A stretch of 64,000 nt of DNA from Phytoactinopolyspora halophila (lineage in GTDB: Bacteria > Actinomycetota > Actinomycetes > Jiangellales > Jiangellaceae): NCBI RefSeq assembly GCF_003287285.1, contig NZ_QMIG01000016.1, positions 1 through 64,000 of the forward strand, written 5' to 3'. Positions 1 through 64,000 of the stretch are shown here, one piece after another. The position numbers and the translations under genes were made by a program. Every line of letters starts with the position of its first letter. Within the stretch, counting starts at the first letter, position 1. The notes beneath the pieces were generated by a model. The model was not told the DNA's origin. It saw only the letters and a list, made by a program, of their open reading frames with translations, and did not search any database.

Positions 1-122
1 AACCTCGACATCTGATCAGTCTCGCAGGACGAGCGCTCCATATTTGTCAGACATGCCCTAGCCCATCGGGCCGCGCCTAGCCCATCTGGCATGGCACGTC
101 GAGCGTGAAGAACCGGCCGCTG
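1..122. other. Edge segment without a recognisable gene
   Basis: This lies downstream of the minus-strand recD2 stop. It holds two near copies of a short CTAGCCCATC-containing string around 57-95. I see no convincing gene, RNA or terminator. Confidence 0.4.
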
Positions 123-2375
123 TCACGGCCCCTCGCAGCTCGGGTCGAGCCGGCGCGTGAGTCCGGTGTGCCGGCGTCCCGCGTTCGCGTTGCGCACGGC
201 TATGGCCAGCGCACGCCGGGAGCCGACGAGGACGACGAGCTGCTTGGCCCGCGTGATCGCGGTGTAGAGCAGGTTGCGCTGGAGCATGATCCACGCGCTG
301 GTGGTGAGGGGGACGACGACGGCGGGGTACTCGCTGCCCTGCGAGCGGTGGATGGTCATGGCGTAGGCGTGCTGGAGCTCGTCGAGCTCGGCGAAGTCGT
401 ACTCGATGTCCTCGTCTTCGTCGGTGCGTACGGTCAGTGCCTGCTGTTCGGGCGAGATGCCGGTGACGACGCCGACGGTGCCGTTGAACACGCCGGCCGT
501 TCCCTTGTCGTAGTTGTTGCGGATCTGGGTGACCTTGTCGCCGGGGCGGAAGGCGCGTCCGCCGTGGCGGCGTTCGGGCGCGCCGTCGCGGGCGGGGGTG
601 AGGATCTGCTGGAGCTGGTCGTTGAGGTTGCTCGCGCCGGCCGGGCCGCGGTGCATGGGTGTGAGTACCTGTACGTCGCGGCGCGGGTCCAGGCCGAACG
701 TGCGGGGGATGCGGCGGGCGGCGACGTCGACGGTGAGTTCTGCTGCCTGGTCGGTGTCCTCGCAGCCGAACCAGTAGAAGTCATCGAATCCGCGCAGCTC
801 CGGACGCTCGCCGGCGTTGATCCGGTGCGCGTTGACGACGACGCCGGATTGCTGCGCCTGCCGGAAGATCGTCGTGAGCCGCACGCGGGGAATGGTGTCG
901 GAGGTGAGCAGGTCGCGCAGGACTTGCCCGGCACCGACGCTGGGTAGCTGGTCGACATCTCCGACGAGCAGGAGGTGGGCACCGGGAGGGACGGCCTTGA
1001 CAAGACGGTTGGCCAGCAGCGTGTCGATCATGGAGGCTTCGTCGGCGACGACGAGGTCGGCGTCGAGCGGGTTGTCGCGATCGTAGGCGGCCTCACCTCC
1101 GGGTCGCAGCTGGAGCAGCCGGTGGATGGTGGCGGCCTCGTGCCCGGTGAGCTCGGCGAGCCGCTTGGCGGCCCGCCCGGTGGGAGCGACCAGGACGACC
1201 TTGGCCCGTTTGGCCCGGGCGAGCTCGACGATCGAGCGGACCGTGAAGCTCTTGCCGCAGCCCGGTCCACCGGTCAGCACGGCGACCTTGCGGGTGAGCG
1301 CCAGTTGTGCCGCCTCGACCTGTTCCGGGGCCAGATCCGTCCCGGTGCGTTCGCGTAGCCAGCTGAATGCCCGTGACCAGTTGACCGTGCCGAACGAGGC
1401 GAGCCGGTCGGCAGGCGCCGTGAGGAGGGAGCGGACGCCGTCGGCGAGTCCTTGCTCGGCGCGGTGGAACGGCACCAGATACACCGCCGACGGGTCGCCC
1501 GGATCGTCGCCGGGTTCGCGCACGACGCCCTCGGCCGCGACGAGGTCGGCGAGCGCGACCCTGATGGGCTCGGCCGGTGCGTCGAGGATCGTGGCGGCGG
1601 CGTCGACGAGCGCGTCGTCGGGCAGGTAGCAGTGCCCGGAGTCGGCAGCCTCGCTGAGCGTGTATTGCAGGCCGGCTTGCAGGCGCTGCGGAGCGTCGTG
1701 AGGGATCCCGACGGCCTTGGCGATGGCGTCGGCGGTCTTGAAGCCGATACCCCAGACGTCGGTTGCCAGCTGGTAGGGATTGTCTCTGACGGTCTGGATG
1801 GCGGCGTCGCCGTACCGGCGGTAGATCTTTACCGCGATCGAGGTGCTGACTCCGACGCTTTGCAGGAAGACCATCACTTCCTTGATGGCCTTCTGCTCTT
1901 CCCACGCCGAGGTGATCAGGGCGGTCCGTTTGGGGCCGAGGCCGTCGACCTCGACGAGCCGGTGCGGGGCGTTCTCGATGATGTCGAGCGTGTCGAGGCC
2001 GAAATGCTCGACGATGCGTTCGGCCATGACCGGGCCGATGCCTTTGACGAGCCCGGAGCCCAGGTACCGCTGGATGCCCTGGAGCGTGGCGGGCAGCACG
2101 GTCGTGTAGTTCCACACTTCGAACTGCTTGCCGTATTGCGGGTGCACCGTCCAGCGCCCCGTGAGCCGCAGCGATTCGCCGGGCTGGGCACCGGGCAGGT
2201 TGCCGACGACGGTGAGCAGATCGGGTCCCGAGCGGTCGGTGGCGACGCGGGCGACGGTGTAGCCGGTCTCCTCGTTGGCGTACGTGATCCGTTCGAGCAC
2301 GGCGTCCAGCTGCGTCCCGGCTGGGCGGGCGTGTTCGCTGCCGTCGGTGGATCCTCGCCCGTGCTCGGTGCTCAC
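123..2375 (-). CDS. recD2: RecD2-type ATP-dependent DNA helicase (SF1B)
   Basis: A 750-residue protein of the RecD2/TraA helicase family, which works without RecBC. An N-terminal OB-like region (about 20-95) is followed by helix-hairpin-helix segments (GLVKGIGPVMAERI near 108-121; VDGLGPKR near 143-150). The SF1 motor has Walker A GGPGCGKS at 369-376, DEAS at 445-448, GDVDQLPSVG at 472-481, and C-terminal motifs TIHRSQGSEYP and LYTAITRAK. Family knowledge: a 5'-3' helicase acting in recombination and repair. The start is GTG, and only a weak ribosome site (GGGCAG) precedes it. It lies 67 nt downstream of the XRE-cupin gene on the same strand, so the two may be co-transcribed. Length and motifs are complete. 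Confidence 0.95.
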   Translation of the reverse strand: MSTEHGRGSTDGSEHARPAGTQLDAVLERITYANEETGYTVARVATDRSGPDLLTVVGNLPGAQPGESLRLTGRWTVHPQYGKQFEVWNYTTVLPATLQGIQRYLGSGLVKGIGPVMAERIVEHFGLDTLDIIENAPHRLVEVDGLGPKRTALITSAWEEQKAIKEVMVFLQSVGVSTSIAVKIYRRYGDAAIQTVRDNPYQLATDVWGIGFKTADAIAKAVGIPHDAPQRLQAGLQYTLSEAADSGHCYLPDDALVDAAATILDAPAEPIRVALADLVAAEGVVREPGDDPGDPSAVYLVPFHRAEQGLADGVRSLLTAPADRLASFGTVNWSRAFSWLRERTGTDLAPEQVEAAQLALTRKVAVLTGGPGCGKSFTVRSIVELARAKRAKVVLVAPTGRAAKRLAELTGHEAATIHRLLQLRPGGEAAYDRDNPLDADLVVADEASMIDTLLANRLVKAVPPGAHLLLVGDVDQLPSVGAGQVLRDLLTSDTIPRVRLTTIFRQAQQSGVVVNAHRINAGERPELRGFDDFYWFGCEDTDQAAELTVDVAARRIPRTFGLDPRRDVQVLTPMHRGPAGASNLNDQLQQILTPARDGAPERRHGGRAFRPGDKVTQIRNNYDKGTAGVFNGTVGVVTGISPEQQALTVRTDEDEDIEYDFAELDELQHAYAMTIHRSQGSEYPAVVVPLTTSAWIMLQRNLLYTAITRAKQLVVLVGSRRALAIAVRNANAGRRHTGLTRRLDPSCEGP

Positions 2376-2442
2376 CTGCCCATTGTCGGCATCGCGGGCC
2401 GGGAGCGATACCGGTGGTGTCGCGGGTTGTGGAGCCGAGGTC

Positions 2443-3003
2443 TCAGACGTGTTCGGAGACCAGGACGGCGAAGGTGTCGGGTTCGAGGGCTTCGAACACG
2501 TGCGGGGCGTCTCCGGGATAGGCGACGTAGTCGCCGGGCTTCAGCTCCACGGGGTCGTCGGTGACGCCGACGAGCGCGCGGCCCTGGCTGAGGACGACGT
2601 GCTCGACGACGCCCGGCATGTGTGGCTCGGAACGGCGTGCGGTGCCCGGCTCGGCGGAGATGCGGAAGATGTCGCGGCGTGCGTTCGGCGGGCAGGAAGA
2701 GAGAAGGGTGGCGACGTAGTCGGCGTGCTCGGATGCCACCGCGGGTCCCTCTCCGGCGCGGATCACCTGGACTTTCGGGCGGGACGGTTCGACGAGGCGG
2801 GCGAAGGGGACGTCGAGGGCGACGCTCAGTGCCCAGAGCGTCTCCACGCTCGGATTTCCCTGCCCGGCTTCGAGCTGGGAGAGGGTCGACTTCGCGATCC
2901 GGGCGCGCCGTGCCACCTCGGTGAGGGACAGCCCGGCGCGATGCCGCTCACGCTGCAAGGATGCGGCGATCACCGCCAGTGGTGCGCCGTCGTGCTCCGC
3001 CAT
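2443..3003 (-). CDS. XRE-family regulator with C-terminal cupin
   Basis: A 186-residue regulator. An N-terminal helix-turn-helix (about 10-65, with LSLTEVARRARIAKSTLSQLE) is joined to a small cupin barrel (about 110-186; HMPGVVEHVVLSQG and LKPGDYVAYPGDAPHVFE). This layout is typical of repressors that sense a small ligand and sit beside transporter genes. The ATG at 3003 is preceded by GGAG at 7 nt. The gene is divergent from azlCD across 67 bp that carry an inverted repeat, so autoregulation and control of azlCD are likely. The ligand is unknown; an amino acid is a reasonable guess from the neighbour. Confidence 0.9.
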   Translation of the reverse strand: MAEHDGAPLAVIAASLQRERHRAGLSLTEVARRARIAKSTLSQLEAGQGNPSVETLWALSVALDVPFARLVEPSRPKVQVIRAGEGPAVASEHADYVATLLSSCPPNARRDIFRISAEPGTARRSEPHMPGVVEHVVLSQGRALVGVTDDPVELKPGDYVAYPGDAPHVFEALEPDTFAVLVSEHV

Positions 3004-3024
3004 CGTTCGCTCCAGAAGTCGGTT

Positions 3025-3042
3025 TGTTCGGATTGACGAACA
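3025..3042. promoter_or_regulatory. Perfect inverted repeat TGTTCG-N6-CGAACA, candidate XRE-cupin operator
   Basis: Arms TGTTCG (3025-3030) and CGAACA (3037-3042) are separated by 6 nt in the divergent spacer. A second copy with the same arm sequence and spacing lies at 3075-3090. Two equally spaced sites flanking the azlC start fit binding by the divergent XRE protein. This is inference from position and symmetry. Confidence 0.65.
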
Positions 3043-3070
3043 CTCGCACGTGCGTTCACAATAGCATCCC

Positions 3071-3907
3071 ATGCGTTCGGTCAAGCGAACAATCGATCGG
3101 GACCTGGTGCGCGATGTCGGCCTGGTCTGCGCTGCCGTGTCGCTCGTCGGCGTCTCGTTCGGGGCCATCGCGGCGAGCTCGGGACTGCCGGCGTGGCTGC
3201 CCGTGCTGCTGTCCATCGTGGTCTTCGCCGGTGCGTCCCAGTTCGTGTTCGTCGGGATCATCGCATCCGGCGGGAGCATCCTCGCCGCCGTCGTGGCGGG
3301 CCTGCTCGTCAACGCCCGGCACGTGCCGTTCGGGTTCGCCGTCGGCGACGCACTCGGGACGGGCTGGATCCGCAGGATCGCCGGAACTCACCTGATGGTC
3401 GACGAGTCCGTGGCGTTCGCGCTCGCGCAGGATGACGCGGGTCGCCGACGGAAAGCGTACTGGGCGTGTGGCGCCGGCATCTTCGTGTCGTGGAACGTCG
3501 GTGTGGTGGCGGGCGTGCTGGGCGGCACGCTGGTGACGGACACGGACGCGTTCGGCCTGGATGCCGCGTTCCCGGCCGTGCTGCTGGCCCTCGTCCTGCC
3601 GTCGTTGCGGGATCGCGCCACCCGCCGCGCCGCGCTGGCCGGCGCCGCGATCGCGCTCGCGACGGCGCCATTCTCGCCGGCGGGGCTTCCGGTGCTGCTC
3701 GCCCTGGCGGGAGTGCTCGCCGCCTTTGCCGATGGAGCGCGCTCGCCGGGGGTGCGGCGTTCGCGGGCTGCACGGGGGCAACGCGACGGCAGCGGGGACG
3801 CCGGTGACGCCGACGGCAGCGGGGACGCCGGTGCGACCGGCAACGGCAACGACGCCGACGCCACTGACGGCAACGATTACCGCGATAGTTCGGAGGCTGA
3901 GTCATGA
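3071..3907 (+). CDS. azlC: AzlC-family branched-chain amino acid exporter, large subunit
   Basis: A 278-residue membrane protein of the AzlC family, which exports branched-chain amino acids or analogues with a small AzlD partner. The core (about 15-225) has the family signatures SFGAIAASSGLP, FAGASQFVFVGI and NARHVPFGFAVGD and several hydrophobic segments. Residues from about 225 on are a hydrophilic Gly/Asp/Ala/Asn tail not typical of AzlC, partly made by a 27-bp tandem repeat. The ATG at 3071 has no clear Shine-Dalgarno, so translation may be leaderless. It overlaps azlD by ATGA. One candidate operator lies inside codons 2-7, which would let the divergent XRE regulator block transcription directly. 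Confidence 0.9.
   Translation: MRSVKRTIDRDLVRDVGLVCAAVSLVGVSFGAIAASSGLPAWLPVLLSIVVFAGASQFVFVGIIASGGSILAAVVAGLLVNARHVPFGFAVGDALGTGWIRRIAGTHLMVDESVAFALAQDDAGRRRKAYWACGAGIFVSWNVGVVAGVLGGTLVTDTDAFGLDAAFPAVLLALVLPSLRDRATRRAALAGAAIALATAPFSPAGLPVLLALAGVLAAFADGARSPGVRRSRAARGQRDGSGDAGDADGSGDAGATGNGNDADATDGNDYRDSSEAES
3075..3090. promoter_or_regulatory. Second inverted repeat GTTCG-N6-CGAAC at the azlC start
   Basis: GTTCG (3075-3079) and CGAAC (3086-3090) repeat the symmetry and spacing of the site at 3025-3042. The site lies within the first codons of azlC. It is a likely second operator; a chance coding palindrome is the alternative. Confidence 0.5.
3785..3833 (+). repeat. 27-bp direct repeat inside azlC
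   Basis: A 22-nt string starting GACGGCAGCGGGGACG occurs at 3785-3806 and again at 3812-3833. The period is 27 nt, or 9 codons, so the frame is kept. It encodes the Asp/Gly-rich tail of AzlC. Confidence 0.85.
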
Positions 3908-4227
3908 CATCGTCGATGGGGTTCGTGCTGGCCGCCGTGGTGCTGGGGCTCGGCACGTTCGCTTTCCGCTTTGCCGGCCCGCTGCTGCGTTCCCGGGTGG
4001 AGCTCGCGCCACGCGTGGAAACGTTGATGGCCGTTGCTGCCGTCGTCCTGCTCACCGCTCTGGTGGCGACCACGGCGCTGTTGGAAGGTGGCGAGTTCGC
4101 CGGGTTCGCGCGCCCGGCCGGTGTCGTCGTGGGTGGCGTGCTGGCGTGGAGGAGGGCGCCGTTCATCGCCGTGGTGGTGGCTGCGGCGGCGACGGCGGCG
4201 GGATTGCGCCTGCTGGGGATTCCCTGA
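3904..4227 (+). CDS. azlD: AzlD-family branched-chain amino acid exporter, small subunit
   Basis: A 107-residue, very hydrophobic protein with the AzlD signatures TFAFRFAGPLL near the N-terminus and three to four membrane segments. The family forms a two-component exporter with AzlC. Its ATG overlaps the azlC stop (ATGA at 3904-3907), so the two are translationally coupled and presumably made in fixed ratio. The stop at 4227 is followed by a 264-nt spacer before the secreted hexosaminidase. Length is normal for the family. Confidence 0.88.
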   Translation: MTSSMGFVLAAVVLGLGTFAFRFAGPLLRSRVELAPRVETLMAVAAVVLLTALVATTALLEGGEFAGFARPAGVVVGGVLAWRRAPFIAVVVAAAATAAGLRLLGIP

Positions 4228-4299
4228 GGGCGGGGCCGGACGGGAGATCCACAGTGTTGACAACGGCGAGAAAAACCCCAAAGATGCGTCATTAGAAAT

Positions 4300-4320
4300 T
4301 GGTAGGTTTGTTTCCTAACA
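4300..4320. promoter_or_regulatory. Imperfect inverted repeat TGGTAGG-N7-CCTAACA upstream of the hexosaminidase
   Basis: Arms TGGTAGG (4300-4306) and CCTAACA (4314-4320) match at 6 of 7 positions around a T-rich centre. The TTTCCTAAC half resembles operators of ROK-family sugar repressors known upstream of actinobacterial glycosidases. That match is from memory and is unproven. The site is about 170 nt upstream of the start codon. Confidence 0.35.
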
Positions 4321-4491
4321 GTTTGAGCGGTGAGTTCGAGCAGGGAGGGGGTGACCAGAACTCTGCCGCTGACGGTGACGGCCGCGCACTCCGAACCTGC
4401 CCACCACCGAATTCGTGCACCGATGTCGTCGTGGCCGCGCCGCCTGTCCTGACCGATGCCCAAGAACCCCTGGTTTCCTTGGAGGCCTTGC

Positions 4492-7371
4492 ATGAAATCC
4501 CCGGTCAGACCGCCATCCTCACGTCTCTTAGCAGCCGCCGCGCTCACGGGAGCGCTGATCGTCACCGGTGCTCCCGCCAATGCCGGTGACGACGGCGACC
4601 ACGGTGACGACACCTGCGATCCGAATCCACAGGATCTACGGGTCACGTACCAGCCCGTCGACCACTCCGTCGGCGGATCCGCCTACCACCTCGCATCCCT
4701 CACCATCGACAACCACGACACCACGTGCGCCCTGGACGACAACTGGGAGCTGTTCTTCACCTTCGTCCGCCAGCCCGTCGCCGTGCTGCCCGGTGACGAT
4801 GGGGAGGATGCCCGCCAGCAGCTCGACGAGCAGGACCTTGCGATCACCCGCGCCGATGCCGCCGAAAGCGGCGACTACTACGTGCTGCGGCCGACCGACG
4901 AGTTCGAGCAGGTCGACCCGGAAGGCAGCCGGGAGATCACGCTGCAGGTCCAGTTCTGGGCGACGCACAAGACCGATGCACCCGCCGGTTATCACATCTC
5001 CTATGACGACGGGCCGGCCCAGTGGGTGCCGGGCAAGGCACTGATCGACCCCACCGATCCGAAGCAGACCACGGCCTTCGAGGGCGACGCGCGCCCGGTG
5101 GAGTCCGCGGCTACCCGGTTCGAGGAGAACACTGCCGAGCTCGTCGATCTCGACCTGGCCGATCGGATCCAGCCACGCCCGCTCGACGTTACCGAGCGCT
5201 CCGGCGCGCTCAAGCTCGACGGCAGGTTCGCGATCGAGTACCCGGACGAGCTCAGTGGCGAAGCCGATTACCTCCGCTCGGCGCTGCGTGACGTGCTGGA
5301 CGGCGAGTTCGCACCGAACGACGGCCGGGCCAAACGCACCATCAGCCTGTCCATCGACCCCGAGCTCGACGTGGACGGCAGCGGCACTCCCGACGCGGAG
5401 GGATATACCCTCGACGTTGGCAAGCGTGGCATCGACATCGTCGGCGCCGACGCCGCCGGCGTCCTGTACGGCATCCAGACGCTGCGCCAGCTCATTCCCG
5501 TCGACGTCTACGAGAGTGCTGCCGACGGCGATCGGGCCACGCGTGCGCGCGTGCCGCGGGCCAGCATCGCCGACGCGCCGAAGTTCGAGCACCGCGGCCT
5601 TCACCTGGACGTGGGACGGCACTTCGAGACCCCGGAGACGGTCAAGAAATTCCTCGACCTGATGTCCTTCACCAAGCTCAACAAGCTGCACTTCGGCCTG
5701 ACGAACGACGAGGGCTGGCGCGTGGAGATTCCCGGCCTTCCGGAACTCACCGAGTTCGGGGCGCAGCGCGGCCACGATCTCGATGAGGACGAGATGCTGC
5801 ACATGGGTATGGGCTCGGGAAGCGACCTGGAGCCCGGAGACCACATCGAGAACAAGGCGGCCGACGAGACGGAAGCCAACCTGGGCCGCCCACCCGCGTA
5901 CCAGGGCATGGAGCAGGCAACGGTGAACCTGGTCGGCAAGGGGAGTGGCTACTACACGACGGAGGAGTTCATCGACCTGCTCGAGTACGCCGCCGAACGC
6001 CACATCGACGTCTACCCGGAATTGAACTTCCCCGGGCATGCCCGCTCGTCGGTGCAGGCCATGGAACGCCGCTACGAGCGCCTGAAGGACGAGGACCCCG
6101 AGGAAGCCGAACGCTACCGCCTCCTCGATCCCGATGACGAGGCAGAGTACCGCAGCGTACAGCTGTACAACGACAACCTGATCAACGTGTGCCGGCAGAG
6201 CACGTACGACTTCCTGGAGAAGGTGGTGGACGAGGTCGCGGCGATGTATGACGCGGCAGATGTGCCGCTGACCAGGATCCACCTCGGTGGAGACGAGCCA
6301 CCGGGGCCGGACCGGTGGCAGGAGTCGCCGATCTGCCAGGAGAACCCGGAGACCTCCGGCAAGAGCGACGCCGAGCTGTGGGACATGTTCGTGCAGAAGT
6401 GGAACGACATCGCCCTGGAGGTCGCGGATACCACGGCCGGATGGGAAGACGTCCTCCTCACCGGTCAAGACGTCGACGAACTGGACGACTTCGCCCCGAT
6501 GGCCTGGCAGAACGTGTGGGGCTGGGGGCTGGAGGAACTGGCCTACCAGCTCGCGAACGACGGGCAGGACGTGATCCTCGCGCACGCCACGAATCTCTAC
6601 CTGGACCTGGCCTACAACAAGGATCCGGACGAGCCCGGCTATTACTGGGCCACCTACGTGGACGAGGAAAGCACCTTCACGTACCAGCCGTTCGACGTGT
6701 ACGCCAACGCCACCGAGGACCGGTTCGGCAACCCGTTCGAGCCCGACCCCGACTGGGAAGAGCTCACCGAGGAGGGCAAGGAGAACATCCTCGGTCTCGA
6801 AGCCCAGATGTGGGGCGAGAACGGCAAGACCCCGGAGATCCGGGAGTACCAGGCGTTTCCGCGGCTACTGGGGGTCGCCGAGCGGGCGTGGGTGCGAGAC
6901 ACTCCCACCCCCGAAGAGATGCCCGAGCACTGGGACGTGTGGGTCAACACGCTCGGCCAGGTGACCTTGCCGTTGCTGTCGCACTATCCCGTGGTCGGCC
7001 TGCCGGACGTCGGCGTCAACTACCGCATTCCGCTGCCCGGCGCCGAGATCGACGACGACGGCGTGCTCACGGCCAACGTGCGCAACCCCGGACTGACGAT
7101 CGAGTACTCCAGCACCGGCGGCGTGCACTGGTCGACGTATCACGGGCCAACGGCTGTCGGCGACTCCGCCCTGGTGCGCACGGTCGCTCCCGACGGGCGT
7201 ACCAGCCGGATCGCCCCGGTGGACGTGGCGAACTGGGAAGCGGGCGCCGCCTACCACGCGTGGTCGGTCGTCAATTACGAGGGCGAGCTGTTCCGCGCCA
7301 AGGTCCCGCACATCGCGCAGGCAGATGCCACCCCTGATGTCTCGCCCGAGCTGTGGGTCCTCCTGCAATAA
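4492..7371 (+). CDS. Secreted GH20 beta-N-acetylhexosaminidase, multidomain
   Basis: A 959-residue secreted enzyme. The signal peptide ends near ANA|GD (about residue 32). Next come an N-terminal CHB_HEX-like beta domain (about 45-190), a GH20b domain (about 220-345), and the GH20 barrel with the catalytic motif HLGGDE (597-602; D601 and E602 the catalytic pair). A C-terminal beta domain follows, then a short ChiC/CBM5-12-like module (WEAGAAYHAWSVVNYEG). Family role: removal of terminal GlcNAc from chitobiose and chitin oligomers outside the cell. The ATG at 4492 has GGAGG 6 nt upstream. The protein is unusually rich in Asp and Glu. A terminator-like hairpin follows the stop. Confidence 0.93.
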   Translation: MKSPVRPPSSRLLAAAALTGALIVTGAPANAGDDGDHGDDTCDPNPQDLRVTYQPVDHSVGGSAYHLASLTIDNHDTTCALDDNWELFFTFVRQPVAVLPGDDGEDARQQLDEQDLAITRADAAESGDYYVLRPTDEFEQVDPEGSREITLQVQFWATHKTDAPAGYHISYDDGPAQWVPGKALIDPTDPKQTTAFEGDARPVESAATRFEENTAELVDLDLADRIQPRPLDVTERSGALKLDGRFAIEYPDELSGEADYLRSALRDVLDGEFAPNDGRAKRTISLSIDPELDVDGSGTPDAEGYTLDVGKRGIDIVGADAAGVLYGIQTLRQLIPVDVYESAADGDRATRARVPRASIADAPKFEHRGLHLDVGRHFETPETVKKFLDLMSFTKLNKLHFGLTNDEGWRVEIPGLPELTEFGAQRGHDLDEDEMLHMGMGSGSDLEPGDHIENKAADETEANLGRPPAYQGMEQATVNLVGKGSGYYTTEEFIDLLEYAAERHIDVYPELNFPGHARSSVQAMERRYERLKDEDPEEAERYRLLDPDDEAEYRSVQLYNDNLINVCRQSTYDFLEKVVDEVAAMYDAADVPLTRIHLGGDEPPGPDRWQESPICQENPETSGKSDAELWDMFVQKWNDIALEVADTTAGWEDVLLTGQDVDELDDFAPMAWQNVWGWGLEELAYQLANDGQDVILAHATNLYLDLAYNKDPDEPGYYWATYVDEESTFTYQPFDVYANATEDRFGNPFEPDPDWEELTEEGKENILGLEAQMWGENGKTPEIREYQAFPRLLGVAERAWVRDTPTPEEMPEHWDVWVNTLGQVTLPLLSHYPVVGLPDVGVNYRIPLPGAEIDDDGVLTANVRNPGLTIEYSSTGGVHWSTYHGPTAVGDSALVRTVAPDGRTSRIAPVDVANWEAGAAYHAWSVVNYEGELFRAKVPHIAQADATPDVSPELWVLLQ

Positions 7372-7392
7372 GCTGAACAACCCTCCTGTGCT

Positions 7393-7432
7393 CGCGGGGG
7401 TGTGGGCGCGCGTCGAGCCCCGCACCCCCGCG
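7393..7432 (+). terminator. Strong G+C-rich hairpin after the hexosaminidase gene
   Basis: Arms 7393-7406 and 7419-7432 can form a 14-bp stem with one G-T pair and a 12-nt loop, 21 nt after the stop codon. There is no T-run, which is common for actinobacterial terminators. Confidence 0.65.
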
Positions 7433-7486
7433 TCACCATCCGGGCACACCTGCCGACCACGAAGCCATGCGCGCGGTGCCCGCGCC

Positions 7487-7553
7487 GCCATGCACGCTGA
7501 GTCCACGTCGCCATGCACGCTGAGTCCACGTGCCGTGCGCGCCGGGTCCACGT
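7487..7553 (+). repeat. Three tandem 22-23 bp units in a non-coding spacer
   Basis: Units at 7487-7509 and 7510-7531 are identical over 22 nt (starting GCCATGCACGCTGAGTCC). A third at 7532-7553 is degenerate. They lie in the 378-nt spacer 7372-7749, where apart from the hairpin at 7393 I see no gene. Confidence 0.8.
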
Positions 7554-7749
7554 CAGAAAGCGGTTTCCGCCATCAATTGGCGTGGAGTCACCGTGCATGG
7601 CACCCATGGGCAACGCGTGTACGGTGACCTGGGCTGCCGTACATGGCTCGTCCGGCATCGGGCCGCGTGAGTCGTCGACGCCGCGTCCTGCCGTGAACGG
7701 GTGCCCATGAGGCGCCCGTGGGTCGCCCGGGTACGGCAGTCCGATTGGA

Positions 7750-8202
7750 TCAGACGGGGATGAACCCGAGGGCCTCGGCCGCGTGTCGCTGGTCGGCGCT
7801 GTGAGTGGCGAAGCCGATCTCCTCGCCGGGTTCGACGAGCGGCCGGGCGGCGAGATCGGCCACGGCCAGGTGCATGGCCTCCAGGGTGTGCAAGGAGTAG
7901 TGGCGCGTGATGGTGAGCGCGGCATTCTCGGTGGCAGCAGGATCGGGACGGGTGAGTTTGACCGGCCCGTCGGGGGAGACGTCCTCGTAGAGTTTCTCGA
8001 TCAGCACGTCCACATTGCTCAGCTGTTTGGTTTGCCGCACGCGAAAGAGCGTCGACGTGACCTCCACCAGGCTGAACGATGCGGTCAGCAGCAGCCGGTC
8101 GCTCTCGACGAGCTCGCGCGCTCGCGCGTGCCCCGGTTCTCCGGCCAGGTACGAACGAACCAGTACCGATGAGTCGAGATACACAAGCGCCGGTTCATCC
8201 AT
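7750..8202 (-). CDS. vapC: PIN-domain ribonuclease toxin (VapC family)
   Basis: A 150-residue PIN-domain protein. The acidic residues expected in the active site are D10 (YLDSS), E47 (SLVEV), E108 (LEAMHLA) and D137 (SADQR). The third position is Glu where many VapC proteins have Asp (DAxHLA). Family role: a Mg-dependent RNase that cleaves tRNA or rRNA when not held by VapB. The ATG at 8202 follows a purine-rich AGGGGGAT site. The upstream same-strand gene at 8240 encodes a ribbon-helix-helix protein, giving the usual antitoxin-toxin order with a 37-nt gap. Confidence 0.88.
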   Translation of the reverse strand: MDEPALVYLDSSVLVRSYLAGEPGHARARELVESDRLLLTASFSLVEVTSTLFRVRQTKQLSNVDVLIEKLYEDVSPDGPVKLTRPDPAATENAALTITRHYSLHTLEAMHLAVADLAARPLVEPGEEIGFATHSADQRHAAEALGFIPV

Positions 8203-8239
8203 CGATCCCCCTCTGTGCGTCAGATGCGGAGCCCGCTCG

Positions 8240-8542
8240 TCAACGTCCGTCGGACCAGAGATCGTCGACGATGGGCCCTGCCTCTTCGGTCTCCTGTAAC
8301 GCCGTGGCGAACCGTTCCGATGGCACGGGCGGCGCTGGGGTCTCGACGAGAAGACCGAGCTCTCGTGCCCGTTCCCGGAGGCGATGGCGCCGCGTGGTGA
8401 GGCCGCTGGACGCGCCCTCGGGTGGTGCCGCGGCCTGGAGCACTCGGTTCGCGAACGCGTTCACCGACATACCTTCCCGCCGGGCTCGCACGGTGAGCCG
8501 CGTATGGAGATCATCAGGAATGCGAACGAGCAACTGACGCAT
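8240..8542 (-). CDS. vapB: Ribbon-helix-helix antitoxin (VapB-like)
   Basis: A 100-residue protein whose first 45 residues read as a ribbon-helix-helix DNA-binding fold (MRQLLVRIPDDLHTRL, then GMSVNAFANRVL). The remaining tail is charged and probably wraps the VapC toxin. The ATG at 8542 has GGGAGG 5 nt upstream. A 6-bp inverted repeat lies 16 nt upstream of the start (8558-8581) and is the likely autoregulatory operator. The antitoxin-first order and the close downstream PIN gene support the assignment more than the sequence of the tail does. Confidence 0.82.
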   Translation of the reverse strand: MRQLLVRIPDDLHTRLTVRARREGMSVNAFANRVLQAAAPPEGASSGLTTRRHRLRERARELGLLVETPAPPVPSERFATALQETEEAGPIVDDLWSDGR

Positions 8543-8557
8543 ACGGCCTCCCGCTAA

Positions 8558-8581
8558 CTATCGGTTACGTGATCACGATAG
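8558..8581. promoter_or_regulatory. CTATCG-N12-CGATAG palindrome, candidate vapBC operator
   Basis: Perfect 6-bp arms CTATCG (8558-8563) and CGATAG (8576-8581) lie just upstream of the antitoxin start. Symmetric sites here are typical for RHH antitoxin autorepression. Binding is inferred. Confidence 0.5.
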
Positions 8582-8782
8582 CGCTTGCTGACGAGGTGCT
8601 GCGAGAACGGAAACGCGACGGCTTCGTCACAATCGACGACGTGCACCCGTGCCCGACGCTCCGGCGCGCACGGCACCGGCGCACCGGACATGGCTCACCG
8701 TGGCCATGCGAAATCCGGTCCGGCCGGAATATCGCGGCCGATCATGCTGCTCTTTCTAGAGTCAACGAACGAAGGAGATCGG

Positions 8783-9211
8783 ATGAGCACGTTCACCGCA
8801 GCCGAGATCGAGTACGTGCGAAGCCAGCACCTCGGACGCCTCGCCACCGTCGGCGCGGACGGTGCGCCTCATGTCTTACCCGTCGGCGTCTTCTACGATC
8901 CCGAGACCGAAACCATCGTGATTGGCAGCGCCGGGGACATGACTGCCAGCAAGAAGTTTCGCGATGTCCGGAATCGACCTGACGTGGCGTTCGTCGTCGA
9001 CGATCTCGCGGCCGTTGACCCGTGGACTCCGCGCGGCATCGAGATCCGCGGCCGCGCGGAGGCCTTCACAGAGGGTGGTGAGGACATCGGCAAGCGGCTG
9101 GACGCGCCGTTTCCGTTCGACGCGGCATGGATCCGGATCCGACCACGGCGAATCCTGACGTGGGGCATCGACACCGGCTCGTACGAGCACACGGCTCGCA
9201 ACGTCACGTAG
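8783..9211 (+). CDS. PPOX-class F420-dependent oxidoreductase-like protein
   Basis: A 142-residue split-barrel protein of the PPOX class. It begins with the usual helix (AEIEYVRSQHLGRLATVGADGAPHVLPVGV), continues through PETETIVIGS and SKKFRDVRNRPDVAFVVDD, and ends RPRRILTWGID, all typical of actinobacterial F420-binding members. Substrate is unknown. The ATG at 8783 has AAGGAG 7 nt upstream. It stands alone, convergent with the next gene. No promoter is clear in the 200-nt spacer upstream. Confidence 0.85.
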   Translation: MSTFTAAEIEYVRSQHLGRLATVGADGAPHVLPVGVFYDPETETIVIGSAGDMTASKKFRDVRNRPDVAFVVDDLAAVDPWTPRGIEIRGRAEAFTEGGEDIGKRLDAPFPFDAAWIRIRPRRILTWGIDTGSYEHTARNVT

Positions 9212-9223
9212 GTCTGCTATACA

Positions 9224-9679
9224 TCAGAGCGCGTTGATGAAGCGGCGGGCTTCGCGGGCACTCATCCCGGTGCGGTCGCGCAGGAGCTGCATGGCGGCGG
9301 TGCGCTTGACCGGATCTTGCGCGACGAGCGTGTGAAGCCGCTCGAGCAAGTCGTCGTCGATCAACGCGCTCGGTGTCTCTTCACGGGTGGTCGGCGTTTC
9401 GGGGGCGGGGAAGCTCTGGCCGACCATCAAGGCTTGCACGACGAGCGTCGCCTCGTGGGGTGCCAGCTTGGTGGCCTTGCGCAGCATCTTGATCGCATGT
9501 TCGGTATGCCCCCGGGAGGCCAGGGCACGCACGTCTTCCTGGAGTTTGAGACTGAGCTCCACCTCGGGCAGTTCGGTGTGCTCGACCGGTTGGTTACGGC
9601 GATCACCGCTGCGGCGGATGATGATGAAACTGACGACGACAGCGAGGATGATGACGACGACGATGCCAACCTCGAGCAT
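9224..9679 (-). CDS. Membrane-anchored protein with a ribosomal L7/L12 C-terminal-like tail
   Basis: A 151-residue protein. One strong N-terminal membrane segment (about 4-22, VGIVVVIILAVVVSFIII) is followed by a basic stop-transfer RRSGDRR and a cytoplasmic region. The end (MQLLRDRTGMSAREARRFINAL) and a middle copy (AIKMLRKATKLAPHEATLVVQAL) resemble the L7/L12 C-terminal helices seen in small actinobacterial proteins of unknown function. The ATG at 9679 lacks a strong ribosome site, and a TTG two codons upstream is an alternative. No function can be assigned. It is divergent from the peptidase gene. Confidence 0.7.
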   Translation of the reverse strand: MLEVGIVVVIILAVVVSFIIIRRSGDRRNQPVEHTELPEVELSLKLQEDVRALASRGHTEHAIKMLRKATKLAPHEATLVVQALMVGQSFPAPETPTTREETPSALIDDDLLERLHTLVAQDPVKRTAAMQLLRDRTGMSAREARRFINAL

Positions 9680-9753
9680 GATCAAAATGGTAGCCGAACA
9701 CGGGTCTTCTGTGGGTGAGAATGCCGTCTCCGGTACCACGTAGAGTTTGATGC

Positions 9754-10959
9754 ATGCCGGAACGCCATGCCAGCCGTCGTGCCCGACTCGCGGCACACCT
9801 CGCACGTCACGACATCGACGCCGCGCTCGTCACCCGCCTGGTCAACGTCTGCTACCTGACGGGCTTGAACAGCAGCAACGCGGCGGTGCTGCTCGCAGCC
9901 GACGGTACGACGGTGCTGGCGACGGACGCCCGGTACGCGACGGCGGCCGGGGCCGTGGCGCCCGATGTCGAGCTCGTCGTGACCCGGCCGGTTGCCGTGG
10001 AGCTGGCCAAGCGTGCCGCGACCAAGACGATCGCACCGAGCAACGGGGCGACGTCCGGAGGAGCCCGGGTGCGCCGGCTCGCCCTTGAGGCGCACGACGT
10101 CACGCTCGAACAGTCCTCGACGATCCGTTCCGCTCTCGCGGAGCTCGACGAGGGCGGCGAGCACGATGAGCCCGGCGAGCACGGCGACCGGGGCGAGCAC
10201 GGCGAGGCGGCGGGCGATGTCGAGCTGGTCCACCTCGGCCGCGTCGTCGAGGACCTGCGTGCCACCAAGGACGACGCCGAGCTCGATGCCCTGCGCGAGG
10301 CATGCCGGATCTCGTCGGTCGCGTTGGAGGAACTGTTCGCCGCCGGGGGTTTCGTGGGGCGCACCGAGAAGGCGATCGCACGTGATCTGGAATGGCGCAT
10401 GTACGATCACGGCGCCGAAGCGATCGCGTTCGACACCATCGTCGCCTCGGGGCCGAACAGCGCGATACCGCACCATCGGGCCGGGGAACGCCTCGTCGAG
10501 CGTGGCGATCTGCTCAAGATCGATTTTGGTGCGGTCTACCAGGGATACCATGCGGACTGCACTCGCACCTGCGTCGTCGGCGCCGAACCCGCTGCCTGGC
10601 AGCGCGAGATCTATGACATCGTGGCAGCGGCGCAACGGGCCGGACGCGCGGCCCTGATTGCCGGGGCCGAACGCATCGGTGTCGACAATGCCGCACGATC
10701 CGTGATCGACGAGGCTGGCTACGGGGAGAACTTCGGTCACGGCACCGGCCACGGCGTCGGGCTCGAGGTGCACGAGGCGCCGAGCCTCGGGTACTCGGCA
10801 GCAGGTACACTTGCCGGGCGCATGACGGTGACTGTCGAGCCCGGCATCTATCTGCCAGGTTACGGTGGTGTCCGCATCGAGGACACCCTGGTGGTGGGCG
10901 ACGACGGTCCGGAGTTGCTGACACCTGTGACGAAGGAATTGCTCGTCCTCGACGCTTAG
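9754..10959 (+). CDS. M24-family Xaa-Pro peptidase
   Basis: A 401-residue metallopeptidase of the Xaa-Pro aminopeptidase/prolidase branch. The creatinase-like N-domain covers about 1-165 and the pita-bread domain about 172-401. Metal ligands are visible at D257 (KIDFGA), D268 (YHADCTRT), H329 (GHGTGHG), E362 (VEPGIYLPG) and E376 (RIEDT). It likely recycles proline peptides in the cytosol. Residues 132-153 are a hydrophilic EHG/DEPG-rich insert between domains, probably made by slippage at repeated GAGCACG strings. It lies 44 nt upstream of efp, an association common in bacteria, and the two may share a transcript. Confidence 0.92.
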
Positions 10960-11003
10960 CGAGTTGCGGGCGGGCTCACGACGACGAAGAGGCACGAGAA
11001 GAC

Positions 11004-11564
11004 GTGGCGACGACCAACGACCTGAAGAACGGCATGGTACTCAACCTGGACGGCCAGCTGTGGACCGTACTGGAGTTCCAGCACGTCAAGCCCGGCAAGG
11101 GTGGCGCGTTCGTGCGCACCAAGCTCAAGCATGTCCTCTCCGGCAAGGTGGTCGACAAGACGTTCAACGCGGGCGTGAAGATCGACACCGCCAATGTCGA
11201 CAAGCGTGAGATGACCTACCTCTACCGTGACGGCGACGACTTCGTTTTCATGGACACCGAGACCTACGAGCAGGTCCACGTCCCCGAACCGACCGTCGGG
11301 AACGCGCAGAATTTCCTGCTGGACAACCACGAGGTCGTCGTCGGGCTGCACGAGGGCGATCCGCTGTTCGTCGAGATGCCGCCATCGGTGGTGCTGACGA
11401 TCGACTACACCGAGCCCGGGGTTCAGGGTGATCGCTCGACCGGAGGCAGCAAGCCAGCGCAGCTGGAGACCGGATACGAGATCTCGGTTCCGCTGTTCAT
11501 CACGACCGGCGAGAAGGTCAAGGTGGACACGCGCGACGGCTCGTACCTCGGCCGCGCGTCCTGA
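11004..11564 (+). CDS. efp: Translation elongation factor P
   Basis: A 186-residue EF-P with three beta-barrel domains. The tip loop in domain I is K-P-G-K-G-G (29-34) with the conserved K32. The C-terminal signature is [20 protein letters not shown]. It relieves ribosome stalling at proline runs. Actinobacterial EF-Ps usually carry P after the loop (PGKGP); here that residue is G34, which is unusual. No EpmA/EpmB modification gene is in the window. The start is GTG with a GAGAAG site upstream. It is followed 12 nt later by nusB. Confidence 0.96.
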
Positions 11565-11576
11565 CGCGGCGACGTC

Positions 11577-11990
11577 ATGCCAGCCCGCAGCCGTGCCCGT
11601 AAGCGGGCGCTTGACATCCTGTTCGAGTCGGAGCAGCAAGGGCGGCCGCTCGGCTCGACCTTGTCCCGGCACCGGGACACCCCCGAGCGCCCGCTGAACG
11701 AGTACACCGTCACCCTCGTCGAAGGCGTGATCGCGCACCGGGAGCGTATCGACGAGCTGCTGGCGACGTATGCCGAAGGCTGGAGCCTGGAGCGGATGCC
11801 GGCAGTGGACCGCAATGTGTTGCGGATCGGTGCGTACGAGGTTCTGTACTGTGACGACGTTCCCGACCCCGTGGCGATCAGCGAGGCGGTGGCACTGGCG
11901 CGCGACCTGTCAACCGACGAATCTCCCACGTTCGTCAACGGCCTGCTCGCCCGCCTGGCGTCCATCAAGCCGTCCACCCCTTCCGGCTGA
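11577..11990 (+). CDS. nusB: Transcription antitermination factor NusB
   Basis: A 137-residue all-helical protein with the NusB features RSRARKRALDILFESEQQG at the N-terminus, LVEGVIAHRERID, and DRNVLRIGAYEVLY. With NusE (S10) it binds boxA RNA and supports rRNA antitermination and processing. It starts 12 nt after efp, the usual actinobacterial order. It ends 28 nt before a large palindrome that lies between it and the convergent M48 protease gene. Confidence 0.95.
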   Translation: MPARSRARKRALDILFESEQQGRPLGSTLSRHRDTPERPLNEYTVTLVEGVIAHRERIDELLATYAEGWSLERMPAVDRNVLRIGAYEVLYCDDVPDPVAISEAVALARDLSTDESPTFVNGLLARLASIKPSTPSG

Positions 11991-12018
11991 CTCTTCCCGC
12001 TGATCCCGTCCCTCCTCC

Positions 12019-12073
12019 CGCTGATCATGAACACTTGTCGACCTATGAGGTCGACAAGTGTTCATGATCAGCG
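12019..12073. repeat. Palindromic repeat element, copy 1 (perfect 26-bp arms, loop ATG)
   Basis: Arms 12019-12044 and 12048-12073 are perfect reverse complements (outer part CGCTGATCATGAAC, inner part CTTGTCGACCT) around the 3-nt loop ATG. With one mismatch the pairing extends to 12011-12081. It lies between convergent nusB and the M48 gene, so it could act as a bidirectional terminator. The copy at 15187-15247 has the same arms but loop CAT, so it is inserted in the opposite orientation. Confidence 0.95.
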
Positions 12074-12098
12074 AGAGGAGGACGGGGAGAACGGGTGG

Positions 12099-13133
12099 TC
12101 AGGAGGAGCGGCGGCCGAAGACCGAGTCGAAGATCTTGCTGCCGGCATCCTGAGCGCCCCCGGCGACATCGCGCAACACTTTGATCAGCGGATCGGCGCT
12201 GCGATTCCACGATTCCTGGTACGACTTCGCCGCGTTGCGCGCCTCCTGGCTGATGGACGCGTCCTGGTCCTCGCTGCGCCGCGGGTAGTCGCCGGCGAGG
12301 ATGCGGCTGTACTCGCCGGAGCTCGCCCAATGGTCGAGCTCCGCGAGCCGGACCACCGCTTGCGGATGGCTGCGGCCGATCAAGCTGAGCAGCTTGAGCA
12401 AACCGTCCCGGGCGTCCTCGGCGGCATCGTACTCGCGGGCCTGTTCGTGGAACGCGTCGACGTCCATCTGCGCCAGCCGGGAACCACCGGCCAGCTTCAT
12501 CAGCGTGCGCTTGGCGGCGTCGGGATCTTGCAGGGTGAGCAGGCCCGCACGGTCGCACGAGAGTTCGGATTTGCGTTGCCACTCCTCGAGCGCCAGCACG
12601 ATCGCCCGCAATCCGAAGTATCCGAGGGGCAGCCAGGCCACCCGCGTCGCGAGATTGGTCAAGGCGAGCAGCAGCGTGCGGTAGATCGCGTGGCCGGAGA
12701 GGATGTGCCCCACCTCGTGTCCCACGACGAAACGCCGCTCCTCGGCGTCGAGCATGTCGAACATTCCCGTACTGACCACGATGAACGGCCGGTCCTTGCC
12801 GATGGCCATCGCGCGGGGCTGCGGATCGAGCATGACGTAAAGGTCGGGGACCTGAGAAAGATCCAGGATGTGCGCTGCGTCGACGACATCTTGATGCACG
12901 TCGGCGAACTGGGTCTCGCCGACGCGTACGGTACCGGAGAGGAAGTGCAGCCGCAGGGCGCGCTCGCTGAAGAGCCCGGCCATCTTCTTGAGCACGGTGT
13001 CGAATCCGCGCAGTGACCGCAACGCGACAAGAGCACCGCGATCCGCAGGATGCTCGTACGCGCGGGCGCTGATGTCGGGGAACCGGACACGGGTGCGATC
13101 GGGCGTTGTGGCCATACGAGCCATCGTATGCAT
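12099..13133 (-). CDS. M48-family (HtpX-like) zinc metalloprotease
   Basis: A 344-residue protein with the gluzincin motif HEVGH (139-143, FVVGHEVGHILSGH) and a downstream metal-ligand Glu region (KSELSCDRAG). A hydrophobic stretch after the motif (LLLALTNLATRVAWLPLGYFG) probably inserts in the membrane. Family role: membrane-associated proteolytic quality control. The C-terminal 60 residues are hydrophilic and Ser/Arg/Asp-rich. Start choice is uncertain: 13133 has GGGGAA upstream, while 13124 and 13115 are also in frame. It is convergent with nusB and divergent from the ABC operon. Confidence 0.85.
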   Translation of the reverse strand: MHTMARMATTPDRTRVRFPDISARAYEHPADRGALVALRSLRGFDTVLKKMAGLFSERALRLHFLSGTVRVGETQFADVHQDVVDAAHILDLSQVPDLYVMLDPQPRAMAIGKDRPFIVVSTGMFDMLDAEERRFVVGHEVGHILSGHAIYRTLLLALTNLATRVAWLPLGYFGLRAIVLALEEWQRKSELSCDRAGLLTLQDPDAAKRTLMKLAGGSRLAQMDVDAFHEQAREYDAAEDARDGLLKLLSLIGRSHPQAVVRLAELDHWASSGEYSRILAGDYPRRSEDQDASISQEARNAAKSYQESWNRSADPLIKVLRDVAGGAQDAGSKIFDSVFGRRSS

Positions 13134-13327
13134 ATCCGGTTCCCCGTGGGCCCCGACGGTGGGCACGTTCTGCGAGAAGCGTCCTGGGGTGCACCGATGA
13201 CATTTGTCATGGCGACGGCGTGCGGAATCCATCGGAACCGATGCCGGAAGAAACCAGCGAGGTGGGCGCGCACGCCCCACGATGGAGATGTCCGCAAAAC
13301 GAAAGACGCTCACGGGAGGGAGGCGCG

Positions 13328-14320
13328 GTGAGCAACGTCATCGACGTCGAAGATCTGAGCCGCCGCTACGCCGGCGGTTTCGAAGCCGTGCGCGAGGTTT
13401 CCTTCTCGGTTCGGCGGGGTGAGCTGTTCGCGCTACTGGGGACCAACGGGGCGGGAAAGACGTCCACCCTGGAAGTCCTCGAAGGGCTCGCCGAACCGAG
13501 CGGAGGCCGGGTGCGCGTACTCGGTTTCGATCCTGGCAGGGCGCGCGCGAGCGTGCGCCCCCGGATCGGGATCATGCTCCAGGAGGGCGGATTTCCGGGT
13601 GACTTGACGGTTGACGAGACCGCACGCATGTGGGCGGGCACGTTGACGTCGAGCCGGCCGGTCGGCGAGGCGTTGGAGATGGTCGAGCTCGCCCATCGCT
13701 CGAAGGTCGCGGTCGCGCAGCTTTCCGGTGGGGAACGGCGACGGCTGGATCTGGCGCTGGCCGTGCTCGGCCGCCCGGAGGTGTTGTTCCTCGACGAGCC
13801 GACCACCGGCCTGGACCCGGAGAGCCGGCAGAACACCTGGCGGCTGGTCCGCCGGCTGCTGGAGGGTGGTACGAGCGTCTTGCTGACCACGCACTACCTC
13901 GACGAGGCCGAGACGCTCGCCGATCGGCTGGCCATCATGCACGAGGGGCGGATCGTCCGGGAAGGAACGGTATCCGAGGTGGTTGCCTCCCAGCCGGCGA
14001 CGATCTCGTTCGCGTCGGGCGGGAGCGGCGGCGATCCGCAGCTACCGCCGCTCGACGGGGCGCGCATCGTCATGTCCGGCGGGCGGACCGTCATCGAGAC
14101 GGAGCACCTGCAACAGACCCTGACCCGCCTGCTGGTGTGGGCGGAGGAGCATCGGGTCGAGCTGCCCGAGCTCGCGGCGCGTCCGGCCTCACTCGAGCAG
14201 GTTTTCCTGGCCGTGGCCGAGCATGGTGACGGATCGCCGCCGGCCGGTTCCGGGGATGCCGAGCTGCGGGCCGAGACGCTGACGGGCGCGCCCGGGACAT
14301 CTCCCGGGACGGGGAGGTGA
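13328..14320 (+). CDS. ABC transporter ATP-binding protein (DrrA/NodI type)
   Basis: A 330-residue ABC-2-type ATPase. It has Walker A GTNGAGKTS, the Q-loop in IMLQEGGF, signature LSGGERRR, Walker B VLFLDEPTTGLDPE, and H-loop TTHYLDEAE. A C-terminal extension of about 100 residues follows, as in antibiotic or lipid exporters. It pairs with the membrane protein at 14326. The GTG start at 13328 has GGGAGG about 8 nt upstream. The kinase/regulator pair that follows (15271-17309) suggests the DesKR-like ABC arrangement in which a two-component system controls the pump. The exported substrate cannot be told. Confidence 0.92.
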   Translation: MSNVIDVEDLSRRYAGGFEAVREVSFSVRRGELFALLGTNGAGKTSTLEVLEGLAEPSGGRVRVLGFDPGRARASVRPRIGIMLQEGGFPGDLTVDETARMWAGTLTSSRPVGEALEMVELAHRSKVAVAQLSGGERRRLDLALAVLGRPEVLFLDEPTTGLDPESRQNTWRLVRRLLEGGTSVLLTTHYLDEAETLADRLAIMHEGRIVREGTVSEVVASQPATISFASGGSGGDPQLPPLDGARIVMSGGRTVIETEHLQQTLTRLLVWAEEHRVELPELAARPASLEQVFLAVAEHGDGSPPAGSGDAELRAETLTGAPGTSPGTGR

Positions 14321-14325
14321 CGACG

Positions 14326-15177
14326 ATGAGCACACAGGCATTCCATGGCACGGACGGCGCACCTCGCGACGTCGACGGCCGGGCGGGCCGGCTTCGGGGC
14401 ACGTTCCGCCGCGTCTGGTCGCTGACACGTGCCGAGGTGACGCTGCTGTCGCGGAACCGCACGGCGTTGCTCGTGGCGCTGGTCTTTCCCGTGCTCTCCG
14501 TTCTGGCGCTGCTGACCTTCGACCTCGAGGAAGGTGATGCGGCCGGTACCGGAGCGCTGACCGTCATCATGTTCGTCGGTGTGGCCTTGCTGTACATCGT
14601 GTACTACAACCTGGTCAGCACCTACGTCGCCCGGCGCGAGGACCTGGTCCTGAAGCGGCTGCGTACCGGCGAGCTCTCGGACCCGGAGATCCTTGCAGGA
14701 GCGGCCATGCCGGCGGTGCTGCTCGCCGCGGGGCAGATCGCCGTGGCGGTCGGGGCAGCGTTGACGTTCTTGGATCTGGAGGCGCCGGTCAACGTCGTGC
14801 TCGTCGCCGGTGCGGTCGTCGGCGGAGTCGTGCTGTTCGCGCTTCTCGCGGCGGCGACGACCAAGATCACGCGGAATGCGGAGATGGCCCAGATGAGTAC
14901 CATGCCCGTCTTCATCGTCTGTCTGATCTTTTCGGGCATGGTGGCGCCCCTCGACGCGTTCAGCGACCGGGTGGCCGACATCGCGCAGTTCGTCCCGCTG
15001 ACTCCGGTGATCGATCTGACGCGGCTCGGGCTTCTGGGTACCACTGGCACCGAACCCGCGGTGGGATTCACCGAGAGTTTCGCCGAGGCAGTCACGCCGG
15101 CGGCGATACTGGCGCTGTGGATCGCGATCGGATACGCGGCGACGCGCCGCTGGTTCCGCTGGGAGCCCCGCCGCTGA
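14326..15177 (+). CDS. ABC-2 type transporter permease
   Basis: A 283-residue membrane protein with six predicted helices (for example ALLVALVFPVLSVLALL, LTVIMFVGVALLYIVYY and VNVVLVAGAVVGGVVLFALL) and an ABC-2 signature region around FIVCLIFSGMVAPLDAF. A long N-terminal cytoplasmic stretch precedes the first helix. The ATG at 14326 has GGGGAGG 8 nt upstream; a GTG at 14317 lies too close to that site. It is partner of the ATPase at 13328. It ends 9 nt before a palindromic repeat element that separates it from the sensor kinase. Confidence 0.9.
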   Translation: MSTQAFHGTDGAPRDVDGRAGRLRGTFRRVWSLTRAEVTLLSRNRTALLVALVFPVLSVLALLTFDLEEGDAAGTGALTVIMFVGVALLYIVYYNLVSTYVARREDLVLKRLRTGELSDPEILAGAAMPAVLLAAGQIAVAVGAALTFLDLEAPVNVVLVAGAVVGGVVLFALLAAATTKITRNAEMAQMSTMPVFIVCLIFSGMVAPLDAFSDRVADIAQFVPLTPVIDLTRLGLLGTTGTEPAVGFTESFAEAVTPAAILALWIAIGYAATRRWFRWEPRR

Positions 15178-15186
15178 CCCCGCCCC

Positions 15187-15247
15187 CTCCGCTGATCATG
15201 AACACTTGTCGACCTCATAGGTCGACAAGTGTTCATGATCAGCGGAG
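15187..15247. repeat. Palindromic repeat element, copy 2 (29-bp arms, loop CAT)
   Basis: Arms 15187-15215 and 15219-15247 are perfect reverse complements around CAT. The core is the same as at 12019-12073 but read in the opposite orientation. It lies between the permease and the kinase, in what is usually one operon. A possible -10 (TATCCT, 15250-15255) follows directly, so the element may separate two transcription units. Confidence 0.95.
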
Positions 15248-15270
15248 AGTATCCTGAGAGGCTCGGTGAC

Positions 15271-16638
15271 ATGATGGCGATGACGGGGTTGGTGGCGCGC
15301 TGGCACGAGCGCGGCAGTGCCGAACGAGTTGACCTTTACACGCGCCTGTCGCTCTACGCGCTGTACGCCCTCGAACTGCCGTTGGCGCTCATGATCGTCA
15401 ACGCCGCCGACCGGGCCGACGACGCGGCGGCGATCACGTTCGCGTGCCTGGCCGGAGCACAGGCGGTGACCGGCGTCGTCGTCCTTCGCCGGGGCCTGGG
15501 CTGGTTCCTGGGTACGCGCACGTGGCCGGTGCGGATGGTCGCGGTGAGCGGCATCCTCGCCGTCGCCGGGGCGCTGGCGGGAATCATCGCCTTTCCCTTC
15601 ACCGCGGGTGGTGCCGACAATCCCGGCCAGGGCGACGCCCTGGCGCTGGTCACGATCTTCTTTCTCGTCATGCTCACGCCACGGCTGTCGATGCGGTGGC
15701 TCCTGCTGCCGACCGGCGCGCTGGCGGCGGTGGTTGGTGTGGCGATGTTGCTCACGGGTTCGCCGGTACGCGCCGCAGCGGGCGTGGCGCTGGCATGCGT
15801 GATCGGCGGGATCGCCGGCGGGTTCGGATTCCGGACGTCGATCTGGATCCTGGGCATCGTCTGGGAGCTGGAACGCTCGCGCGGGGCGCAAGCACGGCTG
15901 GCCGTGGCGGAGGAGCGCCTGCGAATCGCCCGGGATCTGCACGACGTCATCGGGCGCAACCTGGCGGTGATCGCGTTGAAGAGCGAGCTGGGGGCGCAGC
16001 TCGCTCGTCGCGGGAGGGACGAGGCGGCCGACGAGATGCTGGAGGTTCACCGGATCGCTCAGGAGTCGCTGCGTGAGGTACGGGAGGTGGTCCGCGGGTA
16101 CCGCAGCGCCGACTTGCCCGCCGAGCTGGACGGGGCCCGTGCCGTGTTGCGCTCGGCCGGTGTACGCACCCGTGTGCTCGGGGACGGAGCGGACCTGCCG
16201 GCTGGCGCGCAGGCGGCGCTGGCGTGGGTGGTGCGGGAGGGGACGACCAACATCTTGCGGCACAGCGATGCGAGCGAATGCACGATCACCGTCGACATCG
16301 ACGATCCGGCGGGCAGCGCGGAGAGCCGAGCGCGCGATGCCGGCGACGCGTCGGATGCGGGGGCGAACACGGGGGCACCGGCTGGGACGGCGATAGTGAC
16401 GATGGAGAACGACGGCGTGGCCGCCTGGCACTCTGAGGCCGTGGCTGACCTGGGCAGCGGGCTACGTGGCCTGGCCGAACGGCTGGGCGAGGTGAACGGG
16501 TCGCTCGAGGCGCGCCGGGTGAGCGGGGACCGGTTCGTGTTGCGCGCGCGGGTTCCGCGGGAGGTGCGCCCGATCTCCGGCGGCGAGTCCAGCGTGCACG
16601 GGGGCGGGTCCGGCGTGGAAGGGATGGACGCGGGATGA
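15271..16638 (+). CDS. DesK/NarL-type sensor histidine kinase
   Basis: A 455-residue kinase. About six membrane helices (roughly 25-195) form the sensor. They are followed by a HisKA_3 dimerisation helix with phospho-acceptor H224 (IARDLHDVIGRN) and an HATPase_c domain (REGTTNILRHSDA as N-box; GSGLRGLAERL as G-box). Residues about 345-370 are an Ala/Gly/Asp-rich insert. The ATG at 15271 has AGAGG 9 nt upstream; an in-frame GTG at 15229 lies inside the palindrome and is unlikely. It overlaps the response regulator by ATGA. It probably senses membrane or drug stress and controls the neighbouring ABC pump. Confidence 0.9.
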   Translation: MMAMTGLVARWHERGSAERVDLYTRLSLYALYALELPLALMIVNAADRADDAAAITFACLAGAQAVTGVVVLRRGLGWFLGTRTWPVRMVAVSGILAVAGALAGIIAFPFTAGGADNPGQGDALALVTIFFLVMLTPRLSMRWLLLPTGALAAVVGVAMLLTGSPVRAAAGVALACVIGGIAGGFGFRTSIWILGIVWELERSRGAQARLAVAEERLRIARDLHDVIGRNLAVIALKSELGAQLARRGRDEAADEMLEVHRIAQESLREVREVVRGYRSADLPAELDGARAVLRSAGVRTRVLGDGADLPAGAQAALAWVVREGTTNILRHSDASECTITVDIDDPAGSAESRARDAGDASDAGANTGAPAGTAIVTMENDGVAAWHSEAVADLGSGLRGLAERLGEVNGSLEARRVSGDRFVLRARVPREVRPISGGESSVHGGGSGVEGMDAG

Positions 16639-17309
16639 GTGCGGACGGGCCGAGCGGCGGGCGAGCGGACCCGGAACGGCAGCTCCACGAGGATGTGCCG
16701 TCCACGGTGCGCGTGTTGCTGGCCGACGACGAGAATCTGGTCCGTACAGCCATGCGAGCGCTGCTGGCGCTGGAGGACGACATCGATGTCGTCGCCGAGG
16801 CCGCTTCGGGCGACGAGGCGCTCGCGATGGCGCGGGCACACCGGCCCGACGTGGCGGTGCTCGACTTGCAGATGCCGGACATGGATGGCATCGCGGTGGC
16901 CGAGACGCTGCACGAGGAGCTGGAGTCCTGCTCGACGATGATCGTGACCAGCCACGGCCGCCCGGGGTATCTGAAGCGCGCGCTCTCCGCCGGGGTGCGG
17001 GGGTTCGTGCCCAAGACCGTTTCCGGTCAAGTGCTGGCCGACGTCGTGCGCACGCTGCACGGCGGCGGGCGCTATGTCGACCCGGAGCTAGCCGCCGAGG
17101 CGATCGCGGCCGGTGACAGCCCGCTCACGCCGCGTGAGGCGGATGTGCTCGAACTCGCCGCCGACGGCGCACCGATCGAAGAGATCGCCCCTCGCGTGGC
17201 GCTCTCGCCGGGAACGGTACGCAACTACCTGTCCTCGATCGCGGCCAAGCTCGGCGCGGCGAACCGGCACGAGGCGGTGCACATCGCCCGTCGCCACGGC
17301 TGGATCTAG
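16635..17309 (+). CDS. NarL/DesR-family response regulator
   Basis: A 224-residue regulator. The receiver domain (about 25-145) has acidic pocket D31/D32, phospho-acceptor D77 (VAVLDLQMPDMDG) and K127 (FVPKTVSG). A LuxR-type helix-turn-helix follows (about 160-222, LTPREADVLELAADGAPIEE and LSPGTVRNYLSS). It has about 23 extra N-terminal residues. It is translationally coupled to the kinase. The target is probably the ABC operon just upstream. Confidence 0.93.
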   Translation: MSADGPSGGRADPERQLHEDVPSTVRVLLADDENLVRTAMRALLALEDDIDVVAEAASGDEALAMARAHRPDVAVLDLQMPDMDGIAVAETLHEELESCSTMIVTSHGRPGYLKRALSAGVRGFVPKTVSGQVLADVVRTLHGGGRYVDPELAAEAIAAGDSPLTPREADVLELAADGAPIEEIAPRVALSPGTVRNYLSSIAAKLGAANRHEAVHIARRHGWI

Positions 17310-17386
17310 CGATCGGCCCCGATGATTGATTCCTTGGACGTTGTCCTCGTGTTGTCCCGGGTGGTGCCGGAGCCGGCGCGCGGCGC

Positions 17387-17462
17387 GCCGACTTCGATGC
17401 CGAAACGTGCAACTATTCGCCGATCTGGCGCTGTTTCCGCGTGTGTGGGTATCGAAGTCGGC
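17387..17462. repeat. Nested inverted repeat with 12-bp ends
   Basis: Outer arms GCCGACTTCGAT (17387-17398) and ATCGAAGTCGGC (17451-17462) are perfect. Inside are GAAAC/GTTTC and a CGCC-GATCT-GGCG hairpin, so the 76-nt unit is symmetric at three levels. It lies in the 413-nt spacer 17310-17722, where no gene is evident. It could be a terminator/attenuator for the second ABC operon or a small non-autonomous repeat. Confidence 0.7.
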
Positions 17463-17722
17463 CGCGGTCGAGCGGCGCCGGGTGCCACCAGCGTATCGGC
17501 ACCGACGAGAGCACCGACGAAAGTCGATGTGCGGACCGCCGAAGGTGGCGTATGTCGACAGCTCACCGTGGTCCTTCGACGGTCCCGGATATCCGCGCCC
17601 AGTACGACGTTTTCGCAGGTCTGGCGGCTCTAGCGTGGATGTACGGGCCCGGTCGGCCGGGTGCCTTCCGGCACGGCCGGGTCCGGCCAACGACATCGAC
17701 CACGGTTGAGAGGACGATCCAG

Positions 17723-18649
17723 ATGATCGAGGTGCGGGCGCTGACGAAGCGCTACGGCGACGTACAAGCGGTGACCGACCTGAGCTTCACCGTCAAACCG
17801 GGGATCGTCACGGGGTTCCTCGGGCCGAACGGCGCCGGGAAGACTACGACGATGCGGATGATCCTCGGGCTCGACCGGCCCACGTCCGGGGACGTCACGG
17901 TGGGCGGGCGCCGGTATGCCGAGCTGGGCGCCCCGCTGCGCGAGGTCGGGGCGCTGCTGGACGCCAAGGCGATGCACGGCCGGCGCAAGGCCCTGAATCA
18001 CCTGCTTTGCCTGGCGCAGAGCAACGGCATCGGCCGCGATCGGGTGAAGGAGGTCTTGCATCTTGTGGGTCTCGACACCGTCGGTGACAAGCATGCCGGT
18101 ACGTTCTCGCTCGGCATGGCGCAGCGGCTGGGGATCGCGGCGGCCCTGCTCGGCGACCCACCGGTGCTCATGTTCGACGAACCGGTCAACGGGCTGGACC
18201 CGGAGGGCATCCGGTGGATTCGCACGCTGATGCGGGACCTGGCTGCTGAGGGCCGCACCGTCCTGGTGTCCAGCCACCTCCTCAGTGAGATGGCACAGAC
18301 GGCCGATCACCTGCTCGTCATCGGCCGCGGCGAGCTCGTCGCCGACATGCCGACCGCCGACGTCCTCGGCAACGCGGAGGCGCGGGCCGTCCTGGTACGC
18401 GTGGCCGAATCGCCCGATGAGTCGTTTCTGCAGCGGCTGACCGAGGCGGGCGCCGAGGTCACGGAGCGGGAGGACGATGCCCTGCTGGTATCCGGGCTGG
18501 ACAGTGCCCACATCGGTGGCTTGGCCACCGGCAGCGGCGCGGTGCTGTCCGAGCTCACGCCCCAGCGCGTGTCGCTGGAGGAAGCATTCATGGAGCTGAC
18601 CGAGGAGTACGTGGAGTATCACGGGGGCGAAGGGCAGGCGCAGCGATGA
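17723..18649 (+). CDS. ABC transporter ATP-binding protein (BcrA-like)
   Basis: A 308-residue ATPase with Walker A GPNGAGKTT, signature FSLGMAQRLGIA, Walker B VLMFDEPVNGLDPEG and H-loop SSHLLSEM. The LGMxQRL signature and long C-terminal domain are typical of the bacitracin/lantibiotic-resistance ATPase branch. The ATG at 17723 is preceded by GAGAGG. The stop overlaps the permease start by ATGA. Together with the permease and a following kinase/regulator pair it repeats the layout of the module at 13328-17309, although the two ATPases differ clearly. Confidence 0.92.
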   Translation: MIEVRALTKRYGDVQAVTDLSFTVKPGIVTGFLGPNGAGKTTTMRMILGLDRPTSGDVTVGGRRYAELGAPLREVGALLDAKAMHGRRKALNHLLCLAQSNGIGRDRVKEVLHLVGLDTVGDKHAGTFSLGMAQRLGIAAALLGDPPVLMFDEPVNGLDPEGIRWIRTLMRDLAAEGRTVLVSSHLLSEMAQTADHLLVIGRGELVADMPTADVLGNAEARAVLVRVAESPDESFLQRLTEAGAEVTEREDDALLVSGLDSAHIGGLATGSGAVLSELTPQRVSLEEAFMELTEEYVEYHGGEGQAQR

Positions 18650-19482
18650 GCACGATCACGACGACACCGGCCGGGCATCTCCGGGGCGATCCGGAACCGG
18701 CATCGGAGAGCGCGAGATTCCTCCGCGTCCTGCATTCGGAGTGGACGAAGATCCGGACGTTGCGTTCCACGTTCTACACCCTCGCGGTCTTCGTCGTGCT
18801 TGCGGTAGGAATGACGGCGGTCATTACGGTGGGCTCGGGTGGCGAGTACGCGGAGATGGCAGCCGAGGAGCGAGCCGCGTTCGACCCGCTCGAACTCTCG
18901 ATGTTCAGCCTGATCTTCGCCCAGCTCGCTGTCGCGGTGCTTGGAGTCCTGGTGATGACCAACGAGTACGCCACCGGGATGATCGGCCCCAGCCTCATGG
19001 CCGTACCGCGACGCGGTCACCTGCTGGCCGCCAAGACGATCGCATACACGTTGCTCGCTGGCCTTGCCGGGATTCCCACCGCGTTCGCGATGTTCCTCAC
19101 CGGCCAGGTCATCCTGGACATGCAAGGTGCCCCCTCGGCCGCGCTGATCGATGACGGTGTGCTGGAGACCGTCGTGGGAGCCGGGCTGTACTTCACCGCC
19201 CTCGGTCCCATCGCGGTGTCCGTCGGCACGCTGCTGCGCTCGACCGCCGGTGGTGTGGCCACACTGGTGGCGGGGCTGCTCCTCGCGCCGAGCCTCACCG
19301 GCACGCTGCCGGAGACGTGGGCCGAGCCGGTACAGAAGTACTATCCCACCCTTGCCGGCGCACAGTTCGTCATCGACCATCCAGCCGGATTGGGACCGTG
19401 GGCCGGTTTCGGGCTCATGTGCGCGTTCGCTGCGGTTCTGGTCGCGGCCGCATTCGTCGTGTTGCGTCGGCGTGACGGGTGA
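18646..19482 (+). CDS. ABC transporter permease of the BcrB/ABC-2 subfamily
   Basis: A 278-residue membrane protein with six hydrophobic segments. The start of the membrane part (RVLHSEWTKIRTLRSTFYTL) is the typical actinobacterial motif of permeases paired with BcrA-like ATPases. NEYATGMIGPSLMAVPRRG is the matching cytoplasmic loop. It is coupled to the ATPase by ATGA and ends 30 nt before the kinase start. The substrate is unknown; export of a peptide or hydrophobic drug is the usual role. Confidence 0.88.
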   Translation: MSTITTTPAGHLRGDPEPASESARFLRVLHSEWTKIRTLRSTFYTLAVFVVLAVGMTAVITVGSGGEYAEMAAEERAAFDPLELSMFSLIFAQLAVAVLGVLVMTNEYATGMIGPSLMAVPRRGHLLAAKTIAYTLLAGLAGIPTAFAMFLTGQVILDMQGAPSAALIDDGVLETVVGAGLYFTALGPIAVSVGTLLRSTAGGVATLVAGLLLAPSLTGTLPETWAEPVQKYYPTLAGAQFVIDHPAGLGPWAGFGLMCAFAAVLVAAAFVVLRRRDG

Positions 19483-19499
19483 CATCGTGGATCGATCCC

Positions 19500-19505
19500 T
19501 AGACT
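19500..19505 (+). promoter_or_regulatory. Likely -10 (TAGACT) for a leaderless kinase/regulator transcript
   Basis: TAGACT lies 7 nt before the ATG at 19513, the spacing typical of leaderless actinobacterial genes, and no ribosome site is present. The -35 region is not distinctive. Confidence 0.5.
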
Positions 19506-19512
19506 CCCGCGT

Positions 19513-20844
19513 ATGAGTGTGGATAGCCCGATCCCGGGCTGGATTCGCCGGGTGTGGGGCTGGTATGTGGTCCGCCAGCACCGGCTGGCGGACTGGATCC
19601 TGGCCGTCGTCGCGTACGTACCCGTGGTTATCTTCACCGTGATCCCGGGCGCGTACCAGGACGACGAGCCGAGCTCGACGCCGAGCCTGGCCTTCCGGCT
19701 CGTCCCCGAGGCGTTGCCGGACGATCCCGAACCGGATCTCGCTCAGCTGCTCGGGGATCCGATGACGGCCCCGTTCGCGGCCACGGTCATCGTGGTGGCG
19801 CCCGGCCTGACCGTGTGGGGCATCATGTACCGGCGAACACGTCCGCGCCGGCTCCTCACGGTGGCCACCGCACTGCTCTTGCTGCTGGGCAACATCGTGC
19901 CGATCGCGCTGGCGCTGTACACCTATGCCGCCTGGTTCACTGACCGCCGGCGGCTGGTCGCCTGGTCGGTGGCTGCCGTGGCCGCGCTCGTCGTCGGATT
20001 CTGGTTCGACTCCACCACCGTCGTGCTGGCGCCCGTGGCGATCGGCATCCCGCTGACGCTGGGGTTGTGGATCGGCACCCGGCGCCAGCTCGTGGCCAAC
20101 CTGCGCGAGCGGGCCGCGCGTCTCGAACGTGAGCAGCAGCTCATGGCCGAGCGGGCAGCGGCGGCGGAGCGCACCCGGATCGCGGGGGAGATGCACGACG
20201 TGGTCGCGCACCGGGTCAGCCTGATGGTCGTGCACGCGGGTGGGCTGGAGGTCAACGCGGCGGAGCCGGATGTGGCGGCGACGGCGGGCCAGATCCGCCA
20301 GACCGGGCGGGATGCCTTGAGCGAACTCCGCGAGGTCCTGGGCATCCTGCGGGACGCCTCCGACGGGAATGCGGAGGCGCCGACGGCTCCGCAACCGGTG
20401 ATCGCCGATCTCGAACATCTCGTCGCCGGATGGCGTTCCGCCGGCATGCGCGTGGATTACGAGCGGGCGGGGGAGGAGCGGGCGTTTCCAGTGCAGGTCG
20501 AGCGCACCGCGTACCGGGTAGTCCAGGAGGGGTTGACCAACGCCGCCAAGCACGCCGCCGGCGCTTCGGTTCGGGTCCGGCTCGACTACGGTCGCGATCA
20601 GCTGGGCGTCACGGTCGTCAACGGCCCACCGCCCCGGGGCAGCGAACCGGCCGGGGAGGAGGATGGCGAACGCCGTCGCGTTCCTGCCGGGCCGGCCCAC
20701 CCGCCGGGCATGCCGCTGACGTCGGGTGGTTACGGTCTCGCCGGGCTCCGGGAGCGGACGGCTCTGGCCGGCGGCGAACTGACGGCAGGCCCATTGGGTG
20801 ACGGTTCCTGGCAGATTCGGGCCACGCTCAGAGAGGTTGCGTAA
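19513..20844 (+). CDS. NarL-type sensor histidine kinase
   Basis: A 443-residue kinase. An N-terminal membrane part has four to five helices. HisKA_3 carries H228 (RIAGEMHDVVAHRVSLM), followed by HATPase_c (VQEGLTNAAKHA as N-box and GYGLAGLRERT as G-box). A Pro/Glu-rich insert (about 375-400) interrupts the ATPase domain. It probably has its own leaderless promoter and overlaps the regulator (TAATG). It is partner of the regulator at 20844 and likely controls the preceding ABC genes. Confidence 0.9.
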   Translation: MSVDSPIPGWIRRVWGWYVVRQHRLADWILAVVAYVPVVIFTVIPGAYQDDEPSSTPSLAFRLVPEALPDDPEPDLAQLLGDPMTAPFAATVIVVAPGLTVWGIMYRRTRPRRLLTVATALLLLLGNIVPIALALYTYAAWFTDRRRLVAWSVAAVAALVVGFWFDSTTVVLAPVAIGIPLTLGLWIGTRRQLVANLRERAARLEREQQLMAERAAAAERTRIAGEMHDVVAHRVSLMVVHAGGLEVNAAEPDVAATAGQIRQTGRDALSELREVLGILRDASDGNAEAPTAPQPVIADLEHLVAGWRSAGMRVDYERAGEERAFPVQVERTAYRVVQEGLTNAAKHAAGASVRVRLDYGRDQLGVTVVNGPPPRGSEPAGEEDGERRRVPAGPAHPPGMPLTSGGYGLAGLRERTALAGGELTAGPLGDGSWQIRATLREVA

Positions 20845-21491
20845 TGATCCGAGTGGTGATCGTGGACGACGAGCAGCTGGTCCGTTCGGGGCTGGAGATG
20901 ATCCTCGATGCTGCCGACGACATCGAGGTGGCGGGGGAGGCATCCGACGGGGCCGGGGCGGTTGACGTGGCGCGTGACCTCGTGCCCGACGTCTTACTGC
21001 TGGACATCCGGATGCCCGGTGTCGACGGGCTCACCGCCGCGGCCGAGCTGGCGGCGTTGCCGAATCCGCCGAAGGTGTTGATCCTCACGACGTTCGACCT
21101 CGACGACTACGTCCACAAGGCGCTGCGCGCCGGAGCCACGGGCTTCCTGCTGAAGGACACGCCACCACGCGATCTCATTGCCGCCGTGCGCACTATCCAG
21201 GACGGTGATGCGCTGATCGCGCCGAGCGTGACAAAGCGGCTGCTGCAGCAGTTCGCGAGCGCCGCCTCGCGTGATGTCGACGCGGCTGCGCGGCGGCTGG
21301 ACGTGCTGAGCGAGCGGGAGCGCGCCGTGTTGGTGGCCGTGGCCCGCGGGATGTCGAACGCCGAGGCTGGCAACGCCTTGGGCATGCGGGAAGCGACGGT
21401 GAAGGCCCACGTCAGCCGCATCTTGACCAAGCTTGACATGGCCAACCGCGTGCAGGCAGCGATCTTGGCTCACGACGCCGGTTGGGTGTGA
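20844..21491 (+). CDS. NarL/LuxR-family response regulator
   Basis: A 215-residue regulator. The receiver has phospho-acceptor D54 (VLLLDIRMPGVDG) and switch lysine in FLLKDTPP. The LuxR-type DNA-binding domain is at the C-terminus (LSERERAVLVAVARGMSNAE, then TVKAHVSRIL). Its start overlaps the kinase stop. It completes the second ABC/two-component module. The next gene, KamA-like, starts 128 nt later and is probably separate. Confidence 0.93.
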   Translation: MIRVVIVDDEQLVRSGLEMILDAADDIEVAGEASDGAGAVDVARDLVPDVLLLDIRMPGVDGLTAAAELAALPNPPKVLILTTFDLDDYVHKALRAGATGFLLKDTPPRDLIAAVRTIQDGDALIAPSVTKRLLQQFASAASRDVDAAARRLDVLSERERAVLVAVARGMSNAEAGNALGMREATVKAHVSRILTKLDMANRVQAAILAHDAGWV

Positions 21492-21619
21492 GACTGCTGA
21501 CCCTCACGGGGTATTGCACGCCCCAGGTGCGGTCGACGTATGGTCGAATCTTCGTTGTCGGAAATGCCCGCTTACCACCGCGCGTGGGCGAGGGCCGTTC
21601 GTTGCTCGAGAGGATGCGT

Positions 21620-22933
21620 ATGAGTGTGACGTTCGACGCTGCTGTGTCCCCGTCCGCTGGCCGCCGTTTCCGGGCTTATACGGCGAGGCATCTGGATGAT
21701 CTGACGGCCCGCGCGGGGCTTGACGAGGCAGAGCGGTTACGGGTGCGTGCGGTGGCCGAGGTGCTGCCGTTCCGGGTGAACGACTACGTGGTCGACGAGC
21801 TGATCGATTGGTCGGCCGCACCCGACGATCCGATGTATCGGCTCGTGTTTCCGCAGTCCGACATGCTGCCCGAACGCGATGTGTCGCGGATCGCGGAATT
21901 GCTGACCTCGGGAGCGTCGCGCCAGGAACTCACAGCGGCCGCGAACGAGGTCCGCGCGAAGCTGAACCCGCATCCCGCCGGACAGATGGAGTTGAACATT
22001 CCGTCGACGGGGGAGGAGCCGCTCAACGGGGTGCAGCACAAGTACGACGAGACGGTGCTGTTCTTTCCGAAGCAGGGCCAGACCTGCCACGCGTACTGCA
22101 CTTATTGCTTCCGGTGGGCGCAGTTCGTCGGCGAGCCCGATCTGAAGATGTCGTCTGGCGACATCGATCTGCTGGTCCAGTACCTGCGGGCGCATCCCGA
22201 GGTGACCAGCGTGCTGTTTACAGGTGGAGATCCCATGATCATGGGTGAGGGGGTGCTGAACCGGTATATCGAGCCGTTGCTGGAGCTGGACCAGCTGGAG
22301 TCGATCCGGATCGGGACCAAAGCTCTGGGGTACTGGCCGCAGCGTTGGGTCACGGACCCGGATGCGGATGACACGTTGCGGCTGTTCGAGCGCGTGGTCG
22401 AGTCGGGCAAGAACCTCGCGTTCATGGCGCACTTCTCGCATCCGCGCGAGATGATGCCCCAGCTAGCGACGGAGGCGGTGCGCCGGATCAGGGATACCGG
22501 CGCGGTGATCCGTACACAGGCGCCGCTGATCCGCATGATCAATGACGACGCGGACACGTGGGCCACCATGTGGCGCACTCAGGTGCGCCAGGGCATGGTG
22601 CCGTACTACATGTTCGTGGAGCGCGACACCGGCCCCCAGGACTACTTCGCGGTGCCGCTGGCGCGCGGATACGAGATCTTCCGGCAGGCATATCAGCAGG
22701 TGTCCGGGCTGGCTCGTACGGTGCGCGGCCCGTCGATGTCGGCGACACCCGGGAAGGTGTGTGTCGACGGCGTGACCGAGGTGGCCGGCGAGAAAGTGTT
22801 CGTGTTGCACATGATCCAGGCCCGCAACCCCGACCTGGTGGGCCGGCCGTTCTTCGCGGCCTACGACGAGAACGCGGCCTGGCTGGACGATCTCAAGCCC
22901 GCCCTGGGCGCCACCGCATTCCCCTTCGAATAG
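21620..22933 (+). CDS. KamA-family radical SAM aminomutase-like protein
   Basis: A 437-residue radical SAM protein of the lysine 2,3-aminomutase family. The [4Fe-4S] motif is CHAYCTYC (C156, C160, C163). KYDETVLFFPKQGQ precedes it and the family motif FTGGDPMIM follows. A GK in MSATPGKV sits where the PLP lysine is expected. It is shorter than classical KamA (about 415-470 plus a C-terminal tail). The region that binds the lysine side chain in KamA (CDLS motif) reads VERDTGP here, so the substrate may differ (Glu, Lys or another amino acid). Beta-amino acids made by such enzymes are used as compatible solutes or in antibiotics. The ATG at 21620 has GAGAGG 6 nt upstream. Confidence 0.85.
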   Translation: MSVTFDAAVSPSAGRRFRAYTARHLDDLTARAGLDEAERLRVRAVAEVLPFRVNDYVVDELIDWSAAPDDPMYRLVFPQSDMLPERDVSRIAELLTSGASRQELTAAANEVRAKLNPHPAGQMELNIPSTGEEPLNGVQHKYDETVLFFPKQGQTCHAYCTYCFRWAQFVGEPDLKMSSGDIDLLVQYLRAHPEVTSVLFTGGDPMIMGEGVLNRYIEPLLELDQLESIRIGTKALGYWPQRWVTDPDADDTLRLFERVVESGKNLAFMAHFSHPREMMPQLATEAVRRIRDTGAVIRTQAPLIRMINDDADTWATMWRTQVRQGMVPYYMFVERDTGPQDYFAVPLARGYEIFRQAYQQVSGLARTVRGPSMSATPGKVCVDGVTEVAGEKVFVLHMIQARNPDLVGRPFFAAYDENAAWLDDLKPALGATAFPFE

Positions 22934-22947
22934 GGCCGGAAACGGCT

Positions 22948-22968
22948 GCACGGGGGATCACCCGGTGC
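22948..22968. terminator. Short hairpin between convergent genes
   Basis: GCAC-G-GGG, loop GATCA, CCC-G-GTGC forms a 7-bp stem with one mismatch between the convergent KamA-like and methyltransferase genes. No T-run is present; termination is inferred from position. Confidence 0.4.
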
Positions 22969-22976
22969 CCGCGCCG

Positions 22977-23600
22977 TCATCGAACGTCGAGGACGCAGAG
23001 GTATCCGGTGATCCCCTCGTGTTCGTGGTAGGGCCGCTCCTCGGCCTCGCGAAGCGTGGCCACCCCCGAATCGTGCAGGTGCTGGAGGTGGGCTCGGTAG
23101 CCACCGGATTCCCACACCATCGCCTGGACGGTGACGACGACATGACCGCCGGGCCGGACGACGCGGACGAATTCGTCGAGCGCGTCCGGCCCCACGTGCC
23201 CTCCGGTGAGCGTGCCGACGCAGAGGAGCGCGTCGTAGCTGGCGGCCGCGAGGTCCAGTGGCCGGGTGAGATCGGCCTTCGTGAGCTGGCGGTAGACGCC
23301 AGACTCCCGAGCCCGGGCGAGCATTCCGGTCGAGAGATCGACGCCGTCGATGGTGAGATCGGTCAGCTTCGCCAGCTCTATCCCGGCCAGCCCCGTGCCA
23401 CAGCCCGCGTCGAGCACGCTCGCGGGGGCGTCGACGAGATCGGCAAGTCGCTCCGCGGCCAGTCGCGGAGCGACATAGCCCATGTCGGCGATGGTGTCGT
23501 GATCGTAGGTTTGAGCCCACTCGTCGTACACCTTCTCAGCTTCCCCCGGTCCGCTCAGGGAGTACGCGCGGGCGAGCAGGGCGTTGTCTGGCTCGGTCAC
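22977..23600 (-). CDS. Class I SAM-dependent methyltransferase
   Basis: A 207-residue methyltransferase with motif I VLDAGCGTGLAGIELAK, the acidic SAM ribose ligand region IDGVDLSTGML, and VRPGGHVVVTVQA. The start YDEWAQTYDHD resembles the WBSCR27/Coq5-like small-molecule group. Substrate is unknown. The start is GTG with GAGGAG 11 nt upstream. It lies 89 nt downstream of a second methyltransferase gene on the same strand. Confidence 0.85.
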   Translation of the reverse strand: MTEPDNALLARAYSLSGPGEAEKVYDEWAQTYDHDTIADMGYVAPRLAAERLADLVDAPASVLDAGCGTGLAGIELAKLTDLTIDGVDLSTGMLARARESGVYRQLTKADLTRPLDLAAASYDALLCVGTLTGGHVGPDALDEFVRVVRPGGHVVVTVQAMVWESGGYRAHLQHLHDSGVATLREAEERPYHEHEGITGYLCVLDVR

Positions 23601-23689
23601 GGCAGTTGCGCTCCTCGAATCGATGCATACCTATCGGCGGGCCGCGACCATGGTCGCGTCGCCGTGGTGAGGATGCATAATCGAGGAGG

Positions 23690-24511
23690 TCAGGGCTTGC
23701 GCGCCACCGCGCCGTACGCGTCGATGTGGGTGACGTCGTCGGATTCGGCTCGCCAGGTGGTGATCGGCACGAGTCCGGGCTCGACCATCTCCAGACCCTC
23801 GAAGCACTGGGCCAGTTGTTCCGGGCTGCGCAGGTGGTAGGGCACCCCGCCGGCTTCGGCGAGCTTCTCGCCCCCTTCGACCACGGCTGGGCCGGTGTCG
23901 GTGCCATCCCACAGCACGAGGTAGCTGCCGGACGGGAAGGGATCAATCAGCCGGGACACGATGGATCGCATCTCCTCGAAATCCGACACGTACCCGAGAA
24001 CGCCCATGAACATGACTGCCACGGGCCGGTTGAAGTTCAGGACGTTGCGAGCATCGGCGAGGATGACATCCGGATTGTGATAGTCGGCATCCACGTACGC
24101 GGTTACCCCGTCCGGCGTGGTGTCGGCCAGCAACGCGCGGGCGTGAGCGAGCACCAAGGGATCGTTGTCGACGTAGACGATCCTGGAGTCAGGAGCAATG
24201 CGCTGGGCGACCTCGTGCGTGTTCTGCATGGTAGGCAGCCCGGTGCCGACATCGAGGAACTGGTTGATGCCGACCTCCCCGGCGAGGAAGCTGACGACAC
24301 GGATGAGGAACTGGCGGGATTCCTTCGCCATGAGCACGATGTCGGGATAGGCCTCCGCGACCGCGTCGCCGGCATCGCGATCGGCTTGGAAGTTGTCCTT
24401 GCCGCCCATCCAGTAGTTCCAGATTCGTGCCGAATGTGGAACGCTGGTGTCGATCTCCGGAGCGGGTGGCTGATCGGATGTGTCCTTCATCCACGTTGGT
24501 GTGTCGTTCAT
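23690..24511 (-). CDS. DUF574 / SAV2177-type SAM-dependent methyltransferase
   Basis: A 273-residue protein with the DUF574 (PF04672) signatures: PHSARIWNYWMGGKDNF at the N-terminus, FLDVGTGLPT as SAM motif I, IVYVDNDPLVLAHARALL, and PVAVMFMGVLGYV. These proteins are abundant in filamentous actinobacteria and often lie beside XRE/DUF397 pairs; substrates are mostly unknown. The ATG at 24511 has AGGAGCT 7 nt upstream. The XRE/DUF5753 gene lies 156 nt upstream on the same strand. Confidence 0.9.
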   Translation of the reverse strand: MNDTPTWMKDTSDQPPAPEIDTSVPHSARIWNYWMGGKDNFQADRDAGDAVAEAYPDIVLMAKESRQFLIRVVSFLAGEVGINQFLDVGTGLPTMQNTHEVAQRIAPDSRIVYVDNDPLVLAHARALLADTTPDGVTAYVDADYHNPDVILADARNVLNFNRPVAVMFMGVLGYVSDFEEMRSIVSRLIDPFPSGSYLVLWDGTDTGPAVVEGGEKLAEAGGVPYHLRSPEQLAQCFEGLEMVEPGLVPITTWRAESDDVTHIDAYGAVARKP

Positions 24512-24667
24512 CTGATGAGTAGCTCCTGTCTCAAGATCGTATGGGGTGAAACCCATGTAAGCAGAAGACCGGGCCACCTGGCGAGAGTTGTCCGCATGTG
24601 TTCATGAATGAGTGTCTCCACACCCTGTCTGCCCGGTATCGCCACCCCGACGTGTCCACCGGTACTG

Positions 24668-25588
24668 TCACGACTTGAAATCGCGCAAGATGTCGTCGAG
24701 GATCGCCGGCGTTTCGTCCGGCGGCTCGGCCTGGATGCACAATCGCTCCATCGTTCCGATGTAGTGCTCGACGTCTTCTCGCTTGTCCAGGTACAGAGCG
24801 CTGGTCAACTGCTCGACGTAGACGACGTCGGGCAGATCCTGATGCGGAAACCGCAAGATGTTGAACGCGCCGCCGGCCGCGGCATGCCCACCGAAGCGGA
24901 ACGGGATCACCTGGATCCGGATGTTCGGCCGCTCGGTTGCGGCGATCAGGGCTTCGAGCTGGGCGCACATGACGGCAACGCCACCGATCGGCCGCCGCAG
25001 CGCTCCCTCGTCGATGACCGCCCACAGTTGTGGAGGCTCTTCGGAGGTGAGCAGCTTCTGCCTGGTCATGCGAAGCGTCACCCGGCGCTCGATCTCATGT
25101 GCGGGAACGTGGCTGTGCCCGAGCAGGATCACCGCTCGGGCATAGTCGGGTGTTTGGAGCAGGCCGGGAATGAATTGCACCTCATACGTCCGGATCATGG
25201 ACGCTGCTGCCTCTAGCCCAAGGTAGGACTGGAACCAGCTCGGCAGGATGTCTCCGTCGTGGTGCCACCACCCGGGCGTGTTGGCTCCCTTGGCGAGCTT
25301 CAGCAGCTCGGCCCGTTCCTTCGCGTCCTCGACACCGTAGAGGGTCAGCAGGTCTTCGATGTCTCGGACCTTGAACCCGACCCGGCCGAGCTCCATGCGG
25401 CTGATTTTCGATTCGGACGCACGTATCTCCCAGCCCGCGGTCTCGCGAGTGATGCCTTGCGCCTCTCGGAGCCGACGCAAGTGCGCGCCCAATAGCATGC
25501 GCAAAACGGTCGGCCCACCAGCCGATCCGCTTTCCGGTGGTGCCGCTGTCACGGAGCCCCCCAGGTGCTCGTCGCCCAACAATGGCAA
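24668..25588 (-). CDS. XRE-family regulator with C-terminal DUF5753
   Basis: A 306-residue regulator. The N-terminal helix-turn-helix (about 30-90) contains LRRLREAQGITRETAGWEI and SESKISRMELGRVGF. A DUF5753 domain follows (about 110-290; QFIPGLLQTPDYARAVI, GALRRPIGG). This family, with DUF397 partners, includes WhiJ-type developmental regulators of Streptomyces and has been proposed to act like a toxin-antitoxin pair. The start appears to be TTG at 25588, preceded by GGGGGA at short spacing. The DUF397 gene lies 86 nt upstream in the same direction. Confidence 0.9.
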   Translation of the reverse strand: MPLLGDEHLGGSVTAAPPESGSAGGPTVLRMLLGAHLRRLREAQGITRETAGWEIRASESKISRMELGRVGFKVRDIEDLLTLYGVEDAKERAELLKLAKGANTPGWWHHDGDILPSWFQSYLGLEAAASMIRTYEVQFIPGLLQTPDYARAVILLGHSHVPAHEIERRVTLRMTRQKLLTSEEPPQLWAVIDEGALRRPIGGVAVMCAQLEALIAATERPNIRIQVIPFRFGGHAAAGGAFNILRFPHQDLPDVVYVEQLTSALYLDKREDVEHYIGTMERLCIQAEPPDETPAILDDILRDFKS

Positions 25589-25674
25589 TCCCCCATTGCC
25601 CCAGGTTGGATTCTAATGGCCCCGCGTTTTGCAACGGAAGTGTGACCTCGTGTTACCTCCAGGGCCCAGGTCTG

Positions 25675-25911
25675 TCAATGGATGAGGCTATCGAAGTCAC
25701 CGTTCTTCGCGCCACGGATGAAGGCGGCGACCTCGTCGGGCGTGTAGACCAGGGCGGGCCCGCCGGGATCTCTGGAGTTCCGTACTGCGATACCGCCACC
25801 CGGGACCGTCGCGAGTTCCACACAGTTGCCGCTCGGATTGCTGAAGTGACTCTTCTGCCAGGTGGCTGTCGTCAACTCGTCCGCAGGAATGCCGTTGTAC
25901 GGCTCGGTCAT
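25675..25911 (-). CDS. DUF397-domain protein
   Basis: A 78-residue protein that is almost entirely a DUF397 domain: TWQKSHFSNPSGNCVELA, GIAVRNSRDPGGPAL, and the ending FIRGAKNGDFD. DUF397 proteins are small partners encoded beside XRE/DUF5753 regulators; the biochemical role is unclear. Here it precedes the regulator, on the same strand. The ATG at 25911 is preceded by a purine run containing AAAGGG. Length and motifs are complete. Confidence 0.92.
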   Translation of the reverse strand: MTEPYNGIPADELTTATWQKSHFSNPSGNCVELATVPGGGIAVRNSRDPGGPALVYTPDEVAAFIRGAKNGDFDSLIH

Positions 25912-26258
25912 GGGAAACCCTTTCCCCGTGTAGGCGGTGGCGCCGCCGACGGTGCGAGACCTCTGGCTCCCTCGCCCTGCCGTGACGCCAGGTCGGACAA
26001 CAAAAATGTGCGCCTGCACGTGCAGAAGCTCTTGCATTCGCACGGCATGGCGAGCATGATAGCGCATATGCACCTGCACGCGGGGCGGGTAGGAAGACCC
26101 TTGGCTCCTCGATGGCATGTCGATCGCTGTCCATGTCGTCGAGTGAACGGGTGGACGCACCGTGGCGTGGCTCGGGTGAGTCGCGGTTGCCATGCCACGC
26201 CACGGTGCGGACATCTGGATGGGGAGTTGTGCGGCACGAAGGATCACGGGACGCGGTC

Positions 26259-26390
26259 ATGGACCTAGCTTTTTTCCTGCTCATGGGGCTGATCATCGCG
26301 TTTTGGATGGTGGCCGACCTCGTGGTGCGGCGACGTGGCCGTGCCGCGCGCAGTGCCGTTGAATCGCACGGAGAGCGCCGGCCGCGCTGA
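26259..26390 (+). CDS. Putative 43-residue single-pass membrane protein
   Basis: The frame encodes one strong hydrophobic helix (LAFFLLMGLIIAFWMVADLVV, about 3-23) followed by a basic Arg-rich tail, consistent with an N-out/C-in small membrane protein. AAGGA lies about 15 nt upstream, further than usual. A good hairpin follows the stop at 10 nt. I recognise no family. It may be a chance frame. Confidence 0.4.
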   Translation: MDLAFFLLMGLIIAFWMVADLVVRRRGRAARSAVESHGERRPR

Positions 26391-26399
26391 CGCCACGGA

Positions 26400-26437
26400 C
26401 GCGTCCGGGGCCAGACCGGGGACCGGTCCCGGACGCG
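26400..26437. terminator. 10-bp perfect hairpin ahead of the pyr operon
   Basis: CGCGTCCGGG (26400-26409) and CCCGGACGCG (26428-26437) are perfect reverse complements with an 18-nt loop, 10 nt after the small membrane ORF. It probably insulates the pyr promoter from upstream reading. Confidence 0.55.
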
Positions 26438-26523
26438 CGGCCCGAGACCAGCAGCAATCCGGCTGGAACGACGCTCGGGCGTCAAAGAAAGGCCGCGCAG
26501 GTGTCATGGAAGTCAAGGTCTGT

Positions 26524-26598
26524 GCGCACGCGCGGGAGAATATGAACGTGCGTGTGAACCGCGCGCACGCGCGGGAGGAATGTGCATACGCGCGTGAG
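26524..26598 (+). repeat. Degenerate direct repeats upstream of pyrR
   Basis: GCGCACGCGCGGGAG occurs at 26524-26538 and 26563-26577, with a degenerate third copy at 26584-26598. This is spacer sequence (26391-26720) before the pyr promoter. No gene is visible. Confidence 0.6.
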
Positions 26599-26674
26599 CA
26601 AGCACACGCCACCGGCGGCCGTGTCGATGGCAGCTCCGGCGGCCCGTGCTGGTAGCCTTTCTTCGAACTGACGT

Positions 26675-26709
26675 CCTTTAAGTCCCGTCCGGCGAGGCGG
26701 GAAAGGGGG
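26675..26709 (+). promoter_or_regulatory. PyrR-binding leader hairpin that masks the pyrR ribosome site
   Basis: The loop TCCGGCGAGGC (26688-26698) matches the PyrR RNA consensus UCCNGNGAGGY. A stem CCCG/CGGG (26684-26687, 26698-26701; the loop C at 26698 is shared) closes it. A lower stem CCTTT (26675-26679) pairs with AAAGG (26702-26706), leaving an AAGT bulge. AAAGGGGG is also the ribosome site for the ATG at 26721. Uridine nucleotides bound to PyrR would therefore block translation, as described for mycobacterial pyr operons. Confidence 0.8.
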
Positions 26710-26720
26710 TCCCACACAGC

Positions 26721-27308
26721 ATGTCTCGTGACCTATCCGGCTTCCGGCCGGTGCTCAGCGACGACGAGATCGCGCGGGCACTGACCCGGATGGCCCACGA
26801 GGTCGTGGAGCGCAGCAAGGGCGCATCCGATCTCGTCGTGCTCGGTATTCCTTCCCGGGGCGTTCCACTCGCCCAGCGCCTTGCCCGGAGTATCTCCTCG
26901 GTCGAGGACATCGACGTTCCGGTGGGTGCCATCGACGTCACCATGTATCGCGACGACCTCCGCCTGCGCCCGGCGCGCGCGCTGGAGCCCACCGATATTC
27001 CCACCGGCGGCGTCGACGGCAAGATCGTGGTATTGGTCGACGACGTCTTGTACTCCGGCCGCACCATCCGGGCCGCGTTGACGGCACTCGACGACGTCGG
27101 ACGGCCCCAGGCGGTCCGGCTGGCCGTCCTGGTCGATCGCGGCCACCGCGAGCTGCCGATCCGGGCGGATCACGTGGGAAAGAACCTGCCCACCTCGGTG
27201 CGCGAGAGCGTCAAGGTGCTGGTCGAGGAGGTCGACGGCCGCGATGCGGTCCTCATCGGCGCCGCCGAAGATCCGGTGGCCCACGTCGACCTGGAGGACG
27301 CCCGATGA
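26721..27308 (+). CDS. pyrR: PyrR bifunctional pyr operon regulator / uracil phosphoribosyltransferase
   Basis: A 195-residue PyrR. The PRPP-binding motif is [18 protein letters not shown] (about 100-117), with [14 protein letters not shown] near 42-55 and an RNA-binding basic face. It binds pyr leader RNA with UMP/UTP and can also convert uracil to UMP. It is first gene of the operon and follows a leader hairpin that fits its own binding consensus, so it autoregulates. The stop overlaps pyrB by ATGA. Confidence 0.97.
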
Positions 27309-28258
27309 TCCGCCACCTGCTCTCGTCCTCCGACCTCACGCGCGAACAGGCGACGACGATCCTCGATACCGCCGAGGAGATGGCACGGCTCACCGAGGGA
27401 CGCTCGGTGAAGAAGCTGCCCACCTTGCGCGGGCGTACCGTCGTCAATCTGTTCTTCGAGGACTCCACCCGGACCCGGACGTCATTCGAGCTGGCGGCGA
27501 AGCGGCTCTCGGCAGATGTCATCAACTTCTCGGCGAAGGGATCCAGCGTCTCCAAGGGTGAGAGCCTCAAGGACACGGCCCTCACGCTCGCGGCGATGGG
27601 CGCGGACGCCGTCGTCGTCCGCCATTCCGCGAGCGGTGCCCCGTATCGGCTCGCCGACTCCGGATGGATCGACGCCAACGTGCTCAACGCCGGCGACGGC
27701 ACCCACGAACACCCGACCCAGGCGCTGCTCGATGCCTTCACGATGCGGCACCATCTCGGTGACCTGGACGGCCGCCACATCGTGATCGTCGGCGACGTGC
27801 TGCACGGCCGGGTCGCGCGCAGCAACGTCTCCTTGCTGGCCACCCTCGGTGCCCGGGTGACGGTGGTGGCGCCGCCCACTCTCCTGCCACTCGGTGTCGA
27901 GCACTGGCCGTGCGAGGTCTCGTACGATCTGGACGCCGCGCTTCCCGGAGCCTCGGCCGTGATGATGTTGCGAGTGCAGCAGGAGCGGATGAACGCCGCG
28001 TTCTTTCCCTCGGCCCGCGAATACAGCCGTCGCTACGGGCTCGACACGCAGCGCTTCGGCCGGCTCTCCGACGACGCGATCGTGCTGCACCCCGGGCCGA
28101 TGAATCGCGGCATGGAGATCACCGCCGAGGTCGCGGACAGCGAGCGGTCAGTGATCGTGGAACAGGTGACCAACGGTGTCTACGTCCGGATGGCGGTGCT
28201 GTACCTGATGCTCGCGGGGGCCGGAGACGGGACGACCGGACAGGAGGGCGCGGCATGA
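27305..28258 (+). CDS. pyrB: Aspartate carbamoyltransferase catalytic chain
   Basis: A 317-residue transferase that makes N-carbamoyl-aspartate, step 2 of de novo UMP synthesis. The carbamoyl-phosphate motif is [13 protein letters not shown], with [12 protein letters not shown] and [10 protein letters not shown] forming the aspartate side. No pyrI regulatory chain is present, as usual in actinobacteria. The ATG overlaps the pyrR stop and its own stop overlaps pyrC. The upstream leader and PyrR would control its expression. Confidence 0.97.
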
Positions 28259-29577
28259 TCGTGCTGATCAAAGGTGCCCGGCTCCTGGGCGCCGAACCGA
28301 CCGATCTGCTGCTGCGCGACGGCGTGATCGCCGAAATCGGTTCCGGGCTGGACGGCACGGGCGCGACGGTGATCGACGCCGGCGGTCTCGTCGCGCTGCC
28401 CGGTCTCGTCGACCTGCACACGCACCTGCGCGAGCCCGGGCGCGAGGACGCCGAGACCATAGCGTCGGGAACCCGGGCCGCCGCACTGGGCGGATTCACC
28501 GCCGTGCACGCCATGGCGAACACCGATCCGGTGGCCGACACCGCCGGTGTGGTCGAACAGGTCTGGCGGCTGGGCCGCGAGATCGGGTATGCCGACGTCC
28601 GGCCGGTCGGGGCGGTCACGGTCGGACTGGACGGGCAGCGGCTGGCCGAGCTGGGGGCGATGGCGGACTCGGCGGCCGGCGTCCGGGTGTTCTCCGACGA
28701 CGGACGGTGCGTCGCCGATGCGTTGCTGATGCGGCGGGCCCTGGAGTACGTCAAGGCGTTCGGTGGCGTGATCGCCCAGCATGCCCAGGAGCCGAGGCTG
28801 ACCGAGGGCGCGCAGATGAACGAGAGCGAGCTGTCGGGACGGCTGGGCCTGCGCGGCTGGCCGCGCGTCGCCGAGGAAGCGATCATCGCGAGAGACGTCA
28901 TGCTCGCCGCGCATGTGGGTTCGCGGCTGCATATCTGTCACCTCTCGACCCGCGGATCGGTGGAGATCGTCCGGCTGGCCAAGCAGCGCGGCCTGCCGGT
29001 GACGGCCGAGGTCACCCCGCATCACCTGTTGCTGACCGAGGACCTGGTGGCCGGATACGACGCCCGCTACAAGGTGAACCCGCCGCTGCGCAGTGCCGAC
29101 GACGTCGCCGCCGTCCGCGAGGGGCTGGCCGACGGCACCATCGACGCCGTGGCCACCGACCACGCGCCGCATCCGGTGGAGGACAAGGAATGCGAGTGGG
29201 ACGCGGCGGCGTTCGGGATGCTCGGCCTGGAGACGGCACTGTCGGTGGTGCAGCACACCATGGTGGACACCGGCCTGCTGGACTGGGCCGGCGTCGCAGA
29301 CCGGATGTCGTTCGCTCCCGGGCGGATCGGGAAGTGCGACGGCGGGGATTTCGCCCAGGCACGCCCCCTGGCGGCTGGCGAGCCGGCGAACGTCGTCCTC
29401 GTCGACCCATCCGCATCGCGTACCGTCGATCCCGCCGCGTCGGTGTCGCTTTCCCGGAACAATCCGTATGAGGGCCGCAAGCTGCCCGGCAGCGTCGTGG
29501 CCACGTTCCTGCGTGGGTTTCCGGTGGTGGAGAACGGGGAACTCACGCAGAGCTCGATCCAGAAGGGCATGAGATGA
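28255..29577 (+). CDS. pyrC: Dihydroorotase, class I
   Basis: A 440-residue zinc amidohydrolase that closes carbamoyl-aspartate to dihydroorotate. Metal and substrate motifs are [10 protein letters not shown] (about 55-64), [19 protein letters not shown] and ATDHAPH. The ATG at 28255 overlaps the pyrB stop. The stop overlaps carA by ATGA, so no gene lies between pyrC and carA. Streptomyces and mycobacteria usually carry a small membrane-protein gene there. Confidence 0.97.
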
Positions 29578-30722
29578 CGACACGCAGCCCAGCGCTGCTG
29601 GTTCTCGAAGACGGGCGGACGTTTCGGGGAGAGTCCTACGGTGCCCGGGGCGAGACGTTCGGTGAGGCGGTCTTCGCCACCGGCATGACGGGCTACCAGG
29701 AGACCCTCACCGATCCGTCCTACCACAAACAGGTGGTGGTGCAGACCGCGCCGCACATCGGCAATACCGGGGTGAACGACGACGACCCCGAGTCCGGGCG
29801 CATCTGGGTGTCCGGTTATGTGGTCCGCGATCCGGCGCGGCGGGCGTCGTCGTGGCGTTCCCGCCGCGGCCTCGAGGAGGAGCTGGAAGCGCAGGGCGTG
29901 GTCGGAATTTGCGAGGTGGATACCCGCGCATTGACCCGGCACCTGCGCGAGCGCGGGGCCATGCGGGTGGGCGTGTCCACCACCGAGACCGACCCGCAGG
30001 CGCTGCTGCGCCGGGTCCTGGACAGCCCGCCGATGCACGGCGCCGACCTGGCCGGGGACGTGTCCACCTCAGCCGCCTACGTGGTGCCGGCGCAGGGGCA
30101 GCGGCGGTTCCGGGTGGCCGCGCTGGATCTGGGGATCAAGACGATGACGCCGCGGCGGATGGCCGAACGCGGCATCGAGGTCCACGTGCTGCCCGCGTCG
30201 TCGACGATCGACGATGTGCTGGCTGTGGAGCCGGACGGGCTGTTCTACTCGAACGGGCCCGGCGATCCCGAGACCGCCGACGGGCCGGTGCGGGTGTTGC
30301 AACAGGCGCTGGAGCGGCGGCTGCCGTACTTCGGGATCTGCTTCGGCAATCAGGTGTTCGGCCGGGCACTCGGGTTCGGCACGTACAAGCTCGACTACGG
30401 ACACCGCGGAATCAATCAGCCGGTGCAGGACCGCGTGACCGGCAAGGTGGAGGTCACCGCGCACAATCACGGGTTCGCCGTCGACGCGCCACTGGACCGG
30501 CCCACCGGCACGCCGTACGGACGCGCCGAGGTCAGCCACGTGTGCCTGAACGACGACGTCGTGGAAGGGCTGACGTTGACCGGCGACGACGGCTCGCTGC
30601 GCGGCTTCTCGGTGCAGTACCACCCGGAGGCGGCTGCCGGTCCGCACGACGCGGCCTACCTCTTCGACAGGTTTGTCGCGTTGTTAAAGCAAGCCCAGCG
30701 AGGAGATCGCGATGGCTCATGA
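29574..30722 (+). CDS. carA: Carbamoyl-phosphate synthase small (glutaminase) subunit
   Basis: A 382-residue subunit that hydrolyses glutamine and passes ammonia to CarB. The N-domain (about 1-150) has [14 protein letters not shown]. The class I amidotransferase domain has nucleophile C256 (YFGICFGNQ) and the His/Glu of [12 protein letters not shown]. It ends RGDRDGS. Its stop lies inside the first codons of the following AAA ATPase gene, an 11-nt overlap, rather than abutting carB. An AGGAGA near the carA end serves the ATPase start. Confidence 0.97.
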
Positions 30723-31905
30723 GTCCCAGCCGATGCGGATCAACCAGCTGCGTATCCAGAACTACCGGACGCTGCGGGATGTGACGTTCAAGGAACTCGC
30801 GCCGCTGACCGTGTTGTGTGGTCCCAACGGCAGCGGGAAGTCCACCGTGTTCGACGTATTCGCGTTCTTGTACGACGCGTTCACCTCGGGGCTGCGGGCG
30901 TCGTGGGATCGCCGGAACCGCATCAGCGAGATCCGTAGCCGAGGGTCGACCGGTCCGGTGACCTTCGAGCTGAAGTACCGGGCGTCGATCAGTGGCGGCA
31001 ATCCACGGCTCGTGACCTACCGGCTCGCCGTGGACGAACGCGCCGGAGTTCCAGTGGTCGTCGAGGAGAAACTGCAGTGGACGACGGCTCTGGGTTCGGG
31101 TCGGCCGCGCGACATCCTGAGTTTCGAAAACGGCCGAGGCACGACGTGGGACGAGGAGACGGGTGAGGCCACGACCGAAGAGTTGGCGAGTCCTGATCTG
31201 CTGGCGGTGTCGGCCCTGGGACAGTTTCAAAGTCATCCCAGGGTGAAGGTCCTGCGGGACTTCATCACGGGCTGGTACCTGTCTTATCTTTCGGTCGATG
31301 ATACCCGCAATATTCCCACGGCAGGACCAGCTCGTCGGTTGAGCCAAACCGGTGACAATCTCCCGAACGTCGTTCAATACCTCCAAGAGAACCATCCTGA
31401 CCGGCTGAACGAGATCTTCGAGGTGCTCGCTCGGCGTGTTCCGTGGCTGGAGCGGGTTGAGTCGGAGACTCTCGCCGACGGTCGGCTCTTGCTTCGCCTC
31501 AAGGACGCCCCGTTCTCCGAACCGGTCCTGTCGCGCTACGTCAGTGATGGAACGTTGAAGCTCCTGGCCTACCTCATCGTTCTGTACGATCCCGAACCCC
31601 CCACTGTGATCGGTATCGAGGAGCCGGAGAACCAGCTTCATCCGAAGCTCCTTCCGATCCTCGCCGAGGAGATCCGGCAGGTGTCGTCACGCTCTCAGGT
31701 CCTGGTGACGACCCATTCGCCGGAGTTCGTCAATGAGATCCGACCGAAGGAGCTCTGGACAATTTCCCGCGGCGCGGACGGTTATGCCGGAGTGCGCCGA
31801 GCGAGCGATGACGAGAAGGTTTTGGCCATGGTCAAACAGGGTGCACAGCTGGGTTGGCTGTGGAATGAGGGGTACCTGACGTCGGCCGACCCCGCGGACG
31901 TCTGA
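30712..31905 (+). CDS. RecF/OLD-like AAA ATPase (AAA_21 type) inserted between carA and carB
   Basis: A 397-residue ABC-class ATPase. The N-terminal [16 protein letters not shown] leads to Walker [10 protein letters not shown] (37-45). A helical/insert region (about 60-270) separates it from signature [10 protein letters not shown] (279-288), Walker [14 protein letters not shown] (299-311; E303/E304) and H-loop TTHSPE (H335). These features define the RecF/OLD/AbiLi-like group found in two-gene anti-phage systems. The ATG at 30712 has AGGAGA 6 nt upstream and overlaps carA by 11 nt. The next gene, a DUF4276 protein, overlaps it by TGATG. It has no known part in pyrimidine synthesis; a defence or stress role is inferred. 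Confidence 0.85.
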
Positions 31906-32526
31906 TGGCCATTGAACATCTCGAGTTCCTCGTCGAGGAGCGGTCCATGAAGGTCGCGTTGACGGTCCTGTTGAAAAAAATAGTCCCGGGAGTACCGGCA
32001 GAAATCCACGCTTTCCAAGGCAAGCCAGATCTTTTGGGCAAGCTGGATCGCTACCTGGCGGGTTACCGGCATTGGATTTCCGACGCCAGCGCCGCCGTTG
32101 TCGTGGTCGTCGACCGGGACAGCGAGAACTGTCATGAGCTCAAAGGGCAACTGGAGGCTGCGGCACAAAATGCCGGTCTGGCCACGCCGTCGACACGTGG
32201 ATATGAGCCCACGCGTGTCCTGAACCGAATTGCCGTACATGAGCTTGAGGCATGGTTCATCGGAGACGTCTCAGCTCTGGTCAACGCATATCCGGGTGTG
32301 CCTTCGACGCTCGGGCAGCGGCGGGGTTTCCGCGATCCCGACTCCATCGCCCATGCCTGGGAACGGTTGCAGACGATCTTGAACGAGGCGGGTCACCACC
32401 GGGGCGGATTGCAGAAATTGCGGGCTGCGCAGGACATCGCCGCGTACATGGATGTTGAGAATAACCGTTCGGTCAGCTTCCAGCAGTTCCGGGACGGCCT
32501 GCGCCGTCTCGTTGAGGAGACAGCAC

Positions 32527-32537
<11 letters not shown>
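31905..32537 (+). CDS. DUF4276 (Toprim-like) protein, partner of the AAA ATPase
   Basis: A 210-residue DUF4276 protein. Motifs are FLVEERS (E11/E12), [10 protein letters not shown] (38-47), the Toprim-like [12 protein letters not shown] with D70 and D72, and [14 protein letters not shown] (H112, E113, E115). These acidic residues could coordinate metal for nuclease activity. Similar pairs of RecF-like ATPase plus Toprim-like protein are anti-phage modules (compare PARIS and AbiL). Codon use looks less G+C-biased than carA/carB (for example the LLKK stretch at about 31968). The stop lies 11 nt inside carB, so carB translation may be coupled to it. Confidence 0.85.
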
Positions 32538-35840
<3,303 letters not shown>

Positions 35841-35844
<4 letters not shown>

Positions 35845-36965
35845 GTAGGCGATACCGGCGGCTCTTCGACACGGTGCTGTCGCGCCTCGACGCGGAGCGG
35901 GTGCACCGCGTGGCGGTGGGCGCGCTGCGCGTGGTCTCGCGCGTGCCGGGCGTGGCGCCGGTGGCCTGGCGCAAGACCATCCGCCACGATCCCGACACCG
36001 GGGTGGAGGTGTTCGGCCTGCGGTTTCCTGGCCGGCTCGGGCTGGCCGCCGGCTTCGACAAGAACGCCGTGGGCGTGGACGCCCTCGCCGCGCTGGGTTT
36101 CGCGTTCGTCGAGGTCGGGACGGTCACGGGCCGCGCGCAGCCGGGGAATCCCCGGCCCCGGCTGCACCGGCTGATGCGCGATCGGGCAATCGTCAACCGG
36201 ATGGGATTCAACAACGACGGCGCGGCCGTCGTGGCGGCCCGGCTGGCGCGTCGTCGTCGGAGGCGGCGCGCCCTTCCGGTCGTAGTCGGCGTGAACATCG
36301 GCAAGACGAAGGCGGTACCCGAAGACGAGGCGGTCGCCGACTACGAGGCCAGCACCCGGATGCTGGCGCCGTACGCGGATTACCTCGTGGTGAACGTCAG
36401 CTCACCCAACACGCCCGGCTTGCGCGACCTGCAGGCCGTCGCGCAGTTACGCCCGTTGGTGACGGCCGTGCGGGCGCAAGCCGACGCGGTGAGCTCGCGG
36501 CGGGTGCCGCTGCTGGTGAAGATCGCCCCGGATCTCAGTGACGATGACGTGCTGGCCGTGGCCGATCTGGCGGTGGAGGTGGGCCTGGACGGCATCATTG
36601 CCACGAACACCACCATCTCGCGGGACGGGTTGTCGTCGTCGCCGGAGGAGGTCGACGCGGCGGGCGCGGGCGGCGTGTCCGGTGCGCCGCTGGCGAAACG
36701 GTCGTTGGAGGTGCTGTTGCTGCTGTCGCGCCACCTGGATGCGGTGGTCGACGAGGCGAGTGCGGCGGACCCGGACGCGACCCGCCGCCCGGTGCTGATC
36801 TCGGCCGGTGGGATCGAAACCGCCGAGGACGCCTACGAGCGGCTGCGCGCCGGCGCGACGCTGGTGCAGGCGTACACGGCGTTCGTGTACGGCGGGCCGT
36901 CCTGGCCGTCGCGAGTCCAGCACCGCCTCGATTCCATGATCATGAACGCTCGTCGTTCCATGTAG
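35841..36965 (+). CDS. pyrD: Dihydroorotate dehydrogenase (quinone), class 2
   Basis: A 374-residue flavoenzyme that oxidises dihydroorotate to orotate using membrane quinone. The N-terminal amphipathic region ([15 protein letters not shown]) is the class 2 membrane association helix. FMN and catalytic motifs include [35 protein letters not shown] (catalytic Ser) and [11 protein letters not shown]. An Arg-rich loop [10 protein letters not shown] is odd. The GTG start overlaps carB. The last nine codons and the stop lie in a palindromic repeat element (36937-36985), which therefore shaped the C-terminus. Confidence 0.95.
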
Positions 36966-36985
36966 TCGCCTAGTGTTCATGATCA
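36937..36985. repeat. Palindromic repeat element, copy 3 (degenerate, inside the pyrD 3' end)
   Basis: Ends TGATCATGAAC (36937-36947) and GTTCATGATCA (36975-36985) match the family termini; the centre is less symmetric. It supplies the last codons and TAG of pyrD. Its right edge (GATCAGCG) runs into the pyrF ribosome site. Its centre resembles the copy at 44922-44970 read on the other strand. Confidence 0.88.
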
Positions 36986-36998
36986 GCGTGGGGGAGCG

Positions 36999-37874
36999 GT
37001 GGTGGAGATGACATTCGGGGAGCGGCTGCACCGGGCGATGCGGGACCGGGGTCCCTTGTGCGTGGGGATCGACCCGCATGCGGCACTGCTGGATGCCTGG
37101 AGGCTCGCCGACGACGTGAACGGCCTCGAGACGTTCGCGCGTACGGTCGTGGAGGCGCTGGCCGCAGACGTCGCGGTCCTCAAGCCGCAGGCGGCGTTCT
37201 TCGAGCGGCACGGCTCGCGCGGCATCGCGGTCCTGGAGCGGGTGATTGCCGAGGCCCGGGACGCGGGCGCGCTCGTGCTCGTGGACGCCAAGCGCGGCGA
37301 CATCGGTTCCACCATGCAGGCCTACGCCGACGCCTTTCTCCGCCCGTCCTCGCCGCTGTGCTCAGACGCCGTGACCGCGTCGCCGTATCTGGGTTTCGGC
37401 GCCCTGCGGCCGCTGATCGATACCGCGCTGGAACACGGCAACGGCGTGTTCGTCCTGGCCCGTACGTCGAACCCGGAAGGGGACGAGGTGCAGGGGGCGC
37501 GCACGGCGGACGGGCGCAGCGTCGCGGGCGCGGTGCTCGACCACGCCCGCGCGGTGAATGCCGGTGCCACCACGTGGGGCAGTATCGGCTGCGTGGTGGG
37601 CGCGACGGTGACCCTGCCCGCCGGGGAGGATCTGCAGATCGGCGGGCCGTTGCTGGCCCCGGGCGTCGGGGCCCAGGGGGCGACGGTCGCGGATCTGGCG
37701 GGCGTCTTCGGCGCCGCGCTGCCCTCCGTGTTGCCGAATGTGTCGCGGGACATCCTGCGGCACGGCCCGGACCGAACCACCTTGGTGTCTGCGGCGCGAG
37801 CGATGAATTCGCAGGTCACAGACTTGTTGATCGGCGAAGATGCTGGTGAGCGCGGGAATGACCACGACACGTAA
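36999..37874 (+). CDS. pyrF: Orotidine 5'-phosphate decarboxylase, type 2
   Basis: A 291-residue decarboxylase of the type 2 (mycobacterial) group that yields UMP. Motifs are VGIDPHAALLDAW, LKPQAAFFERHG, the catalytic DAKRGDIGST and LAPGVGAQGA. The start is one of two adjacent GTG codons (36999 or 37002) or the ATG at 37008; GGGGAG lies just upstream. It follows pyrD by 33 nt and begins right after the repeat element. It completes the pathway genes except orotate phosphoribosyltransferase (pyrE), which must lie elsewhere. Confidence 0.95.
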   Translation: MVEMTFGERLHRAMRDRGPLCVGIDPHAALLDAWRLADDVNGLETFARTVVEALAADVAVLKPQAAFFERHGSRGIAVLERVIAEARDAGALVLVDAKRGDIGSTMQAYADAFLRPSSPLCSDAVTASPYLGFGALRPLIDTALEHGNGVFVLARTSNPEGDEVQGARTADGRSVAGAVLDHARAVNAGATTWGSIGCVVGATVTLPAGEDLQIGGPLLAPGVGAQGATVADLAGVFGAALPSVLPNVSRDILRHGPDRTTLVSAARAMNSQVTDLLIGEDAGERGNDHDT

Positions 37875-37932
37875 GAGGAAATTCGGGTGTCGGTGCGTGC
37901 AGAAAAGATCCGGGCGGGTACGGTGGATTACG

Positions 37933-37962
37933 TTGCTGACCTGGTGGTTCAGCCGCTAGGTT
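37933..37962 (+). promoter_or_regulatory. Candidate sigma-70-type promoter for mihF
   Basis: TTGCTG (37933-37938) and TAGGTT (37957-37962) are 18 nt apart, in the 137-nt spacer between pyrF and mihF. This would start mihF-gmk-rpoZ independently of pyrimidine control. It is read by eye only. Confidence 0.45.
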
Positions 37963-38011
37963 CCAGTTGTTCGTCCGTTTGTCCGATCGACACAACAGAG
38001 GTGACCCGCTC

Positions 38012-38326
38012 GTGGCGCTCCCAAACTTGACTCCAGAACAGCGCGCGGCCGCTCTCGAGAAGGCTGCTCAAGCCCGTCGGGAGCGGGCAGAAGTCAAAAA
38101 CCGGCTCAAGAACGCCGGTGCAAAACTCAGCGACATCCTCAAGGAAGGCGAGACCAACGAGGTCATCGGCAAGATGAAGGTCTCGGCCCTCCTCGAGTCC
38201 CTGCCCGGAGTCGGCAAGGTTCGTGCGAAGCAGATCATGGAAGAGATCGGCATCGCCGAGACGCGCCGGGTCCGTGGACTGGGGGCCAACCAGGTGGCGG
38301 CGCTCATCGAGCGCTTCAGCGGTTGA
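38012..38326 (+). CDS. mihF: Actinobacterial integration host factor mIHF
   Basis: A 104-residue nucleoid protein. It has the conserved basic N-terminal helix (LTPEQRAAALEKAAQARRER), KNAGAKLSDIL and an HhH-like GVGKVRAKQIMEEIGI. It is essential in mycobacteria and binds and bends DNA without a partner. The GTG at 38012 has GAGGTGA 9 nt upstream; an upstream in-frame ATG-containing extension is not conserved. Its place between pyrF and gmk is the standard actinobacterial order. Confidence 0.96.
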   Translation: MALPNLTPEQRAAALEKAAQARRERAEVKNRLKNAGAKLSDILKEGETNEVIGKMKVSALLESLPGVGKVRAKQIMEEIGIAETRRVRGLGANQVAALIERFSG

Positions 38327-38913
38327 GCCAGGGACTCTCACCGACGCCTTCGCCGGCCCCGATGGGCAACGCCAGAGTGGTTGTCCTGTCGGGGCCGACG
38401 GCGGTCGGCAAGACGACGGTCATGCGTCAGCTCCGGGCGACGTACCCGGACCTGTCCGTGGCGCCGACGGTGACGACCCGGCCCATGCGTCCCGGAGAGG
38501 TCGATGGCTCGCCGTACTTCTTTGTCGACGACGAGACCTTCGATCGCAAGATCGACGCAGGCGAGTTCCTCGAGTGGGCCGTTGTGCACCAGAAGGCCAA
38601 ATACGGAACGCCGAGGGCTGCGGTCGAGGAGGCCGCAGCCGCGGGCCACTCGGTCCTGGTCGAGGTCGATCTGCAAGGTGCCCGTCAGATCCGCCAGACC
38701 ATGCCGGAGGCATTCTTCGTCTTTCTGGCACCACCCAGCTGGGAAGAGCTGGTGCGGCGCCTGGTGGGCCGCGGGACCGAGACCGAAGCTGAACGCGAAC
38801 GGCGGCTGGAGACCGCCCGGCAGGAGCTGGCTGCTGAGGCGGAGTTCGACATGACGGTGACCAATCACGACGTCTCCAGCGTCTGTCAGCAGCTGGTAAG
38901 CTTGATGAGTTGA
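38323..38913 (+). CDS. gmk: Guanylate kinase
   Basis: A 196-residue kinase that makes GDP from GMP. It has P-loop LSGPTAVGKTT, the GMP-binding TRPMRPGEVDG(S)PYFFV, and EVDLQGARQIR. The start is uncertain: a TTG at 38323 overlaps the mihF stop (TTGA), while an ATG at 38362 would remove 13 residues not needed for the fold. Neither has a strong ribosome site. It sits between mihF and rpoZ, the usual order. Confidence 0.95.
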   Translation: MSQGLSPTPSPAPMGNARVVVLSGPTAVGKTTVMRQLRATYPDLSVAPTVTTRPMRPGEVDGSPYFFVDDETFDRKIDAGEFLEWAVVHQKAKYGTPRAAVEEAAAAGHSVLVEVDLQGARQIRQTMPEAFFVFLAPPSWEELVRRLVGRGTETEAERERRLETARQELAAEAEFDMTVTNHDVSSVCQQLVSLMS

Positions 38914-38945
38914 CCCCCTGAAGTACTAAGCCCGGAGGCATCAGC

Positions 38946-39323
38946 GTGTCTGGAGCTCATGACGTCGGCAATGGCATCACACATCCGCCCATTGACGACC
39001 TCCTATCCAAGACCGATTCGAAATACAGCCTGGTCATCTACGCTGCCAAGCGGGCTCGACAGATCAATGCCTACTATTCGCAGCTGGGTGAGGGCCTCCT
39101 GGAGTACGTAGGCCCTCTGGTCGAGACTCGCGTGCAGGAGAAGCCGCTGTCGATCGCGCTGCGCGAGATCGACGCGGGTCTGCTTCGGGCCGAGGAAGTC
39201 GACCCGGCCGAGCTGCGTGCCGAGGCGGCAGCCGCGCGTGCGGCCGCGGCCGAGGTAGCGGCGATCGACGTCACCGCGGGTGACATTCCCGTCACCGGTG
39301 ACTCCGACTCCAGCGAGGAATGA
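38946..39323 (+). CDS. rpoZ: RNA polymerase omega subunit
   Basis: A 125-residue omega subunit. The conserved core is [28 protein letters not shown] and [10 protein letters not shown]. Residues from about 85 on are an Ala/Glu-rich and then acidic tail (ending DSDSSEE). It helps assemble and stabilise RNA polymerase. The GTG at 38946 has GGAGG about 7 nt upstream. Its stop overlaps coaBC by ATGA. Confidence 0.96.
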
Positions 39324-40579
39324 GCCGAGCGGCCGGGCACCAGGCCGCCTTCCGGATCGTCCTGGGTGTCAGCGGTGGTATCGCGGCATACAAGGCCTGC
39401 GAGGTCGTCCGGACGCTGGCCGAGGATGGCCATGATGTCCGGGTCGTGCCCACCGATGCTGCGCTGCGTTTCGTCGGCGAGGCGACGTGGGCGGCGCTGT
39501 CCGGCCAACCGGTGCACACGGGTGTCTTCGACGACGTCCACGAGGTTCCGCACGTCGCCATCGGCCAGCAAGCCGACCTGGTGCTCGTCGTGCCGGCAAC
39601 CGCCGACCTGCTCGCGCGGGCGGCGAGCGGACGTGCCGACGACCTGCTCACGTCGACGTTGCTGACCGCGCGTTGCCCGGTGATCTATGCCCCCGCGATG
39701 CACACCGAGATGTGGGAACACCCGGCGACCGTCGCCAACGTCGAGACCCTGCGGGCGCGCGGCGCGATCGTCATCGAGCCTGCGGAGGGACGGCTGACCG
39801 GTGCCGATTCCGGCAAGGGGCGGCTGCCCGATCCTGCGGCGATCGTCGAGGTCGGATACGAGATCCTGCACTCGGGACGGGCCCCGAGGTCGCCGGGCCG
39901 GGCACCGGATCTGGCCGGGCGGCACGTCGTCGTGTCTGCGGGCGGTACCCGAGAAGCTCTCGACCCGGTGCGGTTTCTGGGGAACCGTTCGTCGGGGCGG
40001 CAGGGATACGCCCTGGCGCGCGCGGCGCTGAGCCGTGGCGCGCAGGTCACGCTGGTGGCCGCGAACGTCGCGCTCGACGACGTCGCCGGCGCGAAGACCG
40101 TACGTGTGGGTTCGGCCGCCGAGCTGCGTGATGCCGTGGTCGACGCGGCGGCAGACGCCGATGCCGTCGTCATGGCGGCGGCGGTGGCCGATTTCCGCCC
40201 GCGTGGTTACCGCGACGCGAAGATCAAGAAGACGTCCGATCCCGACGATGCTCCCGTCATCGAACTCGAACGCACCGCCGACATCCTCGCCGAGCTGAGC
40301 GCCAACCGCGTCCGTGCCGGGCAGATCATTGTCGGCTTTGCTGCCGAGACCGGCGACGCCGGGGCCAGCGTACTCGACCACGGCCGGGCGAAACTCGCTT
40401 CCAAGGGTTGCGACTTGCTGGTGGTGAACGAGGTGGGCGCCGATCGCGGCTTCGAGTCCGAGCAGAATCAGGGCGTGATCCTCGACCACGACGGCGGCAG
40501 CACCGAGGTGCCCCGGGGCTCCAAGTCGGCACTGGCACACGCGCTCTGGGACCACGTCGTCGAACGCCTGCCCGCGTGA
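39320..40579 (+). CDS. coaBC: Bifunctional phosphopantothenoylcysteine decarboxylase/synthase
   Basis: A 419-residue two-domain enzyme of coenzyme A synthesis. The CoaC flavoprotein part (about 1-190) has [21 protein letters not shown] and [13 protein letters not shown]. The CoaB part (about 200-419) has [30 protein letters not shown] and KIKK. It joins cysteine to phosphopantothenate and then decarboxylates it. It starts inside the rpoZ stop and is followed by metK after 91 nt. The linker between domains is Pro/Arg-rich. Confidence 0.96.
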
Positions 40580-40670
40580 GGCATCCCCGCGAGACGATGA
40601 CCTGACAGACTTGGATCACGAGGGCTGGTCGAGGTCCAGCCGAATCCTGCGCGAAGCGAGGGGGAGAGCG

Positions 40671-41861
40671 GTGCCGGTGCGATTGTTCACCTCCGAGTCC
40701 GTCACCGAAGGACATCCAGACAAGATCTGTGACCAGATCAGCGACGCCGTGCTCGACGCGATGCTCGCCGACGATCCGGACAGCCGGGTAGCCGTGGAAA
40801 CCCTGGTCACGACGGGCCAGGTGCACGTGGCCGGCGAGGTCACGACCCGGACGTACGTTGACATCCCGCAGGTGGTGCGCGACACCATCCTCGGTATCGG
40901 CTACGACTCGTCCACCAAGGGCTTCGATGGCGCGTCGTGCGGCGTCAACGTGGCGCTGGGAGCGCAGTCGCCGGACATCGCGCAGGGTGTGGCCGACGCG
41001 TACGAGCATCGCGTCGGCGGTGACATCGACCCCCTCGACCTGCAAGGTGCCGGCGATCAGGGCCTGATGTTCGGCTACGCGTGTGACGAGACGCCGGAGC
41101 TCATGCCGTTGCCGATCACGCTCGCGCACCGGCTCGCGCAGCGTCTCGCCCACGTCCGGCACGAGGGCGCGCTGCCGTACCTGCGGCCGGACGGCAAGAC
41201 CCAGGTCACCATCGAGTACGACGGCGACCGACCGGTCCGCGTGGAGACCATCGTGATCTCCACGCAGCACGCGCCCGGTATCGATCTGGAGGCGCTGCTC
41301 ACGCCGGATCTGCTGGCACGCGTTATCGGCCCGGTGCTCGAACCGCTCGACGTCGAGACGGACGGATACCGGTTGCTCGTGAACCCCACCGGACGGTTCG
41401 AGGTCGGTGGACCGATGGGCGATGCCGGCCTGACCGGTCGGAAGATCATCATCGATACGTACGGTGGCATGGCCCGCCACGGCGGCGGAGCGTTCAGCGG
41501 CAAGGATCCCTCCAAGGTGGATCGCTCGGCGGCCTACGCGATGCGGTGGGCGGCCAAGAACGTGGTTGCCGCCGGGCTGGCGCGCCGGTGCGAGCTGCAG
41601 GTCGCCTACGCCATCGGCAAGGCCGAACCGGTCGGGCTCTTCGTCGAATGCTTCGGTACCGAGCGGGTGCCGGAGGAGCGGATCGCACGGGCGGTGCGGG
41701 AGGTCTTCGACCTGCGCCCGGCGGCGATCATTCAGGATCTCGACCTGTTGCGCCCGATCTACATGCGTACCGCGGCCTATGGTCACTTCGGCCGCGAGCT
41801 GCCGGAATTCACCTGGGAGCGCACCGACCGCGCCGAAGCATTGAAGGACGCAGTGGCCTGA
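40671..41861 (+). CDS. metK: S-adenosylmethionine synthetase
   Basis: A 396-residue enzyme that makes SAM from methionine and ATP. It has the family motifs [32 protein letters not shown] and [19 protein letters not shown]. The GTG at 40671 has GGGGAG about 5 nt upstream and matches the normal N-terminus ([10 protein letters not shown]). The 91-nt spacer upstream shows no SAM riboswitch that I recognise. The stop overlaps priA (TGATG). Confidence 0.97.
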
Positions 41862-44050
41862 TGGCCGAGACCGCTCGGGCGCGACCCGTGGCGCAGGCTC
41901 AGCCCGTCGCGCGCGTCGTGGTCGACATTGGCCTGCCACACCTCGACCGGCCGTTCGACTACCTGGTACCCGAGTCGATGGCCGCCACGGCCGTGCCGGG
42001 CGCGCGGGTGCGAGTCCGGTTCGCGGGAGTGGATCACGACGGCTTCGTCCTCGAGCGAGCCGACGCGAGCGCGCACGAAGGCAAGCTGGCCACGCTGCGG
42101 CGCGTGGTCTCGTCGGAGCCGGTCCTGACCTCGCACGTGGCGCGGCTCGCCCGGATGGTCGCCGATCGCTACGCCGGCACCATGCCCGACGTCCTGCGTC
42201 TGGCCATCCCGCCGCGGCACGCCGCCACGGAGAAGAAGCCGAGCCCGCCGGCCCCGGAGCCGCCACCGCGTCCGGACGCCGGTGCGTGGCGCGAGCACGT
42301 GCACGGCGTGGCGCTGCTCGACGCCGTGCACCGCATGGGCCCGGCGGGGCGGGCGGCCGGCGACGGCAGTCAAGCGGGGGAGCCAGGCGACGATCCAGCC
42401 GCGCCGCAGCCGCGAGACGCCGCCGGCGAGCGCGCTCCGCGCCCGGTCCCGCGCGCGGTGTGGAACCCGGGTCCGGGAGTCGACTGGGCCGACTCGCTGG
42501 CCAGACTGGTGGCGACGGCACTGTCGGCCGGGCGAGGTGCGGTGATCGTGCTGCCCGACGGGCGCGACGTCGCTCGCCTGGACGCCGCCATGCGGGAGCT
42601 GCTGGGACCGGATCACCACGTCGTCTTGGGGGCCGAGGCCGGGCCGGCGGAACGCTACCGCCGGTGGCTTCGCGTCCTGCGCGGATCGGTGCGCGCGGTG
42701 ATCGGGACGCGATCCGCCGCCTTCGCACCGGTAGCCGATCTCGGGCTGGTGGGGATCTGGGACGACGGCGACGACCTCCACGCCGAACCACGAGCCCCCT
42801 ACCCGCACATGCGTGAGGTGCTGCTGCTGCGCGCGCACATCGCCGGCGTGGCCGCCGTCGTCGGCGGATTCGCGCGCAGTGCCGAGGCCCAGCTGCTACT
42901 CGACACGGGGTGGGCGCGCTCCGTGGAGCAGGAACGGGCGACGGTGCGCGAGCGGGCACCGTCGATCCACACCGTCGGTGACGAGACGGAGCAGAGCCGC
43001 GACGAGGCGGCGCGCAGTGCCCGGCTGCCGTCGCTGGCGTGGCGGGTGGCCCGGGCAGGGCTGGAACGCGGCCCCGTGCTGGTCCAGGTGGCCCGGGCCG
43101 GCTACGTGGCCGCGCTGGCGTGTGCCCGGTGCCGGGCACCAGCACGGTGCGGCGCGTGCGGGGCGGCGCTTGAACTCGACGACGCGGCCGGTGTCCCGCG
43201 ATGTTCCGCGTGTGGTACGGCGGCGCCGGGGTGGCGGTGCGCCGAATGTGGTCATGACCGGCTGCGTGCGGCCGTCGTCGGCGTCCGGCGGACCGCGGAG
43301 GAGCTGGGGCGCGCGTTTCCCGGCGTGGCCGTCGTGCGGTCCAGCGCCGCCGAGGCGCGCGCAGACGCGGGTACCGATGCGATCGCTGGCGCGGGTACGG
43401 ATGCGCGCGCGGGTACGGGTACCGGCACGGGAACGGACGGTGACGCCGGCGCAACAGAGCAGGTCGCGGCCGGTGCGGGAACGGTCGACGACGTGGGCAC
43501 GGAGCCGAAGTTGGTCGTTGCCACGCACGGCGCGGAGCCGGTGGCCAGCGGCGGGTATGCAGCGGCGCTGTTGCTGGACGGGACGTCCCTGTGCTCCCGG
43601 CCCGGGCTGCGCGCGAGCGAGGAGGCGCTGCGCCGCTGGCTTCGGGCAGCGGCACTGGTGCGGCCCGGTACCGCCGGCGGTGAGATCGTCATCGTCGCGG
43701 AGCCCTCGATCCCGGCCGTGCAGGCGCTCGTGCGCTGGGATCCCGGCGGGTTCGCTATACGCGAACTGGGGGAGCGGGCCGAGCTGCACTTCCCGCCGGC
43801 CGCCCGGCTCGCCGAGCTGCGTGGCGCGGCCGACGACGTCGACGAGCTCCGATCGTTGACTGAGCTGCCCCCCATCTCGGAAGTTCTGGGCCCGCGCACC
43901 GTCGACGGCACGACTGAGCTGATCATCCGGGTGCCCCGCGCGTCCGGAACGCAGCTCGCGGCCGCACTGCGCGCTGCGGCGGGCGTGCGCAGCGCGCGCC
44001 GCTCGGGCGGCGCGGTGCGGATCCGAATCGATCCGGTCGACATCGCCTAG
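41861..44050 (+). CDS. priA: Primosomal protein N' (PriA), actinobacterial form without a Walker A motif
   Basis: A 729-residue PriA homologue. The N-terminal DNA-binding domain (about 12-120; VDIGLPHLDRPFDYLVPES) is clear. The zinc-binding module CARCRAPARCGACG ... CSACGTA ... CAECGHD (about 425-468) is complete. Where helicases have GxTGSGKT I find only SAGRGAVIVLPDGRD, so ATP-driven unwinding is doubtful, as known for mycobacterial PriA. It probably reloads the replisome by DNA and protein binding. A Gly/Thr/Asp/Ala-rich insert near 500-545 comes from repeated GCGGGTAC-like strings. It is coupled to metK. Confidence 0.93.
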   Translation: MAETARARPVAQAQPVARVVVDIGLPHLDRPFDYLVPESMAATAVPGARVRVRFAGVDHDGFVLERADASAHEGKLATLRRVVSSEPVLTSHVARLARMVADRYAGTMPDVLRLAIPPRHAATEKKPSPPAPEPPPRPDAGAWREHVHGVALLDAVHRMGPAGRAAGDGSQAGEPGDDPAAPQPRDAAGERAPRPVPRAVWNPGPGVDWADSLARLVATALSAGRGAVIVLPDGRDVARLDAAMRELLGPDHHVVLGAEAGPAERYRRWLRVLRGSVRAVIGTRSAAFAPVADLGLVGIWDDGDDLHAEPRAPYPHMREVLLLRAHIAGVAAVVGGFARSAEAQLLLDTGWARSVEQERATVRERAPSIHTVGDETEQSRDEAARSARLPSLAWRVARAGLERGPVLVQVARAGYVAALACARCRAPARCGACGAALELDDAAGVPRCSACGTAAPGWRCAECGHDRLRAAVVGVRRTAEELGRAFPGVAVVRSSAAEARADAGTDAIAGAGTDARAGTGTGTGTDGDAGATEQVAAGAGTVDDVGTEPKLVVATHGAEPVASGGYAAALLLDGTSLCSRPGLRASEEALRRWLRAAALVRPGTAGGEIVIVAEPSIPAVQALVRWDPGGFAIRELGERAELHFPPAARLAELRGAADDVDELRSLTELPPISEVLGPRTVDGTTELIIRVPRASGTQLAAALRAAAGVRSARRSGGAVRIRIDPVDIA

Positions 44051-44108
44051 CCGCCACCCCAACTCCCGCCCCGCTCCACCCGCACCTCGCCCCGCCCCAC
44101 CCGCTGAT

Positions 44109-44263
44109 CGCTCTACCTGTGCTCCGCTCTACCTGTGCTCCGCTCTACCTGTGCTCCGCTCTACCCGTGCTCCGCTTCACCCGTGCACCGCTCTACCCGT
44201 GCTCCGCTTCACCCGTGCTCCGCTTCACCCGTGCTCCGCTTCACCCGTGCTCCGCTTCACCCG
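44109..44263 (+). repeat. 16-bp tandem repeat array, nine full units plus a partial
   Basis: Units of the form CGCTCTACCTGTGCTC or CGCTTCACCCGTGCTC run without spacers from 44109 to 44252, with a partial to 44263. Units 1-3 are identical and units 7-9 are identical, so blocks have expanded separately. 16 nt is not a multiple of 3 and no gene is seen. It lies just after priA in the 937-nt spacer 44051-44987. Confidence 0.93.
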
Positions 44264-44510
44264 CGGGGTTGTGCCGACCTGGTGGTGAGCACGTTGGCGA
44301 GCCGCTCACACACAACCAGCACACGTGACATCAATAGGAGCATCGATCTTCAGGAGCATGCGATCTTCACGACTGGCGAGCCGGGCCCGTGAGTGATCGA
44401 TGTGGAGTTTCCGCCCGTCGTGCGTAGAGAATGGGCCGCTATCACGACCCGTGTACTACACAGTCCCAGCCGAAACTCCGCATCGATCACCGGGCGGCGA
44501 GCATCGGGCA

Positions 44511-44656
44511 GCGGAACATCGACGCAGCTGAGCATCGAGGCAGCGAACATTTGCGACATCGAACCTCGACGGCAGCGGAACCTCGACGCAGCTGAGCATC
44601 AGGGCAGCACGCTGCCCAGGGAGCCAAGCATCGGGGCAGCACGCTGGCCAGGGAGC
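44511..44656 (+). repeat. Direct repeat pairs in the spacer after priA
   Basis: A 34-nt string starting GCGGAACATCGACGCAGCTG (44511-44544) recurs at 44575-44608 with few changes. A second 23-nt pair starting GGGCAGCACGCTG lies at 44602-44624 and 44634-44656. They look like local duplications in non-coding DNA. Confidence 0.8.
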
Positions 44657-44921
44657 TACGACCATGCTTTCCTCGTGGCCACGACAGCGACAGTGAGCTT
44701 TTCCGGTCCCGGTGTCCGGTAAGAAACCGACATCATCAAGGTCATGACCTCGACAATGTCGGTTCCTTGCCGGCGCCACCCTGCTGGCTCGACCATCGGC
44801 CGGCACCTGCCACTACCAAGGGGTCACCCACGGCGCCCGGAGGTCACGCCATGTCGGACACGGGTCATCGCCCGGCATGTCACGCCCCGATTCACGCCCC
44901 GATGCCACGCGTTGACACCAG
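44657..44921. other. Non-coding spacer, nothing recognised
   Basis: This is the remaining part of the priA to ECF-ATPase spacer. Several short frames exist but none has a ribosome site, conserved motif or convincing codon use. Confidence 0.4.
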
Positions 44922-44970
44922 TGATCGTGAACACAAAGCGACTACATAGAACGATTAGTGTTCATGATCA
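44922..44970. repeat. Palindromic repeat element, copy 4 (degenerate)
   Basis: Ends TGATCGTGAACAC (44922-44934) and GTGTTCATGATCA (44958-44970) match the family. The centre GCGACTACAT-GAACGA matches the reverse complement of the copy at 36937-36985. It lies 18 nt from the 3' end of the convergent ECF ATPase gene, as copy 1 does between convergent genes. Confidence 0.88.
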
Positions 44971-44987
44971 GCGGGGGGTGGAATGAG

Positions 44988-45662
44988 TTAGGTCACGAGC
45001 GACACGTAGTGATCGACGGCGTCGGCGGGAGGGCCGTCGAACACGATGGTGCCCTCGTGAAAGACGAGGACTCGCTCATACGCCAGTACGGCGTCCAGGT
45101 CATGGGTGACCAGCACGACCCGCTGGGACACCGTGGACAGCAGGTCGAGGACACGGCGCGTGTTGGGAAGGTCGAGCAGGGTGGTCGGCTCGTCACACAC
45201 GAGAATCTTGGGGTCGGTGACCAGCACCGAGCACAGCGCCAGCAGTTGCTTCTGGCCACCGGACAGGAGGTGGGCCGGATGGTCGGCGTGCTCGCTGAGT
45301 CCGAACGAGGCCAGCTGCTTGGCGACGACCTGGTCGGTCTCCTCCCGGCTGAGCTTCTGCCGGCGCAAACCGAAAGCGACGTCTTCGGCCACGGTCGGCA
45401 TGACGATCTGCGCGTCGGGGTCGGTGAAGACGAATCCGACGCGCTGGCGGATGGTGGGGGCGTCGGACCGGGTGTCGAGGCCGTCGACGCGTACCTCACC
45501 CTCGTCAGGGACGATCAGGCCGTTCAGTAGCCGGGCAAAGGTAGACTTGCCGGAACCGTTTGCTCCGATGACCCCGATGCGGCGCTCGGGCAGTGTGACG
45601 TCGATCTCTCGCAGCACCCGGCGGTCGCCATAGGCGTGGCTGACGCCGCGTATCTCGATCAC
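44988..45662 (-). CDS. ECF-type (CbiO/BioM-like) ABC transporter ATPase
   Basis: A 224-residue ATPase with Walker A GANGSGKSTF, Q-loop region FVFTDPDAQIVMPTV (the DPDxQ form typical of energy-coupling-factor ATPases), signature LLSGGQKQLLAL, Walker B ILVCDEPTTLLD and H-loop VTHDLD. ECF ATPases drive vitamin or metal uptake with a T subunit and a substrate-binding S subunit, none of which is adjacent, so the substrate (biotin, cobalt or other) is unknown. The start is GTG at 45662 or 45683; neither has a ribosome site, and translation may be leaderless. It is divergent from the ABC-F gene. Confidence 0.88.
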   Translation of the reverse strand: MIEIRGVSHAYGDRRVLREIDVTLPERRIGVIGANGSGKSTFARLLNGLIVPDEGEVRVDGLDTRSDAPTIRQRVGFVFTDPDAQIVMPTVAEDVAFGLRRQKLSREETDQVVAKQLASFGLSEHADHPAHLLSGGQKQLLALCSVLVTDPKILVCDEPTTLLDLPNTRRVLDLLSTVSQRVVLVTHDLDAVLAYERVLVFHEGTIVFDGPPADAVDHYVSLVT

Positions 45663-45718
45663 GCACACAACTGTACGGTGCACCTGTTCATGTCGATGCC
45701 ACGGAGAGTTTCACACAG

Positions 45719-47317
45719 ATGATCACGGCCAGTGAACTGGACGTCCGCGCGGGTACGCAGGTCCTGCTGACGGAGGCCAGCTTCCGGATCGGCCCGGGCG
45801 ACAAGGTGGGCCTCGTCGGGCGTAACGGGGCCGGCAAGACGACGTTGACCCGGATCCTGTCCGGCGAGACGCAGCCGTTCGGAGGCGCGGTGACGCGCTC
45901 CGGAGATGTGGGGTATCTGCCACAAGATCCCCGCACCGGCGACCTGGACGTGCTGGCGCGGGACCGGATCCTCAGTGCCCGCGGGCTGGACCAGGTCTCG
46001 GCCCAGATGCGGCGAGCCGAGCAGCAGATCGCCTCGCAGGACCAGGGCGAGCACGATCGCGGGATGCGGCGCTATGCACGCCTGGAAGCCGAGTTTCTCG
46101 CCCTGGGTGGTTACGCCAGCGAGAGCGAGGCGGCGACGATCGCGGCCAGCCTCGGCCTGCCGGAGCGGGCGCTGGGTCAGCCGCTGCGGACGTTGTCGGG
46201 TGGCCAGCGACGCCGCGTCGAGCTGGCCAGAATCCTGTTCTCCCAGGCGCAGACGTTGCTGCTCGACGAGCCCACCAACCATCTCGACGCGGATTCCATT
46301 AGCTGGTTGCGTGACTTCCTCCGGGCCTACACCGGCGGGCTGGTGGTGATCAGTCACGACGTCGCACTGCTGGAGAAGACCGTGAACCGGGTCTTCCATC
46401 TGGACGCGACCCGGGCGGTTCTGGACGTTTACAACGTCGGCTGGAATGCCTATCTGGAGCAGCGCGAGACCGACGAGCGGCGTCGTCACCGGGAGCGAGC
46501 GAATGCGGAGAAGAAGGCGTCGGCGCTCAAGGCGCAGGCCGATCGGATGCGGTATAAGGCGACGAAGGCCGTGGCCGCGAAGAACATGGAACGCCGCGCC
46601 GATCGCATGCTCGCCGATCTGGAGGACGAGCGGCGCACGGAGAAAGTCGCCAAATTGCGCTTTCCCGATCCCGCGCCGTGTGGAAAGACACCGCTGCGCG
46701 CGAGTGGATTGTCGAAATCCTACGGCTCTCTGGAGGTCTTTACCGACGTCGATCTCGCCATCGACCGCGGGAGCCGGGTGGTGGTCCTGGGTCTCAACGG
46801 TGCGGGCAAGACGACATTGCTCCGTCTGCTGGGCGGCGTCGAGCTTCCGGATACCGGATCGGTCGAACCGGGACACGGATTACGTCTCGGTTATTACGCG
46901 CAAGAACATGAGACTCTCGACACATCGCGCACCGTGCTGGAGAACATGAGCATGGTGGCTCCGGAGATGCCGGATGTCGAGATGCGGCGAGTATTGGGAT
47001 CCTTCTTGTTTTCCGGCGATGCGGTGGACAAGCCGGCATCGGTACTGTCTGGCGGCGAGAAGACTCGGTTGGCATTGGCGACACTTGTTGTATCGAGTGC
47101 GAACGTGCTGTTGTTGGACGAACCGACGAACAATCTCGATCCAGCATCACGAAACGAGATTCTCGGCGCGCTTCGTTCGTTTAAGGGTGCTATCGTGCTC
47201 GTCACACACGATGAAGGAGCTGTCGAAGCATTAGACCCGGAGCGCGTACTCCTGCTTCCTGATGGAGCTGAAGATCTATGGAATTCGGACTATTCGGACC
47301 TTGTGGCACTCGCATGA
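45719..47317 (+). CDS. ABC-F family ATPase
   Basis: A 532-residue soluble protein with two ABC domains: Walker A GRNGAGKTT and GLNGAGKTT, signatures LSGGQRRR and LSGGEKTR, Walker B LLLDEPTNHLD and LLLDEPTNNLD. They are joined by a charged interdomain linker (EQRETDERRRHRERANAEKK). ABC-F proteins act on the ribosome (translation factors or antibiotic protection); this is the common actinobacterial housekeeping type, not clearly a resistance gene. The second half (from about 46640) has visibly more A/T-ending codons than the first. The start ATG has no strong ribosome site. Confidence 0.92.
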   Translation: MITASELDVRAGTQVLLTEASFRIGPGDKVGLVGRNGAGKTTLTRILSGETQPFGGAVTRSGDVGYLPQDPRTGDLDVLARDRILSARGLDQVSAQMRRAEQQIASQDQGEHDRGMRRYARLEAEFLALGGYASESEAATIAASLGLPERALGQPLRTLSGGQRRRVELARILFSQAQTLLLDEPTNHLDADSISWLRDFLRAYTGGLVVISHDVALLEKTVNRVFHLDATRAVLDVYNVGWNAYLEQRETDERRRHRERANAEKKASALKAQADRMRYKATKAVAAKNMERRADRMLADLEDERRTEKVAKLRFPDPAPCGKTPLRASGLSKSYGSLEVFTDVDLAIDRGSRVVVLGLNGAGKTTLLRLLGGVELPDTGSVEPGHGLRLGYYAQEHETLDTSRTVLENMSMVAPEMPDVEMRRVLGSFLFSGDAVDKPASVLSGGEKTRLALATLVVSSANVLLLDEPTNNLDPASRNEILGALRSFKGAIVLVTHDEGAVEALDPERVLLLPDGAEDLWNSDYSDLVALA

Positions 47318-47386
47318 GACGCTAGGATCACCTCGCAATATGGGATTGATCTTGCGTTCGGGTGGCGAAAAACTGTAATGGGACGG

Positions 47387-47407
47387 ATCATGGTCCTCTG
47401 TCATGAT
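47387..47407. promoter_or_regulatory. ATCATG-N9-CATGAT inverted repeat upstream of the small HTH gene
   Basis: Perfect 6-bp arms lie 26 nt upstream of the GTG at 47433. They may be an autoregulatory site for the HTH protein. Chance cannot be excluded. Confidence 0.3.
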
Positions 47408-47432
47408 GACCAACGTAAAACGGGGAGGAAGC

Positions 47433-47654
47433 GTGGCCGAGAAACTGGTAAAAGGCGCGCGGATCAGCGGGGGACAGCGCGACAAGCTGGCCAGCGATCT
47501 GAAGAAGCAGTACGAAGGCGGTAAGAGCATTCGCGAACTGGCGACGGAGACGGGCCGCTCGTACGGCTTCATCCATCGCTTGCTCTCCGAGTCCGGGGTG
47601 CAGCTCCGTGGGCGTGGTGGCGCGACCCGCGGAAAGGCGCGCAAGAAGTCCTGA
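47433..47654 (+). CDS. Small conserved actinobacterial helix-turn-helix protein
   Basis: A 73-residue basic protein. The first part (VKGARISGGQRDKLASDLKKQY) leads to a resolvase-like helix-turn-helix (KSIRELATETGRSYGFIHRLL), and it ends in GRGGATRGKARKKS. Near-identical proteins are widespread in actinobacteria, usually annotated only as HTH transcriptional regulators. The GTG at 47433 has GGGGAGGAA directly upstream; the frame extends 30 nt further but the site decides this start. A long hairpin follows the stop. Confidence 0.9.
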   Translation: MAEKLVKGARISGGQRDKLASDLKKQYEGGKSIRELATETGRSYGFIHRLLSESGVQLRGRGGATRGKARKKS

Positions 47655-47682
47655 CAGAGAACTGAATAACATTGGAGTAAAT

Positions 47683-47753
47683 TTGATCTTGAACTTTCCG
47701 GGGTTCGGGTTTCGCGATAATGACGTGTGGCCCCCCGGAAAGTTCAAGATCAA
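47683..47753. terminator. Hairpin with 21-bp perfect arms after the HTH gene
   Basis: Arms 47683-47703 (starting TTGATCTTGAAC) and 47733-47753 are perfect reverse complements around a 29-nt loop, 28 nt after the stop. It probably terminates the HTH transcript. Its TGATCTTGAAC ends recall the TGATCATGAAC palindrome family, so it may be a related mobile repeat. Confidence 0.75.
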
Positions 47754-47879
47754 CAGCTCGGAAGAAATCGGGCCCGTCGCGACGTTGTCTGACCTGTAAC
47801 CTGGTCGAAGCTGAAGGGGTCACGCCGGCCGACTCCGGCCGCATTTCCGTGACCTTCGCGCGCAAGGAGGTCAGCGCAC

Positions 47880-49808
47880 GTGTCGATGGGCGGCTCGATG
47901 GGCGGCGCGTGGATGGCGTCGAAGTCCTTCTCCCGCGATCGAAGTGTCGCTCATCGCCGGCTGGCTCGCGGCACCACGAAGCGCATTCTCGCCTACGCCC
48001 GGCCGTATTCCGCTCAGATCGCCGTCTTCTTGATCACGACGGTGCTGTCGGCGGCGAGCGCCGCGGCAGTGCCGTTGCTGCTCAAGGTCGTGATCGACGA
48101 TGGCGTGGCGCCGGGCGAACGAACCGTGGTGATCGTCGGCGCCTCGGCCGTCGCGCTGCTGGCGGTGCTGGACGCCGGGCTCAACCTGATCGGCCGGTGG
48201 ATGTCGGCTCGGGTGGGTGAAGGGCTGATCTACGATCTGCGGCGTCAGGTCTTCGATCACGTCCAGCGCCAGCCGATCGCCTTCTTCACACGCACGCAGA
48301 CCGGTTCGCTGGTGTCACGGCTCAACTCCGACGTCGTGGGCGCGCAGCAAGCGTTCACCGGCACCTTGTCGCAAGTGGTGAGCAACGCCGTCACCCTGGT
48401 CCTCGCGCTGGGTGCGATGGTGGTGCTGTCGTGGCAGATCACGCTGGTGGTGCTCGTTCTGGTGCCCCTGTTCTTGCTGCCGGCTCGTTTCGTCGGCCGC
48501 AAGCTGGCTGACATCTCCCGCGAGTCGATGGAGCTGAACGCGGGGCTCAGCCAGACGATGACGGAGCGCTTCAACGTCGCCGGCGCGTTACTGGTGAAGA
48601 TCTTCGGCCGGTATCAGCAGGAGAACGAGACGTTTGGCGAGGCGGCACGCCGGGTTCGCGATGTCGGGGTCGTGCAGGCCCTGTACGCGCGGTACTTCTT
48701 CATCGGCCTGACGTTCCTGGCGTCCTTCGCGACCGCCGTGGTCTACGGGGTCGGTGGCTGGCTCGCCATCGATGGCATGCTTCAGGTCGGCACCCTCGTC
48801 GCGCTCGCGGCGTTGCTGACGCGGCTGTACGGGCCGCTGACGGCACTGGCGAACGTCCAGGTCGACATCATGACTGCGCTGGTGAGTTTCGAGCGCGTCT
48901 TCGAGGTCCTCGACCTGGAGCCCATGGTGCGCGATGCTCCACATGCACGGCCCCTGGAAGCCCGGCCAGCTGCGACGTCCGCGTCCGGCGGCGGAAGCCA
49001 GCTCGCGGTGGAGTTCGACGACGTGTGGTTCCGGTACCCGTCGTCGGAGGAGATCTCGCTGGCGTCACTGGAGTCGGCGGCGAAGGAGACCGCCGACGGC
49101 GCGGGCGAGCAGGTCCTGCGCGGGGTGTCGTTCCGGGTCGAGCCGGGACAGATGGTGGCGTTGGTGGGTCCGTCGGGGGCGGGAAAGACCACCATCACCC
49201 ATCTGGTCGCACGCCTCTACGACCCGACGGCGGGAGTCGTGCGCGTGGGCGAACGCGACGTGCGGGACGTGACATTGGACTCCCTGCACGACGCCGTGGG
49301 CGTGGTCACGCAGGATGCGCACATGTTCCATGACACGATCCGCGAAAACCTGCTCTATGCCCGTCCCGGCGCCACCGACGACGAACTCATGCGCGTGCTC
49401 GACGCCGCGCAGATCAGCGCTCTCGTGGCGTCGTTGCCGGAGGGATTGGACACGATCGTCGGCGATCGGGGCTACCGGTTGTCGGGGGGTGAGAAGCAGC
49501 GGTTCGCCATCGCCCGGTTGCTGCTCAAGGCGCCGCCTGTCGTCGTGCTGGATGAGGCGACGGCCCATCTGGACTCGGAGTCGGAGGCGGCCGTACAGCG
49601 GGCGCTGAGGACGGCGCTGTCCGGGCGGACCTCCCTGGTGATTGCGCATCGGCTCTCCACGATCCGCGACGCCGACATGATTGTCGCCATCGACGAGGGG
49701 CGGGTCGTCGAGCGTGGCACCCACGAGACGCTGCTCGCCCACGGTGGCCTGTATGCCGAGCTGTACCGCACCCAGTTCGCCGACCAGCAACATGCCCCGA
49801 TGAGGTGA
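47880..49808 (+). CDS. ABC exporter, fused membrane and ATPase domains
   Basis: A 642-residue half-exporter (MsbA/lipid A-type ABCB fold). Six membrane helices occupy about 45-340 (coupling segment FDHVQRQPIAFFTRTQTGSLVSR). The ATPase domain has Walker A GPSGAGKTT, Q-loop VTQDAHMF, signature LSGGEKQR, Walker B VVVLDEATAHLD and H-loop IAHRLST. It probably works as a homodimer, since no partner gene adjoins. Residues about 395-420 form a short insert before Walker A. The GTG at 47880 has AAGGAGG 9 nt upstream. The substrate is unknown (drug or lipid). Confidence 0.92.
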   Translation: MSMGGSMGGAWMASKSFSRDRSVAHRRLARGTTKRILAYARPYSAQIAVFLITTVLSAASAAAVPLLLKVVIDDGVAPGERTVVIVGASAVALLAVLDAGLNLIGRWMSARVGEGLIYDLRRQVFDHVQRQPIAFFTRTQTGSLVSRLNSDVVGAQQAFTGTLSQVVSNAVTLVLALGAMVVLSWQITLVVLVLVPLFLLPARFVGRKLADISRESMELNAGLSQTMTERFNVAGALLVKIFGRYQQENETFGEAARRVRDVGVVQALYARYFFIGLTFLASFATAVVYGVGGWLAIDGMLQVGTLVALAALLTRLYGPLTALANVQVDIMTALVSFERVFEVLDLEPMVRDAPHARPLEARPAATSASGGGSQLAVEFDDVWFRYPSSEEISLASLESAAKETADGAGEQVLRGVSFRVEPGQMVALVGPSGAGKTTITHLVARLYDPTAGVVRVGERDVRDVTLDSLHDAVGVVTQDAHMFHDTIRENLLYARPGATDDELMRVLDAAQISALVASLPEGLDTIVGDRGYRLSGGEKQRFAIARLLLKAPPVVVLDEATAHLDSESEAAVQRALRTALSGRTSLVIAHRLSTIRDADMIVAIDEGRVVERGTHETLLAHGGLYAELYRTQFADQQHAPMR

Positions 49809-49872
49809 TCGGGGCAGATGATCGGCGAGTGGTGCCGGCGGCCACGGCACGGGTGCCGACGGCACGGGCGTT

Positions 49873-49902
49873 GACGGCATGAACGACGACGGCATGAACG
49901 AC
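49873..49902 (+). repeat. Two tandem copies of GACGGCATGAACGAC
   Basis: The 15-nt units lie at 49873-49887 and 49888-49902, in the 129-nt spacer before the lipoprotein gene. Related GACGGCACGGGCG strings precede them. Confidence 0.8.
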
Positions 49903-49937
49903 GAATCACGCCACCGGGCGCGCCCGCCGTTTGTATC

Positions 49938-50732
49938 GTGGAGGTCATGTGCGCTCCGTCCGCCGCCGGCCGCTCGGTTCGTGCCGCGATCCTCGCCGGT
50001 GTGATCCTGCTCTCTGCTTGTGGCGATGAGACCGGCGACGACGTGGAGCACAACGGCACCGTGGGTGGGAGCCAGAGCGGTGACCAGGAGCCCCGCGCGG
50101 ACGAGGAGTCTCCCGGCAACGATGTGGAGAGCGATGCCGGGCACGACCCCGGTGACGATGCCGGGAACGATTCCGGAAACGAGGACACCGGAAACGAGGA
50201 CACCGGGCACGAACCCGGGATCGGCGAAGCGGGGCGGGACGACGGCAGCGGGGCCGGACGGGGCGAGAACGCCCCTGGCGCGGAAGACGGCTCGGGCCGC
50301 GGGCCGGACGGGCACGCCGGTGCTGAATCCCGGGCGAGTGTCGACGATCTGCCGGACGCATGTCCGGAGGAGGTGGTCGACGCGGGTGACAGCATAGCTG
50401 CGGGGTTCACGCACCGGGAGGTGGCGCCGTCGAGCAACGAGCTGGCCATGCTCACGTGCGACTGGAGCGCGGTGGACGATTCGGTGGCCAGTGTCGAGGT
50501 CAACTACTCGGTGGAGCTGATCGGCACCGATCTGTCGGAGCTCGACGCGGCCGACGAGGTGAGCGTCGCCGACGCCGACGGCTATCTCCTGCGGGCGGAC
50601 GAGTCCCAGGTCAGCATGTTCCAGTTCGACATCGACGGGGTGTACGTCACCGGCGGCGCGATCGACATGGAGGACGTCGACGACGAAGACATGCTCGACT
50701 TGGCTGGGGCGGCCGTCGAAGCCCTGGAGTGA
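49938..50732 (+). CDS. Putative lipoprotein with a long acidic low-complexity linker
   Basis: A 264-residue exported protein. The lipobox LLSAC (Cys about residue 28) indicates a membrane lipid anchor. Residues about 30-135 are a Gly/Asp/Glu/Asn-rich linker, partly encoded by a 15-bp tandem repeat at 50173-50202. The C-terminal domain (about 138-264) has two Cys (DACPEEV and LTCDWS) that could form a disulphide, and resembles DUF3558-like actinobacterial lipoproteins only loosely. The start is GTG at 49938; the ATG at 49947 is too close to GGAGG. The function is unknown. It is convergent with the GH15 gene. Confidence 0.72.
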   Translation: MEVMCAPSAAGRSVRAAILAGVILLSACGDETGDDVEHNGTVGGSQSGDQEPRADEESPGNDVESDAGHDPGDDAGNDSGNEDTGNEDTGHEPGIGEAGRDDGSGAGRGENAPGAEDGSGRGPDGHAGAESRASVDDLPDACPEEVVDAGDSIAAGFTHREVAPSSNELAMLTCDWSAVDDSVASVEVNYSVELIGTDLSELDAADEVSVADADGYLLRADESQVSMFQFDIDGVYVTGGAIDMEDVDDEDMLDLAGAAVEALE

Positions 50733-50752
50733 GACCGGGCGCGGCGGGTGTT

Positions 50753-52540
50753 TCAGGCGCGGCCGGTCGCCGGACCGGGCATGTCGGACATCAGGTACGC
50801 GGCCGTCACCAGCGGTATGTGGCTGAACGCCTGCGGGAAATTGCCCACCATGCGCTGGTTCGTCACATCGTACTCTTCGGCGAGCAAGCCGAGGTCGTTG
50901 CGCAGGGACAGCAGATACTCGTACAGCTCACGAGCGCGTTCCTGCCGGCCCGTCAGGTACAGGGCCTCGACCAGCCAGAACGTGCAGGCGAGGAAGGCAC
51001 CTTCGATGCCGGGCAGGCCGTCGACCTCGACGCGGGGGTCGTAGCGCATGATCAGGCCAGTGTCCGTGGACAGCTCCTTGGCCACGGCGTCGACGGTGCC
51101 GACGATCCGCGGGTCATCGGGCGGCAGGAATCCGACCAGGGGAATCTGCAACAGCGACGCGTCCAGGGTCGAGCTGCCGTAGTACTGCGTGAACGTGTTG
51201 CGTACCGGGTCGTAGCCGTGTTTGAGCACGTCGGCGTGGATGCTGGCACGCAGCGCCCGCCAGCGGTCGACGTCGCCGGGTGCGATGCCCTGTTGGATGG
51301 TCTGTACGGCGCGGTCGGCGGCGACCCAGGCCATCACCTTGGAATGCACGAAGTGCCGGCGTGGCCCGCGCACTTCCCAGAGCCCTTCGTCGGGCTCCTG
51401 CCAGCGTTGCTCCAGGTGCCGGAGCAGGTGTTCTTGCACCGACCACGCGTCCGATTCGAACGGCAGCCCGTGTGCCCGGCCGCGGGCCAGGGTGTCCATG
51501 ATCTCGCCGTAGACGTCGACCTGAAGCTGCTCCGCTGCCGCATTGCCGATGCGCACGGGAAGCGAGTCCTCGTAGCCGCTCAGCCAGCCGAGCTCGTGCT
51601 CGGGCAGCCGTCGCTCACCAGCGACGCCGTACATGATCTGCAGGTCGCCCGGATTCCCGCCGATGGCGCGCAGCAGCCAATCCCGCCAGGCGCGGGCCTC
51701 CTCGGTGTACCCGCTGCGGATCAGCGCGTCGAGGGTGAAGGCGGAGTCTCGAAGCCAGCAGTAGCGATAATCCCAGTTCCGCACGCCGCCGAGGGTTTCG
51801 GGCAGTGACGTCGTCGGAGCCGCGACGATCCCGCCGGTGGGCTGGTACGTGAGGGCTTTCAAGGTCAGCAGCGAACGCATGACCGCCTCGCGGTACGGAC
51901 CGTCGTAGGTGCAACTCGACGACCAGTCGGTCCAGAACTTCTCGGTCTGTTCGAGTTCGTCCAGTGGATCGGTCGGTTCCGGGGGCGGCATGTGCGACGG
52001 ATGCCAGCTGAGCACGAACGAGACCCGCTGGCCGGCCTCGACGGTGGTGTCCGCGTGCGTGGCGAGGAACCGGCCGTACGTTGGGGCGTCCGAGCGCAGG
52101 GTCACCGCGTCCGGCCCGGCGATACCCGCGACGGTGCCGCGGGTCCGGTGCACCCACGGCACCGATCTGCCGTAGTCGAAGCGCAAGCGCAGTTCGCTGT
52201 GCAGGGTGACGCGGCCGGACAATCCTTCGACGATACGAACCAGGTCGTGGAAGCCATTGCTCGGCGGCATGAAGTCGATCAGCCGCACGCTGCCGTCCGG
52301 CGTGTCCCATTCCTGTTCGAGGATGAGCGTGTCACGCCGGTAGCGACGCCGCGTGGCGCGCCCCGCGCCGGTGGGAGCGATCTGCCAGAAGCCGTTGCGT
52401 GGCTCTCCGAGCAGGGCGGCGAAGCACGCCGCCGAGTCGAAACGAGGCAGGCAGAGCCAGTCGATGGTGCCGTCACGGTCGACCAGCGCCGCCGTGTGCA
52501 GGTCGCCGATCAGTCCGTGATCTTCGATGCGTCCCGTCAT
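50753..52540 (-). CDS. GH15 family glycosidase (trehalase/glucoamylase type)
   Basis: A 595-residue cytosolic enzyme of the actinobacterial GH15 group. The N-domain starts EDHGLIGDLHTAALVDRDG. The (alpha/alpha)6 barrel contains the hallmark VRNWDYRYCWLRD, SLPETLGG and KVMAWVAADRA. It ends GNFPQAFSHIPLV. Mycobacterial members are trehalases; others act on maltooligosaccharides, so the substrate is not settled. There is no signal peptide. The ATG at 52540 overlaps the SURF1 stop (ATGA), an unusual operon partner. Confidence 0.9.
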   Translation of the reverse strand: MTGRIEDHGLIGDLHTAALVDRDGTIDWLCLPRFDSAACFAALLGEPRNGFWQIAPTGAGRATRRRYRRDTLILEQEWDTPDGSVRLIDFMPPSNGFHDLVRIVEGLSGRVTLHSELRLRFDYGRSVPWVHRTRGTVAGIAGPDAVTLRSDAPTYGRFLATHADTTVEAGQRVSFVLSWHPSHMPPPEPTDPLDELEQTEKFWTDWSSSCTYDGPYREAVMRSLLTLKALTYQPTGGIVAAPTTSLPETLGGVRNWDYRYCWLRDSAFTLDALIRSGYTEEARAWRDWLLRAIGGNPGDLQIMYGVAGERRLPEHELGWLSGYEDSLPVRIGNAAAEQLQVDVYGEIMDTLARGRAHGLPFESDAWSVQEHLLRHLEQRWQEPDEGLWEVRGPRRHFVHSKVMAWVAADRAVQTIQQGIAPGDVDRWRALRASIHADVLKHGYDPVRNTFTQYYGSSTLDASLLQIPLVGFLPPDDPRIVGTVDAVAKELSTDTGLIMRYDPRVEVDGLPGIEGAFLACTFWLVEALYLTGRQERARELYEYLLSLRNDLGLLAEEYDVTNQRMVGNFPQAFSHIPLVTAAYLMSDMPGPATGRA

Positions 52541-53352
52541 GAAACCCTGTCTACATCCTCGGTTGGTGTCAGGTGGGCAGAATTCGTGAGCTTGTCGCTG
52601 TCCTCCGCGGCTGCGGTAGTGACGGCGCGGCGTTCTCTGGCCTCGGCGCGAACCAGCAGGACGAAGCCCCCCACACCGATGACGGCGAAGATGAACCATT
52701 GGATCGCGTACGACAGGTGCGGTCCCGGATCGACCTCGGGGGGTGGCAGCGCGACGAGCTCGTCGTCGATCGGGCTGACCGCCTCGGCCCAGGCCGGATA
52801 GACGGGATATGGCAGGGCCTCGGCGATGTCGGCGACGTTCACGTACCGGATGTGGCCGGCCGCGAGATCGCCGCCGACGTCCTCGCCGTCCTCGCTCGCC
52901 CGCAGCCGGGCGACGACCTCGACGTCGCCGTCGGGTGGTGGGGGTGCTTCGGGGATCTGCTCGGCTGACGGGTAAAACCCCCGGTTCACCAGCAGCGCGG
53001 TGCCGGTCTCGGTGATCAGGGGGGTGATGACCCGGACGCCGCGCTCGCCCTCCAGCGGACGCAATCGAAGCACCAGCTCGTGTTCGGCGTCGTACTGTCC
53101 CCGTACTTCGACCTGGCGCCATTCGTCCTCGGGGTCGAAGGGCTCGGCCGGGTCGAGCAGCTCGCCGGGGTGAACGGCTGCTGCACTCGCGTTGTCCTCG
53201 ATCACGTCGTTGCGTGCCGAACGCTCGTCGTCACGATCCAGCTGCCACATGCCCAGCCGGACGCATGCGACGATGAGGACGATTCCCGCGAGGATGCGGA
53301 TCAGCCACCGGCGAGTTGCCAGGAACCTGTACACGAATCGACCGTAGACCAT
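52537..53352 (-). CDS. SURF1 family cytochrome oxidase assembly protein, copy 1
   Basis: A 271-residue protein with the SURF1 layout. An N-terminal helix contains the motif RLGMWQLDR. A periplasmic domain follows (VRGQYDAEHELVLR, LLVNRGFYP), then a C-terminal helix with HLSYAIQWFIFAVIG and a charged tail. SURF1 helps insert haem a in cytochrome c oxidase. The ATG at 53352 is only 12 nt from the divergent moaA start, so both genes are probably leaderless with overlapping promoters. A second, divergent copy lies at 63000-63818. Confidence 0.9.
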   Translation of the reverse strand: MVYGRFVYRFLATRRWLIRILAGIVLIVACVRLGMWQLDRDDERSARNDVIEDNASAAAVHPGELLDPAEPFDPEDEWRQVEVRGQYDAEHELVLRLRPLEGERGVRVITPLITETGTALLVNRGFYPSAEQIPEAPPPPDGDVEVVARLRASEDGEDVGGDLAAGHIRYVNVADIAEALPYPVYPAWAEAVSPIDDELVALPPPEVDPGPHLSYAIQWFIFAVIGVGGFVLLVRAEARERRAVTTAAAEDSDKLTNSAHLTPTEDVDRVS

Positions 53353-53364
53353 AGCCTGGGTACT

Positions 53365-54354
53365 ATGCTCGTTGACCGGTATGGGCGCATAGCCACCGAT
53401 TTGCGGTTGTCGCTGACCGACCGCTGCAATCTCCGATGCACGTACTGCATGCCGGAGGAAGGGCTGGAGTGGCTACCCAAGCCCGAGATCTTGACCAACG
53501 ACGAGGTCGTCCGCCTCGTCCGGATCGGGGTGGAACGGCTCGGGATCCGCGAGGTCCGTTTCACCGGCGGCGAGCCCTTATTGCGTCGTGGTCTGGTTGA
53601 CATCGTCGCCGAGTGCGCCGCATTGCGCCCACAGCCCGACCTCTCACTGACGACCAACGCGGTCGGGCTGACCAAGACGGCAGACGCGCTGGCGGCGGCG
53701 GGCCTGCACCGGGTGAACGGTTCACTCGACACGTTGCGCCCCGACCGTTTCGAGGCGCTGACGCGCCGTAACCGCTTGGACGACGTCCTCAATGGCCTGG
53801 CCGCGGCAGACGCCGCAGGACTGGCGCCGGTGAAGGTGAATGCCGTCCTCATGCGTGACGTGAACGACGACGAAGCTCCCGACCTCCTGTCCTGGGCCCT
53901 GGAAAACGGCTACGAGCTGCGGTTCATCGAGCAGATGCCGCTCGACGCGCAGCACGGGTGGAACCGGGAAACGATGGTTACCGCTGGAGACATCCTCGCG
54001 TCGTTGCAGGAGCACTTCGAGCTCACGCCGGATGATCCCGAGGAGCGGGGGAGCGCCCCGGCTGAACGGTGGCTCGTCAACGGTGGCCCTGCCCGGGTCG
54101 GCATCATCGCATCGGTGACGCGCCCCTTCTGTGGAACGTGTGACCGGACGCGGCTAACCGCGGACGGCCAGGTACGTACCTGCTTGTTCGCGCGTGAGGA
54201 ATCGGATTTGCGCACGCCGATGCGTGCGGGAGCGAGTGACGCCGAGCTCGCCGAGCGCTGGGAGATCGCGATGGCCGGCAAGGCGGCCGGCCACGGTATC
54301 GACGACCCGGGTTTCTTGCAGCCGGACCGGCCGATGTCTTCGATCGGCGGGTAA
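53365..54354 (+). CDS. moaA: GTP 3',8-cyclase MoaA
   Basis: A 329-residue radical SAM enzyme that starts molybdenum cofactor synthesis. The N-terminal [4Fe-4S] motif is CNLRCTYC; GGEPLLRRGLVD and SLDTLRPDRF follow. The C-terminal second cluster motif is FCGTCDRTRL then RTCLF, and it ends SSIGG, the typical GG terminus. The ATG at 53365 has no ribosome site. MoaC is not adjacent. It is divergent from SURF1 across 12 nt. Confidence 0.96.
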   Translation: MLVDRYGRIATDLRLSLTDRCNLRCTYCMPEEGLEWLPKPEILTNDEVVRLVRIGVERLGIREVRFTGGEPLLRRGLVDIVAECAALRPQPDLSLTTNAVGLTKTADALAAAGLHRVNGSLDTLRPDRFEALTRRNRLDDVLNGLAAADAAGLAPVKVNAVLMRDVNDDEAPDLLSWALENGYELRFIEQMPLDAQHGWNRETMVTAGDILASLQEHFELTPDDPEERGSAPAERWLVNGGPARVGIIASVTRPFCGTCDRTRLTADGQVRTCLFAREESDLRTPMRAGASDAELAERWEIAMAGKAAGHGIDDPGFLQPDRPMSSIGG

Positions 54355-54754
54355 CCACCTCGGCAGGGCTGTCGAGTCGCCGGGACCAGGGCTGTCGAGG
54401 TCATCGTCGACGCCGTCGACGCCCGGCGGTGTTGGTCGATGCCTGGCATTCGACCGAGTCAGCGCTAGCTGTGCGCTGCCGTAGTCCGCGGTGCGTTGGC
54501 CGTGGCCCAGCGGGAGCGCGTCCGTGAGTGTCCCACGGATATCCCCGTGAGTGTCCCACGAGCCGGAGCTTTCGACGGCGAATGCGGGTCATGATCCGCA
54601 TGAACGGGTCAATGCGGCGATTCCCCAGATTGCGGCGGCGCCGGGCAGCCACGGGGGAAGCCGCCCGACGCCGACGCTACGCAGCGCACCGACGGGGGAA
54701 TGCGGAACGTGCGCGATGGGGAGTATTGCACGGGAGTGCAGTTCATCGGAAGAG
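54355..54754. other. 400-nt spacer with short direct repeats
   Basis: CCGTGAGTGTCCCACG occurs at 54522-54537 and 54545-54560. GGCTGTCGAGT-like strings repeat near 54365-54400. No gene is convincing. It separates moaA from the convergent DUF3099 gene. Confidence 0.5.
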
Positions 54755-55081
54755 CTACGCGGAGGGATTTTGATCTCGTGGATCATCGCTGTGCGTTGTC
54801 CCTGGTAACTCGGGTCGTCCAGATGGAGAGATGGATTGAATAGTGCCGCTGCTGGGTTGAGCCGCGGCATTGGCGATCACCACGGCGATGTACGGGAGCA
54901 CCACCGCGCCCACGATGAAGACCCATCGAATCCACCCTTCCGTCACCACCGCGAGCGGAAGGCACGCCAGGCGGATGCCCATCATCCACAGGTAGCGGTT
55001 CTGCCGGGAGCGCCGGTCGGTGCTGCGGGCATCCGCAGCGGTCGTCACCGACTGCACCTCGGTGTCGCGTCGGCGTGACAT
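54755..55081 (-). CDS. DUF3099 membrane protein
   Basis: A 108-residue protein of the actinobacterial DUF3099 family. An N-terminal soluble part (EVQSVTTAADARSTDRRSRQNRYL) is followed by two hydrophobic helices (MMGIRLACLPLAVV and WVFIVGAVVLPYIAVVIANA) and a polar tail. The function is unknown. The start is ATG at 55081; a GTG at 55099 in the same frame is possible, and neither has a clear ribosome site. It is divergent from the dodecin gene across 103 nt. Confidence 0.82.
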   Translation of the reverse strand: MSRRRDTEVQSVTTAADARSTDRRSRQNRYLWMMGIRLACLPLAVVTEGWIRWVFIVGAVVLPYIAVVIANAAAQPSSGTIQSISPSGRPELPGTTHSDDPRDQNPSA

Positions 55082-55184
55082 GGCGCGAAAACGGGTCACA
55101 TCTGCCACGGTAGGGGCAGAATCCGCAGGAGGGCTACACCGGTACTTGCCACGTGGGCCACGGGCAGCGAACGAGGAGGACAAC

Positions 55185-55394
55185 GTGAACCGCACCTATC
55201 GAGTCACCGAGATCGTGGGGACGTCGCCCGAGGGTGTCGAGCAGGCGGTCCGCAACGGCGTCGACCGTGCGGGCCAGACCCTGCGGCATCTGGACTGGTT
55301 CGAGGTCACCGAGATTCGCGGGCAGATCGTCGACGGTCAGGTCGAGCACTTCCAGGTGGCGATGAAGGTTGGCTTCCGGCTCGAAGACGCCTGA
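55185..55394 (+). CDS. Dodecin flavoprotein
   Basis: A 69-residue dodecin that assembles as a hollow 12-mer storing flavins or CoA. The sequence follows the family closely: YRVTEIVGTSPEGVEQAV, W38 (HLDWFEV) for flavin stacking, and FQVAMKVGFRLED. The GTG at 55185 has GAGGAGG 6 nt upstream. It is probably monocistronic. It is followed by 240 nt without a gene. Confidence 0.95.
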   Translation: MNRTYRVTEIVGTSPEGVEQAVRNGVDRAGQTLRHLDWFEVTEIRGQIVDGQVEHFQVAMKVGFRLEDA

Positions 55395-55634
55395 GCCGGA
55401 CAGCTCGCGGCGCCGGGCGGGCCGCGAGCGTCGCCCCGCTGGCCGTGCCCGGCACGCCCCACCAGGGCGCCCCGACCGAGCGTTATACGGGCGTGCCAGC
55501 GGCGTTCGGGCACGGCTGGCAATTGTGCGGTCCGGCCAGGGGAGCGGACGCGCGGGTTGGTGCATCCGGGCGCTGCGTCGTCGTGACGCCATCAGGTAGC
55601 GTCGTCGCGGTCTGGATGTGAGAGGAGCATCAAC

Positions 55635-56339
55635 GTGAGTCGGTCCGTTCTGGTTACCGGTGGCAACCGTGGTATCGGTCTGGCGATCGCGCGATCGTTC
55701 GCCAGTGCCGGCGATGCCGTCACGGTCACGTACCGTTCTGGAGATCCTCCAGAAGGGCTGGGCAGCGTGCGGTGTGACGTCACCGACGGTTCATCGGTCG
55801 AGGCGGCCTTCGAACAGGTGGAGAAGGAACAGGGTCCGGTGGAGGTGCTGATCGCCAATGCCGGCATCACGCGGGACACGCTGCTGCTGCGCATGAGCGA
55901 GCAGGACTTCACCGACGTGATCGACACCAATCTGACCGGTGCCTACCGTGTGGCCAAGCGGGCACTGCGGAAGATGTTGCGCGCCCACTCCGGTCGGATC
56001 GTGTTCATCTCCAGCGTGGTCGGCTTGCTCGGTTCGGCAGGTCAGGTGAATTACGCCGCGAGCAAGGCGGGCCTGGTCGGCATGGCACGGTCGCTGGCTC
56101 GCGAGGTCGGGAGCCGTTCGATCACCGCGAACATCGTGGCTCCGGGCTTCGTGGAGTCCGATTTGACGGCGGATCTCTCCGCGGAACGGCGCGATCAGAT
56201 CCTCAGCGAGATCCCGCTCGGCCGGTACGCGAGCGCCGATGAGGTGGCTGGCGTCGTCCGGTGGGTGGCCAGCGCGGAAGCAGCATACGTGACCGGTGCG
56301 GTAATCCCGGTCGACGGCGGATTGGGAATGGGGCACTGA
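55635..56339 (+). CDS. fabG: 3-oxoacyl-ACP reductase (FabG/MabA type)
   Basis: A 234-residue short-chain dehydrogenase. It has NADP-binding GGNRGIG (9-15), NAG at 75-77, and the catalytic S127, Y140 and K144 (VNYAASKAG). It ends in IPVDGGLGMGH. It reduces beta-ketoacyl-ACP in fatty acid elongation. The GTG at 55635 has GAGAGGAG about 8 nt upstream. fabI starts 5 nt after its stop, the mabA-inhA order seen in mycobacteria and streptomycetes. Confidence 0.94.
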   Translation: MSRSVLVTGGNRGIGLAIARSFASAGDAVTVTYRSGDPPEGLGSVRCDVTDGSSVEAAFEQVEKEQGPVEVLIANAGITRDTLLLRMSEQDFTDVIDTNLTGAYRVAKRALRKMLRAHSGRIVFISSVVGLLGSAGQVNYAASKAGLVGMARSLAREVGSRSITANIVAPGFVESDLTADLSAERRDQILSEIPLGRYASADEVAGVVRWVASAEAAYVTGAVIPVDGGLGMGH

Positions 56340-56344
56340 CAACG

Positions 56345-57109
56345 ATGGGAATTCTCGACGGCAAGCGCATCCTGGTAACCGGGGTGCTGACCGAGGCGTC
56401 GTTCGCCTTCCACGCGGCGAAACTGGCGCAGAACGAAGGCGCCACCGTGGTGCTCACCGGGTTCGGCCGGATGAGCCTGGTGGAACGGGTCGCGAACCGG
56501 CTTCCCAAGCCGGCACCGGTGCTCGAGCTGGACGTGCAGAACGACGAGCATCTCGACACGCTGGCCGGCCGGGTTCGCGAGGAAGTCGACGGGCTCGACG
56601 GCGTGGTGCACAGCATCGCGTTCGCCCCGCAGTCCGCGCTGGGCGGTGCATTCCTTGACACGAGCTTCGAGGATGTCTCGACGGCAGTGCACGTCTCCGC
56701 GTACTCGCTGAAGTCTCTGACGATGGCCACCTTGCCGCTCATGCCTGACGGGGGTTCGGTGGTCGGCATGGACTTCGACGCGCAGGTGGCGTGGTCGGGC
56801 TACGACTGGATGGGCGTGGCCAAGGCAGGTCTGGAGTCGACCGCACGTTACCTGGCGAAGTACCTCGGTGAGCGGCGTATTCGGGTCAATCTCGTCTCGG
56901 CCGGACCGGTCAAGACGATGGCGGCTCGTTCCATCCCGGGTTTCGACGAGTTCGAGAGCGCCTGGGATACGCGCGCGCCACTGGGGTGGGACCTTAACGA
57001 TCCTGAACCGGCCGCTCGCGGTGTCGTTGCCCTGCTCTCGGACTGGTTCCCGAAGACCACTGGTGAAATCGTTCACGTCGACGGGGGTTTCCACGCCATC
57101 GGCGCATAG
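56345..57109 (+). CDS. fabI: Enoyl-ACP reductase (FabI/InhA type)
   Basis: A 254-residue NADH-dependent reductase completing the elongation cycle. It has the divergent nucleotide motif VTGVLTEASFAFHAAK, HSIAFAPQSALGG around the cofactor, and the catalytic pair Y153 and K160 (SGYDWMGVAK). It resembles InhA more than E. coli FabI in the segment GMDFDAQVAWSGYDWMGVAK. The end FHAIGA is normal. It is co-transcribed with fabG, and convergent with the polyprenyl synthase gene 30 nt downstream. Confidence 0.94.
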   Translation: MGILDGKRILVTGVLTEASFAFHAAKLAQNEGATVVLTGFGRMSLVERVANRLPKPAPVLELDVQNDEHLDTLAGRVREEVDGLDGVVHSIAFAPQSALGGAFLDTSFEDVSTAVHVSAYSLKSLTMATLPLMPDGGSVVGMDFDAQVAWSGYDWMGVAKAGLESTARYLAKYLGERRIRVNLVSAGPVKTMAARSIPGFDEFESAWDTRAPLGWDLNDPEPAARGVVALLSDWFPKTTGEIVHVDGGFHAIGA

Positions 57110-57139
57110 CGAACCGGTGACTCGACGTCGGTCGCGGGC

Positions 57140-58225
57140 TCAGTGGCTACGGGCAGTCGTGAGCGCGACGAGGTGGGAGAGGGCGGTGCGGCCATCGTCG
57201 GTGACCGTTGCCTGGTCAATCGCCGCGATGGCGTCTTCGACGAGGGAGTCGATACGCGCCTCGACGCGACCGAGTGCCCCGGTGTCGGAGAGGATTTCCT
57301 GGAGCCTGTGCACGCCTGCGTCGTCCAGGTGGGGATTCCCGAGCAGCTCGGCGATGATACGGGCTTGCACGGTGTCCGCGCGTTCCAGGGCGTAGGCGAC
57401 CAGCATGGTGCGCTTTCCTTCACGCAGGTCGTCGCCGGCCGGTTTGCCGGTGACCGCAGGGTCGCCGAAGACACCGAGGATGTCGTCTCGTAGCTGGAAG
57501 GCCTCACCGAGGGCGGAACCGTACGTGCTGAACGCCCCGAGGACCTCGCCGGATCCACGGGCCAGCTGGCCACCGAGCGCGAGTGGATGCACGACGGTGT
57601 AGCGGGCGGCTTTGTGCACGATGACCTGGTGGGCGCGCTTCACCTGCTCGGGCGCGGCGCTGTCGACATCGGCTTGAGCGAGGATGTCGAGATACTGCCC
57701 GGCGCCGACCTCGGTACGCATCAATTCGAAGACCGGCCGGGCACGCTGGAGCGCCGTCTCGTCGAGCCCGGCCTGGCACAGAAGCTCGTCGCTCCATCCC
57801 AGCAGCAGATCGCCGAGGAGAATGGCCGCGGCGCGGCCAAACTTGTCCGGGTCGCCGCGCCAGCCGTGCTCGCGATGGCGCGCGGCGAACCGCTGGTGTA
57901 CCGATGGCTCGCCGCGACGCGTGTCCGATTCATCGATCACGTCGTCATGGACCAGCGCGGCGGCCTGAAAGAGTTCGAGCGCCGACGCCGCGGTGACGAT
58001 CGGTTCGTCGTCGCTGGAGCCGCCCGCGGCCACCCAGCCCCAGTAGCAGAACGCGGGGCGCAGGCGTTTGCCTCCGCGGAGGAGACCGGTGGCGGCATCG
58101 AGGAGGGGAAGCAGGTCGGCGCTAACCGGTTCGAGGGCCGCGCGCTGAAGGTTCAGGAACTCGTCGAGGGCATGCTGGACCCGTGGCCGCAGTGGGCCGA
58201 CCGGGTCGGCAGGAGACTCGATCAC
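57140..58225 (-). CDS. Polyprenyl (geranylgeranyl-type) diphosphate synthase
   Basis: A 361-residue trans-isoprenyl synthase. The first Asp-rich motif is DDVIDESDTRRG (from D94) and the second RDDILGVFGD (near 265); GGKRLRPAFCYWGW supplies diphosphate-binding basic residues. Chain length is not certain; a GGPP-type product for carotenoids or quinones is plausible given the CrtI-like gene at 59588, but the two are separated by metF. The start is GTG at 58225. It stands alone on the minus strand. Confidence 0.92.
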   Translation of the reverse strand: MIESPADPVGPLRPRVQHALDEFLNLQRAALEPVSADLLPLLDAATGLLRGGKRLRPAFCYWGWVAAGGSSDDEPIVTAASALELFQAAALVHDDVIDESDTRRGEPSVHQRFAARHREHGWRGDPDKFGRAAAILLGDLLLGWSDELLCQAGLDETALQRARPVFELMRTEVGAGQYLDILAQADVDSAAPEQVKRAHQVIVHKAARYTVVHPLALGGQLARGSGEVLGAFSTYGSALGEAFQLRDDILGVFGDPAVTGKPAGDDLREGKRTMLVAYALERADTVQARIIAELLGNPHLDDAGVHRLQEILSDTGALGRVEARIDSLVEDAIAAIDQATVTDDGRTALSHLVALTTARSH

Positions 58226-58588
58226 GCCGTCAGGCTATGAGGCCGACGACGCGGGCGCGCCGCCGGGCCCGGTTTCTCGACCTGATCGTTCCGGCGATCG
58301 AGGTTTCCGGGTCAGCACGGTGCGCGGTTTTCACACGATAATCTGCCCGGCAGTTGTGGTCCTGGTCGTGACATTTCTGACCGCACGACGACGCGGCCGT
58401 GATTCACACGGCATTGCACGCTCCCGTCCCACAAGAATTCGTCACGTTGTCGTGAGTGCTTCCGCAGTATGCATTTCTTTTTGCGCAACGAGCAGCGAAA
58501 TACGCAACCGGCCAGCTCATGAGAGGGCGAATCCCAGAGCATGAGATGCAATTTTCTGGACATTCCTGGTGCGGCTATGGTGAACGCT
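58226..58588. other. A+T-richer spacer upstream of metF
   Basis: No gene, tRNA or known riboswitch is visible in these 363 nt. TATGGT (58576-58581) could be a -10 for a leaderless metF transcript starting near 58588. The stretch 58440-58570 is clearly lower in G+C than its surroundings. Confidence 0.4.
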
Positions 58589-59515
58589 ATGTCTCTAGGA
58601 TTGCCGACGACCACACCAGAAAACGGAACAACTATCCGGGAGCTGCTGGCCGCCGGCGAGCGGTCGTACTCGTTCGAGTTCTTCGCTCCCAAGAGCGAGC
58701 AGGCCGAAGAGCTCTTCTGGCGCACGATTCGGGAACTGGAGCGGCTGCGGCCGACCTTCATTTCCGTGACCTACGGCGCCGGCGGAACGTCGCGGGAGTC
58801 GACCGTTCGGGTCACCGGACAGGTCGCCACCGACACCACGCTGACCGCCATGGGTCACCTCACCGCCGTGAACCACTCGGTTGCCGAGCTGCGGCACGTC
58901 ATAGGCTCGTATGCCGATGCCGGTATCCGGAACATCTTGGCCCTGCGGGGGGACCCGCCCGGCAATCCGCAAGGCGAGTGGGTGCCGCATCCGGAGGGGT
59001 TGAACTATTCCGAGGAGCTGGTCCGGCTCATCAAGTCGGTGGGTGACTTCTGTGTGGGTGTCGCGGCATTCCCGGAGAAGCACCCGCGCTCCCCGGATCT
59101 GCAGACCGACGTCGACTTCCTGGTACGCAAGTTCCGCGCTGGCGCGGATTTCGCGATCACCCAGATGTTCTTCAACGTCGAGGACTACTTGCGGTTGCGG
59201 GATCGCGTGGCCGCGGCGGGTGAGGACAAACCGATCATCGCCGGCATCATGCCGGTCACCAACGTGAAGCAGATCGAGCGTTTTGCCGAGCTGTCGGGTG
59301 CCGAGTTCCCCGAGTGGCTGGCCAAGCGCCTGCGCGCGGTTCAGGATGACCCCGAGGCGGTGCGTGCCATCGGTGTCGAGGTAGCGACGGAGATGAGCGA
59401 GCGCCTCCTGGAGGAGGGTGCCCCGGGGCTGCACTTCATCACGTTGAACAAGTCGACGGCCACCCGCGAGATCTACCAGAACCTCGGCCTCGGAGCGAGT
59501 CTCGTTCCCGCGTGA
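58589..59515 (+). CDS. metF: Methylenetetrahydrofolate reductase
   Basis: A 308-residue flavoprotein that makes 5-methyl-THF for methionine synthesis. Motifs are [44 protein letters not shown] and the folate/FAD region [15 protein letters not shown]. The start at 58589 ([10 protein letters not shown]) matches relatives; 58577 is an in-frame alternative. No ribosome site is seen and a -10-like hexamer lies 7 nt upstream, so it may be leaderless. It is convergent with the CrtI-like gene. Confidence 0.95.
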
Positions 59516-59587
59516 CCTCCCGGAGGCAGCCGCCGGCAGGCGGGTAACCGGGACGGCGATGACGGCGACGGCGCGGTGCGCCGGGAA

Positions 59588-60994
59588 TCAGGCGCGGCCG
59601 ATGGCGTCGACGGCAAGAGCTGCCGAGATCGCTACCGCCGGAATCCCAGCGCCCGGATGGGTGCTGGCTCCGGCGTAGAACAGGCCCCGCAGGAACGAAC
59701 GGTTCTTCCTGCGTTGCCGTATGCAGCTGTTTCCGTGCCAGGCCTGGCCGAATATCCGGCCGCCGGTGGCGCCGTACTCCCGTTCGAGGTCGTACGGCGA
59801 TCGGATGTGCATGTTGAGCACGTCGTCCTTGACCTGGACGCCACGTGAGGCGGCCAGGCCCAGCAGCTGCTGGGCGTGCGTCTCCGCCGTGTCCGGATCC
59901 GACCAGTCCGTCTGGTCGGCACCGTCACCGTGGGAGGGGCAATCGGCGTGCAGGGCCAGCGCGCACGGCCCGGACGGGTCATCTCCGCTGCGGTAGGTGA
60001 CGGCGACGTTTGGCCCGTCCTCGGTGAGCAGGATGGTGCGCTGCGGAAGGTCGAGTGGATGACGCACCGAAAGCACGAGGCTAAACACGGAGTGCCCGTC
60101 GCTCGGTACGGTCGACTCGTGCCGGGCGCGTAAACTGTCGAATCCGAGCTGCCCGGGCGGCGCGGTGGACACTACGACGTCGGCGGGGATGGTCTCGCCG
60201 TCGGCGACCTGGACGCCGGTGACCTGCCGGTACTTGCTCTTCACCTGGATGGCTGGCGTACCGAAGCGCATCGTGGCGCCCTGCTGCAGTAGACGGCGCT
60301 CTAATGCCTCGATCAGCGCCGTCAGGCCGCCGCGAACGGTCCACGTTCCGAAGGTCTGTTCGATGTAGGCGAGGCTGGCAAGAGCGGCGGGAGCCTTGGT
60401 GGGTGTCGCACCGTACAGTGTGGCGTAGCTGTCGAGAATCAGCCGCAGGTTAGGCTCCTGCAGGTGCAGCATGCCCAGCTCACGCAGACTGTTCGCGCGC
60501 CGCAGATACTGCTTGGAGCGTGGATGTACGCGAAACCAGAGCAGGTCGCGCCAGCCTGGCGGGTGATCGAGGAGCCGCGGGCGGAGCTGGCCCCACATGC
60601 ACTCGGCATCGCGGATCAGCGCTTCCCACTGGGCACCGGCTCCAGGACCGAACGCGTCGTCGAGGGCGGCCGTGATCCGCGCGCGGCTGGCATTGGGCAT
60701 ATCCAGCTGGCCGCCATCAGGGAAGACGTAGCGTACGGACGGATCGAGCGGCACCAGCTCGAGCTCGCGTTCGAGGGGACGGCCCGTCTTGCGGAACAGG
60801 TCGCGGAACACGGCGGGAAGGGTGAATGCCGTCGGGCCGGTTTCCACGCAGATGCCGTCGATGACGTCTGCGCTGACCTGGCCTCCGGCTCGGGAATTCT
60901 GTTCGAGCACGGTGACCTCGTGTCCGAAGTCGACGAGCCGCAAGGCGGCGGCCAGCCCGGCGACGCCGGCGCCGATGACCACTGTTCGTGCCAC
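59588..60994 (-). CDS. CrtI-like FAD-dependent phytoene desaturase family protein
   Basis: A 468-residue flavoprotein. The N-terminal dinucleotide motif is VVIGAGVAGLAAALRLVDFG followed by VLEQNSRAGG. The C-terminal FAD motif is FYAGASTHPGAGIPAVAISA, the mark of the CrtI/CrtN/CrtD family. It likely dehydrogenates or isomerises a polyprenoid; in actinobacteria some members are not for coloured carotenoids. The start is GTG at 60994, with no strong ribosome site. It is the only carotenoid-type oxidase here; no phytoene synthase adjoins. Confidence 0.88.
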   Translation of the reverse strand: MARTVVIGAGVAGLAAALRLVDFGHEVTVLEQNSRAGGQVSADVIDGICVETGPTAFTLPAVFRDLFRKTGRPLERELELVPLDPSVRYVFPDGGQLDMPNASRARITAALDDAFGPGAGAQWEALIRDAECMWGQLRPRLLDHPPGWRDLLWFRVHPRSKQYLRRANSLRELGMLHLQEPNLRLILDSYATLYGATPTKAPAALASLAYIEQTFGTWTVRGGLTALIEALERRLLQQGATMRFGTPAIQVKSKYRQVTGVQVADGETIPADVVVSTAPPGQLGFDSLRARHESTVPSDGHSVFSLVLSVRHPLDLPQRTILLTEDGPNVAVTYRSGDDPSGPCALALHADCPSHGDGADQTDWSDPDTAETHAQQLLGLAASRGVQVKDDVLNMHIRSPYDLEREYGATGGRIFGQAWHGNSCIRQRRKNRSFLRGLFYAGASTHPGAGIPAVAISAALAVDAIGRA

Positions 60995-61058
60995 GGTGGG
61001 TGAGCCTATGACGAAGCTTGACGGTCTGTCGGTCGGGGGTGTTACTCTCAAGATCTGG

Positions 61059-61074
61059 TCGAACAAAGGTTCGA
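61059..61074. promoter_or_regulatory. SOS box TCGAAC-AAAG-GTTCGA (LexA operator)
   Basis: A perfect 6-bp dyad with a 4-nt spacer matches the actinobacterial LexA consensus TCGAAC-N4-GTTCGA. It ends 22 nt before the start of the HEPN gene and would overlap its promoter. The gene is therefore predicted to be DNA-damage induced. Confidence 0.8.
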
Positions 61075-61096
61075 TGGCAATGTGAAGGAGGGACCG

Positions 61097-61627
61097 ATGA
61101 CAGCATCGTATGGCCAGGTCAACGGCACACACGGGGCGCGGCGTGGGGTGGGCACGCGGGTACGCCCACCGGCCGGGCACGCCACTCTGGAGCTGGTTGA
61201 ACAAGCTCGCTCGTGCCTGGTGGACGCCGCCGAGGCCAGTACGGCCAACGATCGATTCGCCGCGGCCCATCTAGCGGCGCTGCGGGCCGCTGCGGCGGTG
61301 CTGGCCGCCCGGGCGCAGCCGGCGCGCCGCCGGCACGGCGGGGGGTCGGGCCGCCGGCGGGGACACGGCCCGCGTAACGTGTGGGAGCTCTTGCCGTCGG
61401 TGGCGCCGGAGCTGACCGAATGGGCTGCCTTCTTCGCCTCGAACGCTGGCAAGCGCGCGGCCGCGCAGGCTGGCCTGCGCGGTGCGGCGAGCACGCGGGA
61501 AGCTGATGATCTGATGCGCGAAGCCGAGGCGTTTCTTGGTCTGGTGTGCCTGCTGCTGGGATTGCCTTACCAGGAGCCCATCGACGGCGGCGCTGGCGGT
61601 TTGGCGGTCCCGCTGCGGCCGAGATGA
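61097..61627 (+). CDS. SAV_6107-family HEPN-domain protein, predicted SOS regulon
   Basis: A 176-residue protein. A variable basic N-terminus (about 1-28) leads into a helical HEPN-like domain (LELVEQARSCLVDAAEAS, RFAAAHLAALRAAAAVLAAR). An Arg/Gly/His-rich break (about 76-92) interrupts it, and it ends LMREAEAFLGLVCLLLGLP. HEPN proteins are often RNases or toxin-like; this family is named from Streptomyces and is commonly found near repair genes. The ATG at 61097 has AAGGAGGGA close upstream. A perfect SOS box precedes it. Confidence 0.85.
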   Translation: MTASYGQVNGTHGARRGVGTRVRPPAGHATLELVEQARSCLVDAAEASTANDRFAAAHLAALRAAAAVLAARAQPARRRHGGGSGRRRGHGPRNVWELLPSVAPELTEWAAFFASNAGKRAAAQAGLRGAASTREADDLMREAEAFLGLVCLLLGLPYQEPIDGGAGGLAVPLRPR

Positions 61628-61738
61628 GATGGTGTCGAGATGAGAGGGTCAGGAAGGTACCGGCGGGCAGTTGTGTTATAGGGGGGAGAATCCCACACTG
61701 ATCGCGATTTGTGATCGAACCGAGGATGTGAGTAGACG

Positions 61739-62653
61739 ATGCCGGAAGCTCTGTACGAGCTGGTGAACGGAGAAGCGCCGGAATTCGAGAATCCGGTCCT
61801 CCTGTATCACTTCAGCGGCTTCATCGATGCCGGTCACGCCGGCGGTGGAATCGCTGAGCACCTGCTCGAGAACCTGGAGCATACCGAGGTGGCGCGGTTC
61901 GACACGGATCAGCTGGTCGACTACCGGTCGCGGCGTCCCGAGATGCGGCTGTCCGGCGGTATGTTCACCAGCTATGCCGCGCCGCAACTGACCCTGCAGG
62001 CCATGCGTGACGACGGTGGTTCGCCGTTCCTCCTGCTATATGGGCCGGAACCGGACGTGCGCTGGGAGGCGTTCGTCGCTGCCGTGAAGGAGCTGATCGA
62101 GCATTTCGGTGTCCGGCTGGTAGCGGGATTCCACGGGATCCCCGCGCCGACGCCGCATACACGGCCGATTGGCGTCACCGCCCATGCCACCCGTCCGGGT
62201 TTGCTCCCCGCTGATCTGCTGATCGATGCCGAGCTGGAGGTGCCGGGTAGCGCGTCATCGTTGCTCCAGTACCGGCTGGGTGAGTGGGGACAAGATGCCG
62301 TCGGCCTGGTGGCACGCGTGCCCCACTACCTGTCCGAGGCGCACTATCCGCAGTCCTCGGTGAGCCTGCTGCGCTCGTTGAGCTCGGCAACCGGGCTGTT
62401 GTTGCCGGTAAACGACCTTCTGGAGGCATCCGAAGAGGCGGAGCAGCAGGTGCAGGAGCAGGTGGAGAACAACGAACAGGTCGCGCGCGTGGTCCAGGCT
62501 CTGGAGTCGCAGTACGACGCTTTCGAAGGTGGCACCTCGCGAGGCAACCTGCTTGCCGAACCCAAGACGCTGCCGACCGCCGACGAGATCGGCGCCGACT
62601 TCGAGCGCTTCCTTGCCGAGCTCGATGTGGGGGACGATCGCCCCGATGAATGA
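61739..62653 (+). CDS. PAC2 family protein
   Basis: A 304-residue PAC2-fold protein related to proteasome assembly chaperones. It has the typical start NPVLLYHFSGFIDAGHAGGGI, then SFLLLYGPEPDVRWEAF-like (here PFLLLYGPEPDVRW), GFHGIPAPTPHTRP, and VPHYLSEAHYPQSS. Actinobacteria that have 20S proteasomes carry several such proteins; no direct role is proven. The C-terminal 70 residues form a probable coiled coil (EEAEQQVQEQVENNEQVARVV). The ATG at 61739 has no strong ribosome site. Confidence 0.9.
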   Translation: MPEALYELVNGEAPEFENPVLLYHFSGFIDAGHAGGGIAEHLLENLEHTEVARFDTDQLVDYRSRRPEMRLSGGMFTSYAAPQLTLQAMRDDGGSPFLLLYGPEPDVRWEAFVAAVKELIEHFGVRLVAGFHGIPAPTPHTRPIGVTAHATRPGLLPADLLIDAELEVPGSASSLLQYRLGEWGQDAVGLVARVPHYLSEAHYPQSSVSLLRSLSSATGLLLPVNDLLEASEEAEQQVQEQVENNEQVARVVQALESQYDAFEGGTSRGNLLAEPKTLPTADEIGADFERFLAELDVGDDRPDE

Positions 62654-62722
62654 CCCGCCGCGGCTGTCGCCGTGGGTGGCCCGTCGCATGACGTGACCCG
62701 GCATGGGGCTACGCTCGTAGAC

Positions 62723-63034
62723 GTGCAGCGTGATGCCCTTCCGTTCTACCGTGTCATGGCCTACGTCACCGGAGTCTTCTTGCTGTTGCTCTGTGTGGCG
62801 ATCTACCTGCGGTACGGTCCGCCAGACGAGCCGGGTATGAGTGCGGTGGTCTCGCCGATTCACGGCTGGTTGTACGTCGTCTATCTGGTCGCGGTGGGAT
62901 TGCTGGTCTATCAGCGTGGATGGCGTGGCTTACACGTCCTGCTGATCGCTCTGGCCGGCACCGTGCCGTTTGCGTCATTCGTGGCCGAGCGTTTCGTCGT
63001 CAAGAAGGCACGTGAGGGCGAGCGGATTCGCTGA
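62723..63034 (+). CDS. DUF3817 membrane protein
   Basis: A 103-residue protein with three hydrophobic helices and the DUF3817 signatures LPFYRVMAYVTGVFLLLL, HGWLYVVYLVAVG and TVPFASFVAER. The function is unknown. The GTG at 62723 lacks a ribosome site and has TACGCT (62710-62715) 7 nt upstream, so it is probably leaderless. Its last 35 nt overlap the 3' end of the convergent SURF1 gene. Confidence 0.88.
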   Translation: MQRDALPFYRVMAYVTGVFLLLLCVAIYLRYGPPDEPGMSAVVSPIHGWLYVVYLVAVGLLVYQRGWRGLHVLLIALAGTVPFASFVAERFVVKKAREGERIR

Positions 63035-63818
63035 CCTGTTCGGTCTCGCCCGGATGGTCCGGATCGTCGGGATCGGGGCCTTCGGCCGTGCGACGCGAGC
63101 GCACACCAGAGCGTACGGCCGAAGCCCAGAAGGCGATCGCCGCTAGGCCAAAGATCCACCATTGGGCTGTGTAGGAGAGGTTCTGCCACGGACTCACGTT
63201 CCGGATGGGAGCTAACTCATCGACATCGACGGGAGTGACGCCCGGCGTGTCAGGGCGTTCCGTCGTGCGGAGCACGTATCCGTGAACGATGTGATCGCCG
63301 GGGAGACCCGTGGCCGTGCTGAACGGTTCGGGCGCGATATAGCCGAGTTCTGAGTCACCGAGTTCTTGATCGCTGCGCACCGTGGCATGCTGGGGGGTCT
63401 CCGGCGGTAGCAGATAGCCGTGCACCGTGACCTCGGACGACGCCGGCTCGGTGACGTCGTCGGGTTCCTCGACCCATCCGCGTAGTACCGGCACGATGGT
63501 GCCATCGGCCGTTTCGAGAGGAATCAGGACGAACCATCCCAGGGTGCTGTCATGGATGCGGCCTGGGATGATGAATTGGTGCTCGTTGAGATACTGCCCT
63601 TCGGCACGCACCGGACGGTCAGCGGCCGTGCCGATGTCGTGTCCGGGGGTCACGAGCTGGTCGATCGCCGTGGGCGGCTGGTCGCGCTCGTCCTGGCGGG
63701 AGGTGGTGTCCTGGAACACGTTCAGCTGCCACCAGCCCGCGATCACACAGATGGCCAGCGCCACGACGAGCGCGAGGTGGACGGCCAGCCACCGCGGAGT
63801 CACCAGGAACCGGAGCAT
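63000..63818 (-). CDS. SURF1 family protein, copy 2
   Basis: A 272-residue SURF1-fold protein. An N-terminal helix contains CVIAGWWQLNVF (where copy 1 has RLGMWQLDR). A periplasmic domain follows (VRAEGQYLNEHQFIIPGR, PVLRGWVEEP), then a C-terminal helix with LSYTAQWWIFGLAAIAFWA and an acidic tail. The ATG at 63818 is preceded by GGTGGTGA. It overlaps the DUF3817 gene tail-to-tail by 35 nt. Sequence differs widely from copy 1, so this is an old duplication, possibly with a different partner oxidase. Confidence 0.88.
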   Translation of the reverse strand: MLRFLVTPRWLAVHLALVVALAICVIAGWWQLNVFQDTTSRQDERDQPPTAIDQLVTPGHDIGTAADRPVRAEGQYLNEHQFIIPGRIHDSTLGWFVLIPLETADGTIVPVLRGWVEEPDDVTEPASSEVTVHGYLLPPETPQHATVRSDQELGDSELGYIAPEPFSTATGLPGDHIVHGYVLRTTERPDTPGVTPVDVDELAPIRNVSPWQNLSYTAQWWIFGLAAIAFWASAVRSGVRSRRTAEGPDPDDPDHPGETEQVSESARPHVPS

Positions 63819-63978
63819 GTTCACCACCGTAGCCGGGTAGCGGGACGGACGGGTCGAGTGACCCGTGAGAGTACGGACATGTTGGTGGATGTGCTGAGAA
63901 ACGAGACGCTGACGAGTAGGCTTCGTCCCGTCACGATAATGGTCAGACGACATGGGTGGGCCAGCGGATATGACCACG

Positions 63979-64000
63979 ATGGAGAGAAGAGCACCGATGA
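63979..64000 (+). other. Possible start of a gene running off the window
   Basis: An ATG at 63979 opens a frame (MERRAPM) to the window end. GGAGAGAAG (63981-63989) could instead serve an ATG at 63997. Too little is visible to decide. Confidence 0.25.

Follow-up and report, generated by a model that had tools for sequence, protein, structure and literature searches.

Two near-perfect palindromes in opposite orientation, with a protease gene and an ABC transporter gene pair between them, raise the question of what these repeats are, how they reached their positions and how their likeness is maintained. The whole stretch of DNA analyzed in this study (64,000 nucleotides, hereafter the window) lies on contig C6 of a 5.04-Mb draft genome (G000). 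By direct reading and a repeat search, element 1 was found to consist of perfect 26-bp arms (12019-12044 and 12048-12073) around the loop ATG, and element 2 of perfect 29-bp arms (15187-15215 and 15219-15247) around the loop CAT, in agreement with the preliminary description of this locus. The mutual inversion reported there is also confirmed, as 12018-12073 and the reverse complement of 15190-15245 agree at 100% over 56 nt. Element 1, whose hairpin reaches 12004-12088 at 90% pairing, is located between the convergent nusB (11577-11990, plus strand) and M48 peptidase (12099-13133, minus strand) genes, with its conserved unit at 12022-12070. Beyond the M48 gene lie an ABC transporter ATPase gene (13328-14320, plus strand) and an ABC-2 permease gene (14317-15177, plus strand). 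Element 2 (15187-15247, conserved unit 15193-15241) is located between the permease stop (15177) and the start (15271) of a histidine kinase gene (15271-16638, plus strand), which is followed by a response regulator gene (16635-17309). RNA folding gave -74.1 kcal/mol (z -15.3) for element 1 and -56.5 kcal/mol (z -13.4) for element 2.

Two further, diverged copies were found in the window. Element 3 (36937-36985), whose core has diverged, lies upstream of pyrF and overlaps the 3' terminus of a pyrD-like gene, including its stop codon. Element 4 (44922-44970), with one outer-arm mismatch, is separated by 17 bp from the 3' end of a minus-strand ABC ATPase gene. With up to two mismatches, the half-site TGATCATGAACAC is matched 11 times in the window against 0.64 expected, and the pattern TGATCATGAACNC-N(10-36)-GTTCATGATCA occurs 119 times in the whole genome against 0 for the backward control. 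The palindromes are therefore beyond chance. Moreover, the 12022/15193 pair, 3.1 kb apart, is the sole exactly identical core pair among 58 sampled copies of this genome; on the simplest reading of these sequences, it would stem from a single local event, either copying or conversion, with the orientation reversed. The preliminary description had suggested that the palindromes could be REP-like units and that their perfect arms imply recent spread or homogenization; a dispersed family of this kind is borne out by the copy number, the relatives lacking the pair and this single identical core.

Four of the five sampled genomes of Phytoactinopolyspora, treated here as a sister genus, contain 41, 89, 66 and 9 copies, and 0 copies were found in the fifth or in the other genera of the family that were searched. 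A scan of named genomes returned, among the matches listed, only Phytoactinopolyspora halotolerans, P. limicola and P. endophytica. This genus belongs to Jiangellaceae, and the palindromes are accordingly a Jiangellaceae family. Among 396 genomes sampled across the phylum, no match was found except in the genome studied here. Carriage by phages or plasmids was rejected, as the viral contigs, phages and plasmids searched gave no match to the pattern. In the literature searched, no description of this Jiangellaceae palindrome family was found.

About 900 kb of the genome was covered in stretches. Among the 44 copies in the 860 kb examined in full, 29 are 49 bp long, 14 are 50 bp and one is 47 bp. 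The typical unit of 49-50 bp is composed of outer arms TGATCATGAACAC and a variable inner core of 23-24 bp, and in all species profiled the outermost 11-13 bp of both arms hardly vary. Just outside the arms lies CCGC (in G000) or CCCA (in Phytoactinopolyspora), and the foot consensus in every profiled species reads CCGC/CCCA and then TGATCA. The inner core is partly or wholly self-complementary and centred on about TATG. The 5' side of the palindrome is C-rich and its 3' side G-rich. The core consensus differs from species to species, being about TAGTCGACCTATGTGGTCGACTA in G000, TTTGCCGTGCYATRGCACGGCAAA in G007, TAACCGTGCTATGTGAACGGTTA in G010 and G012, and TAGTTGACCATATTGGTCAACTA in G004. Pairing also extends into flanks that are specific to single copies, with complementary runs of at least 10 bp in 18 of the 119 copies against 0.7 with permuted flanks; the corresponding signal in G010 is not significant. 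In G007 and G010, identical elements are present at unrelated sites with unrelated flanks, and the differing flanks of the identical G007 elements are still internally complementary, C-rich on one side and G-rich on the other. In Rfam, all matches were to generic hairpins below the threshold, nearly all of them miRNA models, and a known Rfam structured RNA family was rejected because no match exceeded the gathering score.

The fixed spacing of 49-50 bp and the near-invariant outer arms are what would be expected of binding sites for a DNA-binding protein, such as a nucleoid, segregation or repair factor, whose dimer would bind the two arms. The rarity of solo half-sites, 5 in 860 kb and 125/130 half-sites against 119/118 pairs genome-wide, would also fit. 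However, such sites would leave the self-complementary cores, the species-specific core consensus, the copy-specific flank pairing and the bias towards gene 3' ends described below unexplained, and relatives have anywhere from 0 to 119 copies, so that this explanation is considered very improbable. The solo half-sites examined belong to chimeras with another palindrome family or to a degenerate pair, or are chance matches, and their interpretation as ends of insertion sequences was accordingly rejected.

Comparison with relatives showed a dispersed family whose copies are in many places lineage-specific. All four window sites are empty of this family in every relative compared. The nusB-M48 neighbourhood is syntenic in relatives, none of which carries the element at the junction, and the order of the M48 gene, the ABC pair and the kinase gene is kept without elements in G004, G007 and G008. 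A composite transposon bounded by the inverted pair was rejected on this ground; the preliminary description correctly placed the M48 gene and the ABC pair between the two elements, but this bracketing carries no special meaning. From the permease stop to a conserved TGAGAGGCT-like motif before the kinase gene, about 8-11 nt were counted by eye in relatives and about 76 in G000. The net gain of about 65 bp exceeds the 49-bp unit, suggesting that some paired flank arrived along with the element or formed afterwards. No direct repeat is evident by eye beside identical copies, the empty non-coding sites are too diverged for a base-exact comparison of target-site duplication, and no excision product was seen.

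The positions of the copies relative to genes, called with a simple coding-score script, are biased. Among the 55 copies of G000 with two neighbours, 19 are in convergent, 29 in tandem and 7 in divergent gaps, whereas gap lengths predict 9.9, 25 and 20.1 (p 1.5e-4); the element is thus depleted in divergent gaps, though some copies are present there. In five species, the TGA with which the element opens serves as the stop codon at 75 of 226 adjacent gene 3' ends, and among the 104 gene ends overlapping an element, these 75 are in the TGA stop frame (p 7e-16 against an expectation of one in three). This excess would arise either from selection for an immediate stop or from a preference for stop-codon sites. 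Gene ends, and even the stop codon, are therefore repeatedly provided by a dispersed repeat. At one locus, a gene for an AMP-ligase, the element lies in frame within the coding sequence. Except for ABC transporters and the shared loci, no protein family constantly adjoins the elements.

This location raises the possibility that the elements are structured terminators without a U-tract, bidirectional between convergent genes and maintained by selection, with their likeness being incidental or due to gene conversion among terminators. The very stable predicted hairpins, the preference for convergent gaps, the strand asymmetry of C-rich and G-rich sides, and the presence of other palindromes at the same junctions in relatives, as though a hairpin were useful there, would agree with such a role. 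Against it, TTTT is present within 15 nt downstream at only 1 of 226 gene ends, a terminator scan flagged none of the elements, and in tandem contexts sense-strand G-U pairs are not commoner than A-C mismatches (29 and 23, p 0.49), giving no signal of RNA-level selection. In addition, the element is not conserved at any of the four window sites, some copies occupy divergent gaps, one gene carries the element in frame, and termination does not require outer arms that are near-identical in about 120 copies and in five species. Selected terminators are thus an improbable explanation. For want of a U-tract, the elements were rejected as members of the intrinsic (Rho-independent) class, and with the window sites not conserved, canonical terminators are unlikely. 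The suggestion of structured terminators in the preliminary description is weakened as well, though hairpins predicted to be this stable may affect transcription and transcript ends.

To understand how the copies evolve, 194 copies from five species, of about 325 in total, were compared. About a dozen junctions with matching neighbours are occupied in more than one species. At the purine nucleoside phosphorylase (PNP) gene, G000, G004 and G007 have an element that begins at the native stop, and seven others lack it. In the AMP-ligase gene, it forms an in-frame insert of 17 aa within a short variable linker in G000, G010 and G012, the insert in G010 and G012 being of the MIMN.NRSYSTVSVHDH type. 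On a rough estimate, the pairs among G000, G004 and G007 share three to five sites each against fewer than one expected, and these overlaps are therefore unlikely to reflect chance coincidence. At shared sites, loops that can be oriented agree in direction. The flanking genes, the position and these loops suggest that the sites are homologous; independent insertion at hot spots could also account for them, because other palindrome families hold some of the same junctions in relatives.

If the shared sites are homologous, their cores have been homogenized within each genome. The 15 orthologous core pairs differ by 10.9 edits on average, against 11.45 for random between-species pairs and 6.8 within species, and 14 of 15 shared-site cores are nearer to the paralogues of their own genome than to the orthologue. 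In the close pair G010 and G012, orthologous cores still agree (1-3 edits). The mean core edit distance is 4.5-5.8 within G004, G007 and G010 and 9-13 between species types; in G000, cores are nearly as diverse within the genome (9.2) as between species (9.9-12). The signal of concerted evolution is thus carried mainly by G004, G007 and G010. From these comparisons, the cores appear to drift and to be homogenized within genomes while the sites and the outer arms stay. Moreover, copies less than 5 kb apart have cores more alike than shuffled copies in G000 (p 0.004-0.006) and G010 (p 0.019), with no significance in G004 and G007, where 4 and 3 such pairs are available.

Such a pattern might be produced by an old family that no longer transposes, is vertically inherited, and changes only through ectopic gene conversion or templated hairpin repair. 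Sites common to several genera with converted cores, the likeness of nearby copies, the complementary copy-specific flanks, as would arise from template switching, and chimeric copies that fuse half of this family with half of another palindrome family would be accounted for in this way. Copies specific to one lineage, which are numerous and include the four window elements, and the identical elements at unrelated sites in G007 and G010 would not, and we regard such a family as unlikely. Another reading, likewise unlikely, is active core exchange in place, in which an enzyme or the repair of hairpin breaks would read the fixed arms and swap the core, so that about 100 dispersed 49-bp palindromes would evolve in concert without moving. 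If true, this would be a new mode of homogenization for dispersed bacterial DNA, operating without a Y1 transposase.

The palindromes are probably best explained as a non-autonomous, REP-like family of mobile repeats, given their dispersed copies, placement at 3' ends and homogenized cores, with a putative mobilizer that would act in trans and not be of the Y1 type. Copies of this family are kept chiefly at gene 3' ends in convergent and tandem gaps, often supplying the stop TGA, and, at the set of shared sites, provided that these are homologous, cores are homogenized within each genome while arms and positions stay. Copying or core exchange would proceed through a folded single-stranded hairpin or the repair of a broken hairpin, would be more frequent between nearby copies and would depend on a trans-acting enzyme other than a Y1 transposase. 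The location bias would stem from counter-selection of insertions into coding sequences and promoters, perhaps together with a preference for sites at stop codons. Effects on mRNA stability or transcript ends are putative and would be secondary.

The preliminary description had suggested that a TnpA-REP-type enzyme could move the units and that a Y1 transposase should be sought. This proposal failed: PF01797 (Y1 transposase) was found in 0 of 11 genomes (G000 and ten of the family), with 5 of 14 control genomes positive, and no GTAG/GTGG tetranucleotide is present 0-2 nt 5' of the hairpin in any species profiled. This foot typifies the substrates of TnpA-REP and the REP families described in PMC6006769, where Actinobacteridae have subclass 1.1 TnpAY1 only. 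Movement by TnpA-REP/RAYT was thus rejected. The family is real, abundant and REP-like in Jiangellaceae, lacks the REP transposase, and shows apparently concerted evolution of its cores at long-lived sites. REP-like palindromes are here abundant in Actinobacteria without the transposase to which REPs are attributed elsewhere, and the spread and homogenization of such repeats become a testable question.

REP/REPIN sequences are short palindromes that form persisting sequence populations inside genomes (PMC3116915, PMC8049555). The family described here resembles them in consisting of short extragenic palindromes that number about 100 or more per genome and lie mainly between genes or at their ends, but differs in having neither the RAYT-type transposase nor its foot, and in being a single symmetric unit of 49 bp in which the outer arms are fixed and the core varies. 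The lack of a dedicated transposase has also been noted for other REPs (PMC3733652); like these CGTC-tagged REPs and the Rickettsia palindromic elements (RPE; PMC3733652), our elements lack a dedicated transposase and can be read in frame as part of a coding sequence, as in the AMP-ligase copy, whereas they have no CGTC end tag, lie mostly at gene 3' ends, and are unrelated in sequence and hosts. Similar to MITEs, they are non-autonomous and multi-copy, with outer arms as TIR-like fixed ends, but they are only 49 bp long and nearly all palindrome, no parental IS with these ends was found in the sampled DNA, and no target-site duplication was seen. Inverted pairs of a fixed short word, the uptake sequence (DUS/USS), form hairpins and terminators at gene ends. 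Our elements likewise are inverted pairs of a fixed word forming hairpins at gene ends, while, opposite to uptake sequences, solo words are rare, with 5 in 860 kb and 44 pairs.

An explanation of the palindrome abundance by loss of SbcD, a hairpin nuclease, was rejected, because SbcD is present in the genome studied here. In several relatives, unrelated palindromes are present at the same junctions, namely nusB-M48, pyrD-pyrF and PNP.

In 860 kb of the genome of Phytoactinopolyspora halophila, 82 long palindromes were found in total, the majority of which are intergenic and located at the 3' ends of genes. Besides the main family, the REP-like palindrome of 49-50 bp, this genome contains a second palindrome family of ~92 bp with arms AATGATCATGTTTGGTACGTTTYCTCGGGCCGTAACACGTCTG, copies of which lie at L037:6268-6361, L055:7324-7413, L049:11637-11732 and L032:15770-15863 (L numbers denote stretches read from this genome or its relatives). 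These arms gave 33/28 matches in the genome of P. halophila and none in the ten relatives searched, and the family begins with TGATCATG, as the main family does. A third family, with a 16-nt loop between arms TTGGGYCTGCGGAACGTCCAG (19 exact matches, only in P. halophila), is found at L040:5124-5191, L048:8289-8356, L054:10194-10261 and L045:8716-8785. Additional palindromes are of the CTTCGATACCCAGACGTGCG type (L064:13939-14020, L029:1465-1538 and L044:838-915) and the CGCTGATCATCGGC type (L052:14689-14755 and L034:13187-13256).

Moreover, chimeric palindromes (L032:4460, L027:1-70 and L039:30-95) join one half of the main family to one half of the TGAGCATGAACGTTGCAAGCACCGCTTGAGCCC type, a structure that suggests an exchange of halves at the loop. 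In three species, a main-family element lies inside the AMP-ligase gene and is read in frame (L056:1787, L141:6839 and L268:1913), as are Rickettsia palindromic elements inside genes. Relatives without the main-family element carry unrelated palindromes at the nusB-M48, pyrD-pyrF and purine nucleoside phosphorylase junctions (L067:1360-1470, L153:590-680 and L178, the last at the 3' end of the phosphorylase gene).

SbcD (TIGR00619) is full-length in P. halophila and relatives G010, G012 and G014, and only weakly matched in relatives G004 and G007. The latter two also carry many main-family copies.

Within the window, a tandem array of 16-bp units GCTCCGCTCTACCTGT (44057-44264) shares an intergenic region with element 4, the diverged main-family copy at 44922-44970. 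Another palindrome, TTGATCTTGAACTTTCCGGGGTTC with a 23-nt loop (47683-47753), is similar to the main family but does not match it.
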